64,000 bases of DNA from Micromonospora sediminimaris (GTDB lineage: Bacteria; Actinomycetota; Actinomycetes; Mycobacteriales; Micromonosporaceae). Each line of letters begins with the position of its first letter. Position 1 is the first letter of the stretch. The notes beneath the pieces were generated by a model. It saw nothing but the letters and a program-made list of their open reading frames with translations, had not been told where the DNA came from and did no database searches. Positions 1 to 64,000 of this stretch are shown here, one piece after another. The stretch covers positions 124,001 to 188,000 of the forward strand of contig FOLJ01000008.1 in assembly GCA_900112325.1 (NCBI GenBank), written 5' to 3'. The position numbers were made by a program, and so were the translations under genes.

Positions 1-846
1 CGACGCATCCAGGCCGGTGTCGGCACCGCCCTGATCCTCGTGCTGGTCGTCGCCGGCTCGGCGTGGGCCCTCGGCGCGTTCGACAGCGAGCCGACCGAGG
101 ACACCGCGGCCGACGAGGTCTGCCTCTGGACCCCGCAGAACACCGAGGGCAACGCCAACCTCAAGGATGTCGGCGAGCCCCCGACCACCGGGCTGCCGGT
201 CACCGGCACCCGGCCGATGACGATCACCACCAACCAGGGTGCGCCGATCTCCGTCGAGCTGGATCTTGCCAGCGCCCCGTGCGCCGCGGCCAGCATCACC
301 CACCTGGCCAGCCAGTCGTTCTACGACAACACCAAGTGCCACGAGATCACCGCCGACGGCGCGGTGCGCTGCGGCGATCCCAGCGGCACCGGTCTGGGCG
401 GCCCGGCCTACTCGTTCTACGACGAGAACGTGCCGACCGCGCCGGAGGCGTCGCCGCAGCCGAGCCCGTCCCCGGACGAGCCACCGACGTACCCCAAGGG
501 CACGGTCGCGATGATCTCGAACCCGCCCGGCGCCAACGGCAGCCAGTTCCTGATCTTCTTCAAGGATTTCACCACCGCCGAGCCGAAGTTTCCGATCATC
601 GGCCGGGTCACCGAGGGCCTCGACGTCGTCGAGAAGATCGGCGCCCTGCCGACGGTGGACAATGGGGCCGGGGAGAAGGTCAAGCCGGAGGATGACGACG
701 TGGTCATCCAGAGCCTGACCGTCGGCGAGCCCGTGCTGGATCCGGCGTCGTCCGCCGATCCGGCGCCCTCGGGCACGCCGGAGTCCTCCGGCACACCGAG
801 TCCGGCGGCCTCGGGCGACCCCGAGGCCAGCGCCAGCGCCGGCTGA
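1..846 (+). CDS. Cyclophilin-type peptidyl-prolyl isomerase, membrane-anchored (5' end missing)
   Basis: The frame is open from the first base, so the true start lies upstream. A hydrophobic anchor (about residues 5-25 of the visible part) is followed by an extracytoplasmic cyclophilin domain and a Ser/Pro/Ala/Gly-rich tail. It shares TMTITTN near the start of the domain, FYDNTKCH and GSQF with the next gene, so the two are tandem paralogues. The usual catalytic Arg after the FH/CH position is Glu here (CHEIT), and the conserved Gln before GD is Arg (VRCGD). It may therefore bind prolyl peptides without efficient isomerisation, which is inference. It lies 65 bp upstream of the second cyclophilin, probably in one operon. 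Confidence 0.9.
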   Translation, partial: RRIQAGVGTALILVLVVAGSAWALGAFDSEPTEDTAADEVCLWTPQNTEGNANLKDVGEPPTTGLPVTGTRPMTITTNQGAPISVELDLASAPCAAASITHLASQSFYDNTKCHEITADGAVRCGDPSGTGLGGPAYSFYDENVPTAPEASPQPSPSPDEPPTYPKGTVAMISNPPGANGSQFLIFFKDFTTAEPKFPIIGRVTEGLDVVEKIGALPTVDNGAGEKVKPEDDDVVIQSLTVGEPVLDPASSADPAPSGTPESSGTPSPAASGDPEASASAG

Positions 847-911
847 CCACGGGCGGCCGGGCCCCAACCCCACCGCAGCGGCATCCACATACAGTCCAGG
901 AGGATCGAGGC

Positions 912-1745
912 GTGACGTCCACCAGAGAGCGGCAGCGCGCGGCGGCCCGCGCCCGGCTCGAGAAGGAGATGGCCGAGCGGGCCGCTCGGGCCCGTAAGCG
1001 CCGCCAGACGCAGGCGGTCGTCGGGGCCGGCGTGGTCCTGCTGCTGGTGGTCGCCGGCACGGCCTGGCTCGCCAGCAACGTGCTCGGCGACGACAGCGGC
1101 ACCGACAACGCGGCCCAGGACGCGAACTCCGTGCAGTGCGACTGGGTCGAGATGCCCGAGGGTGAGCGCACCCCGCAGGTCAAGGACGTCGGGCTGCCGG
1201 ACACGCAGCAGAGCAAGGTTGGTGTCCAGACCATGACGATCACCACGAACCTCGGCCCGATCACCGCCCGGATCGACAGGTCCGCGGTGCCGTGCACGGC
1301 GGGCAGCTTCACCCACCTGGCCGAGCAGAACTTCTTCGACAACACCAAGTGCCACCGGCTGGTGACCGAAGGCATCAAGGTGCTCCAGTGCGGCGACCCG
1401 AGCGCCACCGGCGAGGGCTGGCGGGACACCGACGGCACCGGCGGTCCGAGCTACCGCATGGCGGAGGAGAACCTGCCGGCCGACAAGCGGCCGCCGTACC
1501 CGGAGGGCGTCATCGCGATGGCCAACTCGGGCCAGCCGTCCAGCAGCGGCAGCCAGTTCTTCATCGTGTACGGCGATTCGCCGCTGGACCCGAACTACAC
1601 CGTCCTCGGCACCATCACCGGCGGAATGGACATCGTGAAGGATGTCGCGGCGGCCGGTGACGACGGCGCGTTCGCCCAGCAGGCCGGTGGCGGTCACCCG
1701 AAGAAGGAGGTCGTCATCACCGACCTCACGATGACCGACGCCTGA
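912..1745 (+). CDS. Cyclophilin-type peptidyl-prolyl cis-trans isomerase, membrane-anchored
   Basis: 277 residues. The N-terminus is a charged Arg/Glu/Ala helix (about residues 2-35), then one membrane segment (about 36-57), then an extracytoplasmic cyclophilin domain. Unlike its upstream paralogue it keeps the catalytic pattern: CHRLV with Arg, VLQCGD with Gln, and GSQFFIVYGD. The GTG start at 912 has an AGGAGG ribosome site at 898-903. A terminator follows at 1762. A cyclophilin beside rel is also known in mycobacteria. The role is presumably folding of exported or membrane proteins. Confidence 0.93.
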   Translation: MTSTRERQRAAARARLEKEMAERAARARKRRQTQAVVGAGVVLLLVVAGTAWLASNVLGDDSGTDNAAQDANSVQCDWVEMPEGERTPQVKDVGLPDTQQSKVGVQTMTITTNLGPITARIDRSAVPCTAGSFTHLAEQNFFDNTKCHRLVTEGIKVLQCGDPSATGEGWRDTDGTGGPSYRMAEENLPADKRPPYPEGVIAMANSGQPSSSGSQFFIVYGDSPLDPNYTVLGTITGGMDIVKDVAAAGDDGAFAQQAGGGHPKKEVVITDLTMTDA

Positions 1746-1761
1746 CCCGAACCACCCGAAG

Positions 1762-1789
1762 CGCCCGTCGGCTCCGCCGACGGGCGTTT
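1762..1789 (+). terminator. Rho-independent terminator after the cyclophilin pair
   Basis: An 11-bp perfect GC-rich stem (CGCCCGTCGGC, loop TCC, GCCGACGGGCG) is followed by TTTC, 16 bases after the cyclophilin stop codon. Confidence 0.85.
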
Positions 1790-1821
1790 CCATCTCTCCC
1801 CCACCCCCCGTTCCCGCCTTG

Positions 1822-1881
1822 GTTGATCAAGAAGTTTTGGTCTCGATCCGGCCGGATCGAGACCAAAACTTCTTGATCAAC
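1822..1881. repeat. Perfect 60-bp palindrome between convergent genes
   Basis: Each arm is 30 bases and they meet with no spacer. The left arm begins GTTGATCAAGAAGTTTTGG and ends CGATCCGG at 1851; the right arm is its exact reverse complement. Symmetry stops at 1821/1882. The arms are richer in A/T than the surroundings. The palindrome lies between the cyclophilin terminator and the 3' end of rel. Function unknown: it could terminate rel transcription, bind a protein, or be a mobile palindromic repeat. Confidence 0.95.
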
Positions 1882-1891
1882 GGGTCAGGGC

Positions 1892-1917
1892 GGGGTGGGT
1901 GGGTGGGTGGGTGGGGG
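1892..1917 (+). other. G-quadruplex-type G-tract run at the rel 3' end
   Basis: Six G-tracts of three to five bases are separated by single T residues, touching the stop codon of rel. This is the classical short-loop parallel quadruplex pattern. The G-rich strand is the plus strand, so the rel transcript would carry the C-rich complement. Any effect on 3'-end formation or replication is inference. Confidence 0.75.
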
Positions 1918-4374
<2,457 letters not shown>

Positions 4375-4546
4375 CGGCCTCCTCACCGCTCGCCGGGACG
4401 ACACCGACCGTGCGCCGGCCGGTCTGGTCTAGCGCCGCACAGGCGGGTAACCGCCCGGTCAGCAATGGGCAATGCTACCCCCACCGCGGGTGCCGTGCCG
4501 CTCCGCCGGACGGACCGTGCCGGGCCCGTCCGGGGCCGTCGACGCC

Positions 4547-5113
4547 TCAAACGGTCAACAGGGCATGCACGGGACGCGGGGCCAGTCGGTCGCGCCCGCC
4601 GAGGAAGGACAGCTCCAGCAGCACGGTGAAACCCGCCACCGTGCCACCCGCTCGCTCCACCAGATCCAACGTGGCCGCCGCCGTGCCGCCGGTGGCGAGC
4701 ACGTCGTCGACCACCAGCACCCGGTGACCGGCGGTGAAGGCGTCCTGGTGCACTTCGAGCGTGGCCTCGCCGTACTCCAGCTCATAGGAGGCGGCGTACG
4801 CCGGCCGGGGCAACTTGCCGGCCTTGCGCACCGGCACCACCCCGACTCCGGTCGCGTACGCGATCGCGGCGGCGACCACGAACCCGCGCGCCTCGATGCC
4901 GACCACGGCGTCGAAGGACTCCCGCCCGTGGTACGCGACGATCCCGTCGATCACGTCCCGGAAGGCGTCACCGTCGGCGAACAACGGCATCAGGTCCTTG
5001 AACATGACGCCGGGCTTGGGAAAGTCAGGCACGTCGAGCACCCGGCTGGCCACCAGCCGGGCCACCTCCGGCCCGCTGTCCCCGCGTACTCCGGTGCTGT
5101 GGGTCTCCGTCAC
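4547..5113 (-). CDS. apt: Adenine phosphoribosyltransferase
   Basis: 188 residues. It converts adenine and PRPP to AMP in purine salvage. The PRPP-binding loop VLVVDDVLATGGTAAA and the upstream PGVMFKDLMPL and GIEARGFVVAAAIA segments are typical of Apt. GTG at 5113 was chosen because GGAAGGGAAG precedes it at useful spacing; an in-frame start at 5155 would add 14 unconserved residues. It lies between secF and rel, as in other actinobacteria. Confidence 0.95.
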   Translation of the reverse strand: MTETHSTGVRGDSGPEVARLVASRVLDVPDFPKPGVMFKDLMPLFADGDAFRDVIDGIVAYHGRESFDAVVGIEARGFVVAAAIAYATGVGVVPVRKAGKLPRPAYAASYELEYGEATLEVHQDAFTAGHRVLVVDDVLATGGTAAATLDLVERAGGTVAGFTVLLELSFLGGRDRLAPRPVHALLTV

Positions 5114-5218
5114 GGCAGTTCCGCTTCCCTTCCACACGACGGCGGCGTCCCGCACACTGCTCGCACAGCATGCAGGACGCCGCCGGTACCTGTTTCTACC
5201 GGGTCGCCCCGGGCGTCC

Positions 5219-6412
5219 TCAGCGTCGCTTTCCGCCGCCCGGACGGTTGCCGCCACCGGGACGCCCGCCCCGGGCACCGCCGGAACGCTTGCTCGCCGGC
5301 CGGGCGCCCACCTTCGGCGCGGCGGCACCGGCGAGGGCGCCGGTCTCCGCGGTGACCGGCTCCTCGTCCCGCTCGACCGGGCGCGGCTGGCCACCCGCCT
5401 TGGCCGGGGTCTCGCCCCGGCTGACCGTGGACCGCCGGGCCAGCACCCGCTTGTTGTGCGCCTGGATCCGCGGGTCGCGGTTCTTCAGCACCACCAGCAG
5501 CGGGGTGGCCAGTGTGATCGAGGTGAGGAAGGCCATCGCCATACCGACGAAGAGCACCAGGCCGAGGTCCTTCAGGGTGCCCGCGCCGAGCAGGCCGGCA
5601 CCGATGAACAGGATGCCGCCGACCGGGAGCAGGGCGACCACGGAGGTGTTGATCGACCGCATCAGGCTCTGGTTCACGGCCAGGTTGGCCGCCTCGCCGT
5701 ACGTCTGGTTGTTGTTCGCGGTGATGCCTCTGGTGTTCTCCTGCACCTTGTCGAAGACCACCACCACGTCGTACAGGGCGAAGCCCAGAATTGTGAGGAA
5801 TCCGATGATCGTCGACGGGGTGACCTCGAACCCGACGATCGAGTAGAGGCCGGCAGTGAGGACCAGGTTCATCACCAGGGCGAAGATCGCCCCGACCGCC
5901 ATCTGCCACTCGAAGCGCAGGACCAGGTAGACGGTCACCAACGCCAGGAAGATCACCAGACCGAGCAGGGCCCGGTTGGTGACCTGGCTGCCCCACGCCT
6001 CGCTGACCCGGTTACTGGCGATCTCCGCCGGGTCGATGTTGAACACCTGACCCAACTGGGCCCGGACCGCTTCGGCCTGCTCGGCGTCGAGTTCGGTGGT
6101 ACGCAGCTCGTAGAACTCGTCGCCGCCACCGCCGACCTGCTGGGTGGTGACCACCCGGCCACCCTCACCCGCGGTGGCCAGCACCTCGCCCGCGCGGTCC
6201 TCCACCTGCTCCAGGGTGCCGACGCTGGTCGGCACCTGGAACGAGTTGCCACCGGCGAACTCGATGCCGAGGCTGAAGCCCCGGAAGATGACGCTGCCGA
6301 GCGCGATCAGCACCAGCACGGCGGCGACGGTGAACCACATCTTGCGCCGGCCGACGATGTTGAGGCCGGCCTCACCTCGGTAGAGGCGGGCTGCCAGACC
6401 AGTCTCAGCCAT
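5219..6412 (-). CDS. secF: Protein translocase subunit SecF
   Basis: 397 residues. It partners SecD in the membrane complex that uses the proton gradient to assist late export through SecYEG. About six membrane segments are visible, with the SecF signature TIIGFLTILGFALYDVVVVF. A periplasmic-type domain (about residues 40-135) carries FSLGIEFAGGNSFQV. The C-terminus is a basic, Gly/Arg-rich tail. ATG at 6412 was chosen because AAGGAGG sits just upstream inside the end of secD; the secD stop and this ATG are separated by one base, so the genes are translationally coupled. Confidence 0.97.
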   Translation of the reverse strand: MAETGLAARLYRGEAGLNIVGRRKMWFTVAAVLVLIALGSVIFRGFSLGIEFAGGNSFQVPTSVGTLEQVEDRAGEVLATAGEGGRVVTTQQVGGGGDEFYELRTTELDAEQAEAVRAQLGQVFNIDPAEIASNRVSEAWGSQVTNRALLGLVIFLALVTVYLVLRFEWQMAVGAIFALVMNLVLTAGLYSIVGFEVTPSTIIGFLTILGFALYDVVVVFDKVQENTRGITANNNQTYGEAANLAVNQSLMRSINTSVVALLPVGGILFIGAGLLGAGTLKDLGLVLFVGMAMAFLTSITLATPLLVVLKNRDPRIQAHNKRVLARRSTVSRGETPAKAGGQPRPVERDEEPVTAETGALAGAAAPKVGARPASKRSGGARGGRPGGGNRPGGGKRR

Positions 6413-6413
6413 C

Positions 6414-8303
6414 TCAGGCCTCCTTGACACGCTGGTTGCGGGACGGGGCCTGCTCCGACCGGGCCGGCAGTGCCCGGCCCAGGCCGCTGACCCGTGGGGA
6501 CAGGAACGCCTTGGTACGGGCGAACATCGTCATGATCGGATGCCGGAAGAGGAAGACCACCAGCAGGTCCAGCACCGTGGCCAGACCGAGGGCGAAGGCG
6601 AAACCCTTCACCGTGCCGACCGAGACGATGTAGAGCACCACCGCCGACATGATCGTGATCGCGTTGGCGGAGATGATCGTCCGGCGGGCCCGGACCCAGG
6701 CCCGAGGTACCGCGCTACGTGGGCTGCGCCCCTCCCGGATCTCGTCCTTGAGGCGTTCGAAGTAGATGACGAACGAGTCCGCCGCCACACCGAGCGAGAC
6801 GATGATGCCGGCGATGCCGGCGAGGGTGAGCGTGAAGCCGATCTGCCGGCCGAGGAACACCAGCGCGCCGAAGAGCAGCAGCGCCGAGAGGATCAGGCTC
6901 AGGAAGATCACCGAGCCGAGCAGGCGGTAGTAGAAGAACGAGTAGATGATGACCAGCAGCATGCCGATGCCGGCCGCGAGCAGACCGGCCCGCAGGTGGC
7001 TGGCGCCCAGGGTGGCGGTGACGTTCTGCTGCTCCTGCGCCTCGAAGGTGACCGGCAGGGCGCCGTAGCTGAGGTAGCCGGCCAACTCGCTGGCCTCGGC
7101 GTTGCTGAAGTTGCCGGTGATCTGGGAGTTGCCGGTGAGCACGCCCTGGATCTGCGGCGACGAGATGATCTGGTTGTCCAGCACCACGGCGACCCGGCAC
7201 TTGCCCTCGTCACCGAGCGCGGACGCGTCGCACGCCTGGCCCTCGTTGTTGAACGCCTCGCGGGTCAACGCGGTCCACTTGTCCTGGCCGGAGCCGGTGA
7301 AGTTCAGGCTGACCACCCACTGGCTGGTCTGGTCGCGCACCGCGTTGGCGTCGGAGACGTCGGTGCCGAGCACCTTCGCCACGTCCAGCAGGTTCTTGGC
7401 GTACCCGCCCTCGCAGGCGACGACCTGCTGCTCCGGGTCGGAGATAGACGCCGGGGGCCGGTCGTCGAGCTGGGCGCAGCTGATCGTCGGCACGTTGAAC
7501 TGCATCTGCGCCGGCAGTACCGCGACCTCGCGGCCGCTCAGCTCACCGAACGGCTTGAGCTTGTCGGCCAGCGACGGGTCGACGCTGAGATCGGCCGGCG
7601 CCTGCAGGCCGCTCGCCGCGGCCCACGCCTCGGCGCCGACCTTCTGCTCGACGGCGCGGCGCTGCTCCTCGATGCTCTGCGTCACCTCTTCGTCCGGCGT
7701 GGCCGACGGGGTGGGCGACGGGGTCGCCGACGGCGTCGGGGTCGGTGCACCACCACCCTGACCGCCGGCGTCGGGCGACGAGGAGGCTTCGGCGTCCGGC
7801 GTGGGGCTCGCGGTGCCAGACGGGGTGGCCTCGGGGCTCGCGGAGCCGGACGGGGTCGCCGAAGGGCTTTCGCTCGGTGCCGGCGATGGGATGGACCCGC
7901 TGCCGTCGGCGATCTTCAGGACCTTCCGGAACCGCAGCTCGGCGGCGCTGCCGACCTCGTTGAGCTCGCGGTTCTCGCCGGGCAGGGAGACGACGATGTT
8001 GCGGTCGCCCTCGGTGACCACCTCGGCCTCGGCCACGCCGTACGCGTTGACCCGGCTCTCGATGATCTGGCGGGCCCGCTCCAGGTTCTCCGCCGTGGGG
8101 GCCCGGCCGTCGAGGGTGTTTGTGGCCTCCAGCGTGAGCCGCGTGCCGCCGACCAGGTCAAGACCGAGGCGGGGTTCGAGCCGGTCCTTCCAGCCACCGC
8201 TGGCGCCGCCCGAGAAGAACACCAAAAGATAGAGGACGACGAAGATGGCCCCGAGCACGGCCAACTGCCGTCCCGGGCGCATCTGTCCCTGAGGTGGTGC
8301 CAC
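6414..8303 (-). CDS. secD: Protein translocase subunit SecD
   Basis: 629 residues starting with GTG. One N-terminal membrane helix is followed by a large extracytoplasmic domain (DLVGGTRLTLEA) and five C-terminal helices (TLTLAGIAGIIVSLGVAADSFV region). It acts with SecF and YajC in Sec-dependent export. A low-complexity Pro/Ser/Thr/Ala insertion (about residues 141-204) interrupts the P1 region and looks like a flexible linker. secF follows directly. Confidence 0.97.
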   Translation of the reverse strand: MAPPQGQMRPGRQLAVLGAIFVVLYLLVFFSGGASGGWKDRLEPRLGLDLVGGTRLTLEATNTLDGRAPTAENLERARQIIESRVNAYGVAEAEVVTEGDRNIVVSLPGENRELNEVGSAAELRFRKVLKIADGSGSIPSPAPSESPSATPSGSASPEATPSGTASPTPDAEASSSPDAGGQGGGAPTPTPSATPSPTPSATPDEEVTQSIEEQRRAVEQKVGAEAWAAASGLQAPADLSVDPSLADKLKPFGELSGREVAVLPAQMQFNVPTISCAQLDDRPPASISDPEQQVVACEGGYAKNLLDVAKVLGTDVSDANAVRDQTSQWVVSLNFTGSGQDKWTALTREAFNNEGQACDASALGDEGKCRVAVVLDNQIISSPQIQGVLTGNSQITGNFSNAEASELAGYLSYGALPVTFEAQEQQNVTATLGASHLRAGLLAAGIGMLLVIIYSFFYYRLLGSVIFLSLILSALLLFGALVFLGRQIGFTLTLAGIAGIIVSLGVAADSFVIYFERLKDEIREGRSPRSAVPRAWVRARRTIISANAITIMSAVVLYIVSVGTVKGFAFALGLATVLDLLVVFLFRHPIMTMFARTKAFLSPRVSGLGRALPARSEQAPSRNQRVKEA

Positions 8304-8350
8304 GGCTGTCCTGTCTCCCTGTGGTCACGCCGCCGCGGGTGCGGCGGCGG

Positions 8351-8374
8351 GTCGGCCGGAATCCCCCGGCCGAC
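8351..8374 (-). terminator. Stem-loop in the yajC-secD gap (possible terminator or attenuator)
   Basis: A 9-bp perfect stem GTCGGCCGG / CCGGCCGAC with loop AATCCC, about 48 bases upstream of the secD start. No T-run follows on the minus strand, so termination is uncertain. The remainder of the 286-bp gap (8304-8589) shows an A/T-rich patch near 8480-8507 that may contain a secD promoter, but no clear boxes. Confidence 0.35.
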
Positions 8375-8589
8375 GGTCTGCCTTCCGACGGCGCTCAGGC
8401 TGGCGCCGCCGCCTCCGGGGTCGACGCGGACGCGTGGACCGGGTACGAGTCGGCGCGCCGGCGCCCGGCGTCGGCCTTCTATCCAATTGTCTCAATGCGC
8501 AATTAGCGGATGGCACCCACCCGGGGACGCGCGTGGGCACCCTCCCGCCCGAACCGCCGGGAGACCGGCGACCCGGTTGGGACGCGGCG

Positions 8590-8928
8590 TCAGTCCTTGA
8601 CGGAGTCGGACTCCTCGACGGGCGACTCGACCGGGCGCTCCGCCGGGGTGACCACCCGGGCGATCGCGGGCCGGGCGTAGCGGGTCTGCACTCCGGGAGC
8701 GACCTCCAGCAGGACGCTGTCGTCCTCGACACCGGTGACCGTGCCGTAGAGCCCGCCGATGGTGACCACCTCGTCGCCCACGGAGAGGTTGGACTGCATC
8801 GATTCGGCCTCGCGGCGGCGCTTCTGCTGCGGACGGATCATCATGAAGTACATGACGCCGAAGAGCAGAGCGATCATGAGGATCGGCGTGAAGCCTCCCG
8901 CTCCGCCGCCTTCTGCTGCGTAGTGCAC
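8590..8928 (-). CDS. yajC: Preprotein translocase subunit YajC
   Basis: 112 residues. A single N-terminal membrane helix (FTPILMIALLFGVMYFMMI) is followed by the YajC signature RPQQKRRRE, then a small cytoplasmic domain with GDEVVTIGGLYGTV. GTG at 8928 was chosen over upstream in-frame ATGs at 8946 and 8994 because GGGAAGG precedes it at about nine bases. It lies between ruvB and secD, the usual actinobacterial order. The acidic/Ser tail is unremarkable. Confidence 0.93.
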   Translation of the reverse strand: MHYAAEGGGAGGFTPILMIALLFGVMYFMMIRPQQKRRREAESMQSNLSVGDEVVTIGGLYGTVTGVEDDSVLLEVAPGVQTRYARPAIARVVTPAERPVESPVEESDSVKD

Positions 8929-9066
8929 GGTTGTCGACCTTCCCATTGGCCGCCGGACCGGCGCGTCGGCGCCGCAACGGAGGCGGATTTTCACGTCCTG
9001 TACAGACCGCGGCGAGTCTAGTCGCTCTGTCTGGGAACGCCGAATGCGGCACAGATCACGAACAGA

Positions 9067-10131
9067 TCACGGCTCGCCGACGTCCAGCGAGAACAGATCG
9101 GGCGCGGGAGGAGCTTCTACCGCAAATGTACCATTCGGTGGCGTACGGCCCAGATGGTGCCAGGCGGCTTCGGTGGCCACCCGGCCTCGGGGCGTACGCG
9201 CCAGCAGCCCCGCCCGCACCAGGAACGGCTCGCAGACCTCCTCGACCGTGTCCGGCTGCTCCCCCACCGCCACGGCCAGGGTCGACAGGCCGACCGGACC
9301 ACCCCGGAACGAGTCCACCAGCGCGGTCAGCACCGCCCGGTCGAGCCGGTCCAGCCCGAGGGCGTCCACGTCGTACACGGTCAGGGCCGCCCGGGCGGTC
9401 GCGACGGTGACCACCCCGTCGGCGCGTACCTCGGCGAAGTCGCGCACCCGGCGCAGCAGCCGGTTGGCGATCCGGGGCGTGCCCCGGGACCGGCCGGCGA
9501 TCTCCGCCGCCCCGTCCTCGGTGATCGGCACCCCGAGGATCCGCGCCGAGCGGTGCAGCAGCGTCTCCAGGTCGGCCGGCGCGTAGAAATCCAGATGCGC
9601 CACGAAGCCGAACCGGTCCCGCATCGGGCCGGTGAGCAGACCCGACCGGGTGGTCGCGCCGACAAGCGTGAACGGCTCCACGTCGAGCGGGATGGCGGTG
9701 GCGCCCGGCCCCTTGCCGACCACCACGTCGACCCGGAAGTCCTCCATCGCGCTGTAGAGCAGCTCCTCCGCCGGCCTGGCGATCCGGTGGATCTCGTCGA
9801 TGAAGAGCACGTCCCCCTCGGCCAGGCTGGTCAGGATCGCCGCCAGGTCACCGGAGCGTTCGATCGCCGGCCCGCTGGTCACCCGGATCCCGGCGCCCAG
9901 CTCGGCGGCCACGATGTTGGCGAGGCTGGTCTTGCCCAGGCCCGGCGGGCCCGAGAGCAGGATGTGGTCGGGCGGCGAGCCGCGCCGCATGGCTCCCTGA
10001 AGCAGCAGGTCGAGCTGGTCGCGAACCCGGTCCTGGGCAATGAACTCGGAAAGGCGCCTCGGCCGGACGCTGACCTCCGCGTCCAGCTCCGCGTCGCTGA
10101 CGTACGCCGAGACCAGGTTCTCGTTGCTCAT
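9067..10131 (-). CDS. ruvB: Holliday junction branch migration helicase RuvB
   Basis: 354 residues. It is the AAA+ motor that drives branch migration with RuvA. Walker [12 protein letters not shown], Walker [11 protein letters not shown], sensor 1 GATTRSG and the C-terminal winged-helix region ([17 protein letters not shown]) are all present. Its ATG overlaps the ruvA stop as ATGA, so the two are co-translated. Confidence 0.98.
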
Positions 10132-10730
10132 CGGGTCCGACCCAGCAGTCGGATGGCCTGCTTCAACAGCACCGGCACCGGCGGGGTGGGACCGTCGACG
10201 CTCTCGGCGACGGCGGCGACCGCCTGGTCGGCCTGGCCGGCCGTCCAACCGAGCCCGATCAACGCCTGGCGGACCTGATCCGGCCAGCTGCCGCCGGTCA
10301 CCCCGGCCGCGCCGTCGGCACCCACCGGCACCGGGCCGATCCGGTCGCGCAGCTCCAGCACCAGTCGCTCGGCGCCCTTCTTGCCGATGCCCGGCACCCG
10401 GGTCAGCGCCGCGGTGTCGGCGTTGGCGACGGCCTTGCGTACGGCATCGGGGGTGTGCACCGCGAGCACCGCCTGGGCCAGCCGCGGGCCGACCCCGCTG
10501 GCGGTCTGCAACAGCTCGAACAGCACCTTGGCGTCGTCGTCGGCAAAGCCGTAGAGGGTGAGCGAGTCCTCCCGGACGACAAGGCTGGTGGCCAGCCGGG
10601 CCGGCTGGCCGACCCGCAGGTCGGCGAGCGTGCCGGGGGCGCACTGCACCGCCAGGCCGACCCCGCCGACCTCGATGACCGCGTGGTCCGGGCCGGTGGC
10701 GGTCACCACGCCACGCACACTGGCGATCAT
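10128..10730 (-). CDS. ruvA: Holliday junction DNA-binding protein RuvA
   Basis: 200 residues, normal for the family. The N-terminal OB-fold (MIASVRGVV...[13 protein letters not shown]) is followed by tandem helix-hairpin-helix motifs ([31 protein letters not shown]) and a C-terminal domain that regulates RuvB. It starts in an ATGA overlap with ruvC and has GAGGAGC just upstream. Confidence 0.98.
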
Positions 10731-11254
10731 CTCGCTCCTCCTCGTCTGACCCGGTCCGCCGCGGCGGCCAGTTTCGAGCGGGTGCCGCCGCGCCACACGT
10801 GGCAGATGGCAAGCGCGAGGGCGTCCGCGGCGTCCGCCGGCCGGGGCGGCTCGGGCAGTCGCAGCAGCCGGGTGACCATCGCGGTCATCTGGGCCTTGTC
10901 CGCCTGGCCGGAACCGGTCACCGCCGCCTTGACCTCGCTCGGGGTGTACGTCTGCACCGGCAGCCCGGCACGCGCCCCGGCCAGCACCGCGATCCCGCTG
11001 GCCTGGGCGGTGCCCATCACCGTACGCACGTTGTGCTGGCTGAACACCCGCTCCACGGCCACGCTGTCCGGCCGGTGCTCGGCGACCAGCTCGGCAAGCG
11101 AGCGGTCCAGGTGCAGCAGGCGGGTGGGCAACTCGTCGGCCGGGTCGGTGTAGACGACGTAGTAGGCGATGAGCGTGCAGGGCCGACCGGGCACCCCCTC
11201 CACCACGCCGACGCCGCACCGGGTCAGCCCCGGGTCGACGCCGAGCACCCGCAC
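10727..11254 (-). CDS. ruvC: Crossover junction endodeoxyribonuclease RuvC
   Basis: 175 residues. It resolves Holliday junctions by paired nicking. Acidic catalytic positions are visible in [21 protein letters not shown] and the C-terminal [12 protein letters not shown] segment. GTG at 11254 was chosen because GGAGGGAGG lies four bases upstream and the protein then begins at the conserved VRVLGVDPG. It is the first gene of the ruv-sec-apt-rel run. The 258 bases upstream, shared with the divergent dehydrogenase, show no recognisable LexA-type box. Confidence 0.97.
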
Positions 11255-11512
11255 GCCGCCTCCCTCCGACCGCCAGCCAGTACGTGTGTTCGACACCCTA
11301 CCGATGCGTCCGCGACGGCGCGCCGCGGGACACGCCCGGCACGCACGCCTGGAGACACGCCCGACGCGGCCGGGACGGCCACGTCGGGTCGGGCGGGACG
11401 CGACCGCCGTGGCGGGCACGGCCGGGATGTAGCGGACGGCCACACAGTACGGCGGGAGTATGTGCCGCCATCCCATGTGCGCCCGACCACACAGCTCGTA
11501 ACTTCATGCGCC

Positions 11513-12295
11513 ATGACGGCAGAACCCGTGGCGGTCCCCCACGTCGTGAACGTCGACCTGGCCGGTCGTACCGCCCTCGTGACGGGCGGGGGCGGCGGCA
11601 TCGGCCGGGCCTGCGCCCTGCGACTGGCCGCGGCCGGCGCCACGGTCGTGGTGGTGGACCGCAACGTCGAGGCGGCCAAGCAGGTGGCCGCCGAGGCCGG
11701 CGGCCGGGCCGAGGGGGTGGACCTCGCCGATCCGGCGGCGGTGGACGCGCTCGACGCCGACGTCGACATCGTGGTCAACAACGCCGGGCTGCAACACGTC
11801 GCGCCGCTCCAGGACTTTCCGGTGGAGCGGTTCGAGTACATCCAGCGGGTGATGGTGGAGGCGCCGTTCCTGCTGATCCGGCGGGCGCTGCCGCACATGT
11901 ACGCCCGCGGTTGGGGTCGGATCGTGAACATCTCCTCGGTGCACGGGCTGCGCGCCTCGCCGTACAAGGCCGCCTACGTCTCGGCCAAGCACGCGTTGGA
12001 GGGGCTGTCGAAGGTGGTGGCGCTGGAAGGCGCGGCGCACGGGGTGACCGCCAACTGCATCAACCCGGCGTACGTGCGTACCGCGCTGGTGGAGAGCCAG
12101 ATCGCCGACCAGTCGACCGCCCACGGCATCCCCGAGTCCGAGGTGATCGAGAAGATCATGTTGGCTCGTGCGGCGGTCAAGCGACTGATCGAGCCGGAGG
12201 AGGTGGCGGAACTGCTGGCGTACCTCTGCTCGCCGCCGGCCGGGTTCCTCACCGGTGCCTCGATCGCGCTCGACGGGGGTTGGACGGCGAACTGA
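11513..12295 (+). CDS. Short-chain dehydrogenase, 3-hydroxybutyrate dehydrogenase-like
   Basis: 260 residues. The Rossmann motif TGGGGGIGRA, the NNAG motif (VVNNAGLQH), the catalytic Ser in NISSVHG and the Tyr/Lys pair in YVSAKHALEG place it in the classical SDR family. The VHG-x-ASPYKAAY context and the ending LDGGWTAN resemble D-3-hydroxybutyrate dehydrogenases, which interconvert hydroxybutyrate and acetoacetate with NAD. The substrate is inferred. The GAF/PucR regulator begins 17 bases after the stop and probably controls it. Confidence 0.88.
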   Translation: MTAEPVAVPHVVNVDLAGRTALVTGGGGGIGRACALRLAAAGATVVVVDRNVEAAKQVAAEAGGRAEGVDLADPAAVDALDADVDIVVNNAGLQHVAPLQDFPVERFEYIQRVMVEAPFLLIRRALPHMYARGWGRIVNISSVHGLRASPYKAAYVSAKHALEGLSKVVALEGAAHGVTANCINPAYVRTALVESQIADQSTAHGIPESEVIEKIMLARAAVKRLIEPEEVAELLAYLCSPPAGFLTGASIALDGGWTAN

Positions 12296-12312
12296 CGCCG
12301 GCCACCCGCAGA

Positions 12313-14232
12313 ATGTCCGTCATGTCGTCGCCGGTGGAGTTCCTGGAACTGCTCGCCCGGGAGGCGGCCGCGGTCGAGTTCGAGGGCCCGCTGGTCGCCG
12401 CCCGCTCGGCCGGGCTGCCCGCCGAGCGACTCGCCGAGTTGGAGCAGGCCAAGACGGTGGCGCTGCGGGTGCGGGCGCTGCTGGAGCGCCGCCGCCGCCG
12501 GGAGAGCGAGCTGTCCGGCCTGTACGACACCGTCAGTGACCTGGCGGGGCTGCGCGACCTGGACGAGGTGCTGCGGGCCATCGTGCACCGGGCCCGGCAC
12601 CTGCTCGGCGCGGACGTCGCCTACATGACGCTCGACGACGCCGAGCGCGGCGACACCTACATGCGGGTGACCGACGGCTCGGTCTCCGCCCGGTTCCAGC
12701 GGCTGCGGCTGCCCATGGGCGCCGGGCTCGGCGGTCTGGTGGCCCAGTCCGGCGCCCCGTACGTCACCGCGAACTACCCGGAGGACGAGCGGTTCCACCA
12801 CACCCGGGAGATCGACGCCGGGGTGGGCGAGGAAGGGCTGGTGGCCATCCTCGGGGTGCCGCTGCGGCTCGGCTCGACAAGCATCGGCGTGCTCTACGCG
12901 GCCAACCGCTCGGCCCGGCCGTTCGCCCGCGAGGAGGTGGCGCTGCTGCTCTCGCTGGCGGCCCACGCCGCGGTGGCGATCGACACCGCGCGGCTGTTGG
13001 CCGAGACCCGCTCGGCGCTTGAGGAGCTGTCCTCGGCGAACACCACCATCCGCGCGCACAGCAGTTCGGTGGAGCGGGCCGCGGCGGCGCACGACCGGAT
13101 GACCGCGCTTGTGTTGCGCGGCGGCGGGGTGGAGGACGTGGCCGCGGCGGTCACCGACGTGCTCGGTGGCGCGCTGCTGGCGCTGGACGCCGAGGGGCGG
13201 CGGCTGGCCCAGGTCGGTGAGATCGACGAGCCGGACCGGGCGGAGATCGTGGAGGCGGTCGCGGCGTCGCGGACCGAGGGACGCAGCGTACGCCGCGGCA
13301 GGTTGTGGTACGCCGCGGTGGTGGCGGGCGCGGAGAACCTGGGCGTGCTGGTGCTGCGTCCCGAGGGCGAACCGGCCGACGCCGACCAGCGGATCCTGGA
13401 ACGGGCGGCGCTGGTGACCGCCCTGCTGCTGCTGTTCCGGCGGACCGTCGCGGAGGCGGAGGGACGGGTCCGGGGCGAGTTGCTCGACGATCTGATCGCC
13501 CGGCCGCTGCGCGACACCGACGCGCTGCGCAGCCGGGCGCGGCGGCTGGGCGTGGATCTGGACGCGCCGCACGTGCTGGTGGCCGTCGGCGACGACGCCA
13601 TCGCGGCGACCGGCTCCGCCCGGCAGCGGGTGCTCTCCTGGGCCACCACGTACGCCTCGACCCGGGGTGGGCTGGCCGCGGCGCGGGACGGCCGGGTGGC
13701 GCTGATGCTGCCCGGTCAGGACGCCGGTGGCAGCGCCCGGGCGGTGGCCCGGGACCTGTCCCGGATCACCGGCCGGCCGGTGACCGCGGGCGCGAGCGGC
13801 CCGTCGACGGGCCCGGCGTCGCTGGCCGCCGCGTTCCGGGAGGCGGACCGTTGCCTGACCGCACTGGGCGCGCTGGGTCGGGCCGGGCAGGGGGCGAGCA
13901 GCGCCGAGCTGGGTTTCGTCGGACTGCTGCTGGGCGCCGTCGACGACGGCGGCGACGCCGACGTGAGCCGGTTCCTCACCGCGACCATCGGGCCGGTGAT
14001 CGAATACGACGCCCGGCGGGGCACCGCGTTGGTGCGGACCCTGGAGGCGTACTTCGGGGTGGGTGGCAGCCTGGCCCGGGCCGCCGAGCAGTTGCACGTG
14101 CACGTCAACACGGTGACCCAGCGTCTGGAGCGGGTCGGGCAGTTGCTCGGCGCCGACTGGCAGCGGCCGGATCGGGCCCTGGAGGTGCAACTGGCCCTGC
14201 GCCTGCACCGGTTGCGTACGCCGGCCGGCTGA
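12313..14232 (+). CDS. GAF-domain, PucR/CdaR-type helix-turn-helix regulator
   Basis: 639 residues. A short helical N-terminus leads to a GAF domain (about 90-240; LRAIVHRARHLLGADVAYM, GLGGLVAQSGAPYV). A middle sensor-like region follows, then the C-terminal PucR-type HTH (ARAAEQLHVHVNTVTQRLERVGQLL). This architecture is a cytoplasmic metabolite-responsive regulator. The tight spacing after the dehydrogenase suggests it regulates hydroxybutyrate use. ATG at 12313 and ATG at 12322 are both possible; neither has a clear ribosome site. Confidence 0.88.
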   Translation: MSVMSSPVEFLELLAREAAAVEFEGPLVAARSAGLPAERLAELEQAKTVALRVRALLERRRRRESELSGLYDTVSDLAGLRDLDEVLRAIVHRARHLLGADVAYMTLDDAERGDTYMRVTDGSVSARFQRLRLPMGAGLGGLVAQSGAPYVTANYPEDERFHHTREIDAGVGEEGLVAILGVPLRLGSTSIGVLYAANRSARPFAREEVALLLSLAAHAAVAIDTARLLAETRSALEELSSANTTIRAHSSSVERAAAAHDRMTALVLRGGGVEDVAAAVTDVLGGALLALDAEGRRLAQVGEIDEPDRAEIVEAVAASRTEGRSVRRGRLWYAAVVAGAENLGVLVLRPEGEPADADQRILERAALVTALLLLFRRTVAEAEGRVRGELLDDLIARPLRDTDALRSRARRLGVDLDAPHVLVAVGDDAIAATGSARQRVLSWATTYASTRGGLAAARDGRVALMLPGQDAGGSARAVARDLSRITGRPVTAGASGPSTGPASLAAAFREADRCLTALGALGRAGQGASSAELGFVGLLLGAVDDGGDADVSRFLTATIGPVIEYDARRGTALVRTLEAYFGVGGSLARAAEQLHVHVNTVTQRLERVGQLLGADWQRPDRALEVQLALRLHRLRTPAG

Positions 14233-14278
14233 GCGACCGTCGGTCACCTTGCGCCGTGCGATGTGTCGGCGGCGCGGG

Positions 14279-14878
14279 TCAGCGAGCGCGAATACCCGCC
14301 AGCACGCCGTCGACCACCTTCTCCGGCAGGGTGTCCTCGTCGAGGTCCGGGTTCCAGTTCAGCACCCGCTGGATGAGCATCGGGCCGGTGAGCATCGCCA
14401 TCGTCACCTCGATGTCGATGTCGGTGCGCAGTTCGCCCTCGCGGACGCCACGGCGCAGCACCTCCCGCATCGCGGCCCGGCGGGGCTCCACGATGCTCTG
14501 GTAGAACGCGTACCGCTCGGGACTGCGCTTCATCTCCGGCACCAGACAGGGCATGATCTGCGCCGCGCGCGGGTCGACGTTGTGACCGATCGCGGTCACC
14601 AGCATGATCAGGTCTTCGCGGACGGACCCGCCGGACGGCTGCGGCGGATCGCCCTTGAGCCGGCGCAACGCGTCGCGCAGCAACGCGTCCTTGCCCGACC
14701 AGCGGCGGTAGATGGTGGCCTTGCCCACCCCGGCCCGCGCGGCGATCGCCTCGACCGAGATCGTCTCGATGGTGCTGCCCTCCGCGAGCAGATCCAGGGT
14801 GGCCTCGATGATCGCCTCGTCCGCGCGGACGCTGCGTGGCCGCCCGGGTGGTCGTGCAGCGTCCGCGGTGCTGGTCAT
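14279..14878 (-). CDS. TetR-family repressor of the adjacent MFS pump
   Basis: 199 residues. The N-terminal HTH includes ISVEAIAARAGVGKATIYRRW, the classic TetR recognition helix region, followed by a C-terminal ligand-binding domain with a TetR_C-like LRRGVREGEL segment. It starts four bases after the MFS stop codon with TGAGGGG upstream, so pump and repressor form one operon. The palindrome at 16524-16541 in front of the operon is its likely binding site, giving autorepression relieved by the pump substrate (inference from the family). Confidence 0.92.
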   Translation of the reverse strand: MTSTADAARPPGRPRSVRADEAIIEATLDLLAEGSTIETISVEAIAARAGVGKATIYRRWSGKDALLRDALRRLKGDPPQPSGGSVREDLIMLVTAIGHNVDPRAAQIMPCLVPEMKRSPERYAFYQSIVEPRRAAMREVLRRGVREGELRTDIDIEVTMAMLTGPMLIQRVLNWNPDLDEDTLPEKVVDGVLAGIRAR

Positions 14879-14882
14879 CCCC

Positions 14883-16460
14883 TCATTGTCCCTGCCCGGG
14901 TGCGGCAGCGGCCAACCCGGGTTCGCCGATCGTCGCCGGCCCGCCGGGGGCGGCCCGGCCGGGCATGAATCGCAGGGCCACCAGGATGCCGGCCGCGGCG
15001 ACCAGCGCGGCCAGCGTGGCCGAAAGATGCATGGCCGAGACGAAGGAGTCGTTGGCCGCCGCGATCAGTTGCGGGCCCGCCGGACCGAGCTGGCCGGCTG
15101 CCGCGTACGCGCCGGCGAGGGATTCACCGACTGCCGCGCCGGCTGCCGGTGGCAGATCCACCAGGGCCGGTTCGATCCCGTTGCGGTAGCCGGCGGCCAG
15201 CACCGAGCCGATCACCGCGACGCCGAGCGCGGCGGCCACCTGCCGGATGGTGTTGCTTATCGCGGAACCCACGCCGGCCTTCTCCCGGGGCAGCGCCGAC
15301 ATGATCGACTCGGTGGCCGGCGGCATGATGTTGGCCATCCCGACGCCCTGTAGGAAGAAGGCGACAAGCACCAGCCAGATGGGCGTGGCGGCGTCGACGA
15401 AGGCGAACGCGCCCAACGCCACCGAGGTCAGCACCAGCCCCACCACCGACACCGCCCGGCTGCCGTACCTGCGGACCATGGTGGCGCTGCGCGGGGCGAA
15501 GACGAGTTGGGCGACTGCGAAGGGCAGGAAGAGCAGGCCGGTCTCGAGCGGGCTGTACCCGCGCACCAGTTGCAGGTAGAACGAGCTGAAGAACATCACG
15601 CCCATCGCGGCGAAGAAGACCAGCCCGATCATCGCCACCGGGGCGGCGAACCGGGGCACCCGGAACAGTCGGACGTCCAGCGCCGGGTGGCTGCTGCGTC
15701 GCTCGTGCAGGACGAACCAGGCCAGCACCGCGACGCCGCCGAGGATCGAGGCCCAGACCAGGGGTCGACCGAACCCGTGCTCGCCGCCGTCGATGATGCC
15801 GTAGGTGAGGGCGACCAGGCCGACCACCGAGAGCAGCACCCCGAACGCGTCGATGCGGCCCGGTTCCGGGTCGCGCGACTCGGGCACCAGCAACGCGACC
15901 AGGGTCACGCCGAGCGCCACCACCGGCACGTTGATCAGGAAGACCGAGCCCCACCAGTAGTGTTCCAGCAGCAGTCCGCCGAGGACCGGCCCGATGGCCA
16001 CCGCCAGACCGACCGCGCCGGCCCAGATGCCGATGGCGCGTCCTCGTTCCCGGGGGTCGAAGACGTTGGAGATGATCGACAACGTCGCCGGCATGATGGC
16101 CGCGCCGCCGACTCCCATCAGCGCCCGGGCGGCGATCAACTGGCCGGGCGTCTGCGCGTACGCCGACAGCAGTGACGCCAGGCCGAAGAGCGCGAGCCCG
16201 ATCAGCAGCATCCGGCGGCGTCCGGCCCGGTCCCCCAGCACGCCGAAGGTGAACAGCAGCCCGGCGAAGACCAGGGTGTAGGAGTTGATGGACCACTCCA
16301 GCTCGCCCTGGCTGGCCCCGAGCCCGTGCACCGGGTCGGCGAGCGTGCGTAGCGCGACGTTGAGAATTGTGTTGTCGAGGACGACCACGAGCAGGCTGAT
16401 CACCAGCACCCCGAGGATCGCCCACCTCCTCGGATGTCCGGTGTTCTCGTTCGGCTGCAT
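14883..16460 (-). CDS. MFS drug efflux transporter, DHA2/EmrB-QacA type
   Basis: 525 residues with about 14 membrane helices, the DHA2 topology. The helix-1 motif VVLDNTILNVAL, helix 2-3 loop GDRAGRRRM, motif WAGAVGLAVAIGPVLGG and WWGSVFLINVPV are typical drug:H+ antiporter motifs. The substrate is unknown. It is the first gene of the pump-TetR operon, with the inverted repeat 64-81 bases upstream of its ATG. An antibiotic or detergent-like self-resistance role is possible but nothing here ties it to a biosynthetic cluster. Confidence 0.93.
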   Translation of the reverse strand: MQPNENTGHPRRWAILGVLVISLLVVVLDNTILNVALRTLADPVHGLGASQGELEWSINSYTLVFAGLLFTFGVLGDRAGRRRMLLIGLALFGLASLLSAYAQTPGQLIAARALMGVGGAAIMPATLSIISNVFDPRERGRAIGIWAGAVGLAVAIGPVLGGLLLEHYWWGSVFLINVPVVALGVTLVALLVPESRDPEPGRIDAFGVLLSVVGLVALTYGIIDGGEHGFGRPLVWASILGGVAVLAWFVLHERRSSHPALDVRLFRVPRFAAPVAMIGLVFFAAMGVMFFSSFYLQLVRGYSPLETGLLFLPFAVAQLVFAPRSATMVRRYGSRAVSVVGLVLTSVALGAFAFVDAATPIWLVLVAFFLQGVGMANIMPPATESIMSALPREKAGVGSAISNTIRQVAAALGVAVIGSVLAAGYRNGIEPALVDLPPAAGAAVGESLAGAYAAAGQLGPAGPQLIAAANDSFVSAMHLSATLAALVAAAGILVALRFMPGRAAPGGPATIGEPGLAAAAPGQGQ

Positions 16461-16523
16461 CCCCGCCCCCGGTTTCGATAGGTCCCGTCCGCGTCGACTC
16501 CTGAGCGTAGGGCATTTACGATA

Positions 16524-16541
16524 CGATACGGGTCCGTATCG
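16524..16541. promoter_or_regulatory. Inverted-repeat operator for the TetR/MFS operon
   Basis: CGATACGG-GT-CCGTATCG is a perfect 8-bp-arm inverted repeat. The adjacent bases 16519-16528 repeat the ACGATACGATACG register, suggesting an overlapping half-site. Its size fits a TetR dimer. It lies upstream of the MFS start on the minus strand and downstream of the B12-binding gene. Confidence 0.8.
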
Positions 16542-16592
16542 GTATGACCCGCGTCACCATGGGGGCGGCGACTACGAACGCGTACCCCTTGC

Positions 16593-17204
16593 CTACAACA
16601 CCTCGATGGCGGCGGAGAGGGAATCGAGACGCGTCACGGGTGGGGCGAGCGGCTCGACCCAGCCCGGCCCGGCACCGTACACCCGGACTGCCGGGAACTC
16701 CCGGGCGAAGCGGCCGATGCGGTACGACCGTCCGGTCACCGGCGACTGGGACCAGACCGCGACGGCGTGTGGCCGGGCCCGGCCGACGGCGCTGGCCAAC
16801 GCCGTCCACGGCAGCGCCGGCCCGACCAGCAGGCAGCCCCGGCCGCGCTCACGCAACGCGGCGGCGAGCGCGTGCAGTCCGAGACCGTGTTCCTCCTGTT
16901 CCGCCCCGGCCAGCAGCACACCGTCGGCAGCAGGGCCGACGCCCGGATCGCGGCGGAACACGTCCAGGCCGACCCGGACGCCTTCGGACAGGGCGTGCTC
17001 GACGGCGATCCCGACGGCGGTCCGCCCGCTCAGCGCGGCGAGCACCGGCACGCAGACGTCGTCCCACAGCCGCACCACCCCCCACTCCTCGGCCAGCTCG
17101 ACCACAAGCGCGGCGACCCGGTTGCCGTCGAGTTCCTCGGCGGCGGCCGTCAGGCGCTTGCCCGCGACCTGCACGACCTCGGCGGGTATCGGTACCCCAG
17201 ACAC
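16593..17204 (-). CDS. Stand-alone cobalamin-binding (B12-cap plus Rossmann) protein
   Basis: 203 residues. An N-terminal helical cap resembles that of MetH/CarH (LWDDVCVPVLAALSG, then AVEHALSEGV), followed by a Rossmann-like B12 domain with EEHGLGLHALAAALRERG. In CarH-type proteins an ExH motif supplies the lower axial His; Glu104 and His106 fit it. The Trp of the W-x9-EH motif is Ser59. No DNA-binding domain is present, unlike MerR-type CarH/LitR. GTG at 17204 has GGGAGGAAG seven bases upstream. It may sense light or cobalamin and act through a partner. It is divergent from the SPFH gene. Confidence 0.75.
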   Translation of the reverse strand: MSGVPIPAEVVQVAGKRLTAAAEELDGNRVAALVVELAEEWGVVRLWDDVCVPVLAALSGRTAVGIAVEHALSEGVRVGLDVFRRDPGVGPAADGVLLAGAEQEEHGLGLHALAAALRERGRGCLLVGPALPWTALASAVGRARPHAVAVWSQSPVTGRSYRIGRFAREFPAVRVYGAGPGWVEPLAPPVTRLDSLSAAIEVL

Positions 17205-17342
17205 CAGACTTCCTCCCAGTGGACAGGTCTCCACCGGGGGATTCGTCAGCACGGCCCGCCACGGATGCGCTCGCCACGGCCTTGACCCGGACAGCTACGT
17301 TGATGATCAACTCAGCAAGGCCATCTCCGGAAAGGTCCCGTC

Positions 17343-18200
17343 ATGCCCTTCGGCTTCATCCTGGCGATCGTCGCCGCCGTCATCGCGATCATCGCGGTCG
17401 CCGTCGCCCTGTTCAGCTCGCAACGCCAGGTGCGGCAGATCGGCGTCCTGACGGCGGTAGGCGCCCTGGCCGGTACGGCGATCCTCACCGTCGCGTCGAG
17501 CGCCCACTCGGTACCGATCCGCTCGGTCGGCATCGTCACCAGCTTCGGCAAGCCGACAGGTGAGGTCACCGGTTCCGGCCTGAAGTGGGTCACCCCGTGG
17601 CAGCGGGTCGGCGAGTGGGACGCCGGGCGGCAGAAGTACGACCACATCGGCAGCGACAGCTGCGTGCGGGTGCGTACCGGCACCCTCGCGGACGCGTGCG
17701 TGGAGGTGCTGGTCGAGTGGCAGGTCCAGCCCGAGAACGCCCCACAGCAGTTCATGGACTACAAGGGCGACTTCGAGAGCTTCCGGGGGCAGCGGGTCGG
17801 CGTCCAACTCGACAGCGCGGTGAACGACGCCTTCGCCACCTACAACCCGTTGGAGCGCATCGACTCGAAGACCGGCAACCTGAACGTCGACCTCAAGCCC
17901 TTTTCGGCGAGCATCAAGTCCAACGCCGAGGGAAGGCTGGCCGACGACGTCGAGATCCTGTCGGTCACCATCACCCGGGTCAACCACGACGACAAGACCG
18001 AGGGCAACATCAAGGCGTTCCAGGACAAGCTCGCGCAGACCCGCAACCTCGAACAGGACCGTCTCAACGCCGAGATCCAGAAGCAGGTCACCGAGACCAA
18101 CGCGACGGTGGACAAGGTGACCCGCTGCCTGGAGATCGCGGACAAGCACGGCAGCTCGCCGGGACTGTGCATCAACCCGGGCATCGTCACCGGCAAGTGA
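17343..18200 (+). CDS. SPFH/band-7 (prohibitin-like) membrane protein
   Basis: 285 residues. Two N-terminal hydrophobic segments (about 4-24 and 33-52) precede an SPFH-type domain (SVGIVTSFGKPTGEVTGSGLKWVTPW) and a helical segment rich in Glu/Gln/Asn (QDKLAQTRNLEQDRLNAEIQ), as in prohibitin/flotillin proteins. Such proteins oligomerise on membranes and scaffold proteases or lipids. The C-terminus has two Cys residues (TRCLEI, GLCINPG), unusual for the family and possibly a disulphide if exported. It is monocistronic and ends at the terminator at 18305. Confidence 0.85.
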   Translation: MPFGFILAIVAAVIAIIAVAVALFSSQRQVRQIGVLTAVGALAGTAILTVASSAHSVPIRSVGIVTSFGKPTGEVTGSGLKWVTPWQRVGEWDAGRQKYDHIGSDSCVRVRTGTLADACVEVLVEWQVQPENAPQQFMDYKGDFESFRGQRVGVQLDSAVNDAFATYNPLERIDSKTGNLNVDLKPFSASIKSNAEGRLADDVEILSVTITRVNHDDKTEGNIKAFQDKLAQTRNLEQDRLNAEIQKQVTETNATVDKVTRCLEIADKHGSSPGLCINPGIVTGK

Positions 18201-18304
18201 ACCGGCGGCGCCGTCGCGGACAGGTCCCGCACCCTTCCGGGGCCGGACCCGAGACCCCGGTGCCCGGGGTGGCGGGAGGCCGGCGCACCCGGGCCGAGGG
18301 ACAG

Positions 18305-18346
18305 CGCCGCCCGCCCTCACCGGTCAGGTGATGAGGGCGGGCGGCG
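18305..18346. terminator. Long stem-loop between convergent SPFH and aminotransferase genes
   Basis: A 15-bp perfect stem (CGCCGCCCGCCCTCA / TGAGGGCGGGCGGCG) with a 12-base loop, in the 197-bp gap between two converging genes. No T-tract follows, as is common in high-GC actinobacteria. It is likely a bidirectional terminator. Confidence 0.8.
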
Positions 18347-18397
18347 AGCGCCGGCCGCACACCGGCGAGCCATCCGGTGCGGCGTTGGACGGCGCGG

Positions 18398-19435
18398 TCA
18401 GGAGGTGAGCGCGTCGAGGGCCAGGTCGACGTCCTCGGTGGTGGAGTAGAGGTGGAACGAGGCCCGGACCCGACCGGCCCGCACCGCCGCGCGTATGCCG
18501 GCGCGCGCCAACTTCTCCTGCGCGCCGGGCACCTCGACGGTGACGATCGCGCTGTGCCCGGTCGGCTGCCCCAGACCGGTGAGGAACCGGTTGGCCAGCG
18601 CCACGTCGTACGCCCGCACCTGCTCGACGCCGATTTCCAGCAGCAGTTCCAGCGCCGGAGCGGCACCCACCCAGCTGAACCAGGCCGGCGAGAGGTCGAA
18701 CCGGCGGGCGTCGTCGGCCAGCCGCAGCGGCGGCCCGTAGTAGGAGGCGTGCGGATCGCGACCGGCGTACCAACCGGCGGCGTCCGGTCGCAGCCGGTCC
18801 CGCAGCTCGGGCGCCAGGTAGGCGAACGCGGTGCCCCGGGGCGCCATCAGCCACTTGTATCCGCCGGTCACCACAACGTCCGCGCGGGCCGCGTCGAACG
18901 GCAGCCAACCGCACGCCTGGGTGGCGTCCACCGCGACGAGCGCGCCGTGGGCCCGGGCCGCCGCGACGATCTCGTCGTACGCGGCGATCGTGCCGTCGGC
19001 GGACTGCACCAGGCTGAACGCCACCAGGTCGGTGTCGGCGTCGATGGCGACGGCCAGCTCGTCCAGCGGGACGGTGCGCACCTCGACGCCCCGTTCGGCC
19101 TGGACGAGCCAGGGAAACAGGTTGGAGGTGAACTCGACCTCGGGCACCAGCACCCGGGCGCCGGCGGGTAGCGCGGCGGCGACCGGCGCCAGCAACTGGG
19201 AGACGGTGGCACCGACCGCGACGTCAGCGACCGGTACCGCGACCAGTTGGGCGAAGGCCGTCCGACACCTGTCGGTGGACGCGCCCCAGTCCTCCCACGA
19301 TCCCTGCCCCACCCGCCAGGCGGCCAGCGCGTCCTGCAAGGCGTCCCAGGCCGGGTCGGGCGGCAACCCGTAGCTGGCGGTGTTCAACCAGCCCGGCTGC
19401 GGTTGCCACAGCTTCTGCGCCTGCTCCAGATCCAC
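18398..19435 (-). CDS. Class V PLP-dependent aminotransferase-fold enzyme
   Basis: 345 residues. The PLP Lys lies in [14 protein letters not shown], with the conserved Asp in [14 protein letters not shown] and the N-terminal [10 protein letters not shown]. The fold groups it with cysteine desulphurase/isopenicillin-N epimerase-like proteins. The exact substrate is unknown: no desulphurase active-site Cys loop is evident, so an aminotransferase, epimerase or lyase is more likely. No operon partner. Confidence 0.85.
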
Positions 19436-19540
19436 ACCCCGACGCTAACCGCCCCGCCGCCCCACCCCGAAGCGCCAATCCCACCCCAGTGGCCCACTCC
19501 CGTCCCCCGCCCCCGTTGCGGAGGTGACCGGGGGTACGGG

Positions 19541-22500
19541 TCAGGTGACGTTGGCGGGGCCTAGGACGCTTTTCAGGTCGGCCATCAGGGCGGTGGTGGC
19601 GGCCACCCGGACCGGGCTCAGGCGCAGGGTGGTGGTGCGGGTGCCGTTGAGGAGTTTGACGTGCACCTCGGCATCACCGGGGTGCAGCACCAGGGTCTCC
19701 TTGAGGCGTTCCACAAGCGGCGGGGTGCAGCGGGTCACCGGGATGGTGAGGGTGACCGGCTTGTTCGCCGTACTGGTGCTGATGTCCGGCAGCGACATGT
19801 CCATCGCCATGATGCGCGGGGTGTCGTCGCGCCGGTCGACCCGACCCTTGACCACCACGATCGCGTCCTCGGCGATGTACTGACCGATCACCTCGTAGGT
19901 GTTCGGGAAGAACAGCGTCTCCACGCCACCGGCCAGGTCCTCCAGGGTGGCCGAGGCCCACGCCCGCCCCTGCTTGGTGACCCGTCGCTGCACGCCGGAG
20001 AGGATGCCGGCGAGGGTGACCACCGCGCCGTCGGGCACGGTGCCCTCCTCGGAGAGCGCCGCGATGGTGGTGTCGGCCGCCGCGCCGAGAATGTGCTCCA
20101 GACCGAACAGGGGGTGGTCGGAGACGTACAGGCCGAGCATCTCGCGCTCGAAGGCGAGCTTGTCGCGCTTGTCCCATTCCCCCTCGGCGATGACCGGCAT
20201 GACAGTGGTGTTCGTCGCCACCTCGGCGTCACCGAAGCCCGCACCGAACAGGTCGTACTGCCCGACGGCCTCCTTGCGCTTGACGTCGGCGTACGCGTCG
20301 ATGGCGTCGGCGTGCACGGCGAGCAGGCCCTTGCGGGGGTGCTTCAGCGAGTCGAACGCCCCCGCCTTGATCAGGGATTCGATGGTCTTCTTGTTGCAGA
20401 CCACCGCGTCCACCTTGGACAGGAAGTCGTAGAAGTCGGCGTACTCGCCCTTCTCCTCGCGGCAGCGCATGATCGCGGCGACCACGTTCGCGCCGACGTT
20501 ACGGATCGCGCCGAGGCCGAAGCGGATCTCCCGGCCGACCGGGGTGAACGGGCCGGCCGAGGTGTTCACGTCCGGCGGCAGTACCTGGATGCCCATCCGC
20601 CGGCACTCCGACAGGTACATGGCCATCTTGTCCTTGTCGTCACCGACGGAGGTCAGCAACGCCGCCATGTACTCGGCCGGGTAGTTGGCCTTCAGGTAGC
20701 CGGTCCAGTACGACACCAGCCCGTAGCCGGCGGTGTGCGCCTTGTTGAAAGCGTAGTCGGCGAACGGGACGAGGATGTCCCACAGGGTCTTGATGGCCTC
20801 GTTGGAGTAGCCGTTGCTCTTCATCCCGTCGCGGAACGGGATGAACTCCTTGTCGAGGACCTCCTTCTTCTTCTTGCCCATCGCCCGGCGCAGCAGGTCG
20901 GCCTTGCCGAGGCTGTACCCGGCGAGCACCTGGGCGGCGCGCTGCACCTGCTCCTGGTAGACGATCAGACCGTAGGTCGGGCCGAGGATCTCCTCCAGCG
21001 GCTCGGCCAGCTCCGGGTGGATCGGGGTGATCTCCTGGAGCCCGTTCTTGCGCAGCGCGTAGTTGGTGTGCGAGTTGGCGCCCATCGGGCCGGGTCGGTA
21101 GAGCGCCAGGACGGCGGAGATGTCCTCGAAGTTGTCCGGCTTCATCAGCCGCAGCAGCGACCGCATCGGCCCGCCGTCGAGCTGGAACACACCGAGGGTG
21201 TCCCCCCGGGCCAGCAGCTCGTACGTCGGCTTGTCGTCCAACGGCAGCTTGAGCAGGTCCACGTTGAGTCCGTGGTTCAGCTCGATGTTCTTCAGCGCGT
21301 CGTCGATGATGGTCAGGTTGCGCAGGCCGAGGAAGTCCATCTTCAACAACCCGAGCGACTCACACGTCGGGTAGTCGAACTGGGTGATGATCGCCCCGTC
21401 GGCGTCCCGACGCATAAGCGGGATGTGCTCGATGATCGGCTCGGCGGACATGATCACACCGGCGGCGTGCACCCCGGTCTGCCGGATCAGTCCCTCGATG
21501 CCCTTGGCGGTGTCGATCACCTTGCGGACGTCGGGGTCGGACTCGTACAGGCCACGGATCTCGCCGGCCTCGGCGTACCGCGGATGCTTCGGGTCGAAGA
21601 TGCCGGTGAGCGGAATGTCCTTGCCCATCACCGCCGGTGGCATCGCCTTGGTGATCCGGTCGCCGACCGCGTACGGGTAGCCGAGCACCCGGGCCGAGTC
21701 CTTGATCGCGGCCTTCGCCTTGATGGTGCCGAAGGTGGCGATCTGGGCGACCTTGTCCTCACCCCACTTGTCGGTGACGTACTTGATCACCTCTCCGCGC
21801 CGACGCTCGTCGAAGTCGATGTCGACATCCGGCATGGAGACCCGCTCGGGGTTGAGGAACCGCTCGAAGATCAGCCCGTGCGGGATCGGATCCAGGTCGG
21901 TGATGCCCAGGGCGTACGCGACAAGGGAACCGGCTGCGGAACCACGGCCCGGACCGACGGCGATGCCCTGCGCCTTGGCCCACTGGATGAAGTCGGCCAC
22001 CACGAGGAAGTACGACGGGAAGCCCATCTGGATGATGACGCCCAACTCGTACTCGGCCTGCACGACGTGCCCCTCGGGGATGCCCTCCGGGTACCGGCGG
22101 GCCAGGCCGGCGAAGGTCTCCTTGCGGAACCAGGACTCCTCGGTCTCCCCCTCGGGCACCGGGAAGCGCGGCATCAGGTTGTGGAACTCGAACATCCCGG
22201 TCGGGTCGACCCGCTCCGCCACCAGCAGCGTGTTGCGGCAACCCTCCAGCCAGGGGTCGGAGTGGTCCACGCCGCGCATCTCGTCGGCCGACTTGATGTA
22301 GTAGCCGCTGCCGCCGAACTTGAACCGGTTCGGGTCGGCCACGTTGCTGCCGGTCTGTACGCAGAGCAGCACGTCGTGCGCCTCGGACTGCGCCTCGTGC
22401 GTGTAGTGCGAGTCGTTGGTGACCACCGGCGGGATGTTGAGCTTCCGACCGATCTCCAACAGCCCGTCGCGGACCCGCTTCTCGATGTCCAGGCCGTGGT

Positions 22501-23074
22501 CCATCAACTCCAGGAAGTAGTTCTCCTTGCCGAAGATCTCCTGGTACTTCGCGGCGGCTTCGAGCGCCTGCGCGTCGTGGCCGAGCCGCAGCCGGGTCTG
22601 CACCTCGCCGGACGGGCAGCCGGTGGTGGCCATCAGTCCGTCGGCGTACTCGGCCAGCAGTTCGGTGTCCATCCGGGGCCACTTGACGAAGTAGCCCTCG
22701 GTGTAAGAGCGCGAGGTCAACGCGAACAGGTTGTGCAGACCTGTCTTGTTGCGCGCCCAGATCGTCTTGTGGGTGTACCCACCGCTACCGGAGACGTCGT
22801 CGCTCTTCTGCTCCGGCCGGCCCCACCGCACCCGCTGCTTGTGGAACCGTGACTCCGGCGCCACGTACGCCTCGATGCCCAGGATCGGGGTCACCCCGGC
22901 GGCCATCGCCTGCTTGTAGAAGTCGTTCGCGCCGTGCATGTTGCCGTGGTCGGTCATCGCCACAGCCGGCATCCCCTGCCGCTTGACCTCGGCGAACAGG
23001 TCCTTGAGCCGGGCCGCCCCGTCGAGCATCGAGTACTCCGTGTGCACGTGCAGATGCGCGAACGAATCGCCCAT
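19541..23074 (-). CDS. dnaE: DNA polymerase III alpha subunit
   Basis: 1177 residues, full length for DnaE1, the replicative polymerase. An N-terminal PHP domain ([16 protein letters not shown]) is followed by the catalytic core with [16 protein letters not shown] and [13 protein letters not shown] (near residues 412-420). The tandem HhH region and a C-terminal OB-fold ([21 protein letters not shown]) follow. No frame disruption. It stands alone between an aminotransferase and a divergent sigma gene, not with the ruv-sec genes. Confidence 0.97.
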
Positions 23075-23317
23075 GCGGAGGCCCCCCGGGTCGGCTGATC
23101 GAGTCGGTCGGCGCTAACCCTAACCCCGCCGTCGTCGGAGGCTCCACCGCGCCGCGCCAGGTGCTCGACGACCCGTGCAGCGCGCCTCGGCGGGACGCCT
23201 CGGCCGTCGCAGACACCCCGAGGCGTGTCGGCTGCTGGACTCGGGGCCGGGCCCTGCGGCCCCTCCGGCGTAACCTGAACGCCCACCGCAACACCGGGCG
23301 AGTACGGGGACGGCGCG

Positions 23318-23860
23318 ATGACCCTCGCGGACGGAGTCGACGACCTGGCCGGCGCCGCGGCGCGCGGCGACACCGCAGCTCTGGACACCCTGCTGGCGGC
23401 GATTCGCCCGGAGGTGCTGCGGCTCTGCGGTCGGTTGCTGCCCAACCGGGAGGACGCGGAGGAGGCCTGCCAGGACGCGCTGCTCGCGGTGGCCCGGGGC
23501 ATCGGCCGGTTCGAGGGTCGCTCGTCGTTTCACACCTGGCTGTACCGGCTGACCGCCAACCGGGCCCGCTCCACCTATCGGGCGCTGCGCCGACGTTGGC
23601 TGATGGAGGCCGCCGGTGCGCCGCTGCCGGACCGGCCCGACCCGCGCCGCACCAGCGTGGTGGCCGGCACCCGACTGGATCTGCTGGAGGCCCTCGACGC
23701 GGTCCGCCCCGAACTGGCCGAGGCGCTGACCCTGCGGGACGTGCTCGACCTCGACTATCGCGAGATCGCCGAGTTGCTCGACCTACCCGAGGGCACGGTC
23801 AAGTCCCGCCTCCACGAGGCCCGCCGGCAGGTCCGGCAGCGGCTCGCCGGTGCCGGCTGA
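23318..23860 (+). CDS. RNA polymerase sigma factor, ECF-type
   Basis: 180 residues. Region 2 (NREDAEEACQDALLAVARGI, FHTWLYRLTANRA) and region 4 (YREIAELLDLPEGTVKSRLHEARRQ) are both visible, with no region 1 or 3, so it is a group 4 factor that redirects RNA polymerase to stress promoters. No anti-sigma with a zinc motif follows. Instead a lipoprotein gene overlaps its last 11 bases and may be the signal partner. The divergent dnaE start lies 243 bases upstream; no promoter could be assigned there. Confidence 0.9.
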   Translation: MTLADGVDDLAGAAARGDTAALDTLLAAIRPEVLRLCGRLLPNREDAEEACQDALLAVARGIGRFEGRSSFHTWLYRLTANRARSTYRALRRRWLMEAAGAPLPDRPDPRRTSVVAGTRLDLLEALDAVRPELAEALTLRDVLDLDYREIAELLDLPEGTVKSRLHEARRQVRQRLAGAG

Positions 23861-24410
23861 CCCGGCCACCCGGCGCCGTCCGACGGCGCTGGCCCTGGCC
23901 GTCGTGCTCGTCGCGGGTGCCGCCGGTTGCGCCGACGAGCCGGTCGCGCCGCTGCCGGTACGCCCACCCGTCCCCACCACCGCGCCGCCGCCGGTACCGA
24001 CCTCCCCGCCGTCGACCCGGCCGAGCGAGACACCTGTCGTTCCGCCACCGGCGGTCGTGACCGTGCCGTCCGCGCGACCGACTCCGGCGCCTCGGGCACC
24101 CACCCCGCAGCGGAGCACCCGCAACCCGTCGCCCACCGCCACCCTGTCCGAGGCATGCCTCGGGGCGGTCCGGTACGAACTGCCCCTGTCCGACCCCGGG
24201 CCACTCCCCTCGTCGCTCTGCTTCGCCACCGGCGGGGTGCTGCGGCTGCGGGGCATCGGCCCGGGTGAGGTCACCGTCGACCGTGAGGACCTGGTGGACA
24301 GCCAGTACGAGGCCGGCGTGGTCGATCTCCGGTTCGTCCGGAGCGGCACCGTGGACGTGTTCGTACCCCGCGAGGCGGGCACCCACGTGATCACGGTGGT
24401 CGTGCGATGA
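23850..24410 (+). CDS. Pro/Thr-rich lipoprotein coupled to the sigma factor
   Basis: 186 residues. A signal peptide (RRRPTALALAVVLVAGAAGC) ends in the lipobox AGAAGC. A Pro/Ser/Thr-rich linker (about 30-95) leads to a C-terminal beta-rich domain (SEACLGAVRYELPLSD onwards) with no recognised family. The GTG start lies inside the sigma gene, so the two are co-translated. It could report envelope state to the sigma factor, which is inference. Its 3' end overlaps the converging kinase gene by 20 bp. Confidence 0.72.
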   Translation: MPADPATRRRPTALALAVVLVAGAAGCADEPVAPLPVRPPVPTTAPPPVPTSPPSTRPSETPVVPPPAVVTVPSARPTPAPRAPTPQRSTRNPSPTATLSEACLGAVRYELPLSDPGPLPSSLCFATGGVLRLRGIGPGEVTVDREDLVDSQYEAGVVDLRFVRSGTVDVFVPREAGTHVITVVVR

Positions 24411-25827
24411 CCTGTCGTCGGATCCGTACCCCGTCGAGCAGCGCGTCCACGAACTCGTCGCCGGCACCGGGCGGGGGCACCACCTGCGCGTAGAGCAGCC
24501 CGACGCTGCCCCGGGCCGCGGCCTCCATCAGCACCGGCCGCCCGTGCGGGCAGTCGAAACGGGCCACTACCCAGTCCAGGCCACCCCGTCGTACCTGCCG
24601 TGGGGGCGTGGGCGCGCAGTCGGCGTGCGGCCGCTCGGCGACGAACGTGCCCGGCTCGGTGTCCCGGGCGACCACCGACAGTCCCAGGAAGGCACCCGGC
24701 ACACTCGGATCGATGGCCCATCGACGCGGCTCCGGCGAGATCACCAACGCCGGTTCGAGTCGACCTGACGCGTCGTACCGCCCCGCCCACCCGGTGCCGG
24801 CCGCCTGCCAGCCGGCGGGCAGCGCCACGGTCAGCGGACCACTCGTCGCCGTGCCGCTCGGCGTCGCCGAGTCCGCCGCCACCGCGCCGGCTGCCGCCAC
24901 CAGGACCACCGTCAGCGCGACCGCACGCAACCACGGCGGGCGGGACGCACCCGTCGGCACCGGCAGGACGTCGGCGGGGTGGAGGTCGAACGCCGGCCTG
25001 GTGCCCGGGTCGATCGGATCTCGGGTCCGGCGCGCCGCTCTCAGCAGGGCCGCGCGGAACGCCTCGGCGTCCTGATACCTGTCCGCCGGCCGGGCGGCGG
25101 TGGCCCGGCGCAGCACCGCCATCACGACCGGTCCGACGTCGGCGGCCGCAGCGGCGATCGGTTCCCCACCGGAGACCGTTTCCCCCGGCCCCACCCCGGC
25201 GGTCGGGGGCGCGAGCAGTCGCAGACCGAGCTGACCAAGGGCGTACACGTCGGCACGCTCGTCCACGATGGCCAGGGCATCGTCCTGTTCCGGGGCCATG
25301 TAACCGGGGGTGCCGGCGCGCATGGTGAGCCCGGACGCGACGGCGAGCGCCTTGGCCAGACCCAGGTCGGCGATGAGCACCCGTTCACCGTCGGCGGTCG
25401 AGCGGAACAGGATGTTGCCGGGCGACAGGTCGCGGTGCACCACCCGGTGCCGGTGCAGCACCGCCACCCCGGCGGCGATCTCGGCGAGCAGGTTCAGGGC
25501 AGCCGCCACGGGCAGGGGCCCCGCGGCGAGCCGCTCCCGAAGGCTGCCCCCGTCGGCCCAGTCCAGCACCGTGTAGGGCCGGCCGTCGGCCAGCTCTCCC
25601 ACCATGCGTACCCGGAGCAGCCGGTCGTCCTCCATCCGGCTCAGCAGCCGGGCCTCCTCCAGAAAACGCTCCCGGACGCGTACGTCGTGCTGCCAGTTGT
25701 CCGCCAGCACCTTGATCGCTACCCGGAGATCGAGCATCGGGTCGTACGCGAGCCAGACGGTCGCGAACGAGCCCACGCCGAGCAGCCGCTCCACCCGGTA
25801 CGCCCCGATCCGCTCCGCCACCACCAC
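24391..25827 (-). CDS. Membrane-anchored Ser/Thr protein kinase
   Basis: 478 residues. N-lobe glycine loop GVGSFATVWLAYD, VAIKVL Lys, catalytic loop HRDLSPGNILF, DLG in place of DFG (IADLGLAKAL), and MAPEQ are present. A juxtamembrane region follows, then one membrane helix (LRAVALTVVLVAAAGAVAA) and an extracytoplasmic domain of about 135 residues with no PASTA repeats. It is Hanks-type. The start is GTG at 25827, 25824 or 25821, all preceded by a G-rich stretch. It converges on the sigma/lipoprotein operon. Confidence 0.88.
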   Translation of the reverse strand: MVVAERIGAYRVERLLGVGSFATVWLAYDPMLDLRVAIKVLADNWQHDVRVRERFLEEARLLSRMEDDRLLRVRMVGELADGRPYTVLDWADGGSLRERLAAGPLPVAAALNLLAEIAAGVAVLHRHRVVHRDLSPGNILFRSTADGERVLIADLGLAKALAVASGLTMRAGTPGYMAPEQDDALAIVDERADVYALGQLGLRLLAPPTAGVGPGETVSGGEPIAAAAADVGPVVMAVLRRATAARPADRYQDAEAFRAALLRAARRTRDPIDPGTRPAFDLHPADVLPVPTGASRPPWLRAVALTVVLVAAAGAVAADSATPSGTATSGPLTVALPAGWQAAGTGWAGRYDASGRLEPALVISPEPRRWAIDPSVPGAFLGLSVVARDTEPGTFVAERPHADCAPTPPRQVRRGGLDWVVARFDCPHGRPVLMEAAARGSVGLLYAQVVPPPGAGDEFVDALLDGVRIRRQVIARPP

Positions 25828-26046
25828 CCGCCCCTCCCTCCCGCTCACCCTCCCCCTCCCTCTTCCCCCGCAGCAACCCCCACCCAGCCCAGCCGCGCGC
25901 AGGCGCGGATCGCACCATAAAGGACATAACCCAATGCGGCTATCACCATTACGTGATCGACGAAGCGTGGAGCGGGGTTGGGCGAACTGCGGGGGTGGGT
26001 GGGGAGACGAAGGAAGTAGGAACTCGATGCCGAGGAGGCGATTTCT

Positions 26047-26616
26047 GTGCACCGTCTCGTGTATGTCGCAGTCGCGACCGTCCTTACCCTTGCCGGGGCA
26101 GTTCCGGCCAACGCCGCGCCACTGTTGCGTACGGCCCCCTCGGTGGCGGTGGCCGCGCAGCCGCTTACCACCACCACTGACGTGTTGAGCGTGTGGGGTG
26201 CCGGGCCGTACCGGATCGGAGCCAGCCTCGACCGGCTCGCCGCCGCCGGGATGATCGAATCGCCGGTCGCCACCTGCGATGGTGTGGTCCGAGCCGGCGC
26301 CACCGGCACCTGGGCGGGCGTCATCCTGCTGGCCTTCCGGCACGGCCGGCTGGTCGAGGTCAACACCGCCACCGCCCCGCCCTACTCCCCCGCCGGCGCG
26401 GGTGTCGGCATGTCCTTCGCCGACCTGGAGACGATCTACGGCCCGCGCGGCAGTCTGATCAGCAATGACGCGGGCACCGCAACGGCCTACCTGGTGCGGG
26501 TGGGCGCGCGGGTGGAACTGTTCACCGGGCATCCGATCCGGCCCGGCGTGGGCGCCTTCCAGGTCGGTACGGCGTCCTTCGTGGAACGTGACTTCCGGCA
26601 GGGCGGCACCTGCTGA
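26047..26616 (+). CDS. Secreted protein of unknown function
   Basis: 189 residues. A Sec signal peptide (LVYVAVATVLTLAGAVPANA, cleavage after ANA) is followed by a globular domain beginning near GAGPYRIGASLDRLAAAGM. Cys at CDGVV and the C-terminal GGTC may pair. The repeated layout of a short beta-rich module (GAGPYRIGASLD, then AGVGMSFADLETIYG) is reminiscent of small secreted actinobacterial proteins. No catalytic motif was recognised. The 219 bases upstream (25828-26046) include an A/T-rich stretch near 25912-25955 that may hold divergent promoters. Confidence 0.75.
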   Translation: MHRLVYVAVATVLTLAGAVPANAAPLLRTAPSVAVAAQPLTTTTDVLSVWGAGPYRIGASLDRLAAAGMIESPVATCDGVVRAGATGTWAGVILLAFRHGRLVEVNTATAPPYSPAGAGVGMSFADLETIYGPRGSLISNDAGTATAYLVRVGARVELFTGHPIRPGVGAFQVGTASFVERDFRQGGTC

Positions 26617-26701
26617 GGCCGACAGGCTCGCCTCCTGGCGGGCCTACGGCCCTCATGAACGTTCGGCGACACGATGTTGGCTGGGCGACATCGTTGGGTG
26701 A

Positions 26702-26731
26702 TGGACAACAGTGTGTGTCACACAGTATGGT
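26702..26731 (+). promoter_or_regulatory. Promoter of padR, apparently leaderless
   Basis: A -35-like TGGACA (26702-26707) and a -10-like TATGGT (26726-26731) are separated by 18 bases. The expected start of transcription coincides with the ATG at 26739, and no ribosome site precedes it, so the transcript is probably leaderless, a common actinobacterial pattern. Confidence 0.6.
26712..26724. promoter_or_regulatory. PadR-type operator TGTGTG-T-CACACA
   Basis: A 13-bp inverted repeat with 6-bp arms in the promoter spacer of padR. PadR proteins usually bind short ATGT/ACAT-like inverted repeats of this kind, and occupancy here would block transcription. Autoregulation is inference. Confidence 0.65.
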
Positions 26732-26738
26732 GTGACGC

Positions 26739-27080
26739 ATGGTCAGCGATGACGTCCTACGGACCCATCTACAGGAGCTACGTCGAGGCACCGTGGTGGT
26801 GGCCAGTCTGGTCGCGCTCCGTCGACCCGACTACGGCTACGCGTTGCTGCAACGACTCACCGGGCACGGCTTCCCGGTCGACGCGAACACTCTCTATCCC
26901 CTACTGCGGCGGCTGGAGGAGCAGGGGCTCCTGACCAGCGAGTGGAACACCGAGGAGAGCCGGCCCCGCAAGTTCTACCGCACCAGCGACTCCGGCGAGC
27001 AGGTGCTGCGGCGCCTGCTCGCCGACCTCGCCGCCGTACAGACCTCCCTCACCACCCTGATCGAAGGAGCCCCCCGATGA
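26739..27080 (+). CDS. PadR-family transcriptional regulator
   Basis: 113 residues, an s-PadR. The winged HTH is visible in LVALRRPDYGYALLQRL, FPVDANTLYPLLRRLEEQGLL and RKFYRTSDSGEQVL. It overlaps the following membrane protein gene by ATGA. PadR/HAAS-protein pairs are common in actinobacteria and Firmicutes, where the repressor controls a membrane operon in response to envelope or drug signals. Confidence 0.92.
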   Translation: MVSDDVLRTHLQELRRGTVVVASLVALRRPDYGYALLQRLTGHGFPVDANTLYPLLRRLEEQGLLTSEWNTEESRPRKFYRTSDSGEQVLRRLLADLAAVQTSLTTLIEGAPR

Positions 27081-28021
27081 CCTCCCTGACCGACCGATAC
27101 CTGGACGCCACCCTGCGCTCGGTGCCGACCGGGCGGCGCGAGGAGATCGCCACCGAACTGCGCGCCTCCATCGGCGACATGGTCGACGGCCGGATCGCCG
27201 ACGGGATCGACGCCGCCACCGCGGAACGTGACGTCCTAACCGAGCTGGGCAACCCCGCGCAACTGGCCGCCCGATACACCGACCGGCGGCTTCAACTCAT
27301 CGGCCCCGAGTACTACCTGGCCTGGCAACGGCTGCTGATCGTGCTGCTCAGCACCATTCCCGCCATCGTCGGGGTGCTGATGGGCTTACTCGAGGCCACC
27401 GTCGCCGACAACGCGGCGGGCGCGATCGGCGAGGGCATCGTCGCGGCGTTCACCGTCGCCGTGCAGATCGCCTTCTGGGTGACCCTTGTCTTCGCGGTGC
27501 TGGAACGCCTCGGCACCCCGCTGAACCTGCCCGAGTGGAGCGTCGACCAACTGCCCGAGCACCCCACCGAACGGGGCGTAACGCTCACCGACGTGTGTGC
27601 CTCGATCGTGTTCCTGTGCCTGTTCATCGCCTTCCTGCCGTGGCAGCACTTCCAGTCCGTGGTGGGTCCCGACGGCGAGCGCCTGCCGATCCTCGATCCG
27701 GCGCTGTGGACGTTCTGGCTGCCGCTGCTGCTCGTCGTCCTGCTCGCCAGCGTCGCACTGGAGATCGCCAAGTACCGCGCCCGCCGCTGGACCTGGTCGC
27801 TTGTTGGCGGCAACGCCGTGCTGAACCTGGCGTTCGCGGTGCCGGCGATCTGGCTACTGCTCGACGACCGGCTGCTCAACCCGGAGTTCGTCGACCGCTT
27901 CGCCTGGCTGCGCGACGGCGGCCTCGACACGGTTGCCCGCATCAGCGTCGTGGCGATCGTGGTGATCATCCTCTGGGACATCGCCGAGAGCGTGGTCAAG
28001 GCGCGTCGATCCGCACGGTGA
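27077..28021 (+). CDS. HAAS-domain integral membrane protein
   Basis: 314 residues. An N-terminal helical HAAS domain (about 1-75; RYLDATLRSVPTGRREEIATEL) is followed by about six membrane helices. It starts in an ATGA overlap with padR and has GAAGGAG upstream, so it is translationally coupled. The HAAS domain is thought to interact with PadR partners. The role, probably signalling or permease-like, is not determined. Confidence 0.85.
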   Translation: MTSLTDRYLDATLRSVPTGRREEIATELRASIGDMVDGRIADGIDAATAERDVLTELGNPAQLAARYTDRRLQLIGPEYYLAWQRLLIVLLSTIPAIVGVLMGLLEATVADNAAGAIGEGIVAAFTVAVQIAFWVTLVFAVLERLGTPLNLPEWSVDQLPEHPTERGVTLTDVCASIVFLCLFIAFLPWQHFQSVVGPDGERLPILDPALWTFWLPLLLVVLLASVALEIAKYRARRWTWSLVGGNAVLNLAFAVPAIWLLLDDRLLNPEFVDRFAWLRDGGLDTVARISVVAIVVIILWDIAESVVKARRSAR

Positions 28022-28091
28022 GCAGGAGCGGGCCTGGACCAACGAACGTACGATGATCAGCGGAAGAACCGATCCCACCGAGGGAGCAGCC

Positions 28092-28688
28092 GTGGAACTG
28101 ATCATCGGACTGGTGTGCCTGGTGTTGATCGTCGTGGCGGTGCTCGGCTTCGGCGTGTCGATCTACAACGGGCTGGTCCGGGCCCGCAACGCGTACCGCA
28201 ACGCCTTCGCCCAGATCGACGTGCAGCTCGTCCGGCGGCACGACCTGATCCCCAACCTGGTCGAGACCGCCAAGGGCTACCTCAAGCACGAGCGGGAGAC
28301 CCTCGAAGCGGTGATCAACGCCCGCAACGCCGCCGTCAACGCACAGGCCACCGCCGCCGCAGCCCCCGGCGACCCGGCCGCGATGCAGCAGCTCAGCGGG
28401 GCGGAGAACGCACTCACCGCCACCCTGGGTCGGCTGTTCGCGCTCTCCGAGGCGTACCCGGACCTCAAGGCCAACCAGAACATGATGCAACTGTCGGAGG
28501 AACTGACCTCGACGGAGAACCGGGTGGCCTTCGCCCGGCAGGCGTACAACGACGCCGTGATGGCCTACAACAACAAGCGCGAGGTGTTCCCGTCCAGCGT
28601 GGTGGCGGGGATGTTCTCGTTCGGCCCGGCGGAGCTGTTCCAGCCGGACGACCCGCAGCAGCGCCAGGCGCCGCAGGTCTCGTTCTGA
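28092..28688 (+). CDS. LemA family membrane protein
   Basis: 198 residues. An N-terminal membrane helix (LIIGLVCLVLIVVAVLGFGV) is followed by the LemA signature YNGLVRARNAYRNAFAQIDV and RRHDLIPNLVETAKGY, then a coiled helical bundle. GTG at 28092 was chosen because AGGGAG lies upstream. The M48 protease gene starts 10 bases after its stop. LemA and HtpX/M48 partners are often paired and may act in membrane protein quality control. Confidence 0.92.
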   Translation: MELIIGLVCLVLIVVAVLGFGVSIYNGLVRARNAYRNAFAQIDVQLVRRHDLIPNLVETAKGYLKHERETLEAVINARNAAVNAQATAAAAPGDPAAMQQLSGAENALTATLGRLFALSEAYPDLKANQNMMQLSEELTSTENRVAFARQAYNDAVMAYNNKREVFPSSVVAGMFSFGPAELFQPDDPQQRQAPQVSF

Positions 28689-28698
28689 TCGGGTTCCG

Positions 28699-30639
28699 AT
28701 GAATTTCTTCGAACGACAGCGCCAGGTGCGTCGGCTGTCGACCCGGCTGGTGCTGCTGTTCGTGCTGGCTGTGTTCGGGATCGTGGTGGTGGTGAACATC
28801 GCGGCGTTGTTCGCCTTCAACGCCACCGCCGCCGATCCCGCCCAGCTCGCCGGGTTCATCGCCATGGTCACCGTCGCCACCCTCGCCGCGATCGGGCTGG
28901 CCGCCCTGGTCCGTACGCTCGCGTTGCGCGGCGGCGGCGGGAAGGTGGCCCGCGAGCTGGGTGGGGTGCCGGTACCGGCGAACACCACCGATCCGGAGCT
29001 GCGCCGGTTGCGCAACGTCGTGGAGGAGATGGCGCTGGCCTCCGGGGTACCCGTCCCCGAGGTCTACGTACTGCCGGAGGAGACGGCGATCAACGCCTTC
29101 GCCGCCGGGTGGACCCCGTCCGACGCGGCCGTCGCCGTCACCCGGGGCGCCTTGCAGCGACTCAACCGCGACGAACTCCAGGGGGTGATCGCCCACGAGT
29201 TCAGTCACGTCGTCAACGGCGACATGCGGCTCAACATCCGGCTGATGGGCCTGCTGTTCGGCATCCTCTTCCTGACCGTAATTGGCCGTGGGCTGGCCCG
29301 CGCCGGGGTCATCGGCGGCGGCCGGTCACGCGGCAACAACAGCGGCGGCAGCGCCGCCCCACTGGCGCTGGTGGGCCTGGCCCTGCTGGTGGCCGGCTAC
29401 GTCGGCGTGCTCGCCGGGCGGCTCATCCAGGCGTCGGTCTCCCGGCAGCGGGAGTACCTCGCCGACGCCTCGGCCGTGCAGTACACCCGCCAGACCCAGG
29501 GCATCGCCGGGGCGCTGAAGAAGATCGGGGGTCTCAGCGCCGGGTCCGAGCTGAAGTCGCCGAAGCGCGACGAGGTGGGGCACATGCTCTTCGGCGAGGC
29601 CGCCCGGACGTCCTGGTTCGCCACCCATCCCCCGCTGGCCGACCGGATCAAGGCACTGGAGCCGTCGTTCGACCCGGCCCAGCTGCGACAGTTGTCGCGG
29701 CAGTGGGCGGCGGCGCCCCCGTCGGGCCGCCAGGAGGACATCGCCATGGGACTGGCGCCGGGGCGGACGCCGCCGGCTCGGCCCGGGCCGGCGGAACCCG
29801 GCGAGCGGGTACCCGTCGCACCGGAGGAGGTGTTGGGCCGGGTGGCCGCGCCGACCGACAGCGCCTACGCCCACGCCGCGGCGATCCTCGACCGGATCCC
29901 GGATCCGCTGCTCGACCGGGCCCGCGATCGACAGGCGGCCGTACCGCTGCTGCTCGGTCTGCTGCTCAGCGCCGAGCCGGCGGTCCAGCAGCACCAGTAC
30001 GCCGCAGTGGCCCAGCGGCACGGCCAGGAACTGGCCGACGCCGCCCGGCGGGCGGCGGACGACCTGGTCGAGTTCCCCGCCGAGCTGCGGTTGCCGCTGG
30101 CCGAGCTGGCCTTCCCGGCGCTGCGCGAGCGTCCGGACGCCGAGCTGGAGTCACTGCTGGCGGCCGTGTTCACGTTGATCCAGGCGGACGGCGCGATCAA
30201 CGTGACCGAGTACTGTCTCTCCCGGCTGCTGCTGGCCGAGTTGGAGGAGTCGCTGCGGCCGGACTCCCGCTGGCGTACCGACCGGCGCAAACTCATCGAC
30301 GCGCGGTCGGCGGCGGCCACCCTGCTGGCCATTCTCGCGCAGGTCGGGCACCCGGACCGCCCCGAAGCGGAACGGGCCTTCCAGGCCGGAGTCGGCACGC
30401 TGCTGCCCGGCGCGAACCTGCCGTACGCGCCGCCGGAGAACGGCGTGCTCGCCCTGGAGACCGCGTGGCCGGTGCTCGACGGGTTGCGACCGGCCGACAA
30501 GGAACGGCTGGTGGCGGCCATTGTCGCGGTGATCAGCCACGACGGGACGATGACCGTACCCGAGATCGAGTTGCTGCGAACGATCTGCGGTCTGCTGCAC
30601 TGCCCGCTGCCACCGATGGTCGGCCCCGTCACTGGTTGA
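28699..30639 (+). CDS. M48 (HtpX-like) membrane metalloprotease with C-terminal TerB-like extension
   Basis: 646 residues, much longer than HtpX (about 290). Two N-terminal membrane helices precede the zinc motif HEFSH (residues 166-170), with a further Glu ligand in SRQREYLADA and two later membrane helices. After about residue 350 comes a low-complexity linker and a helical extension (RPDAELESLLAAVFTLIQADG...) that looks TerB-like. It probably degrades membrane or misfolded proteins with LemA. The extension's role is unknown. ATG at 28699 is 10 bases after lemA. Confidence 0.9.
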   Translation: MNFFERQRQVRRLSTRLVLLFVLAVFGIVVVVNIAALFAFNATAADPAQLAGFIAMVTVATLAAIGLAALVRTLALRGGGGKVARELGGVPVPANTTDPELRRLRNVVEEMALASGVPVPEVYVLPEETAINAFAAGWTPSDAAVAVTRGALQRLNRDELQGVIAHEFSHVVNGDMRLNIRLMGLLFGILFLTVIGRGLARAGVIGGGRSRGNNSGGSAAPLALVGLALLVAGYVGVLAGRLIQASVSRQREYLADASAVQYTRQTQGIAGALKKIGGLSAGSELKSPKRDEVGHMLFGEAARTSWFATHPPLADRIKALEPSFDPAQLRQLSRQWAAAPPSGRQEDIAMGLAPGRTPPARPGPAEPGERVPVAPEEVLGRVAAPTDSAYAHAAAILDRIPDPLLDRARDRQAAVPLLLGLLLSAEPAVQQHQYAAVAQRHGQELADAARRAADDLVEFPAELRLPLAELAFPALRERPDAELESLLAAVFTLIQADGAINVTEYCLSRLLLAELEESLRPDSRWRTDRRKLIDARSAAATLLAILAQVGHPDRPEAERAFQAGVGTLLPGANLPYAPPENGVLALETAWPVLDGLRPADKERLVAAIVAVISHDGTMTVPEIELLRTICGLLHCPLPPMVGPVTG

Positions 30640-30993
30640 CCCGCCCCGCTCGATCTTCTCGGCAACCAACACAGAGCGTGGTTTTCACTGTGCGTGACAA
30701 AAAACGGAACCTACCCCTACTCCACTGCACACGCTTTGCTCTGCTTCAACCCACGCACTAGCGCTTGAGCAGGCAGGCTGCGTCCGCCCTCGGCCCCACA
30801 TGCCACACCCGCTGATACTTTCCGTGAGTGTTGCGCCGGTTGAAGCAGAGCAAAGGGAGCGCGGGGTAGATGATTGAGGGAGGCCGGGCAGCACTGTCCG
30901 TGAGGTCGCGGTACGGCGGCGGGGACGGCCTGCGGTGAGCGGACCGGCCACCCGGGCTCACCCGACACGACGGGCGGGCGGCGAGGGGATGGC
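30640..30993. other. 354-bp intergenic region between M48 and histidine kinase genes
   Basis: No gene was supported here. It contains an inverted pair built on the CTTTGCTCTGCTTCAACC core (30734-30751 and 30838-30855) and presumably the kinase operon promoter, of which no boxes could be assigned. Several short frames on both strands lack coding character. Confidence 0.7.
30734..30855. repeat. Inverted repeat element upstream of the NarL-type kinase
   Basis: The left copy (30734-30756) begins CTTTGCTCTGCTTCAACC and is 23 bases long including CACGC at its end. The right copy (30838-30855) is the reverse complement of its first 18 bases, with 81 bases between the copies. The left copy is identical, over 23 bases, to the reverse complement of 48711-48733. 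The element precedes the kinase gene. Confidence 0.85.
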
Positions 30994-32337
30994 ATGCTGC
31001 CCAGGGTGAGCACCGAGACCGCTGACGAGTGGCGGCAGCCTGCCGAGTCCACCGACGCGTGGCGGCGGGCCGAGAGCAGTGACGAGTGGCGACGGCCGGG
31101 GCCGACGCCGGAGCAGCGACGGCTGGACCTGTTCGCCGGTCTGGCGGCGACGGCCCTCGCCCTGCTCAGCCTGACGTTGGCCCGCAGCACCGGGGCATTC
31201 TTGCTGGGCCCACCGCCGTCCGGTGTCGAGCAGCTCTTCTGGACCGTCGCGGTGCCGCTGCCGTTGATCTGGCGCCGCCGCTTCCCCGTCGCCGCCACGC
31301 TGGCCGTGTCGGCCGCGTTCATCGGTTCGCAGGTGCGCGCCGTCCCCGAGTGGCAGCTCTCCACCTGGGCGCTGTTCATCGCCATCTACACGCTGGGTGC
31401 CTGGGGCCGGGACCGCCGGTTGTCCCGCCGACTACGGATCGGCGTGATCGTTGCGATGTTCACCTGGATGGGGATCGCCCTGTCGATCAACTACCGCACG
31501 CTCACCACGGAGGACTTTGCCGACGCGGTCGGCCCGGTCCCCCCGGTGCTCGCCGCGATCGTCACAGGTGTCCTGGTCAACGCGCTGTACTTCGGGTTCG
31601 CGTACTTCTTCGGCGAGACCGCCTGGGTGGCCGCCCGCCGTGAGCACCAGCTGGCCGAGCAGGCAGAACGGCTACGCCGGTCACAGGCCGAGGTACGCGA
31701 GCACGCGGTGGTCGGCGAGCGGGTCAGGATCGCCCGTGAGCTGCACGACGTGGTCGCCCACCACGTGTCGGTGATGGGGGTGCAGGCAGCGGCCTGTCGC
31801 CGGGTCTTCGACAAGGATCCGGCGAAGGCCCGCACCGCTCTCGTCTCCATCGAGGAGACCGCCCGGCAAGCGGTCGACGAGTTGCGCCGGATGCTCGGCG
31901 TGCTGCGGGCCCGCGACGGCGACGCGGAGAACACCCGGCAGCCGGCCGGAATCGACCGGATAGCCGCCCTGGTGGACCGGGCCGGCGAGGCCGGGCTACG
32001 CGCCACCCTTGGGGTGTACGGCGATCCACAGCCGTTGCCGGAATCGGTCTCCCAGGCCGCGTACCGGGTGGTGCAGGAGGCCGTGACGAACGTGTTGAAG
32101 CACGCCACCGGGGCGAGTCTGCTCGACGTCCGGATCCGTTATCTGGCGCAGGAGATGGAGGTTGAGGTGAGCGACGACGGCCGGGCCAGCCGCTCGGCGA
32201 ACGCCGACGGGCTGGGACTGATCGGGATGCGGGAACGGGTCGCGACCCACGGCGGCGAACTGGAGGTGGGTCCGCGTACCGGCGGTGGTTGGCGGGTGCG
32301 GGTCCGCTTCCCGCTACCGGCGGGGAGTCCGGCGTGA
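30994..32337 (+). CDS. NarL-family sensor histidine kinase
   Basis: 447 residues. The N-terminus has three DEWRR/DAWRR-type repeats (about 10-32), then about five membrane helices. A HisKA_3 dimerisation domain with ELHDVVAHHVSVMG, the phospho-acceptor His, follows. The ATPase domain has AAYRVVQEAVTNVLKHA and DGLGLIGMRERVATHGG. ATG at 30994 is preceded by GAGGGG. The response regulator gene overlaps the stop as GTGA, so they form a two-component pair. The ABC exporter downstream may be the target. Confidence 0.94.
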   Translation: MLPRVSTETADEWRQPAESTDAWRRAESSDEWRRPGPTPEQRRLDLFAGLAATALALLSLTLARSTGAFLLGPPPSGVEQLFWTVAVPLPLIWRRRFPVAATLAVSAAFIGSQVRAVPEWQLSTWALFIAIYTLGAWGRDRRLSRRLRIGVIVAMFTWMGIALSINYRTLTTEDFADAVGPVPPVLAAIVTGVLVNALYFGFAYFFGETAWVAARREHQLAEQAERLRRSQAEVREHAVVGERVRIARELHDVVAHHVSVMGVQAAACRRVFDKDPAKARTALVSIEETARQAVDELRRMLGVLRARDGDAENTRQPAGIDRIAALVDRAGEAGLRATLGVYGDPQPLPESVSQAAYRVVQEAVTNVLKHATGASLLDVRIRYLAQEMEVEVSDDGRASRSANADGLGLIGMRERVATHGGELEVGPRTGGGWRVRVRFPLPAGSPA

Positions 32338-33014
32338 ATCCGATCCGAGTGCTTCTCGCCGACGACCACCATCTGGTGCGTACCGGCTTCCGGGTCATTC
32401 TGGAGATCGAGGACGACATCGAGGTGGTCGGCGAGGCCGCCGACGGGGAGCGGGCAGTCGGCATGACCCGGGCGCTGCGTCCGGACGTGGTGCTGATGGA
32501 CGTGGAGATGCCCGGCGTGGACGGGTTGGAAGCCACCCGGCGGATCAGCGCCGGCGACGACGAGCCGGGCGGGCCGGCCGTGCTGATGCTGACCACGTTC
32601 GACCGCGACGACTACCTGTTCGCCGCGCTACGCGCCGGGGCCAGTGGCTTCCTGCTCAAGAACGGCACACCGGAGGCCCTTGTCGACGCGATCCGGGTGG
32701 TGGCCCGCGGGGACGGCCTGCTCGCGCCGGAACTCACCCGGCGGGTGATCGCCACCTTCGCCCGCCCGGGCAGCCAGCCCGGTGACGACGTGGCATCGGA
32801 GGCGGCGCTGGACAGCCTGACACCCCGGGAACGCGAGGTCCTGGTGCTCGTCGCCGGGGGCGCCAGCAACGCCGAGATCGCCGCCAGCCTGCACCTGGGC
32901 GAGGCGACGGTGAAGTCACACGTCAGCCGGGTGCTGGCCAAGCTGGGTCTGCGCGACCGGGTGCAGGCGGTGGTCTTCGCGTACGAGCACGGGGTGGTCC
33001 GGCCCGGCGGGTGA
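32334..33014 (+). CDS. LuxR/NarL-family response regulator
   Basis: 226 residues. The receiver domain has LLADDHHLVRTG and VVLMDVEMPGVDG with the phospho-acceptor Asp, and MLTTFDRDDYLFAALRAGASGFLLK. The C-terminal LuxR HTH reads LTPREREVLVLVAGGASNAEIA with VKSHVSRVLAKLGLRDRVQ. The GTG start at 32334 overlaps the kinase stop as GTGA, with GGGGAG upstream. It is cognate to the kinase; the regulated gene set is unknown. Confidence 0.95.
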   Translation: MNPIRVLLADDHHLVRTGFRVILEIEDDIEVVGEAADGERAVGMTRALRPDVVLMDVEMPGVDGLEATRRISAGDDEPGGPAVLMLTTFDRDDYLFAALRAGASGFLLKNGTPEALVDAIRVVARGDGLLAPELTRRVIATFARPGSQPGDDVASEAALDSLTPREREVLVLVAGGASNAEIAASLHLGEATVKSHVSRVLAKLGLRDRVQAVVFAYEHGVVRPGG

Positions 33015-33046
33015 GCGACCTCCGCCGCGAGGGGGAGTCATGATCT

Positions 33047-33064
33047 CCGTCCGCGGGCGGACGG
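33047..33064. terminator. Stem-loop after the response regulator gene
   Basis: An 8-bp perfect stem CCGTCCGC / GCGGACGG with a two-base GG spacer, 33 bases downstream of the response-regulator stop and 32 bases before the ABC gene. It may terminate or attenuate transcription into the transporter genes. Confidence 0.5.
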
Positions 33065-33095
33065 CGGCCAGCCTCCGACGACCTACCGTTACGCC

Positions 33096-33989
33096 ATGAC
33101 CAGCGTGCTCCGCCTCGACGGCGTCGACCGCAGCTTCGGCGGTCGCCAGGTACTCAAGGACGTCTCCTTCGACGTCGTCGCCGGCCGGATGACCGGCTTC
33201 GTCGGCGGCAACGGCGCCGGCAAGACCACCACCATGCGGATCATCCTCGGGGTGCTCGCCGCGGACGCCGGCCAGGTGACGTGGCAGGGTGAACCGCTGA
33301 GCCGGGACGCTCGGCGACGCTTCGGGTACATGCCCGAGGAGCGCGGCCTGTACCCGAAGATGAGCGTCCGTGAGCAGGTCACCTACCTGGGTCAGCTGCA
33401 CGGGTTGACCGCCGACGCCGCTCGGCGCGCCACCGACGGGCTGCTGGAGCGGGTCGGACTCGCCGAGCGGGGGAACGACCTGCTGGAGACGCTGTCCCTG
33501 GGCAACCAGCAGCGCGCGCAGATCGCCGCCGCGCTGGTGCACGACCCCGAGGTGCTGGTCCTCGACGAGCCCTTCTCCGGCCTCGATCCGCTGGCCGTCG
33601 ACACGGTTGTCGGCGTGCTGCGGGAGCGGGCGGCGGCCGGGGCTCCGGTGCTCTTCTCCAGCCACCAGCTCGACGTGGTCGAACGGCTCTGCGACGACCT
33701 GGTGATCATCTCGGACGGCTCGATCCGCGCCGCCGGCAGCCGGGAGCAGCTGCGCTCGGCGTACACCACGCCCCGTTTTGAGCTGGTGGTGGAGACCGAC
33801 GCCGGCTGGCTGCGCGACCAGCCCGGGGTGAGCCTGGTGGACCTCGACGGTGCGCGCGCCGTGTTCGACCTGGCCGTCGGCACCGACGAACAGCCCGTGC
33901 TGCGCGCCGCGCTGGAGCGCGGCCCGGTCCGCGCGTTCCGCCCGGTCACCCCCTCCCTCGCCGAGATCTTCCGAGAGGTCGCCAAGTGA
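33096..33989 (+). CDS. ABC transporter ATP-binding protein
   Basis: 297 residues. Walker A GGNGAGKTT, the signature region LSLGNQQRAQ (a variant of LSGGQ), Walker B VLVLDEPFSGLD and the switch His in LFSSHQLDVVERL are present. After about residue 220 comes a C-terminal regulatory tail of about 75 residues. This is the NatA type that pairs with a single permease. The permease overlaps the stop codon (GTGA), so the two are co-translated. The cargo is unknown. Confidence 0.94.
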   Translation: MTSVLRLDGVDRSFGGRQVLKDVSFDVVAGRMTGFVGGNGAGKTTTMRIILGVLAADAGQVTWQGEPLSRDARRRFGYMPEERGLYPKMSVREQVTYLGQLHGLTADAARRATDGLLERVGLAERGNDLLETLSLGNQQRAQIAAALVHDPEVLVLDEPFSGLDPLAVDTVVGVLRERAAAGAPVLFSSHQLDVVERLCDDLVIISDGSIRAAGSREQLRSAYTTPRFELVVETDAGWLRDQPGVSLVDLDGARAVFDLAVGTDEQPVLRAALERGPVRAFRPVTPSLAEIFREVAK

Positions 33990-35047
33990 ACGCCATGCAG
34001 GCCACCCGCCTCGTCGCCGCCCGGGAGATCCGGGTCAAACTGCGCGACCGTACCTTCCTGATCAGCACTGCCGTCTTCCTGCTGATCGCGGCGGCGGCGA
34101 CGATCCTGCCGCCGCTGCTGTCCGGCGGGCCGTCGACGGTGGCCGTGACCGAAGCGGCGGCCGGCCCGTTGCGGGCGGCGGGGCTGGAGGTGCTCGCCGT
34201 ACCCGACGACGCCGCCGCCGAGCAGGCGGTCCGCGACGGCGACGCGGACGCCGCGGTGGTCGCCGGCCCGGCCGTGCTCGCCATGGACGACGCCCCCAAC
34301 GACGTGGTCTCCGCGTTGAGCACCGAGCCGCCGGTCCGGCTGCTGAACCCGGACGCGGTGGACCCGGTGGTGGCCTTCCTGGTGCCGTTCGCCTTCGCCT
34401 TCATCTTCTTCATCACCTCCCAGACGTTCGGGGTGCAGATCGCGCAGAGCATCATCGAGGAGAAGCAGACCCGGATCGTGGAGATCCTCGTCGCCGCGGT
34501 GCCGGTCCGCGCCCTGCTGGCTGGGAAGATGCTCGCCGGTACGATCCTGGCGCTCGGGCAGATCGGCCTGGTGGCCGTGGTCGCGGTGGCCGGCATGGCG
34601 TTCGGCGACAGCGGCGGGCTGCTCTCGCTGCTCGGGCCGGCGATCGGCTGGTTCGTGCCGTTCTTCCTGCTCGGCTTCGTGCTGATCGCGTCGATGTGGG
34701 CGGCGGCCGGTGCGCTTGTCAACCGGCTGGAGGACATCGGTGGCGTGTCGATGCCGGTACAGCTCGCGGTGATGCTGCCGTTCTTCGCGGTGATCTTCCT
34801 CAACGACAACGTCACCGCCATGCGGGTGCTGTCCTACCTGCCATTCTCCTCGCCGACGGCGATGCCGCTGCGGCTGTTCACCGGGGACGCCGCCGGCTGG
34901 GAACTTGTCGTTTCGCTGGCCCTGCTCCTGGTCGCGGCGGCCGGTTTCCTGCTCGCCGGAGCCCGGGTGTACGAGGGTTCGCTGCTGCGCACCAACGGCC
35001 GCACCTCGATCCGCACCGCCTGGCGCGAGCGCGAAACCCTGGGCTGA
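33986..35047 (+). CDS. ABC transporter permease (NatB/ABC-2 type)
   Basis: 353 residues. An N-terminal helix is followed by a large extracytoplasmic loop and about five C-terminal membrane helices (VAFLVPFAFAFIFFITSQTF; TRIVEILVAAVPVRALLAGKML). ABC-2 permeases export drugs, sodium or other substrates. The GTG start overlaps the ATPase stop. Directly after it lie the 41-bp repeat units. Confidence 0.92.
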   Translation: MNAMQATRLVAAREIRVKLRDRTFLISTAVFLLIAAAATILPPLLSGGPSTVAVTEAAAGPLRAAGLEVLAVPDDAAAEQAVRDGDADAAVVAGPAVLAMDDAPNDVVSALSTEPPVRLLNPDAVDPVVAFLVPFAFAFIFFITSQTFGVQIAQSIIEEKQTRIVEILVAAVPVRALLAGKMLAGTILALGQIGLVAVVAVAGMAFGDSGGLLSLLGPAIGWFVPFFLLGFVLIASMWAAAGALVNRLEDIGGVSMPVQLAVMLPFFAVIFLNDNVTAMRVLSYLPFSSPTAMPLRLFTGDAAGWELVVSLALLLVAAAGFLLAGARVYEGSLLRTNGRTSIRTAWRERETLG

Positions 35048-35073
35048 GGTCGCCGCCTCAGCGCGACGCTCAG

Positions 35074-35181
35074 GCAGCAGTTTCCCCGAAGTTGCCGCCT
35101 GAGCACCGCGCGATGCAGCAGTATCCCCGAACTTGCTGCCGCAGAGCCGCGCGATGCGGCAGTTTCCCTGAAGTTGCCACC
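35074..35181. repeat. 41-bp tandem repeats (three imperfect copies) at a convergent junction
   Basis: Copies begin at 35074, 35115 and 35156 (last one cut short), period 41 bases. Each opens with a GC(A/G)GCAGT(T/A)TCCCYGAA-type core and a TTGCYGCC-type close, and each core is partly self-complementary (GCAGCA...TGCTGC in the second). A degenerate tail of a further copy precedes 35074. The unit recurs at 39940. Protein function unlikely. Confidence 0.88.
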
Positions 35182-35196
35182 GGCGGGTGCAGACGG

Positions 35197-35835
35197 TCAG
35201 CGGTGGGGTGGGATGGCTGCCCAGTTGGCGGGGAGGTGGGGGACGGGCCAGGCGGGGTCGGGTCGCCAGGTCGACCAGGACTCGTCCCACCAGCGCTCAC
35301 CGGCGTCGAGCAGGGCGGCGATCCGGTCACCCTCGGCGCGGATCGCCTCGCCCTGGCCCGGGTAGCGCCCCTCCACCAACCGCTGGGCGAACATCTCCAC
35401 ATCCTTGAAGACGTACCGGTCGGCGTCCGCCGCCCACCACAGGTCAAGTTCGTGGTCGAGGGTGTCCACCCCGATCGGCGTACGCCGAAACGGATCCTGG
35501 AGGTTGAAGTACCAGCCGGCGAGGGTGCGCTCCGGGCCGGACCAGAACACGTCGACCGAGTGCGCCTCGCCGGGCCGTTGCAGCATCAGCTTGCCGTGGC
35601 CGGTCCAGGCGGTGTGCCCGGCGAGCTGCCACGGGTGCCGGCCACACGGGAACTCACCAGACTCGGGGAAACCGAACTCGGCACCGGTCGGCAGGTAGAG
35701 CGCGAGCAGGCCGGGTGAATCCTCGACGCAGATCGTCGGGCAGCCGAACCACACCTCACCGAGCAGGATCTCCCGCCGCACCACCACGTCACCCGGTGCG
35801 AAGCGTTCGGTCACCGGCTCGGGTGTCGGGGTCAC
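35197..35835 (-). CDS. DUF402-domain protein, probable nucleotide phosphatase type
   Basis: 212 residues. The GWYFNLQDPFRRTPIGVDTLDHELDLW segment carries the conserved aromatic, Asn, Asp and Arg residues of DUF402, and the KDVEMFAQRLVEGR region follows. Members include nucleoside di/triphosphate phosphatases, so a metal-dependent phosphatase role is plausible but unproven. GTG at 35835 overlaps the stop of the upstream AlpA-like gene as GTGA, and CGGGGG precedes it. Confidence 0.82.
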   Translation of the reverse strand: MTPTPEPVTERFAPGDVVVRREILLGEVWFGCPTICVEDSPGLLALYLPTGAEFGFPESGEFPCGRHPWQLAGHTAWTGHGKLMLQRPGEAHSVDVFWSGPERTLAGWYFNLQDPFRRTPIGVDTLDHELDLWWAADADRYVFKDVEMFAQRLVEGRYPGQGEAIRAEGDRIAALLDAGERWWDESWSTWRPDPAWPVPHLPANWAAIPPHR

Positions 35836-36071
35836 TCCCCCGCCAGTTCCGGCCGATGCTCCCGGATCCACGCCTGCACATCTGCCTTCCGCCACACCTT
35901 ACCCTGCATAAGATCCGCTACCGGCTCGGGGAAGTTCCGATGACTGGTGATCACATAGACGCGCTGCTTGCTGATGCCACCGAGCATGATCCGGATCTCA
36001 TGCGCGCCCACCAGCTCCATAAGGCGGACGGTAGACAGTTGCCCCGGCTCCTTGACTCGGGTCAACCCCAT
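35832..36071 (-). CDS. Small AlpA-like helix-turn-helix protein
   Basis: 79 residues from the upstream ATG. A winged-helix-like fold is suggested by LVGAHEIRIMLGGISKQRVYVITSHRNFPEP followed by GKVWRKADVQAWIREHRP, the excisionase/AlpA wing motif. ATG at 36071 lacks a ribosome site; ATG at 36020 (MELVGAHEI) is an alternative. Its stop overlaps the DUF402 start, and it is divergent, at 17 bases, from the next frame. It could be a small transcription factor for this locus. Confidence 0.7.
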   Translation of the reverse strand: MGLTRVKEPGQLSTVRLMELVGAHEIRIMLGGISKQRVYVITSHRNFPEPVADLMQGKVWRKADVQAWIREHRPELAGE

Positions 36072-36088
36072 GGGTCACCGTATGGGGT

Positions 36089-36859
36089 ATGTCCCAACCC
36101 CATCTCTCGCGCGGCAGCCAGCCGCTGAGTCGGTTGCATCGGGTGCACCGGCACCTGCCTCGGCGGCCCGATTGGTGCTGCGCGGCGTGTACCGCCGCCT
36201 GGCCGTGCCCGACCGCACGGATGCTGCTACGTCACGAGTACGGCCCGGACCGGGTCGGCCTCTCGATCTACCTGGCCGGTCAGTTGTTCGACGCCACCGG
36301 GGATCTGCTGTGGCTGGCCGGAGGTCGGCCGCCGACGCCTGCTGAGTTGTTCGACCGCTTCCTGGGCTGGGCCGCCCCACGGCTCAGCGGGACGACGCGC
36401 CCGCGAGTGTCACACGCCGACGGTAGAAATCCAGCACCCCTGGACACGAGGAGCACGATCATGGACGTACGGGATGCCGCCCGACTGTGGGCGGACGCCT
36501 GGACGCAGGGCTGGCCCGCCCGGGACGTGGCGAGGATCGTAGACCGGCAGGCGGAGGACGGCGACCACTGGGCGTCGATGTTCCGCCCGTACCGGGGCCG
36601 GGCCGGGCTACGCGCCTACGTCGAGGAGTGTTTCGGCGAGGAGACCCGGCCGGCGGAGGTCTGGTTCGGCGAACCACGGGTCGACGGCGACACGGCCGCC
36701 ATCGAGTACTGGGCGGTCACCTACCCGTACGACGAGCCGGTCACCATCTCCGGCTGCACTGTGGTCCGCTTCGACGCCGACGGCCTGGTCACCGAGTCCC
36801 GCGACTACTCCCACAGCACCGAGGGCAGATTTCTCCCACCGACCTCGCTCTTCCCCTGA
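36089..36859 (+). CDS. Open frame joining an unclassified actinobacterial domain to a SnoaL-like domain
   Basis: The first 100-odd codons encode a domain containing CCAACTAAWPCPTARMLLRH, GPDRVGLSIYLAGQLFDATGDL and ELFDRFLGWAAPR. I recall similar Cys-rich WPCPTAR proteins from Micromonosporaceae, sometimes labelled flavin reductase, but this is memory rather than evidence. No stop codon separates it from the SnoaL-like part. Either the two are fused, or the first gene lost its stop and the downstream start at 36461 is used. ATG at 36089 has no clear ribosome site. Confidence 0.45.
   Translation: MSQPHLSRGSQPLSRLHRVHRHLPRRPDWCCAACTAAWPCPTARMLLRHEYGPDRVGLSIYLAGQLFDATGDLLWLAGGRPPTPAELFDRFLGWAAPRLSGTTRPRVSHADGRNPAPLDTRSTIMDVRDAARLWADAWTQGWPARDVARIVDRQAEDGDHWASMFRPYRGRAGLRAYVEECFGEETRPAEVWFGEPRVDGDTAAIEYWAVTYPYDEPVTISGCTVVRFDADGLVTESRDYSHSTEGRFLPPTSLFP
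36461..36859 (+). CDS. SnoaL-like (NTF2-fold) protein
   Basis: 132 residues. The NTF2-like fold is suggested by DVRDAARLWADAWTQGWPARDV, WASMFRPYRGRAGLRAYVEE and YSHSTEGR. This is the likelier start of an independent gene: GAGGAG at 36448-36453 lies seven bases upstream of ATG. SnoaL-like proteins bind small hydrophobic ligands or catalyse isomerase and cyclase steps. No neighbouring biosynthetic genes support a pathway. A 14-bp-arm inverted repeat lies after the stop. Confidence 0.75.
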   Translation: MDVRDAARLWADAWTQGWPARDVARIVDRQAEDGDHWASMFRPYRGRAGLRAYVEECFGEETRPAEVWFGEPRVDGDTAAIEYWAVTYPYDEPVTISGCTVVRFDADGLVTESRDYSHSTEGRFLPPTSLFP

Positions 36860-36885
36860 CAGTGCGGGACGGGCAGGGCAGGGCT

Positions 36886-36938
36886 CGCAATCTTGGACAA
36901 ATTCCGTTACGCGCTAGCAGAAACTGTCCAAGATTGCG
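36886..36938. repeat. Inverted repeat with 14-bp arms at a convergent junction
   Basis: The left arm CGCAATCTTGGACA (36886-36899) is the exact reverse complement of TGTCCAAGATTGCG (36925-36938). The 25-base spacer is itself partly self-complementary. It is AT-richer than the surroundings and lies between the SnoaL-like gene and the 3' end of yebC. Confidence 0.9.
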
Positions 36939-37001
36939 GTTACCGCGACCGCGCCAGCCGGCCTGCCCGGTGGGGTCAGCGCCTTCGACTCGTAGTCGGG
37001 G

Positions 37002-37751
37002 TCAGCCGACAGCGGCCATGACCTCGTCGGAGACGTCGAAGTTGGCGTAGACGTTCTGCACGTCGTCGCAGTCCTCCAGGACGTCGATCAGCTTGAAGAC
37101 CTTGCGCGCGCCCTCCTCGTCCAGCGGCACGTTGACGCTGGGGATCAGGGAGGATTCGGCCGACTCGTACTCGATGCCGGCGTCCTGCAACGCGGTCCGC
37201 ACGGCGAGCAGGTCACCCGGCTCGGAGACCACCTCGAACGCCTCGTCGAGGTCGTTGACCTCCTCGGCGCCGGCGTCGAGGACGGCCATCATCACGTCGT
37301 CCTCGGTGGTGCCGGCCTTGGGCACGATCACCACGCCCTTGCGGGAGAACATGTACGACACGGAGCCGGCGTCGGCGAACGAGCCGCCGTTGCGGGTCAG
37401 CGCGGTGCGTACCTCGGTGGCGGCGCGGTTGCGGTTGTCGGTCAGGCACTCGATCAGCAGCGCGACACCGTTCGGGCCGTACCCCTCGTACATGATCGTC
37501 TGGTAGTCGGCGCCGCCGGCCTCCAGGCCGGAGCCGCGCTTGACGGCCCGGTCGATGTTGTCGTTGGGGACCGAGTTCTTCTTGGCCTTCTGGATCGCGT
37601 CGTAGAGCGTCGGGTTACCGGCCGGATCACCGCCACCGGTACGCGCCGCGACCTCCACGTTCTTGATCAGCTTGGCGAACATCTTGCCGCGCTTGGCGTC
37701 GATGACCGCCTTCTTGTGCTTGGTCGTCGCCCACTTTGAGTGGCCGGACAT
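37002..37751 (-). CDS. YebC/PmpR-family DNA-binding or translation factor
   Basis: 249 residues, typical length. The signature [22 protein letters not shown] is split here as [10 protein letters not shown] then [14 protein letters not shown]. Also present are [19 protein letters not shown] and [16 protein letters not shown]. The family is annotated as transcriptional regulators; some members act in ribosome rescue at polyproline. The ATG has GGAGG at good spacing. In mycobacteria yebC sits near ruvC and the pdx genes. Confidence 0.95.
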
Positions 37752-37970
37752 CTGTTACCTCCGTTGCTACCCGCCGTCTGCATCGACCGCACCGAGCGCC
37801 CCGCTCCGCACCGGCGCACACGGTGGTGCCGGTCAGCTCTGGTGGAAGCAGTGGCGGCCAGATGGCCCTGCCGAATCTCGACAATCCTACCGACGTGCGG
37901 CGGGTGGTCGTCACCCGCCGCACGTCAGCCGTCGGCCCGCTCTCCCCCGGTCGACACAAAGCGGACGAAG

Positions 37971-38267
37971 TCACCCACCCATGCCGTACGACCCCAGGAC
38001 TGTGAAACCGGCGGTGCTCCGCTGCTCGCACCGCTCCTCCAGTCCGGCCCGGAAACGGCCGAAGGATTCCAGCGACGGAAGCGGTTGGGGTAGTTCCGGG
38101 CCCATGACGACGTCGACGAAGCTGAGCCCGTCGTCGAGCCGCAGGGTCAGATAGCGGAATCCGGGCGCATCCAGCCGGGCCAGGTCGCGGTGCACCGCGT
38201 CGAGCAGGGTCAGATGCTCGTCGAGGCGGTCCGGGCGGACGCGATACGTGATCAGAAGCGTCTCCAT
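37971..38267 (-). CDS. Small protein of unknown function, alpha/beta-barrel-like
   Basis: 98 residues from ATG at 38267, or 104 from 38285. The pattern LLITYRVRPDRLDEHLTLLDAVHRDL and GFRYLTLRLDDGLSFVDVV suggests a dimeric alpha/beta-barrel (ABM-like) fold, without a confident family match. It follows the FMN reductase stop by seven bases, so it is likely co-transcribed and may assist that redox enzyme. Confidence 0.72.
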   Translation of the reverse strand: METLLITYRVRPDRLDEHLTLLDAVHRDLARLDAPGFRYLTLRLDDGLSFVDVVMGPELPQPLPSLESFGRFRAGLEERCEQRSTAGFTVLGSYGMGG

Positions 38268-38274
38268 GGCCAGC

Positions 38275-38916
38275 TCACCGGCCACCAGCCGGGACCGCGT
38301 CCCGACCCGCAGCCCGGACCGCAGCGAGGAGTTCGGTGAGCATTGCCGTGATCATCGCCGCCCTGTCTTCGCCGGGCGAGATCCGACCGTCGGCGGTCGG
38401 GTCCGACCGATCCGCACCGGTCCAGTCGAAGTCCGTGAACAGCCCCAACTCGACATGGGCCGGTAGGACCTCCATGCCCACCTCGGCGAGAATCGGTCGC
38501 AGGTGCTCGGCCGCCCGCCCGCCCCCGCGTACGCCGTAGGTGAGCACACCGGCCGGCTTGCCGCGCCACTCGGCGTCGAGATAGTCGATGGCGTTCTTGA
38601 GGACCGCCGGGACCGAGCTGTTGTACTCCGGGGTGACGAAGACGTACGCGTCGTACGCCGCCACCACCGTCGACCAGCGGCGGGTGTGATCGTGACGGTA
38701 GTCGCCGAACCTCGCCGGCACCGGTTCGTCGAGCATCGGCAGCCGCTGCTCGGCGAGATCGACAAGTTCGACGGTCACCTCACCCGCTCGCGCCGCCGGA
38801 TGCCGGGCCGTCGTCTCGGCCACCCATCCCGCCACCGCCGGGCCACGTCGCCCCGGGCGACTGCTGCCGACGACCAGGCCCACCTTGATCGGTCCGTGCT
38901 GTCGTGTTCTGTTCAT
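38275..38916 (-). CDS. NADPH-dependent FMN reductase
   Basis: 213 residues. The flavodoxin-like fold shows VGLVVGSSRPGRRGPAV at the N-terminus and FVTPEYNSSVPAVLKNAIDYL, the typical flavin-binding loop, followed by KPAGVLTYGVRGGGRAAEHLRP. It reduces FMN or quinones with NADPH. The MmyB-type regulator is divergent and about 100 bases away, and probably controls it. Confidence 0.9.
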   Translation of the reverse strand: MNRTRQHGPIKVGLVVGSSRPGRRGPAVAGWVAETTARHPAARAGEVTVELVDLAEQRLPMLDEPVPARFGDYRHDHTRRWSTVVAAYDAYVFVTPEYNSSVPAVLKNAIDYLDAEWRGKPAGVLTYGVRGGGRAAEHLRPILAEVGMEVLPAHVELGLFTDFDWTGADRSDPTADGRISPGEDRAAMITAMLTELLAAVRAAGRDAVPAGGR

Positions 38917-39016
38917 GAGCCGATCCCACCGCCGTCAGAAGCACTCGGGGAGACCGGCGGGAGGGTAGCCCTGGCGGGGACATGCTCCCGGGCCACGGGC
39001 GCGGCAGACTGGACGC

Positions 39017-39868
39017 GTGATGGACGGCGAGTTGGGCGCGTTCCTCCGCAGCCGACGGGAGGCGCTACGGCCCGAGCAGGTGGGGCTACCCACCAACGGC
39101 CGGCGGCGTACGCCCGGCCTGCGGCGTGCGGAGTTGGCCACGTTGGCCCAGGTCAGCGTGGAATACCTGACCCGGCTCGAACAGGGCCGGGACACCCGCC
39201 CGTCACCGGGCATCCTCGCCGCCCTGGCCGAGGCGCTACGCCTCGACGACGCCGACCGGCGGCACCTTCAGCAACTCGCGTCGGTCGACCACCGCCGGCA
39301 ACTGTGCGCGGGTGGGCGGCCGACCGTGTCGCGTACCGTCCGCCCACAGGTCCGGACGCTGCTGGAGGCGCTACGGGACCGGCCGGCGTACCTGATCAAC
39401 CGAATCGGCGACGTGCTGGCCTGGAACGGGCCGTTCGACAGGTTGGCCCGGCCGCTGGGCCTGCTCGATGACGAGCGGCCCAACCTCGTATGGTTCGTTT
39501 TCGCCGACGAACGCGCCCCGGAGCACTTTCCCGACTGGGCCGACCTCGCCGACCAGCAGGTCGCCGACCTGCACCGGCTGCGCGGAGGCGACCCCGCCGC
39601 CGACGCGTTCGCCCAACGGCTCGACCGTACCGTCGGGGAACCGTTCCAGTCCCGGTGGCAGCGCCGACCGGTCGCCGTGCAGCCGAGCGGGGTGCGCTGG
39701 CTGCGGCATCCGGAGGTGGGGCCACTGCGGCTGTCGTACGAGACCCTAGAGCTCGCCGACGACCAGCAGCGACTGGTGGTGCAGCAGCCCACCGACGCGG
39801 AGAGCACCGCGGCGCTGGACCGCCTCCTGGGCCGCCGCCCCGGCAGCCTCCGCTCCGTCGCCGGCTGA
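39017..39868 (+). CDS. XRE-type HTH regulator with MmyB-like ligand-binding domain
   Basis: 283 residues. The N-terminal HTH is PGLRRAELATLAQVSVEYLTRLEQGRD. The larger C-terminal part (from about 105, LRDRPAYLINRIGDVLAWNG) is the MmyB-like domain found in actinobacterial repressors next to redox genes. GTG at 39017 or ATG at 39020 are both possible. It is divergent from the FMN reductase operon and is its likely repressor, sensing an unknown ligand. Confidence 0.92.
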   Translation: MMDGELGAFLRSRREALRPEQVGLPTNGRRRTPGLRRAELATLAQVSVEYLTRLEQGRDTRPSPGILAALAEALRLDDADRRHLQQLASVDHRRQLCAGGRPTVSRTVRPQVRTLLEALRDRPAYLINRIGDVLAWNGPFDRLARPLGLLDDERPNLVWFVFADERAPEHFPDWADLADQQVADLHRLRGGDPAADAFAQRLDRTVGEPFQSRWQRRPVAVQPSGVRWLRHPEVGPLRLSYETLELADDQQRLVVQQPTDAESTAALDRLLGRRPGSLRSVAG

Positions 39869-39939
39869 GGGCTGAGACACAACCACCGCCCCACCACCGC
39901 CCCTCACCGCCGTCGCCGACCCTCACCGCGAAGATCCGA

Positions 39940-40006
39940 GCAGTTTCAGGGATGTTGCTGCCTCGAAGCGAGTCGAGCCAGCAGCATCCCCGATGTTGCT
40001 GCCTCA
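39940..40006. repeat. Second locus of the 41-bp repeat unit (two copies)
   Basis: Copies begin at 39940 (GCAGTTTCAGGGATGTTGC) and 39981 (GCAGCATCCCCGATGTTGC), again 41 bases apart and ending TGCC. It lies between the convergent regulator and pdxT genes. The shared core with 35074-35181 is a TTTC/ATCC centre flanked by GCAG and TTGCTGCC. Confidence 0.85.
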
Positions 40007-40049
40007 CGTGCCCGGCGGGCGGCACGCGTGGTCAGGCGGGCGGCGCGGG

Positions 40050-40655
40050 TCAGGGGGCGGTGCGGACCAGGTCTACGAAGTAGGCGTGCAGGCGGGGATC
40101 GCCGGTGAGTTCCGGGTGGAAGGAGGTGGCCAGCAGGTTGTGCTGGCGTACGGCGACGATCCGGCCGGCGGCCGGTCCGTCGGCCACCGTGCCGAGCACC
40201 TCCACGCCCTCGCCGACCCGCTCGACCCAGGGCGCGCGGATGAAGACCGCGTGCAGCGGCCCACCCGGTACGCCGGTGATCTCCACCGGCGCCTCGAAGG
40301 AGTCGACCTGCCGACCGAACGCGTTGCGGCGGACGGTCATCGCGATGCCGTCGAAGCCGCGCTGATCCGGCCGGCCGTCGAGCACCTCGGTGGCCAACAT
40401 GATCATCCCGGCGCAGGAGCCGTAGACCGGCATGCCGGCGGCGATCCGCTTGTCGATCGGGTCGCGCAGCTCGAAGATGTCGACCAGCTTGCTGATCGTG
40501 GTGGACTCCCCGCCCGGGATGACCAGGCCGTCGACCGCGTCCAGTTCCGCCGGTCGGCGTACCGGACGGGCCTGCGCGCCCGCCGCGGTCAGCGCCGTGA
40601 CGTGTTCGCGGACGTCGCCCTGGAGGGCGAGCACACCGATCACGGGTGCCGCCAC
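40050..40655 (-). CDS. pdxT: Pyridoxal 5'-phosphate synthase glutaminase subunit PdxT
   Basis: 201 residues. It hydrolyses glutamine and supplies ammonia to PdxS. The class I glutaminase residues are present: Cys in [11 protein letters not shown], and His/Glu in [17 protein letters not shown] is the family signature. GTG at 40655 starts one base after the pdxS stop, so translation is coupled. Confidence 0.97.
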
Positions 40656-40656
40656 G

Positions 40657-41571
40657 TCACCAGCCGCGTTCGGCGAGGCGGTGCGGCTGCGGGATGTCGT
40701 CGACGTTGATGCCGACCATCGCCTCGCCGAGGCCACGGGACACCTTGGCCAGCACGTCCGGGTCGTCGTGGAAGGTGGTCGCCTTGACGATCGCGGCGGC
40801 CCGCTGGGCCGGGTTGCCGGACTTGAAGATGCCGGAGCCGACGAAGACCCCCTCGGCGCCGAGCTGCATCATCATCGCCGCGTCGGCCGGGGTGGCGATG
40901 CCACCGGCGGTGAAGAGCACCACCGGCAGCTTGCCGGTCTCGGCGATCTCCTTGACCAGCTCGTACGGCGCCTGCAACTCCTTCGCCGCGACGAACAGCT
41001 CGTCGGCCGGCAGGGACGTCAGGCGGCGGATCTCCTGGCGGATCTTCCGCATGTGGGTGGTGGCGTTGGAGACGTCGCCGGTGCCGGCCTCGCCCTTGGA
41101 GCGGATCATCGCGGCCCCCTCGGTGATCCGACGCAGCGCCTCGCCAAGGTTTGTCGCGCCGCAGACGAACGGCACGGTGAACGCCCACTTGTCGATGTGG
41201 TTGGCGTAGTCAGCCGGGGTGAGCACCTCGGACTCGTCGACGTAGTCGACCCCGAGGGACTGGAGGATCTGCGCCTCGACGAAGTGGCCGATGCGGGCCT
41301 TGGCCATCACCGGGATGGAGACCGCGTTGATGATGCCGTCGATCATGTCGGGGTCGCTCATCCGGGACACCCCACCCTGGGCACGGATGTCCGCGGGTAC
41401 CCGCTCCAGCGCCATCACCGCGACCGCGCCGGCGTCCTCGGCGATCTTGGCCTGCTCGGGGGTGACCACATCCATGATCACACCACCCTTGAGCATCTCG
41501 GCCATGCCGCGCTTCACGCGCGCGGTGCCGACGACCGGGGTGGCGGTGTTCGGGGAAGTCGTCTCGGACAC
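40657..41571 (-). CDS. pdxS: Pyridoxal 5'-phosphate synthase lyase subunit PdxS
   Basis: 304 residues. A (beta/alpha)8 synthase that makes PLP from ribose 5-phosphate, glyceraldehyde 3-phosphate and ammonia. The Lys in [18 protein letters not shown], plus [17 protein letters not shown] and [20 protein letters not shown], are diagnostic. GTG at 41571 has GAGGAGC upstream and gives the usual short N-terminus. It is followed directly by pdxT. Confidence 0.97.
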
Positions 41572-41717
41572 GTCGTCGCTCCTCAGGCGTCCTCGGGAGG
41601 TGGCAGCGCAGATGCTACGCCCGGGCCAACGCCACTCCGACAGCCAATCAGCCCCGTGGTGGCCTGCTGTGTGTCCGCCGTCACCCTGGGGCACCCCGGC
41701 CGGCTGGGCGGAGCGGT

Positions 41718-42224
41718 TCAGCGGCTGGGCACGTCGGCGGCGGGGAGGGTGAGGGTCGGATCGTCGATGTCGAAGTAGCGCGGCCAGGTGTGCCGGCGTC
41801 CCATCCGTAACAGCCGCACCAGCGGCCGGCTGCGCGCCGACCGGGCGTCACGGACCAGGTCGGTGTGCACCTGGCGGGCCAGGGCGAGCCGCCGGCTGGC
41901 GGCGATCACCGCCTCACAGTCGGCGTCGGTGGGATCGAGTTGCACCGACCGCAGCTGCCGGGTCAGGTCGTTCTCGGCCGCCTCCCGCTCCTCCGGCTGG
42001 GCGTCGAGGGCGATGCGCGCCGCCGCGTACAACTCGACGCCGTAGCGGCGCTCAGCCAGCACCGCCGCGGCGGCGGCCCGACGCAGCAGGTGGGCGTCGA
42101 GGGCGCGGGCGGCGAGCTGGGCGCGGTCCTGGAGCCGCTCGACCCGGCCGGCGGTCCAGATCAGGTACACCGCGACCAGGGCGACGACCACCGTCGCGCC
42201 CACCACCCACCACATGCCCGGCAT
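41718..42224 (-). CDS. Single-pass membrane protein of unknown function
   Basis: 168 residues. An N-terminal membrane helix ([20 protein letters not shown]) precedes a long amphipathic coiled-coil-like region rich in Ala, Arg, Leu and Glu ([20 protein letters not shown]), then a short C-terminus. No enzymatic motif. It lies between pimA and pdxS, where mycobacteria carry a Nudix gene. ATG at 42224, 42215 or an upstream start at 42269 (overlapping the pimA 3' end) are possible. It might be an assembly factor of the PIM pathway, but that is a guess. Confidence 0.7.
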
Positions 42225-42250
42225 CGTAGTGCTGCTCCCGTCCCTGCCGA

Positions 42251-43411
42251 TCAGGTCAACTCCACCCACTCCTGGTCGATCACCCGCCCGTCGGTGGCCT
42301 CGATCGCCGCTGCGTATACCTCCAGAACCCGGCGGGCAACCACGGGCCAGTCGAAATTCGCCACCACCTGGTCACCGCAGGCGGTCAGCTCCGCCCGCTG
42401 AGCCGGGTCGTCGAGCAGCTGCGACAGCGTCGCACGCAGGGTCACCGCGTCGCCGGTCGGGAACAGCCGGCCGGCCCGGCCGCCGTCGAGCACCCGGCGG
42501 AAGGCGTCCAGGTCGCTGGCCACGACCGTGGTGCCGGCCGCGAGCGCCTCGGTGAGGATCATGCCGAACGACTCGCCGCCGGTGTTCGGCGCGACGTAGA
42601 GGTGCGCACTGCGCAGCATCCGCGCCTTCTCCTCCTCGGAGACCAGGCCGAGGAAGGTGACCCGGTCCCGCAGGTCAGCCGGAAACCGGGCGAACAGGTC
42701 GTCCGGGTCGCCGGGACCGGCGACCAGCAGGCGCAGGCCGGGACGCTGCCGGGCCAGCTCGACGAAGGCGTCGCGCAGGATCGGGAACCCCTTGCGTGAC
42801 TCGGTGAAGCGGCCGAGGAAGCCGAGCGTGCCGCCGGTGCCCGGCCCGCACTCCCCCGGCCAGCCGGGCAGCGGCTCGATCCCGGCGAACTTGGCAACCG
42901 CCACCCCGTTGGGGATCTCCACCGCCCCGCCGTCCAGGTGCTCGACCTGCACTTTGCGGGCCAGGGCGCTCACCGCGATCCGCGCGGTGATCCGCTCCAG
43001 CACGATCTGAAGCACCCCCTGGGCGGCGGCGAGCATCCGGGAGCGGGTCATCGCGGTGTGGAAGGTGGCCACCACCGGCCCCCGGGCGGAGAGCACGGCG
43101 AGCATGGACAGGCTCAGCGCGAGCGGCTCGTGCACGTGCAGCACGTCGAAGTCGCCCCGGGTGATCCAGCGGCGTACCCGGGCGGTCGAGACCGGGCCGA
43201 ACGCGATCCGGGCCACCGAGCCGTTGTACGGCAGCGGCACCGACCTGCCGGCCGACACCACGTACGGCGGCAGCGGCGAGTCCTCGTCCGCCGGGGCGAG
43301 GACGCTCACCTCGTGCCCGAGCCCGATCAGCGCCTCCGCCAGGTCCATGACATGGTTCTGCACCCCGCCGGGTACGTCGAAGGAGTACGGGCAGACGATG
43401 CCGATCCGCAT
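42251..43411 (-). CDS. pimA: Phosphatidylinositol alpha-mannosyltransferase
   Basis: 386 residues, GT4 type. The first mannose of phosphatidylinositol mannosides is added from GDP-mannose on the cytoplasmic face of the membrane. The N-terminal MRIGIVCPYSFDVPGGVQNHV and the GESFGMILTEAL nucleotide-sugar motif (E-x7-E) are present. Its start is 14 bases downstream of the patA stop; the run pgsA-patA-pimA is the conserved lipid-mannoside operon. Confidence 0.96.
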   Translation of the reverse strand: MRIGIVCPYSFDVPGGVQNHVMDLAEALIGLGHEVSVLAPADEDSPLPPYVVSAGRSVPLPYNGSVARIAFGPVSTARVRRWITRGDFDVLHVHEPLALSLSMLAVLSARGPVVATFHTAMTRSRMLAAAQGVLQIVLERITARIAVSALARKVQVEHLDGGAVEIPNGVAVAKFAGIEPLPGWPGECGPGTGGTLGFLGRFTESRKGFPILRDAFVELARQRPGLRLLVAGPGDPDDLFARFPADLRDRVTFLGLVSEEEKARMLRSAHLYVAPNTGGESFGMILTEALAAGTTVVASDLDAFRRVLDGGRAGRLFPTGDAVTLRATLSQLLDDPAQRAELTACGDQVVANFDWPVVARRVLEVYAAAIEATDGRVIDQEWVELT

Positions 43412-43424
43412 TGCGCCCGTCCCC

Positions 43425-44303
43425 TCAGTCCAGCCACATCCGTTGCAGCATGTGCCAGTCTTCCGGATGCCGGGCGATGCCCGCCGCGAGACCGTCGGCG
43501 ATCAGCTGGGTCAGCGACCGGACCCGCACGTCGAGGGTGCCCGCCTCGGGCCCCGGCACCGGCAGCGGGCCCACCAGCGAGGCGCACGCCGCATCCGGTT
43601 CGTACCACATCGACGCCACATACAGCGGCGCGCCGGTGCGCAGCGCGAGCAACGCCGGACCGGCCGGCATCCGGGTCCGGCCGCCGAAGAAGTCCACCTC
43701 CACGCCCCGGGCGGAGAGATCCCGGTCGGCCAGCAGCGGCACCACCGCCCCGGCGGCCAACCGGTCGGTCAGCACGTCAAGCGGCGGCCGGACGCCGCCG
43801 GTGGTGGGCAGGATCTCCATCCCCAGCCGTTCCCGGAACGCGGTGAACCGCTGGTAGACGCCCTCCGGCTTGAGTCGTTCCATGACGGTGGACAACGGCC
43901 ACCCGTTCGCCACCACCCACGCGCCGGCCATGTCCCAGTTGCCGGCGTGTGGCAGCGCCACCACCGCGCCGCGTCCGGCGGCCACGTCGGCGGCGAGCAG
44001 CTCGGTGCCGTCCAGTCGGAATCCGGCGAGAATCTGGTCGCGGCTCAGCGACGGCAGCCGGAACGCCTCCATCCAGTACCGGGCGTACGAGCGCAGGCCC
44101 CGGCGGACCAGGTCGTCGAGTTCGGCCTCGGGCAGCTCCGCTCCGACCACCCGGCGCAGGTTGGCGCGCAACCGGGTGGCACCGGCCCCCCGGCGGCGGT
44201 GGGCCCGGTCGGCCCCGGCGTTGAACGCGGCGGCGGCGACCGGTCGAGGTAGCGCGCGGACCAGCCGCCAGCCGGCGAGGAAGCCGAGTTCGGTGAGGTT
44301 CAC
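43425..44303 (-). CDS. patA: Phosphatidylinositol mannoside acyltransferase (PatA-type)
   Basis: 292 residues, LPLAT family. The catalytic H-x4-D motif is visible in LPHAGNWDMAGAW, with the acceptor-loop region LLADRDLSARGVEVDFFGG. In mycobacteria PatA acylates the mannose of PIM1/PIM2. GTG at 44303 has GGAGC upstream. It lies between pgsA and pimA as in Mycobacterium. Confidence 0.93.
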   Translation of the reverse strand: MNLTELGFLAGWRLVRALPRPVAAAAFNAGADRAHRRRGAGATRLRANLRRVVGAELPEAELDDLVRRGLRSYARYWMEAFRLPSLSRDQILAGFRLDGTELLAADVAAGRGAVVALPHAGNWDMAGAWVVANGWPLSTVMERLKPEGVYQRFTAFRERLGMEILPTTGGVRPPLDVLTDRLAAGAVVPLLADRDLSARGVEVDFFGGRTRMPAGPALLALRTGAPLYVASMWYEPDAACASLVGPLPVPGPEAGTLDVRVRSLTQLIADGLAAGIARHPEDWHMLQRMWLD

Positions 44304-44328
44304 CCGGTGCTCCGTCCGGCTGTGCCGC

Positions 44329-44961
44329 TCACCCCTGGCCGCCCGGCACGTCGACCTGCTGGGCCTGCCGGTAGACGTGCCGCATCCGCTGGCCGACGGT
44401 GAACAGGGACACCGCCGCGAGCAGCCAGAGCGCGATCGGCAGCGCCACCGCCAGGCCGAGCCCGGCGAGCAGGCCGCCGACACCGACGATCAGCAGTCGC
44501 TCCGTACGCTCGGCGATGCCCACGTTGCAGGTCATCCCGAGCCCTTCGGCGCGGGCCTTGACGTACGACACGAGCCCGCCCGCGGCCAGGCAGATCAGCG
44601 CGGCGGCCACGCCCGCGTGGTTGCCCTCGGTGGCCAGGTAGAAGGCGACCGCGCCGAACACCGCGCTGTCGGCGACCCGGTCCATGCTGGAGTCGAGGAA
44701 GGCTCCGAACCGGGTCGACCCGCCGCTCATCCGGGCCATCGTCCCGTCGAGCAGGTCGGTGAGCGCGAAGACCGTCACGATCAGCGCACCGGCGACCAGA
44801 TGGCCGCGGGCACCGAGGCCGAGCGCGCCGACGAGCACGCCCAGGGTGCCCGCGACGGTGACCGCGTTGGGAGTTACGCCCGCGCGCAGCAGGCTGCGGG
44901 CGATCGGCTCGACGACGCGGGTCATCCCCGCGCGGGCCGACACTTGGAAGATCTTCGCCAT
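44329..44961 (-). CDS. pgsA: CDP-alcohol phosphatidyltransferase, PI-phosphate synthase type
   Basis: 210 residues with about six membrane helices. The signature D-x2-DG-x2-AR-x8-G-x3-D-x3-D is complete: DLLDGTMARMSGGSTRFG followed by AFLDSSMD. The family joins CDP-diacylglycerol to myo-inositol phosphate (phosphatidylinositol phosphate synthase) in actinobacteria; the precise substrate is inferred from the adjacent pimA and patA. The start is divergent from EF-G2 across 275 bases with no confident promoter boxes. Confidence 0.95.
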   Translation of the reverse strand: MAKIFQVSARAGMTRVVEPIARSLLRAGVTPNAVTVAGTLGVLVGALGLGARGHLVAGALIVTVFALTDLLDGTMARMSGGSTRFGAFLDSSMDRVADSAVFGAVAFYLATEGNHAGVAAALICLAAGGLVSYVKARAEGLGMTCNVGIAERTERLLIVGVGGLLAGLGLAVALPIALWLLAAVSLFTVGQRMRHVYRQAQQVDVPGGQG

Positions 44962-45236
44962 GGCGGTCCCACGATAACGGTCGGCCCTCGACCGGCGACA
45001 CCGCCCGTCTGACCAGCCACGCCCAGCCGGCGCGGCGGCCCGCCCGGAGAGGGTTGTGTCGGCCCCTCATCGGGTGTGAGATCGAGCCAGAAGGTGACCC
45101 GGCTCACCCCGCCGCCTGTTGACTGCCCGGTTCCCAGCGAATCACCGGAGGATATCGCCGCAGCACCCCGCCCGGGCCATCCCCGTCGCGTGCGGCGGTC
45201 GCCACCCACCACCACCGGCTGAGGGAGGTGCGCCCG

Positions 45237-47387
45237 ATGGCGCAGAGGAGTCAGGACAAGGGAGCCGCCGGCGTACCGGCGGTGACCGACCCCGCCAGGA
45301 TCCGCAACGTGGTGCTCGTCGGGCATTCCGGGGCGGGCAAGACGACGCTTGTCGAGGCGCTGCTCGCGGCGTCCGGGACGATCCCGCGAGCCGGCTCGGT
45401 CACCGACGGCACCACCGTCTGCGATCACGATCCGGCGGCCGTACGCCAACAGCGTTCGGTCGCCCTGGCCTGCGCGCCGCTGGTGCACGACGGGATCAAG
45501 GTGAACCTGCTGGACACGCCGGGCTATGCCGACTTCGTCGGTGAGCTGCGCGCCGGGCTGCGGGCCGCCGACGCCGCGCTCTTCGTGGTCTCCGCCGTCG
45601 ACGGGATGGACGCGGCCACCGCGGCGCTGTGGGAGGAGTGTGCGGCGGTGGACATGCCCCGGGCGGTCGCGGTGGCCCGACTGGACCATCCGCGCGCCGA
45701 CTTCGACGAGGCGGTGGCGCTGTGCCAGCGGGTCTTCGGCGACAACGTGCTCCCGCTCTACCTGCCGATGCTCGGTGACGACGGCGAATCCACGGTCGGC
45801 CTGCTGGGGCTGATCACGCGGCGGGTCTTCGACTACACGGGCGGGCTGCCGTCACAGGTACGCGAACCCGACCCGGAGCACCTGCCGGCCATCGTCGAGT
45901 CCCGCAACGAGCTGATCGAGGGGATCATCGCCGAGAGCGAGGACGAGACCCTGATGGACCGGTACCTCGAAGGTGAGGAGATCGACGCCGGCATCCTGGT
46001 GGAGGACCTGGAGAAGGCGGTCGCCCGCGGCCACTTCTATCCGGTGGTGCCGGTCTGCGCGGCGACCGGGGTCGGCCTGGACGCGTTGCTGGAGGTGCTC
46101 ACCGCCGGTTTTCCCGCCCCGCCGGAGCACGCGCTGCCCGCGGTCACCGGGGTGGACGGCGGCCCACGGCCGCCGCTGACCTGCGACCCGGACGGTCCGC
46201 TGGTGGCCGAGGTGGTCCGGACCACCATCGACCGGCATGTCGGGCGGGTCTGCGTGGTCCGGGTCTTCTCCGGCACGCTGCGCCCCGAGCAGACCGTGCA
46301 CGTGTCCGGGCACGGTCTGGCCGAGCGCGGGCACCCCGACCACGACGCCGACGAGCGGATCGCCCATCTCTACAGCCCGCTCGGCGCCACCCTCCGGGAG
46401 GTCGGCGTGGCGGTGGCCGGTGACATCTGCGCGATCACCAAGTCCGGCAGCGCCGAGACCGGCGACACCATCTCCGCCAAGGACAATCCGCTGCTGATCG
46501 CGCCGTGGGAGATGCCGGAGCCGTTGCTGCCGGTGGCGATCGTGGCGAAGTCCCGATCCGACGAGGACGCCCTGGCCCGCAACCTCGGCCGGCTGGTGGC
46601 CGGCGACCCGACGATGCGGCTGGAGCGCAACCCGGAGACCCACCAACTGGTGCTGTGGTGCATGGGCGAGGCGCACGCCGACGTGGTCCTCGACCGGCTG
46701 CGCGCCGGCGGGGTGGAGTTGGACACCGAGCCGGTGCGGGTGGCGCTGCGGGAGACGCTGACCGTGCCGGCCCGGGGCCACGGCCGGCACGTCAAGCAGT
46801 CCGGCGGCCATGGTCAGTACGCCGTCTGCGACATCGAGGTTGAGCCGCTGCCGCGCGGTGGCGGCTTCGAGTTCGTCGACCGGGTGGTCGGCGGCGCGGT
46901 GCCGCACAACTACATCCCCTCGGTGGAGAAGGGCGTCCGCGCCCAGATGGAACGCGGCCTGGTCGCCGGCCACCCGGTGATGGACCTGCGGGTCACCCTG
47001 GTCGACGGCAAGGCGCACAGCGTGGACTCCTCCGACGCGGCGTTCCAGACCGCCGGGGCGCTGGCCCTGCGTGACGCCGCCGACCGGGGGCAGCCGGCGC
47101 TGCTGGAGCCGGTCGACGAGGTGACGGTACGGGTGCCAGACGTCAACGTGGGCGCGGTGATGGGCGACCTGTCCGGGCGACGCGGCCGGGTGCTCGGCAC
47201 CGAACCGGACCCGGCCACGGAGGGCCGCACCCTGGTACGCGCCGAGGTGCCCGCCACGGAGTTGCTGCGCTACGCCGTGGAGTTGCGGGCGATGACCTCC
47301 GGCGCCGGCACCTTCCGGCGCCACTTCGTCCGCTACGACCCGATGCCCGTCCACCTGGCCGACCAGATCCGCAAGGAGCACACCTGA
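45237..47387 (+). CDS. Elongation factor G-like protein EF-G2
   Basis: 716 residues with P-loop GHSGAGKTTLVEALL (about 29-43), G3 DTPGYADF, and the domain II-V layout (GGHGQYAVCDIEVEPLPRGGG, RRGRVLGTEPD). The G4 position reads ARLD instead of NKxD, which departs from canonical guanine-binding EF-G; many EF-G2 proteins are divergent. ATG at 45237 follows GGGAGG by eight bases. Its role in translation is uncertain; in mycobacteria FusA2 does not replace EF-G. Confidence 0.92.
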   Translation: MAQRSQDKGAAGVPAVTDPARIRNVVLVGHSGAGKTTLVEALLAASGTIPRAGSVTDGTTVCDHDPAAVRQQRSVALACAPLVHDGIKVNLLDTPGYADFVGELRAGLRAADAALFVVSAVDGMDAATAALWEECAAVDMPRAVAVARLDHPRADFDEAVALCQRVFGDNVLPLYLPMLGDDGESTVGLLGLITRRVFDYTGGLPSQVREPDPEHLPAIVESRNELIEGIIAESEDETLMDRYLEGEEIDAGILVEDLEKAVARGHFYPVVPVCAATGVGLDALLEVLTAGFPAPPEHALPAVTGVDGGPRPPLTCDPDGPLVAEVVRTTIDRHVGRVCVVRVFSGTLRPEQTVHVSGHGLAERGHPDHDADERIAHLYSPLGATLREVGVAVAGDICAITKSGSAETGDTISAKDNPLLIAPWEMPEPLLPVAIVAKSRSDEDALARNLGRLVAGDPTMRLERNPETHQLVLWCMGEAHADVVLDRLRAGGVELDTEPVRVALRETLTVPARGHGRHVKQSGGHGQYAVCDIEVEPLPRGGGFEFVDRVVGGAVPHNYIPSVEKGVRAQMERGLVAGHPVMDLRVTLVDGKAHSVDSSDAAFQTAGALALRDAADRGQPALLEPVDEVTVRVPDVNVGAVMGDLSGRRGRVLGTEPDPATEGRTLVRAEVPATELLRYAVELRAMTSGAGTFRRHFVRYDPMPVHLADQIRKEHT

Positions 47388-47388
47388 C

Positions 47389-47403
47389 CCGGACGGTGTC
47401 CGG
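47389..47403. terminator. Short stem-loop between EF-G2 and aldo/keto reductase
   Basis: A 6-bp stem CCGGAC / GTCCGG with loop GGT, directly after the EF-G2 stop in the 37-base convergent gap. It is short and has no T-run, so low confidence as a terminator. Confidence 0.4.
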
Positions 47404-47424
47404 TCGGGCCCGAGGCGACTCCGG

Positions 47425-48483
47425 TCAGGGACGGGCGGTGGGAAGCATGGGGCTGGGCCAGTAGGGGCGGTCGGCCTCCCGTAGCGCGGCGGCCCGCACG
47501 GCGGCGAGCTGCCGTTCCACCTCGGCGAAGTGGTCGGGGGCGAGCGGGCCGAGAGCGAGCGCGGCGGCGTTCTCCTCGACCTGGGCGACGGTACGGCAGC
47601 CGGGGATCGGGATGGCCCGGTCGCTGCGCGCCCAGATCCAGCCCAGCGCCCCCTGGGCCAGGGTGCGTCCGTCGGCGGTCAACGTGGCCCGGACCGCGTG
47701 CACCCGGCGCAGCCACTCCGGCGCCGGCCGCCCGCCCCGGAACCACTCCAGCCAACCCGAGGTCATCCCCCGCACGTCGTCGCGGGGCAGCACCGACTCG
47801 GGGCGGTACTTGCCGGTGAGCAGCCCCATGCCGAGCGGGCCACGGTTGATGCTGGCCAGGTCGTACTTCTCGCAGACGGCGAGCAGGTCGGGTGCGTCCC
47901 GCAGCACCGACAGGCTGTGCTGCACGGCGGCGGCGTGCGGGGCATCGTGCCCGAAGGCCGCCGCCCGGTCGACCCGGTCGGTGCTCCAGCCGTACGCGCG
48001 GACCAGACCGTCGGCCACCAGGTCCTCCAACGCGCCGATCAGCTCGTGAGCCTGTGGCATGGGCAGGTCGGCCAGGTGCAGCTGGTAGAGGTCGATCCGG
48101 TCGGTACCGAGGCGGCGCAGCGAGTCGCACACGGCCCGCCGCAGGTACGCCGGTGAGGCGTCGGGACCGATGGCCTGCCGGGTCCGCTCGTCGAACGTGT
48201 ATCCCCACTTGGTGGCGATCACCGCCTCGTCACGGCGGCCGGCCAGGGCCCGTCCGAGGACCCGTTCGCCGTGTCCCGCGCCGTAGCTGTCGGCGGTGTC
48301 GAAGAGGGTCACCCCGAGGTCGACCGCGCGCCGGATCGCCCGCACCGACTCCTCGTCGTCGACGGCGCCCCAGCCCAGCGGCATGCGCCCCTCGGCCCAC
48401 GGGCCGGCGATCGCCCAGCAGCCCATGCCCAGGGCGCTGACCTCGATGCCGCTGCGGCCCAACGTCCGCGTCGACTCCACCAC
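47425..48483 (-). CDS. Aldo/keto reductase
   Basis: About 352 residues, (beta/alpha)8 NADPH oxidoreductase. Catalytic Asp in LFDTADSYGAGHGE (D-x4-Y pattern), Lys in IATKWGYTFDE, His in YQLHLADLPM, and GLLTGKYRPESVL are visible. GTG at 48483 or 48480 gives the usual N-terminus TRTLGRSGIEVSALGMG; upstream in-frame starts at 48537 and 48567 would add AT-richer, unconserved sequence. The substrate is unknown. Monocistronic; a shared inverted element lies upstream. Confidence 0.88.
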   Translation of the reverse strand: MVESTRTLGRSGIEVSALGMGCWAIAGPWAEGRMPLGWGAVDDEESVRAIRRAVDLGVTLFDTADSYGAGHGERVLGRALAGRRDEAVIATKWGYTFDERTRQAIGPDASPAYLRRAVCDSLRRLGTDRIDLYQLHLADLPMPQAHELIGALEDLVADGLVRAYGWSTDRVDRAAAFGHDAPHAAAVQHSLSVLRDAPDLLAVCEKYDLASINRGPLGMGLLTGKYRPESVLPRDDVRGMTSGWLEWFRGGRPAPEWLRRVHAVRATLTADGRTLAQGALGWIWARSDRAIPIPGCRTVAQVEENAAALALGPLAPDHFAEVERQLAAVRAAALREADRPYWPSPMLPTARP

Positions 48484-48847
48484 CGGCGCATCGTGCCATC
48501 TTTCGGACAGACGTTGACGAAGATCCAGCACGATCATCCGTACGGGTCCGGTGTGCGTACGGATCACCCGGCTGGAGGCGGGATCCGGGCCGTTTCGTCC
48601 ACTCCCGCGCCACGCCGCGAGCGACCTGCGGATGGCCCCGGGAAGCCGCTGTCCGACGTATCCCCTTCGCTCTGCTTACTGATACGCATCGACTTCACTG
48701 CGTAACCTCCGCGTGGGTTGAAGCAGAGCAAAGGGCGCGAACCAAGGGCTGCCACCGCCGGGGCGACACGGCGCGAAACACGAGCGGGAGACGGCGCGGC
48801 GCCGGAACGGCGAGGGTGGCGCGGCGCGGACGGGAGGTGGGCTGTGG
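48484..48847. other. Intergenic region between the aldo/keto reductase and HIT genes
   Basis: About 360 bases without a supported gene. It contains the inverted element at 48662-48733 and presumably the reductase promoter. The short frames inside do not show coding character or ribosome sites. No other feature was seen. Confidence 0.65.
48662..48733. repeat. Inverted element matching the kinase-upstream element
   Basis: On the minus strand, 48733-48711 reads as the 23-base element that opens CTTTGCTCTGCTTCAACC, identical to 30734-30756. The second half-site (48677-48662, AAGCAGAGCGAAGGGG) differs by one base from its partner and lies 33 bases further on. The element is upstream of the aldo/keto reductase in the same orientation as at the kinase. 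Confidence 0.85.
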
Positions 48848-49426
48848 TCAGGAGGGCCAGGCGCGGGCGAGCAGGTCGCGGGTGTCGCCCAGCAGCTGCG
48901 GCAGGACCTTGGTACGCCCGATCACCGGCATGAAGTTGGCGTCACCACCCCACCGGGGCACCACGTGCTGGTGCAGGTGGGCGGCGATGCCGGCACCGGC
49001 CACCCCGCCCTGGTTCATGCCCAGGTTGAAACCGTGGGCGCTGCTCACCTTGCGGATGACCCGCATGGCGGCCTGGGTGAACGACGCCAGCTCGGCGGTC
49101 TCCGGCCCGTCCAGGTCGGTGTAGTCGGCCACGTGCCGGTACGGGCAGACCAGCAGATGCCCCGGGTTGTACGGGTACAGGTTGAGCACCACGAAGACGT
49201 GCCCGCCACGCGCCACCACGAGGCTCTCCTCCGGGGGCCGGGCCGGGGCCAGGCAGAACGGGCACCCGGAGGGTCGCTCGTAGCCACCCTCGGGCCGGTC
49301 CTCGCCGGAGATGTACGTCATCCGGTGGGGCGTCCAGAGCCGGTCCAGCCCGTCGGCCATGTCCCTGTCGGTGTGCTCCTCCGCCCCAGTCACACCGGCG
49401 ATCCTACGGCCCCGCCCGGCCGTCAC
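48848..49426 (-). CDS. HIT-family nucleotide hydrolase (Ap4A phosphorylase-like)
   Basis: 192 residues. The histidine triad HLHQHVV, a CPFC zinc-type pair near GCPFCLAP, and [18 protein letters not shown] match the actinobacterial HIT protein that follows thrS and cleaves diadenosine polyphosphates. Its ATG overlaps the thrS stop as ATGA; a GTG at 49393 with AGGAT upstream would give a 181-residue product. Confidence 0.93.
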
Positions 49427-51429
49427 ATCTCGGCGGAGGGGCCCGTGTTGCTCCGGGAGGTGACCACGTCCAGGACGTGGCTGACCGCCTCGGCCAGTGG
49501 CACCCCGTTGCGCTGGGAGCCGTCCCGGTAGCGGAAGGAGACGGTGCCGGCGGCCACGTCGTCGTCGCCGGCGATCACCATGAAGGGGATCTTCTGCTGC
49601 TGCGCCGTACGGATCTTCTTCTGCATCCGCTCGTCACCGGCGTCGACCTGGGCCCGGATGCCCTCGGCGCGCAGCGCGGCGACGAAGCCGTGCAGATAGT
49701 CGGCGTGGTCGTCGCGGATCGGGATGCCGACCACCTGCACCGGGGCCAGCCAGGCCGGGAACGCCCCCGCGTAGTGCTCGGTGAGCACGCCGAAGAACCG
49801 CTCGATCGAACCGAAGAGCGCCCGGTGGATCATGACGGGCCGCTGCCGGGTGCCGTCGGCGGCCTGGTACTCCAGGCCGAACCGCTCCGGCTGGTTGAAG
49901 TCGACCTGGATGGTGGACATCTGCCAGGTCCGGCCGATGGCGTCCTTGGCCTGCACAGAGATCTTGGGACCGTAGAACGCGGCGCCACCCGGATCCGGCA
50001 CCAGTTCCAGGCCGGAGGTCTCGGCGGCGGTGCGCAGCGCCTCGGTGGCCTCGGCCCAGTCCGCGTCCGAGCCGATGAACTTCGGCGAGTCGTCGCGGGT
50101 GGACAGCTCCAGGTAGAAGTCGTCCAGGCCGTAGTCACGCAGCAGGTCCAGCACGAACGACAGCAGGGTGGTCAGCTCGCCGGGCATCTGCTCCCGGGTG
50201 CAGTAGATGTGCGAGTCGTCCTGGGTCAGCCCGCGTACCCGGGTGAGGCCGTGCACCACACCCGACTTCTCGTAGCGGTAGACGGTGCCGAACTCGAACA
50301 GCCGCAGCGGCAGTTCGCGGTAGGACCGTCCGCGCGACCGGAAGATCAGGTTGTGCATCGGGCAGTTCATCGCCTTGAGGTAGTACTCCGCCCCCTCCAA
50401 CTGCATGGGCGGGAACATCGTGTCGGCGTAGTACGGCAGGTGGCCCGAGGTCTGGAAGAGCTGCGCCTTGGTGATGTGCGGGCTGTTGACGAACTCGTAC
50501 CCCGCCTCCTCGTGCCGGCGACGCGAGTAGTCCTCCAGTTCCCGGCGGATGATGCCGCCCTTGGGGTGGAAGACCGCGAGGCCCGAGCCGATCTCGTCGG
50601 GGAAGCTGAACAGGTCGAGGTCCGCGCCGAGCTTGCGGTGGTCGCGGCGGGCGGCCTCCTCCAGCAGCTTCAGGTACGCCTTCAACCCGTCGCGGGTCGG
50701 CCACGCGGTGCCGTACACCCGCTGCAACTGCGGGTTCTTCTCCGACCCACGCCAGTACGCGGCGGCCGAGCGCATCAGCTTGAACGCGCCGATCAGCCGG
50801 GTGTTGGGCAGGTGCGGCCCCCGGCACAGATCCGACCAGCAGACCTTGTCCTCGTCGGCGGCGAGGTTGTCGTAGATGGTCAGCTCGCCGCCGCCGACCT
50901 CCATCACCTCGGAGGAATCCAGTCCTTCGCCCTTGACGTCGATCAGCTCCAGCTTGAACGGCTCGGCCGCCAGCTCGGTCTTCGCCTCGTCCAGGCTGTC
51001 GAAGCGGCGACGCCGGAACCGCTGCCCCGACTTGATGATCTCCTGCATCCGCTTTTCCAGCTTGGCCAGGTCGTCGGGCTGGAACGGCTTGTCCACCGCG
51101 AAGTCGTAGTAGAAGCCGTTGTCGATCGGCGGGCCGATGCCGAGCTTCGCCTCGGGGAAGATGTCCTGCACCGCCTGGGCCAGCACGTGGGCCGTGGAGT
51201 GGCGCAGCACGTTCAGCCCGTCCGGGGAGTCCAGCGCGACCGGCTCGACGGTCGTCTCCTCGGCCGGTCGCCAGTCCAGGTCGCGCAGCACGCCGTGCGG
51301 GTCGCGGACCACCACGATCGCCCGGGGGCCGTTGGTGGGCAGCCCGGCCGCGGCCACCGCGTCGGCCGCCGTGGTCCCGGCGGCGACGACGACGGGGTCG
51401 GCCACGGCGGGGGTACGGGGTGCGGACAC
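49423..51429 (-). CDS. thrS: Threonyl-tRNA synthetase
   Basis: 668 residues. The N-terminal TGS-like domain is followed by the editing domain with [12 protein letters not shown], the class II catalytic core with [10 protein letters not shown] (Zn Cys), motif 2 around [19 protein letters not shown], and the C-terminal anticodon-binding domain ([19 protein letters not shown]). It charges tRNA-Thr. GTG at 51429 has GAGGAG upstream. No T-box-like leader was recognised. The HIT gene follows by ATGA overlap. Confidence 0.97.
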
Positions 51430-51613
51430 GGATGACTCCTCGCAGCAGACGTGACGGATGGTGCCGATGCCGGCGCACTGATGCTATCGGGCGCCCCGGG
51501 CGTCGCCGTCGTCGACACCGACAGCAGACGATTGCCGGCACCGTTGAACCTTTCCGGCCCGGGATCCGAACTACCAGGTGTGGCCGGAGCCGGTTCCGGC
51601 CGCGTGGACACGG

Positions 51614-52501
51614 ATGGGAACCCAGATGGCGATGACGCACGGCCGCAGCCGTCGACGCCGGGGCGTGCTGGTGGCCGCCCTGGCCACGGCCGTGGTGCTG
51701 CTCTGGCCCGCCACGGCGTGGGCCGACGGGGTGACGTTCACCCCGGCCGAGGCTCAGCAGGGCAACGCGGTGAAACTCGAATTCGTGGTGCCCGACGAAC
51801 GGCCCGGTGTCCGGACCGAACAGATCGAAATCAAGATCCCCGAGAACCCGCCGATCGCCGAGGTGTACCCGCTGTCGGTCGAGGGCTGGGCACCGACGAT
51901 CACCACCCGGAAGCTGGACCGGCCGGTGTCCGGCATGCACGGCCCGGCCACCGACGTGGTGACCGCCTCGCTGATCTGGTCGCGGGCGAAGGACCAGGCG
52001 GGCGAGGGGCCGGCCCGGCTGGTGTTCTCGATGGCCCCGCTGCCGCAGACCGAACGGCTGACCTTCGAGCTGGTGCAGACGTACGCCGACGGCCTCCAGG
52101 TGCGCTGGGGCGGCGGCCCCGGCCAACGGCCGTTGCCGGCGCTGACGCTGCTGCCGGGCGATCCGGCCTACCCGGGTGCGCACGGTGGGCACGGTGCGGC
52201 CCCCGGCGGCGCAGCGCCCGCCGAGGCTCCGCCCACCACCACCGCCACCTCCGACGGTGGTCCGAACGCCAACAGCCTGCTCGCCGCCGGGCTGGTCGCC
52301 GGCCTCGGCGGCGGCGCGGTGGTGGGTTGGCTGATCAGCCGCCGACGGCGCGCGACGACCGAGGAGATCGACCGTTCGGTGCTCGACGAGGAGCGGCCCG
52401 GCGAGCAGCCGGCAGCCAACGCCGAGGCGGACGACTCCGGTGCGGCGGGAACGCCCACGGGTGCCGGTTCCGAGACGGTCGAGGCGGGCGCCCGGCGGTG
52501 A
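51614..52501 (+). CDS. YcnI/DUF1775-like exported protein with C-terminal membrane anchor
   Basis: About 295 residues. A signal peptide (RRRRGVLVAALATAVVLLWP, cleaved after TAWA) is followed by a DUF1775-type beta domain (GVTFTPAEAQQGNAVKLEFV, PDERPGVRTEQIEIKIPEN). A low-complexity linker and a C-terminal membrane helix follow (LLAAGLVAGLGGGAVVGWLI). YcnI proteins bind copper through an N-terminal His of the mature chain (AHVTV); here the mature start reads ADGVTF, without His. Copper binding is therefore doubtful. Starts at 51614, 51626 and 51632 are possible. Confidence 0.82.
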   Translation: MGTQMAMTHGRSRRRRGVLVAALATAVVLLWPATAWADGVTFTPAEAQQGNAVKLEFVVPDERPGVRTEQIEIKIPENPPIAEVYPLSVEGWAPTITTRKLDRPVSGMHGPATDVVTASLIWSRAKDQAGEGPARLVFSMAPLPQTERLTFELVQTYADGLQVRWGGGPGQRPLPALTLLPGDPAYPGAHGGHGAAPGGAAPAEAPPTTTATSDGGPNANSLLAAGLVAGLGGGAVVGWLISRRRRATTEEIDRSVLDEERPGEQPAANAEADDSGAAGTPTGAGSETVEAGARR

Positions 52502-52524
52502 ACGGCGGGCGCGGCACGTCCGGG

Positions 52525-53445
52525 TCAGCCGACCCAGTCGGGTAGCGGCTCCCGGGCGGCCAGCCAGTCGGCGGGCACCCCGCCGTCGGTGGCGACCCCG
52601 GTGTACGCGGCGACGATCCCCCCGGCGATGGCGGCGGTGGTGTCCACGTCACCACCCGCCTCGACGCAGGCGCGTACCGCGGCCGGGTAGTCGTCCAGGT
52701 GGGTGGCGGCGACCCAGCAGGTGAAGGCGACGGTGTCCGGCGCGGTGACGCGGGACCCGTTGCCGAGCGTGTCCACCGCCTCCGGCAGCGGACGGCCGAG
52801 CAGCCCCGCCGCCCGGCGTACCCCCCGGTGCACCTCGGTCGCCGGGTCGACCGCGGCGGCGACGCTGGCGAGCAGGCGCTCCGGGTCCGGCCGGTCGCCC
52901 TCCAGCCGGGCCCGGGCGGCTCGGGCGGCGGCCACCGCCACCGCCACGGCACCGGCGATCCCCTCCGGGTGGGCGTGGGTCACCTCGGCCGATGCCTGTG
53001 CCTGCGCGACCACCCGGCTGGTCGAGTCGGCGAAGTACGCACCCAACGGGGCGACCCGCATCGCCGCCCCGTTGCCGCAGGAGCCCTGCCCGTCGAACGC
53101 GGACGCGGCAGCGACCGGCCACGGGGTGCCGGTCCGGATCAGGCGCAGGATGCGCACCGCTCCGGGGCCGTAGCCGCGGTAGGGCTCGCAGCGTCCGGCG
53201 AAGTCGAGGGCCAGGCTGTCCCGGTCGATCCGGCCGGCCGCGGCCAACTGGGCCAGCACCGAGCAGGCCATCTCGGTGTCGTCGGTCCACTGCCAGGGCG
53301 GTGGCGGGAGCCGGTCGGCGGCCAGGTCGGCGGGGTGCCGGCCGGGTACGAAGAACTGGGAGCCGAGGGCGTCGCCGACGGACAGGCCGGCGAGGCTGTC
53401 CCGGGCCAGGGCCAGGCGGGTGTCCGGATAGAGGGTGAACGTCAT
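52525..53445 (-). CDS. ADP-ribosylglycohydrolase family protein
   Basis: 306 residues. Motifs include GDALGSQFF, WTDDTEMACSVL (metal ligands) and the C-terminal EAGGDVDTTAAIAGGIVAAY, typical of DraG/ARH folds that remove ADP-ribose from proteins or small molecules. The DraG substrate here is unknown. ATG at 53445 is the only start that gives a standard N-terminus. It converges on the YcnI-like gene. Confidence 0.9.
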   Translation of the reverse strand: MTFTLYPDTRLALARDSLAGLSVGDALGSQFFVPGRHPADLAADRLPPPPWQWTDDTEMACSVLAQLAAAGRIDRDSLALDFAGRCEPYRGYGPGAVRILRLIRTGTPWPVAAASAFDGQGSCGNGAAMRVAPLGAYFADSTSRVVAQAQASAEVTHAHPEGIAGAVAVAVAAARAARARLEGDRPDPERLLASVAAAVDPATEVHRGVRRAAGLLGRPLPEAVDTLGNGSRVTAPDTVAFTCWVAATHLDDYPAAVRACVEAGGDVDTTAAIAGGIVAAYTGVATDGGVPADWLAAREPLPDWVG

Positions 53446-53520
53446 TGTCGCACCAGCTTGGCGGGTACCCGGGGTGGGCCGCAATGACGCCACACTTGCC
53501 GCCCCGAGTACCGTGCTTGG

Positions 53521-54210
53521 GTGGCCACCGTCCTCCTGGTCGAAGACGATCACGTCGTACGCGGCGCGATGCTTCGCTCCCTCACCGACCGGGGTCACGC
53601 CGTACACGCGGTGGGCACCGCCCTGGACGCGCTGCGCCGGGTTGCCGCCGAGACACCGGACCTGGTGGTGCTCGACCTCGGCCTGCCGGATCTGGACGGC
53701 TCGGACGCGTTGCGGATGCTCCGGGGCATCACCGACGTGCCGATCATCATCGCCACCGCCCGCGACGACGAGCAGTCCGTGGTCAAGCTGCTCCGGGCCG
53801 GCGCGGACGACTACATGATCAAGCCGTTCACCGGCGCGCACCTGGACGCCCGAATCACCACCGTGCTGCGCCGCGCGGGCCGGGCCAGCCGCTCCGCCCA
53901 GCCGGCCGTGCACAGCGTCGGCGGGCTGAAGGTGGACGTCGGCGAGCGCAGCGCCCACCTCGACGGTGCGGCGCTGGCGCTGACCCGCAAGGAATTCGAC
54001 CTGCTGGCGTATCTCGCCGCCCGCCCTGGCCGGGTAGTGTCCCGGCGGGAACTCTTGGAGGAGGTATGGCGGCAGCCATCGGTCGGCGAGGATCAGACCA
54101 TCGACGTTCACCTGTACTGGCTACGGCGCAAAATGGGCGAGTCCGCGGCGAAGCCGCGCTACCTGCGCACCGTGCGGGGGGTGGGCTTCCGGCTGGTGGC
54201 GCCGGACTGA
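53521..54210 (+). CDS. OmpR/PhoB-family response regulator
   Basis: 229 residues, GTG start. The receiver domain has VLLVEDDHVVRGAM, VVLDLGLPDLDG (phospho-acceptor Asp) and KPFTGAHLDARI. The winged-helix DNA-binding domain shows LTRKEFDLLAYLAARPGRVV and VDVHLYWLRRKM-like TIDVHLYWLRRKMG. The kinase gene overlaps its stop codon. Confidence 0.95.
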   Translation: MATVLLVEDDHVVRGAMLRSLTDRGHAVHAVGTALDALRRVAAETPDLVVLDLGLPDLDGSDALRMLRGITDVPIIIATARDDEQSVVKLLRAGADDYMIKPFTGAHLDARITTVLRRAGRASRSAQPAVHSVGGLKVDVGERSAHLDGAALALTRKEFDLLAYLAARPGRVVSRRELLEEVWRQPSVGEDQTIDVHLYWLRRKMGESAAKPRYLRTVRGVGFRLVAPD

Positions 54211-55643
54211 GAAGGGCGCTGGCCCTCTGGACGGCCGGTGTGGGCACTCTGCTGGCGCTGGCTTTCCTCGTGCCGCTCGGGCTGACCCTCGGCGGGCAGG
54301 CACGCGAGGAAGCGATCGCCGACGCGGCCCGGCGCAGCGCGCTGGTGACCGGGGCCCTGGCGATCAGCACCGACGCGAAGGTGGTCACCCGGGCGATCGA
54401 GGCCAGCGGCGGCGACCCGGCCACCCGGCCCGTCGTGCACGGGCTCGACGTGGACTCCTCCGCCGGACGGGCCGACGCGGCGCACCTGGCGCAGGCCCGG
54501 GAGCAGGGCCGATCGTTGGTCGTCGACGTCGACGGCGGGGTGTTGCGGCTGGATCCGGTGGTGCTTGGCGAGCAGACCGCCGTGGTGGAGGTCTTCGTCC
54601 CGGATGCCGCGCTCGACGCCGGTGGCGGCCGGTGGTTGCTGCTGGCCGGGGTGGCCGTCGCGTTGGTGGGTGCCGCGATGCTGGTGGTGGACCGGCTCGC
54701 CGCCCGGGCGGCCGACGCGAGCCGGGCCCTGGTCAAGGCGTCGCTCGCCATCGGCGACGGCGACCTGGGGGTACGCGTGGAGCCGCATGGCCCGCGCGAG
54801 CTGGTCCAGGCCGGCCACGCGTTCAACCGGATGGCGGAACGGTTGGTGGCGGCGCGCACCGAGGAGCGGGAACTGGTGGCGGACCTGTCCCACCGGCTGC
54901 GTACCCCGTTGACCGTGCTGCGGCTGGACGCCGAGGCGCTGGAGTCCGACGACACGAGTGTCGGCTCGTTCAGTCAGGCAGAGTTGGACTACCGGCGCGG
55001 CATCCGACGCATCCGGCAGGCGATCGTCACCCTGGAGGGTGAGATCGACGTACTGATCAAGACCACCCGTAAGGCGGTGGCGACCGAGGCCGCGCCACCG
55101 GCGATGTGCGACGTGAGCGAGGTCGTCCGGGACCGGATGGTGTTCTGGGCCGCCCTCGCCGGTGACCAGAACCGTCCGCACCGGGTCTCCGGCGCCCAGT
55201 TGCGTATTCCCGCGCCGGTCCCCCGCGCCGAGCTGGCTGCCGCCCTGGACGCCGTGATCGGCAACGTGTTCCGCTACACCCCACAGGGCACCGCGTTCGA
55301 GGTGGCGGTGTCGCGCCGCGACGGATACGTGGCCATCCGGATCGACGATGCCGGTCCCGGTATCGCCAACCCGGACCGGGCGCTGCGACGCGGCGCCAGC
55401 GACCAGGGCTCCACCGGGTTGGGGCTGGACATCGCCAAGCGGGTGGCGTTGCAGGCCAACGGCTCGGTCAGCATCGACCGGGCCCACCTGGGCGGGGCGA
55501 GTGTGGTGATGCTGCTGGCCGACCCGGAGGCTACGCCGCGCCAGGTCAGCCGGTTCGGCCTGGTGGGCCGGATGGCGCGGGAGAGTCGGGACCAGAAGGC
55601 CCGTGGACGCCGCTGGCCCCGGCAGCGCCCGACGGACGGCTGA
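54207..55643 (+). CDS. Sensor histidine kinase, HAMP-containing
   Basis: 478 residues from CTG at 54207, or 467 from GTG at 54240. Two membrane helices (about 10-30 and 145-165) bracket a short extracytoplasmic domain. A HAMP region follows, then DHp with ADLSHRLRTPLTVLRLDAE (His acceptor), N-box region NVFRYTPQGTAFEV, GPGIANPDRAL, and GSTGLGLDIAKRVAL. The CTG lies in a CTGA overlap with the regulator and gives the usual LRRALALW N-terminus; GTG at 54240 would still leave a membrane segment. The start is not certain. It is the cognate partner of the OmpR-type regulator. Confidence 0.88.
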   Translation: MRRALALWTAGVGTLLALAFLVPLGLTLGGQAREEAIADAARRSALVTGALAISTDAKVVTRAIEASGGDPATRPVVHGLDVDSSAGRADAAHLAQAREQGRSLVVDVDGGVLRLDPVVLGEQTAVVEVFVPDAALDAGGGRWLLLAGVAVALVGAAMLVVDRLAARAADASRALVKASLAIGDGDLGVRVEPHGPRELVQAGHAFNRMAERLVAARTEERELVADLSHRLRTPLTVLRLDAEALESDDTSVGSFSQAELDYRRGIRRIRQAIVTLEGEIDVLIKTTRKAVATEAAPPAMCDVSEVVRDRMVFWAALAGDQNRPHRVSGAQLRIPAPVPRAELAAALDAVIGNVFRYTPQGTAFEVAVSRRDGYVAIRIDDAGPGIANPDRALRRGASDQGSTGLGLDIAKRVALQANGSVSIDRAHLGGASVVMLLADPEATPRQVSRFGLVGRMARESRDQKARGRRWPRQRPTDG

Positions 55644-55908
55644 CCGTCAGGCGCTCCGGGTAGGGAGCCGATCGCCTCGGGCTGTGCGACGGCACAAGTC
55701 TTTCTTAGATCCGAATTAACCAGGTTCCGCCCGACCGGTCCGGCTGACAGGATCGCTGCGAACCGAGCAGTTCCACCGGCCTATCGCTCCCAGCGCATTC
55801 GGCCGGTGGAGCCGTGCGCGCGGCGGGAGACACGGTCCCCCCACACCTCCTCCCGCCGCGCGCCACCTGGCCGGACGCGGTCGAGCTGACCGTCGGGGGG
55901 CAGCGACC

Positions 55909-55930
55909 CCGCACCCGCCGCAGGGTGCGG
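55909..55930 (-). terminator. Stem-loop after adenosine deaminase
   Basis: An 8-bp stem CCGCACCC / GGGTGCGG with loop GCCGCA, just past the adenosine deaminase stop codon on the minus strand. It is likely a terminator. The remainder of the 292-bp convergent gap (55644-55935) contains an A/T-rich patch at 55697-55722, not assigned. Confidence 0.6.
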
Positions 55931-55935
55931 CGGCG

Positions 55936-56961
55936 TCAGCCGCGCCGGTTGGCGAGGTAGGTGTCGATCTCGGCGAGGATCCGCTGCTTGCCGGTCCCGT
56001 CGAGGAAGGACGCGGTCACCGCGTTACGGGCCAGCGCGGCCACCCCGTCCGGGCCGATGTCGAGCAGCCGGGCCGCGACCGCGTACTCGTCGTCCAGGGT
56101 GGTGCCGAACATCGGCGGGTCGTCGGAGTTGATGGTCACCAGCACTCCCGCGTCGACCAGCCGGCGCAGCGGGTGCTCGTCGAGGTCGGCCACGGCCCGG
56201 GTACGCACGTTCGACGTCGGGCAGACCTCCAGCGCGATCTGTTGCTCGGCCAGGTACGCGAGCAGTCGCGGATCCTGCGCGGCGGAGATGCCGTGGCCGA
56301 TGCGTTCGGCGCCCAGCTCGTGCAGCGCGTCCCAGATCGTCTGCGGGCCGGTGGTCTCCCCGGCGTGCGGCACCGACCGCAGCCCGGCCGCGCGGGCCTG
56401 GTCGAAGTAGGGCTTGAACTGCGGCCTCGGCACACCGATCTCCGGGCCGCCGAGGCCGAAGCTGATCAACCCGTCGGGGCGCTCGTCGAGCGCGATCCGC
56501 AGGGTCTCCTCGGCGGCCGGCAGGCCCGCTTCGCCGGGAATGTCGAAGCACCAGCGCAGCTCGATGCCGAAGTCGGCGGCGGCCCGTTTGCGGGCGTCCT
56601 CGATCGCCTCGCAGAACGCCAGCGCCGCAATGCCGCGCCGTACGTGGGAGTAGGGCGTCACGGTCAGCTCGGCGTAGCGGACCTGCTGGCGGGCCAGTTC
56701 CCGGGCCACCTCGTGGGTGAGGATCCAGACGTCCTCCGGGTCGCGAATCAGGTCGACCACGCTGAGGTACAGATCGATGAAGTGGGCGAAGTCGCGGAAG
56801 ACGAAGTAGTCGGCAAGCAGTTGCGGGTCCGCCGGGACGGGGCTGCGTCCCTCGTGCCGGGCGGCCAGCTCGGCCACGATGCGGGGCGAGGCGGAGCCGA
56901 CGTGGTGCACGTGCAGCTCCACCTTGGGCAGTCCGGCGATGAAGGAACGCAGGTCGGTCAC
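55936..56961 (-). CDS. add: Adenosine deaminase
   Basis: 341 residues. It converts adenosine to inosine in purine salvage. The metal-binding and catalytic motifs are the N-terminal LPKVELHVHH, VPHAGETTG, ERIGHGISA and the C-terminal TINSDDPPMFGTTL. GTG at 56961 has GGAGAACTC upstream and overlaps the stop of the upstream methyltransferase as GTGA, so the pair is coupled. Confidence 0.95.
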   Translation of the reverse strand: MTDLRSFIAGLPKVELHVHHVGSASPRIVAELAARHEGRSPVPADPQLLADYFVFRDFAHFIDLYLSVVDLIRDPEDVWILTHEVARELARQQVRYAELTVTPYSHVRRGIAALAFCEAIEDARKRAAADFGIELRWCFDIPGEAGLPAAEETLRIALDERPDGLISFGLGGPEIGVPRPQFKPYFDQARAAGLRSVPHAGETTGPQTIWDALHELGAERIGHGISAAQDPRLLAYLAEQQIALEVCPTSNVRTRAVADLDEHPLRRLVDAGVLVTINSDDPPMFGTTLDDEYAVAARLLDIGPDGVAALARNAVTASFLDGTGKQRILAEIDTYLANRRG

Positions 56962-57749
56962 GAGTTCTCCTGGGCGGAACCGGTACGGGCGACGAGAAAG
57001 ATCCGTCGGAACGGGAAGTACACCTGGCCGTGCCGCACCGGGTACGCCTCGCTCAGGCGTACCGCCAGCGCGGCCCGGAAGGCGGACCAGCCGGCGGCGT
57101 CCAGCGCGGCTCGGACCGGGCGCAGGGCGGTGCCCTCCAGCCAGGTCAGCACGGGGTGGGCCGAGTCGGGACCGGCCGCCAGCAGGTGCACGTAGGTAGT
57201 CTCCCAGGCGTCGACGGTGCAGCCGACGGCGACCAGCGACTCGGCGTAGTCGGCCGGGTCGGCGACCGGCGCTTCGCGCAGCAGCGGGGTCAACGCCGCC
57301 CGCCACGGCGGGTGGCCGGCGACCTCGCGCAGCGCCCGGTGCGAGGGCGCGTCGAAGTTTCCCGGCACCTGCACCGCCAGCCAGGCGCCGGCCGGCAGCT
57401 CGGTGGCCCAGCGGACGAGCAGGTCACGGTGGCCGGGGACCCACTGGAGCACCGCGTTGCTGAGCACCACGTCGTTGTCCGGGTCGGGACGCCAGTCGCG
57501 GACGTCAGCCACCTGGAAGCTGACCGGGACGTCAAGCGCGGTGGCCCGCGCGATCATCTCCGGCGAGGAGTCCAGGCCGACGACCCGGCTGTCCGGCCAG
57601 CGGGCGGCGAGCACGGCGGTGAGGGTGCCGGGACCGCAGCCGAGGTCGACCACCCGCCGGGGGTGGTCGGCGTCCACCCGGGCCAGCAGGTCGTGGAAGG
57701 GCCGGGACCGTTCGTCGCCGTAGCGCAGGTATGCCGTCGGATCCCACAT
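56958..57749 (-). CDS. Trans-aconitate 2-methyltransferase-like SAM methyltransferase
   Basis: 263 residues. The SAM motif VVDLGCGPGTLTAVLAARWP, then VVGLDSSPEMIARATAL, and the length match Tam, which methylates trans-aconitate. The FDAPSHRALREV and TTYVHLL regions fit that subfamily. ATG at 57749. It is coupled to add by GTGA overlap; the functional link between them is unclear. Confidence 0.88.
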   Translation of the reverse strand: MWDPTAYLRYGDERSRPFHDLLARVDADHPRRVVDLGCGPGTLTAVLAARWPDSRVVGLDSSPEMIARATALDVPVSFQVADVRDWRPDPDNDVVLSNAVLQWVPGHRDLLVRWATELPAGAWLAVQVPGNFDAPSHRALREVAGHPPWRAALTPLLREAPVADPADYAESLVAVGCTVDAWETTYVHLLAAGPDSAHPVLTWLEGTALRPVRAALDAAGWSAFRAALAVRLSEAYPVRHGQVYFPFRRIFLVARTGSAQENS

Positions 57750-57843
57750 GACCGCCCCACCCCCATCGCAAACCGTACGTCCGTCTTGTTGACCGTACGG
57801 CCCGGCCCGTGCCGGAGGCAAGCCGGGTCACTAGGCTCACCTC

Positions 57844-58827
57844 ATGGAGCAACGCACGTTCCCCCGAATGGATCGCCAGGTCGGTGTGGTCGGGCTCGGC
57901 GCCTGGCAGCTCGGCGCCGACTGGGGCACGGTGACCGAGGACGACGCGATCGCGGTGCTGACCGCCGCGGTCGAGGCCGGGGTCACCTTCCTGGACACCG
58001 CCGACGTCTACGGCGACGGGCGCAGCGAACAGCTGATCGGACGCTTCCTGGCGGCGCACCCCGACGCCGGGCTGACGGTGGCGACCAAGATGGGCCGACG
58101 GGTGGCGCAGACGCCCGAGGCGTACACCCTGGACAACTTCCGCCGGTGGACCGACAGGTCCCGGACCAACCTCGGCATGGACACGCTGGACCTGGTGCAG
58201 CTGCACTGCCCGCCGACGGCCGTCTTCGCCACCGACGAGGTCTTCGACGCCCTCGACACCCTGGTGGCCGAGAAGCGGATCGCCGCGTACGGCGTCAGCG
58301 TGGAGACCTGCGACGAGGCGCTCACCGCGATCGCCCGGCCCGGGGTGGCCAGCGTGCAGATCATCCTCAACGCGCTGCGGCACAAGCCGCTCGAACGCGT
58401 GCTGCCGGCCGCCTCGGCCGCCGGGGTCGGCATCATCGCCCGCGTCCCGCTGGCCAGTGGCCTGCTCTCCGGCCGGTACGACGAGCACACCACCTTCGCC
58501 GCCGACGACCACCGCAACTACAACCGGCACGGCGAGGCGTTCGACGTCGGCGAGACGTTCTCCGGGGTGGACTTCACCACCGGCCTGGCCGCCGTGCGAC
58601 GGATCGCCCCGCTGGTCGGCGAGGACCGCACGATGGCCCAGTTCGCGCTGCGCTGGGTGCTCGACCAACCGGGCGTCACCGTGGTCATTCCGGGCGCCCG
58701 CGACGCCACTCAGGCCCGCGGCAACGCCGCCGTGGCCGGCCAGCCAGCACTGTCCTCTGAGGAACTTGCCGAGGTGGCGGCGGTCTACGACGACCTGATC
58801 CGACCCCAGGTGCACCACCGATGGTGA
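57844..58827 (+). CDS. Aldo/keto reductase
   Basis: 327 residues. Catalytic residues are seen in TFLDTADVYGDGRSE (Asp, Tyr), VATKMGRR (Lys) and VQLHCPPTAVF (His). The QxxGxGxWQLG-like VGLGAWQLGADWG start marks the family, and the C-terminal RDATQARGNAAV is the NADPH site. No partner indicates its substrate. A promoter lies in the 94 bases shared with the divergent tam gene, not assigned. Confidence 0.92.
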   Translation: MEQRTFPRMDRQVGVVGLGAWQLGADWGTVTEDDAIAVLTAAVEAGVTFLDTADVYGDGRSEQLIGRFLAAHPDAGLTVATKMGRRVAQTPEAYTLDNFRRWTDRSRTNLGMDTLDLVQLHCPPTAVFATDEVFDALDTLVAEKRIAAYGVSVETCDEALTAIARPGVASVQIILNALRHKPLERVLPAASAAGVGIIARVPLASGLLSGRYDEHTTFAADDHRNYNRHGEAFDVGETFSGVDFTTGLAAVRRIAPLVGEDRTMAQFALRWVLDQPGVTVVIPGARDATQARGNAAVAGQPALSSEELAEVAAVYDDLIRPQVHHRW

Positions 58828-58841
58828 GCGGCGCGCCCGGC

Positions 58842-58904
58842 GGCGGCCCCACCGGTGCGCCCGGCGGCGGCCCGTCCGGCGGCCCCACCGGTGCGCCCGG
58901 CGGC
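58842..58904 (+). repeat. Direct repeat, 27-bp units with 36-bp period
   Basis: Two identical 27-base units (58842-58868 and 58878-58904) begin GGCGGCCCCACCGGTGCG. In the frame of the next gene they would encode Gly/Pro/Ala-rich segments (GGPTGAPGGGPS). They lie between the aldo/keto reductase and the small membrane protein. Confidence 0.85.
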
Positions 58905-58943
58905 GCGCAGCCAGGTGGCGGGCCACAGCAGAGGGAGACCGCG

Positions 58944-59138
58944 ATGAACGGTTGGCTCCGACTCACACTCGGTCTGCTGGCCGTGGTCGTGGGTGCGGTG
59001 TGGACGGTGCAGGGCCTCGGTTACGTCGAGGGCAGCGTGATGACCGGCCAGCGGATCTGGGCGGTACTCGGTCCGTTGCTGATCCTTGTCGGTCTGGCCC
59101 TGCTCTGGCTCGGCGTACGCGCCCGCAACCGCCGTTGA
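58944..59138 (+). CDS. Small membrane protein of unknown function
   Basis: 64 residues with two membrane helices (LRLTLGLLAVVVGAVWTVQG and WAVLGPLLILVGLALLWLGV) and a basic C-terminal tail. ATG at 58944 follows AGAGGGAG, a good ribosome site. An in-frame ATG at 58821, overlapping the reductase stop, would add a Gly/Pro-rich repetitive 41-residue N-terminus; both starts may be used. It probably sits in the membrane and has no identified family. Confidence 0.68.
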   Translation: MNGWLRLTLGLLAVVVGAVWTVQGLGYVEGSVMTGQRIWAVLGPLLILVGLALLWLGVRARNRR

Positions 59139-59161
59139 GGCCAACGCACCAATCATGCGGA

Positions 59162-59192
59162 AAGCCCCGCGTCCATCCGGGACGCGGGGCTT
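59162..59192. terminator. Bidirectional terminator between membrane protein and cold-shock gene
   Basis: A 13-bp perfect stem AAGCCCCGCGTCC / GGACGCGGGGCTT with a five-base loop, in the convergent gap. On the minus strand TTT follows the stem, so it terminates the cold-shock gene well. Confidence 0.88.
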
Positions 59193-59244
59193 CGCACTGA
59201 TTCGGGACTGCCTCGCCACTGGCCGGCGGTCGCCGACCGGTGCC

Positions 59245-59448
59245 TCAGAGGGGGCGGACCTGCTCGGCCTGCGGACCCTTCTGGCCCTGGGCGATTTCGA
59301 ACTCCACCCGCTGGTTCTCCTCCAGCGTGCGGTAGCCGCTGGTCTGGATGGCCGAGAAGTGGACGAACACGTCAGCACCCCCGCCGTCGACGGTGATGAA
59401 GCCGAAGCCCTTGTCAGCGTTGAACCACTTCACGGTTCCCTGCGCCAT
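59245..59448 (-). CDS. Cold-shock domain protein
   Basis: 67 residues, typical CspA length. RNP-1-like [11 protein letters not shown] and RNP-2-like VFVHFSAI are intact. It binds single-stranded nucleic acid and acts as an RNA chaperone. AAGGAG precedes the ATG. It is monocistronic with a terminator downstream. Confidence 0.97.
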
Positions 59449-59693
59449 GTGTATCTCCTTCTAAAACTGGCGGCCGAGCACACCGTGCGGCCGGTTGGCC
59501 GTTTTTGAGCAGCGGTGCCTGAGGCGGCCCCCAATGAAGGAGACTTCTCTCAACCCACGCCATCTCTCAACAGCGTGGAACAGCTTAACCACGTACGCAA
59601 AAACTCTGCACAGCCTAACCGACGAAATTCTCCGACATGTGACCTGAGGGATGCGTGAGATCCGTCGTGGGCGGAGGCGGTGGGATAAGGCGA
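59449..59693 (-). promoter_or_regulatory. Long 5' region of the cold-shock gene
   Basis: About 245 bases between the cold-shock start and the DUF4235 terminator are gene-free, with an A/T-richer stretch near 59583-59640 that may hold the promoter and so give an untranslated leader of over 100 bases. A long structured leader is usual for cold-shock genes. No exact -35/-10 boxes could be assigned. Confidence 0.4.
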
Positions 59694-59728
59694 AAGGCCC
59701 CCTCACCGGCAACTGGTGAGAGGGCCTT
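59694..59728 (-). terminator. Terminator after the DUF4235 operon
   Basis: A 13-bp stem with one C/A mismatch (AAGGCCC-C-CTCACC / GGTGAG-A-GGGCCTT), loop GGCAACT, followed on the minus strand by CTTTCG. It lies just downstream of the DUF4235 stop. Confidence 0.85.
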
Positions 59729-59739
59729 GGCATGGACGT

Positions 59740-60012
59740 TCAGTCCGGCCAGCTACCGGTGATCCGGCGGACGCCGACCGCACCACCTCGGTCGACGGCC
59801 GCCCGGACGACCGAGAAAATGGCTCCCTGCAAGGCAGCCGCCGCCAGGATCTCCCCCCAGCGGCGGTCCTCGTCGGTCGGGTTGGGCGCCTCACCGTCAC
59901 CGGCGGTCATCTTCCACACCTGGCGGAAGACCGCGCCCGCGATCGCACCGGCGGCGAAGCCCATCAGCACGCCCACCGGCTTGTAGGCGGCCCTGCCGAT
60001 TCCCTTGCTCAC
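59740..60012 (-). CDS. DUF4235 membrane protein
   Basis: 90 residues. A membrane helix (YKPVGVLMGFAAGAIAGAVF) is followed by DRRWGEILAAAALQGAIFSVVRAAVDRGGAVGVRRITG, the DUF4235 pattern. It is the last gene of a three-gene overlap run (ATGA with the DUF3618 gene). Members are common in actinobacterial envelope-stress operons; function unknown. Confidence 0.9.
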   Translation of the reverse strand: MSKGIGRAAYKPVGVLMGFAAGAIAGAVFRQVWKMTAGDGEAPNPTDEDRRWGEILAAAALQGAIFSVVRAAVDRGGAVGVRRITGSWPD

Positions 60013-60320
60013 GCACGCCTCCCTCTAATGATCATCAACACCACGGCGGTGGCGACCGCACCGGCCGCGAGCGCGATGAACGGAGCGGGCCCCTGCCGAC
60101 CCGGTCCCTGCTGGTGGAGACCGGCCTGGGCGCGTACCCGGGCGACGGTCACCGCAGCCTGCTCACGTACCCGCTCGCGTGCCTGGTCCGCCGAGGACTT
60201 CAGTCGCTTCTTGACGTCGGCCTTGGCGGCCAGCGCCTCCATCGTCTCGCCCAACTCGACGCGGGTGCGCCGGATCTCCTCCCGCAGCGCCTCCGTGTCA
60301 CCCGTACCGTTGCCTGTCAT
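60009..60320 (-). CDS. DUF3618 membrane-anchored protein
   Basis: 103 residues. An acidic helical segment (EALREEIRRTRVELGETMEALAAK, written here in parts: EEIRRTRVELGETMEAL) and DVKKRLKSSADQ match DUF3618. A C-terminal membrane helix (FIALAAGAVATAVVLMII) follows. It overlaps both neighbours by ATGA, so the three proteins are co-translated. Probably an inner membrane scaffold; function unknown. Confidence 0.9.
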   Translation of the reverse strand: MTGNGTGDTEALREEIRRTRVELGETMEALAAKADVKKRLKSSADQARERVREQAAVTVARVRAQAGLHQQGPGRQGPAPFIALAAGAVATAVVLMIIRGRRA

Positions 60321-60769
60321 GCCCGTCCCCTGTCCTTCACCGCAGCGCTGACCACGTCGACGTCGGCTCGCAGGCTGCGCACGGTCGCCTCGGGCACCGG
60401 CGGGACCGCGCGACTGACCCGGCGCTTGCCGATCAGCGCGAGCACTCCGGCGACCAGGAACAGGGCCACCGCCACGATCAGGGCGGCTGCCCACGCCGGC
60501 AGCACCAGGGCCAGCAGGAGGATCGCGGCGGTCACCAGTGCCCCCAGACCGAAGAAGGCGAGGGCGCCACCGCCTGCGAACAGCCCGGCACCGATGCCGG
60601 CCTGCTTACCCTTCTCGGTCAGCTCGGCGCGGGCCAGTGCGAGTTCGTCCCGAACCAGGCGCGAGACCTGCTCGGTCGCCCGCTGGACCAGTTCGGCGGT
60701 GGACGGCTCCGTCCCGTTGTGGGACATGCGCCCGTTGTGGGACTTACGGGCATTCGCCACGTCAGCCAT
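60317..60769 (-). CDS. Actinobacterial holin-X/phage holin family protein
   Basis: 150 residues. The N-terminus (TAELVQRATEQVSRLVRDELALARAEL) and two long hydrophobic helices with Gly-rich spacing match the actinobacterial putative holin-X family. Despite the name, no lysis role is implied: it sits in a housekeeping envelope operon with DUF3618 and DUF4235. ATGA overlap links it to the next gene. Confidence 0.9.
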   Translation of the reverse strand: MADVANARKSHNGRMSHNGTEPSTAELVQRATEQVSRLVRDELALARAELTEKGKQAGIGAGLFAGGGALAFFGLGALVTAAILLLALVLPAWAAALIVAVALFLVAGVLALIGKRRVSRAVPPVPEATVRSLRADVDVVSAAVKDRGRA

Positions 60770-60916
60770 GCTGTCCCCCTCTCGTCATCACCGCGCTGTA
60801 TGCCCGGAGTCGCCGCTCGTCAATCCTGTTCCCGAAAAAGGGGGCAGAAGCGTCGGGCAGCACGTCCCCGCCGAACGCCGCGCCAAACCTCCACATCCGA
60901 GTGGATAACGAGGTGG

Positions 60917-62131
60917 TCAGCGGCGAGGTTCGGCGGGCTCCCGAGGTTCGGCGGGCTCGTCCGGGCCGACGAAGGCCTCGTTGCGGGCGTGGCCGTCGTC
61001 GCTGCCACCGAAGAGCCGGGCGTCGTCGGGCATCTCGGCCTCGGCCTGTCGCCGCGTCGCGTGGCGCGGCTGGATCCACTGCCACGCCAGGTCGCTCGCG
61101 CCGTCGCCGACCTCCGTACGCAGTCGGGGCATCGCGGTGGGACGGTGATCGCGTACCCACGCCACCAGCTGCTCCCGCACGAGGCAGCGCAGGTCCCACA
61201 GCGCGCCCGCGTTGGCGGCACTCACCAGCGCGCGAACCTTGATCGTCCCGCCGGTCGCGTCGGTGACCTGGAGGACACAGACCCGGCCGTCCCACAGTTC
61301 GGTGCTCTCGACCAGCCGGCGTAGCTCCTCGCGCATGGCCTGCACCGGGATCGACCAGTCGACCTCGAACTCGGCGGTGCCCAGGACCTTCGCCTCGGTA
61401 CGGGTCCAGTTCTGGAACGGCTTGCTGGTGAAGTAGGAGGTGGGCAGGATCAACCGCCGGTCGTCCCAGATCTGCACCACCACGTAGCTGAGGGTCAACT
61501 CCTCGATCCGACCCCACTCCCCCTCGATCACCACCACGTCGTCGAGGCGTACCGCGTCGCTGAAGGCGAGTTGCAGGCCGGCGAAGACGTTGCCCAGCAG
61601 GCTCTGCGCGGCCAGGGCGGCGACGACACCGACCACACCGGCGCTGGTCAACACACCGGCACCGATCCCCCGCACGGCGGGGAAGGTCATCAGCATCACG
61701 CCGAGGGTGATGACGACGATCACCACGATGGTCACCCGACGCAGCATCACCACCTGCGTGCGTACCCGCCGGGCGTGCCGGTTGTCCGGCACGTCCACCC
61801 GGAACCGGGCGAGCGCGGTGTCCTCCACCACCACCAGCAGCGAGGCGACCAGCCAGGCCGCGGTGGCGATGACGGCGAGCACCAGCAGGTGCAGCAGTGC
61901 CTGACGCCAGCCGGTGCCGATCGCGTACCCGGTGCTGAACCGGACGGCGAACTGCACGGCGAGCACCGTGGCGGCGACCTGGAACGAGCGGTGCGCGTGC
62001 TGGGTCAACTCGGTCAGCAGCAGTGACTTGCGGCCCCAGCGACGGGTGAGGCGGTGCACCACCTCGACCACGGCAAGAGCGATCGCCGCCGCGGCGAGCG
62101 CGGCGACGACCGTCACGAGGTAGCTGTGCAC
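60917..62131 (-). CDS. MscS-family mechanosensitive channel
   Basis: 404 residues. About four N-terminal membrane helices are followed by the pore-lining helix and beta domain (VGVVAALAAQSLLGNVFAGL, then SDAVRLDDVVVIEGEWGRIEEL), the MscS signature. A C-terminal cytoplasmic domain and a charged low-complexity tail follow. GTG at 62131 has AAGGAG upstream; an in-frame start at 62272 would add a poorly conserved His/Ser stretch. It relieves osmotic down-shock. The 147 bases to the holin-X operon hold no clear feature. Confidence 0.92.
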   Translation of the reverse strand: MHSYLVTVVAALAAAAIALAVVEVVHRLTRRWGRKSLLLTELTQHAHRSFQVAATVLAVQFAVRFSTGYAIGTGWRQALLHLLVLAVIATAAWLVASLLVVVEDTALARFRVDVPDNRHARRVRTQVVMLRRVTIVVIVVITLGVMLMTFPAVRGIGAGVLTSAGVVGVVAALAAQSLLGNVFAGLQLAFSDAVRLDDVVVIEGEWGRIEELTLSYVVVQIWDDRRLILPTSYFTSKPFQNWTRTEAKVLGTAEFEVDWSIPVQAMREELRRLVESTELWDGRVCVLQVTDATGGTIKVRALVSAANAGALWDLRCLVREQLVAWVRDHRPTAMPRLRTEVGDGASDLAWQWIQPRHATRRQAEAEMPDDARLFGGSDDGHARNEAFVGPDEPAEPREPAEPRR

Positions 62132-62268
62132 GTGTTGCTTCTCCTTCCGGCCCGACGACGATCCCCGGTGGTGGTGTCCGGCGTGCGGGCAATCAAGATC
62201 CGGCAAGGGGCAATGGTGCCCTGGATTGCCGGCCCCGGCCACCGCGGGGGTGGCCGGGGAGGAGAAGG

Positions 62269-63090
62269 TCATACCTTGCGGTAGCGGGACTGGAGGAAGC
62301 AGTAGACGCCGAAGGCGGCGATACCCAGCGCGATGAGGATGAGCAGGATGGTGCCGAACGACTGGTCACGCAGGGTCCGAAGCGCGGCGTCCAGACCGCG
62401 GGCCTTCTCCGGGTCGTAGTTCACTGCGGCCAGTATGACCAGCAGGCCGGTGACGGCGAAGGCGACACCCCGGGAGGCGTAGCCGGCCATGCCGAGCCGA
62501 CGGGCGAGCTGCCGGGTCTTGGCGTTCATCTCGCCGGTCTTCAACCGCTTCATGAACTTCTTCTTGAGGCCGTAGATCGTCATGCCGACACCAATGCCCG
62601 CGAGGACGAGGCCGGCGAGGCCGACCAACCACCGACCGCCGGTGGACTCCATCATCCGGGCGGTCAGGTCCTCCTGCTGGGAGGCGCTGTCGGAGTTGGC
62701 GTTGGAGAAGACCCGCCAGGCGGTCCAGGCCAGCCAGAGGTAGATGACGGTGCGGGCGGCGGAGATGATCCGCTCCTTGAGCCGGTCGTTACCCCGCTCG
62801 GTGTGGTGCCCGACGGCCGCCTCCAGGGCCTGCCAGATCGCCATGGCGAGCATGCCCACGGCGATGGCGATGACCAGGAACTGACCCATGGGTTGCGCGG
62901 CGAGGGTACGCAGCGCGCCGGACTGGTCGCCGTCGTCGGACGAATTGCCGAACGCGATCTGCAGCGCCAGCCAGCCGAACAGCAGGTGCACGATCCCGTA
63001 GCCGATGAAACCGGCCCGGGCGAGGAGTTCCAGCCACCGGCTGTCGGCCGTACGGGCGGCGGTGGCTTCGGCGTTCCGGGTAAGAGGCAT
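62269..63090 (-). CDS. DUF1206 membrane protein
   Basis: 273 residues. Three repeats of a two-helix module are visible (ARAGFIGYGIVHLLFGWLAL, the middle ISAARTVIYLWLAWTAW, and ARRLGMAGYASRGVAFAVTG), the DUF1206 layout. Integral membrane protein of unknown function, common in actinobacteria. It starts with ATG and probably is transcribed alone or with the MscS gene downstream on the same strand. Confidence 0.9.
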   Translation of the reverse strand: MPLTRNAEATAARTADSRWLELLARAGFIGYGIVHLLFGWLALQIAFGNSSDDGDQSGALRTLAAQPMGQFLVIAIAVGMLAMAIWQALEAAVGHHTERGNDRLKERIISAARTVIYLWLAWTAWRVFSNANSDSASQQEDLTARMMESTGGRWLVGLAGLVLAGIGVGMTIYGLKKKFMKRLKTGEMNAKTRQLARRLGMAGYASRGVAFAVTGLLVILAAVNYDPEKARGLDAALRTLRDQSFGTILLILIALGIAAFGVYCFLQSRYRKV

Positions 63091-63149
63091 GGCGCCTCAA
63101 TCTCCGAACGCGAAGATTTCCAAACGTGCTGGCCGCCGCCCGGACGCCA

Positions 63150-63530
63150 TCAGCCGCCGTTACGGGCGATGCGGACCTTCACCTCGCTGTCGGTGACGCT
63201 GTCCAGGGTGACCGCGAGACCACCGACGTCGGCCGCCTGCTGGCCGACCGTCAGGGAGAGCTGCTCGCCGCCCACCTCGATGGTGACCACGTCGTCCTGT
63301 GCCTCGACCAGACGGGCCTCGACGCCGAGGATGTTGGCCCGGGCGTCCACGCCCCGGTCGAAGGTAACCGTGCAGGCGTCCAGCCCGCAGTCGGTGCTGG
63401 CGCCCTCGGAGCTGCACCCGGCCAGCAGGGCCGCGCCGAGCGCGAGACCGGCCAGCAGGCCGGCGAGTCGGGTGGGGGTGCCACGGCGGGGGGTGAGCGG
63501 GGGCTTGCCGGCGGGGGATCGGTTCGTCAC
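63150..63530 (-). CDS. Small lipoprotein
   Basis: 126 residues. A signal peptide (TRLAGLLAGLALGAALLAGC) ends in the lipobox LLAGC. The mature part is short, acidic and beta-rich (VVTIEVGGEQLSLTVGQQ, GGLAVTLDSVTDSEVKVRIA), with a DCGLDAC Cys pair. GTG at 63530 is preferred over longer frames because it places the lipobox correctly. Function unknown. Confidence 0.75.
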   Translation of the reverse strand: MTNRSPAGKPPLTPRRGTPTRLAGLLAGLALGAALLAGCSSEGASTDCGLDACTVTFDRGVDARANILGVEARLVEAQDDVVTIEVGGEQLSLTVGQQAADVGGLAVTLDSVTDSEVKVRIARNGG

Positions 63531-63602
63531 GCCGTCAAGCGTACGAGACCCCGGCGAACCGACCAGCCGGTCCGACCGGCGATGGACAATGCAGGGGTGA
63601 GC

Positions 63603-63884
63603 ATGCTGGTCGAGGACAATCCCGCCAAACACCGCTACGAGATCCTGGTCGACGACGCGCTCGCCGGCTTCACCGCCTACCTGCCCCGCGAACAGGTGCT
63701 GATCTTCACGCACACCGAGGTCGACTCGGCCTTCCAGAACATGGGCGTCGGTTCGGCGTTGATGCGGGGCACCCTGGACCAGGTCCGCGCGCAGCGGCAG
63801 CGGGTGGTGCCACGGTGCCCGTTCATGGCCGCCTTCATCGAACGCCACCCGGAGTACGCCGACCTGGTCACCAGCCCGGACTGA
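63603..63884 (+). CDS. GNAT-type small N-acetyltransferase
   Basis: 93 residues from ATG at 63603, with AGGGG upstream, or 95 from GTG at 63597. The compact YjdJ-type GNAT fold shows HRYEILVDDALAGFTAYLPR, VDSAFQNMGVGSALMRGTLDQ (acetyl-CoA loop) and CPFMAAFIERHPEYADL. Substrate unknown. It overlaps a converging minus-strand frame by 17 bases. Confidence 0.9.
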   Translation: MLVEDNPAKHRYEILVDDALAGFTAYLPREQVLIFTHTEVDSAFQNMGVGSALMRGTLDQVRAQRQRVVPRCPFMAAFIERHPEYADLVTSPD

Positions 63885-64000
63885 CGGCGCCGCCGGCGAG
63901 CAGCTCGGCCGCGGCCCGACCGGCGGCCCGGGTGGCGCCGTGGGTGGCGACGTGCACCGCGCCGGTGACCAGCGCGGGCACCCCGAGTTCGACGACCACC
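63868..64000 (-). CDS. C-terminal end of an unidentified protein (truncated by window end)
   Basis: The minus strand is open from the right edge to TGA at 63870-63868, giving a 43-residue Ala/Gly/Val-rich C-terminus with LGVPALVTGAVHVATHGATR and RAAGRAAAELLAGG. It has coding-like G/C third positions, but only the tail is visible, so no family can be given. It could be a chance open frame in high-GC DNA. Confidence 0.4.
   Translation of the reverse strand, partial: VVVELGVPALVTGAVHVATHGATRAAGRAAAELLAGGAVSPGW

What the first reader, a model, noticed from the sequence alone, without database searches (positions are those of the whole stretch)
35074..35181. 41-bp tandem repeat unit at one convergent junction, related to a second locus
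Three imperfect copies have exactly 41-base spacing, each with partly self-complementary GCAGCA/TGCTGC arms. Two copies with the same spacing occur at 39940-40006, 4.8 kb away, also between convergent genes. A shared period argues for one family of structured repeats that may act in transcript ends or RNA binding.
Basis: partly seen in the sequence, partly recalled or inferred. Interest (0 to 1): 0.7.

Follow-up and report, generated by a model that had tools for sequence, protein, structure and literature searches.

The report
Twin-palindrome repeats at gene ends
The repeats belong to a previously unnamed family of about fifty palindromic DNA elements in this Micromonospora genome, each built of two palindromes exactly 41 or 42 bases apart and placed mostly where two genes run head-on into each other, probably marking the ends of both transcripts.

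Summary
Three 41-bp units lie at 35074-35182 and two at 39935-40004, both between convergent genes of a Micromonospora. The genome holds about 50 such elements (104 two-strand model hits). The unit is a 25-nt quasi-palindrome (GCA-NNN-TC-NNN-GA-NNN-TGC). Units come in pairs whose centres are 41 bp (21/24) or 42 bp (3/24) apart in any orientation. The pair can fold into one 28-35 bp stem-loop; its arms covary as that long hairpin, more strongly than as small hairpins. Seventeen of 23 mapped elements sit in convergent spacers (p about 1e-10), behind C-rich 3' UTRs. Two close relatives lack the pair at the same junctions; a third shares about half and conserves them (91% identity against 58% in flanks). 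M. lutea has both window elements. The same 41-bp design with different letters occurs in other families of the order. No RAYT transposase, integron integrase or published description was found. Best reading: recently dispersed, bidirectional transcript 3'-end elements, possibly with a sequence-specific partner. RNA action is unproven: no U-tract, no G-U preference. A pair of DNA-protein sites is the main rival.

The parts
35074..35098 (+). unit 1 of the first element (25-nt quasi-palindrome GCAGCAGTTTCCCCGAAGTTGCCGC); with flanks GCTCAGG..CCTGAGC it also folds as a small hairpin
35115..35139 (+). unit 2 of the first element, centre 41 bp from unit 1; shared with Micromonospora lutea
35156..35180 (+). 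unit 3 of the first element, centre 41 bp from unit 2; shared with M. lutea
35074..35182 (.). whole 41-bp array (2.7 copies by TRF) between convergent genes
39935..40004 (.). second element: 70-bp long-hairpin element (R1 match 73.4 bits) made of two inverted units, 10-nt loop
   Evidence: L025:3935-4004
39937..39961 (-). unit 1 of the second element
39978..40002 (+). unit 2 of the second element, centre 41 bp from unit 1
33986..35047 (+). ABC-2 type permease, left convergent neighbour of element 1
   Evidence: PF12698
35197..35835 (-). DUF402 protein, right convergent neighbour of element 1 (start by own gene caller; ORF open to 35895)
39017..39868 (+). MmyB-like HTH regulator, left convergent neighbour of element 2
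40050..40643 (-). PdxT (SNO glutaminase), right convergent neighbour of element 2; followed by pdxS 40657-41571
36886..36938 (.). a different hairpin family (F4, AATCTTGGACA..TGTCCAAGATT) at another convergent junction, between a SnoaL-like gene and yebC
1822..1881 (.). a different hairpin family (F2, GTTGATCAAGAAGTTTTGGTC..) at a convergent junction (G000:C11:125822-125881)

Best explanation
The repeats are members of a dispersed family of about 70-80 bp intergenic elements ('twin palindromes'). Each consists of two 25-nt quasi-palindromic units GCA-NNN-TC-NNN-GA-NNN-TGC with centres 41 or 42 bp apart; the two halves pair into one long stem with a loop of about 10 nt. SHOWN: family, geometry, arm covariation, location at gene 3' ends and mostly between convergent genes, C-rich 3' UTR on each side, patchy gain between species, conservation once shared. 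INFERRED: the element is a shared bidirectional transcript end. Each of the two converging transcripts runs through a C-rich, G-poor (Rho-site-like) leader and then makes the same hairpin, which stops or pauses polymerase and/or protects the 3' end from exonucleases, and shields each gene from antisense read-through. The invariant letters and the fixed 41-bp step suggest that a trans-acting factor also recognises the element. The element is spread by an unidentified mechanism and replaces ordinary terminators at the same junctions.
For: Location: 17 of 23 mapped elements in convergent spacers, p about 1e-10 by length; 39 gene sides facing the element are stop sides, 7 are start sides, median 55 nt from stop. 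Long hairpins as a class occur in 48/187 convergent, 45/580 tandem and 4/236 divergent spacers, 0 in shuffles. UTR before the hairpin has C 0.475/G 0.292 (F2 family 0.60/0.18) against 0.39/0.35 in convergent spacers without a hairpin. Covariation: long hairpin score 0.240 vs 0.150 shuffled, 0/500; small unit hairpins 0.145 vs 0.137, 140/500. In 52 inverted elements the inner helix has z 9.6 and the outer 7.2; unit hairpins 2.8 and 4.0. At the same junctions relatives carry other hairpins or plain terminators, i.e. functional replacement. Shared elements are 91% identical while flanks are 58%. In another family, convergent elements lie 2-4 nt from stop codons (L298, L300).
Against: No transcript data. 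No U-rich tail after the hairpin (T 0.13). On the sense strand of 31 tandem-gene elements G-U pairs (32) are no commoner than A-C mismatches (29), so selection for RNA pairing is not visible. Core triplets of the two units flip independently (52:38:5), unlike the arms. A terminator does not need a 41-bp spacing or internally palindromic arms. Arm covariation can also arise from quasi-palindrome correction during replication.
Confidence: 0.5

Rival explanations
1. A pair of DNA-binding sites. Each unit is a palindromic operator with a 3-bp centre, bound by a dimer; two dimers sit about four helical turns apart on the same face and act as a roadblock, insulator or chromosome organiser between convergent genes.
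For: Spacing is 41 or 42 bp whatever the unit orientation (78 and 17 of 95). Half-site letters C, A, T, C are nearly invariant over lineages. G-U and A-C mismatches are equally common. Core orientation of the two units is independent. The geometry persists in other families with different letters.
Against: The variable arm positions covary between the halves, strongest for the inner helix (0.75, 0.81, 0.92 observed vs 0.38, 0.59, 0.49 expected), which plain operators do not need. No candidate protein is known. Placement next to stop codons is not explained without an added roadblock role.
Confidence: 0.25
2. A selfish palindromic repeat (REP/REPIN- or MITE-like) that is copied by an unidentified enzyme and merely tolerated at gene 3' ends, with no host function.
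For: Copy number varies from 0 to about 50 among Micromonospora genomes and independently of the F2 hairpin family. Elements are absent at the same junctions of G065 and G067. Tandem arrays of 3-4 units occur.
Against: No Y1 transposase in the genome. Shared elements stay 91% identical while flanks fall to 58%, so they are conserved after arrival. Strong preference for convergent spacers, almost none divergent. No match on plasmids or phages.
Confidence: 0.18
3. A folded single-stranded recombination site, built like an integron attC site: two simple sites, an unpaired centre, paired outer and inner boxes and a terminal loop.
For: Same architecture: outer helix, 3-nt centre that is unpaired in direct-orientation elements, inner helix, loop; DNA-like mismatch pattern.
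Against: No integron integrase above the family cut-off in 41 Micromonospora genomes; no gene cassettes; elements lie singly between core genes.
Confidence: 0.04
4. Ordinary unrelated terminators that look alike because of base composition.
For: Many unrelated GC-rich hairpins exist at gene ends here.
Against: Unit hits above score 14: 63 against 1 in reversed sequence; one covariance model finds 104 matches in this genome and up to 78 in others at E<=0.01.
Confidence: 0.02

Closest known systems
REP / BIME / REPIN repeats with RAYT transposases (PMC2817692)
   Same: Many dispersed extragenic palindromes, often as doublets or regular arrays, lineage-specific sequences, suggested roles in termination
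   Different: No GT(A/G)G head; no Y1/IS200-like transposase in this genome; strong bias to convergent spacers; doublets occur in all orientations at a fixed 41/42 bp
Neisseria/Pasteurellaceae uptake-sequence terminators (Kingsford 2007, PMC1852404)
   Same: A repeated sequence whose inverted pairs make hairpins enriched between convergent genes
   Different: Those are 9-11 nt words in 1,000 or more copies with U-tailed terminators; here about 50 copies of a 70-80 bp element, no U-tail, each half itself palindromic, no sign of an uptake role
Intrinsic (Rho-independent) bidirectional terminators
   Same: GC-rich hairpin shortly after stop codons, usable from both sides
   Different: No U-run; conserved sequence and fixed geometry shared by unrelated loci
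Integron attC sites
   Same: Two palindromic simple sites that fold into one hairpin with unpaired centre and terminal loop (comparison from general knowledge)
   Different: No integrase above cut-off, no cassettes

Membership tests
REP/REPIN (RAYT-mobilised) | Y1 (IS200/IS605-type) transposase in the genome | tested here: not met
   PF01797: no match in G000; control genomes ring as expected
REP/REPIN (RAYT-mobilised) | GTAG/GTGG head next to the palindrome | tested here: not met
   Unit consensus GCA-NNN-TC-NNN-GA-NNN-TGC, no such head
REP/REPIN (RAYT-mobilised) | Many extragenic palindromic copies in doublets or arrays | tested here: met
   About 50 elements in G000; pairs at 41/42 bp; arrays of 3-4 units
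Intrinsic terminator | GC-rich hairpin just after the stop codon | tested here: met
   Median 55 nt from stop; 39 stop sides vs 7 start sides
Intrinsic terminator | U-rich run after the hairpin | tested here: not met
   T fraction 0.13 in the 40 nt after F1
Intrinsic terminator | Transcript 3' ends at the site | not testable with these tools
   No RNA data available
Rho-dependent 3' end | C-rich, G-poor stretch upstream of the end | tested here: met
   C 0.475/G 0.292 before F1, controls 0.39/0.35
DUS/USS terminators | Uptake-signal word in high copy (at least about 1,000) and competence | tested here: not met
   About 50 elements per genome; competence not testable
Integron attC | Integron integrase | tested here: not met
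   TIGR02249: 0 of 41 genomes over the cut-off
Rfam RNA families | Match to a curated model | tested here: not met
   No match in the window at gathering thresholds
MITE | Target-site duplication | tested here: inconclusive
   Flanks at element-free orthologous junctions are too rearranged to align

The most novel reading that the evidence does not exclude
A geometry-locked class of twin palindromes in the order Mycobacteriales (order name from general knowledge of GTDB), recognised by an unknown trans-acting factor that ends transcription from both sides (or recombines the folded DNA). The 41/42-bp step and the C-R-NNN-TC half-site persist across families while the remaining letters drift with their factor.
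Probability: 0.35. Interest if true: 0.8.

Novelty: new variant of a known kind. Interest (0 to 1): 0.62.

Why it matters
How high-GC actinobacteria end transcripts without clear U-tailed terminators is poorly understood. Here is a countable, recently spread set of elements at convergent gene ends, with element-free orthologous junctions in sister species as natural controls. The fixed 41-bp step gives a sharp prediction (phasing mutants) that separates RNA-hairpin from DNA-protein action, and the copy-number differences between species could expose the factor or enzyme by gene-presence comparison.

Tried and rejected
Small tandem hairpins as the structural unit: unit-hairpin covariation is no better than shuffles in the own-genome alignment and weaker than the long hairpin in the larger set. 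RAYT/REP: no Y1 transposase. Integron attC: no integrase over cut-off. Plasmid, phage or viral origin: no match. Rfam: no match. A position-weight matrix iterated over the whole sequence drifted into coding DNA and was redone on intergenic DNA with a reversed-sequence control. RNA-strand test by G-U versus A-C: no preference. Literature searches for such repeats in Micromonospora, Salinispora or actinobacteria gave nothing relevant. The junction query covered 17 of the 46 prepared junctions.

Full report
OBSERVATION. The 41-bp repeat is real. TRF reports 35074-35182, period 41, score 148, the highest in the window. Units start at 35074, 35115 and 35156. A degenerate unit pattern has 8 hits in the window against 0.09 expected. 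The second locus has two units whose centres are also 41 bp apart but which are inverted to each other. Both loci lie between convergent genes: ABC-2 permease/DUF402 protein, and MmyB-like regulator/pdxT.

A GENOME-WIDE FAMILY. The window is part of a 6.4 Mb Micromonospora genome (related named records are all Micromonospora). I fetched 1.58 Mb, called genes with a dicodon model and scanned intergenic DNA with a matrix of the unit: at score 14 or more there are 63 hits against 1 in the reversed sequence. Nearly all strong hits come in pairs. The distance between pair centres is 41 bp in 21 cases and 42 bp in 3, with no other distance below 80 bp, whether the units are direct or inverted. A covariance model finds 104 matches in the whole genome; both strands match, so this means about 52 elements.

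ANATOMY. The consensus is an inverted repeat of about 66 nt, GCAACTTC-GGG-GATGTTGCTGCCTC-N10-GAGGCAGCANCATC-CCC-GAAGTTGC. In many relatives it is prolonged to CAAGATCCGCGCAAC...GTTGCGCGGATCTTG. Each half is itself nearly palindromic, so the strand can in principle fold as one long hairpin or as two small ones. On 24 aligned elements the long hairpin covaries (0.240 against 0.150 in shuffles, 0/500) and the two small hairpins do not (0.145 against 0.137, 140/500). On 52 inverted elements from several species the inner helix has z 9.6 and the outer 7.2, with weaker signals for the unit hairpins (2.8 and 4.0). The 3-nt centres behave differently. Their orientation is independent between the two units: 52:38:5 for canonical pair, direct and reversed, where independence predicts about 53:36:6 (my arithmetic; a similar result). 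Half-site positions C, A, T and C are nearly invariant.

WHERE IT SITS. Seventeen of 23 mapped elements are in convergent spacers (p 1.5e-10 by length) and one in a divergent spacer. Facing gene ends are stop codons 39 times and starts 7 times. Long hairpins as a class follow the same rule: 48 of 187 convergent, 45 of 580 tandem and 4 of 236 divergent spacers, 0 in shuffles. They fall into several sequence families: F2 (TTGATCAAGAAGTTT..., fixed length 57-59 nt), F3 (GATCTTGCAGTTTTGGTC), F4 (ATCTTGGACAGTTTCCG, one copy at window 36886-36938) and others. The UTR between stop codon and hairpin is C-rich and G-poor (F1 0.475/0.292; F2 0.60/0.18; controls about 0.39/0.35), and the sequence after the hairpin is the mirror image. 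In 3-kb loci of other genomes, gene calls were less certain and gave 17 convergent, 29 tandem and 7 divergent.

GAIN AND CONSERVATION. At 17 junctions I compared three close Micromonospora genomes. G067 and G065 have no pair at any of the 12-13 junctions found; their spacers are mostly 8-115 bp against 87-372 bp here, and some carry an F3-like hairpin or a plain GC terminator instead. Where G000 and G089 share an element it is 91% identical on average while the 60-bp flanks are 58%. M. lutea has both window elements; at the first locus it aligns to only two of the three units here. Copy number runs from 0 to about 50 among 41 Micromonospora genomes, independently of F2. These are lineage-specific gains that are then conserved.

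WIDER RANGE. The model also hits 18 of 44 genera sampled in the family and a few genomes of other families of the order, but essentially nothing else in a phylum sample (2 of 198 including the own genome). In those other families the letters differ (for example CAACTTC-CCG-GAAGTTG in G196, CGAGATC-GGC-GATCTCG in G289) but the step of about 41 bp, the palindromic units and even 41-bp arrays are kept, and several lie 2-4 nt from convergent stop codons. The model itself favours this spacing, so the unbiased evidence for the spacing is.

MECHANISM. The best-supported role is a shared transcript 3' end for two converging genes. Position, C-rich upstream UTRs, hairpin potential on both strands and replacement by other hairpins at the same junctions all agree. 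What does not fit a simple RNA terminator: no U-tail, no excess of G-U over A-C on the sense strand (32 vs 29), independent core orientation, and a fixed spacing of about four DNA turns. These point to a sequence-specific DNA-level partner, or to a folded DNA intermediate in the spread of the element. Arm covariation is compatible with selection on a hairpin, but quasi-palindrome correction during replication could also produce it. I therefore give the bidirectional transcript end 0.5, paired protein sites 0.25 and a purely selfish repeat 0.18; these are not fully exclusive.

KNOWN KINDS. It resembles REP/REPIN repeats, but the RAYT enzyme is absent and the head motif is missing (REP definition: PMC2817692). 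It resembles Neisseria uptake-sequence terminators in the tail-to-tail bias of inverted pairs (PMC1852404), but not in copy number, size or U-tail. It resembles attC sites in architecture, but no integron integrase passes the cut-off. I found no publication describing it; the library lacks most subscription papers. I file it as a new variant of intergenic palindromic repeats.

Noticed in passing
window 36886-36938: Hairpin of another family (CGCAATCTTGGACA..TGTCCAAGATTGCG) between a convergent SnoaL-like gene and yebC; related copies at G000:C11:55701, C11:100926 and C31:63240.
   Followed up: partly
window 1822-1881: F2 hairpin GTTGATCAAGAAGTTTTGGTC.. at a convergent junction; the family has a near-fixed length of 57-59 nt and 0 to about 38 copies per Micromonospora genome.
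   Followed up: partly
L231:7830-8380: Four F1 elements in a direct array at about 150-170 bp spacing in another Micromonospora (G076:C1).
   Followed up: no
G000:C11:71571, 253160, 269789: A further hairpin family, GCTCTGCTTCAAC...GTTGAAGCAGAGC, in tandem and divergent rather than convergent spacers.
   Followed up: no
L111:646-772 and L097:1053-1174: Arrays of four F1 units at a 39-42 bp step in M. endophytica and Micromonospora sp. PLK6-60.
   Followed up: partly
L116 and L150, downstream of the orthologous genes: Orthologous junctions in other Micromonospora carry different long hairpins that again begin with GATC near the stem base (CTGATCGTCTGCAGTTC.., AAGATCGTGCTTGAAC..), hinting at a wider superfamily.
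   Followed up: no
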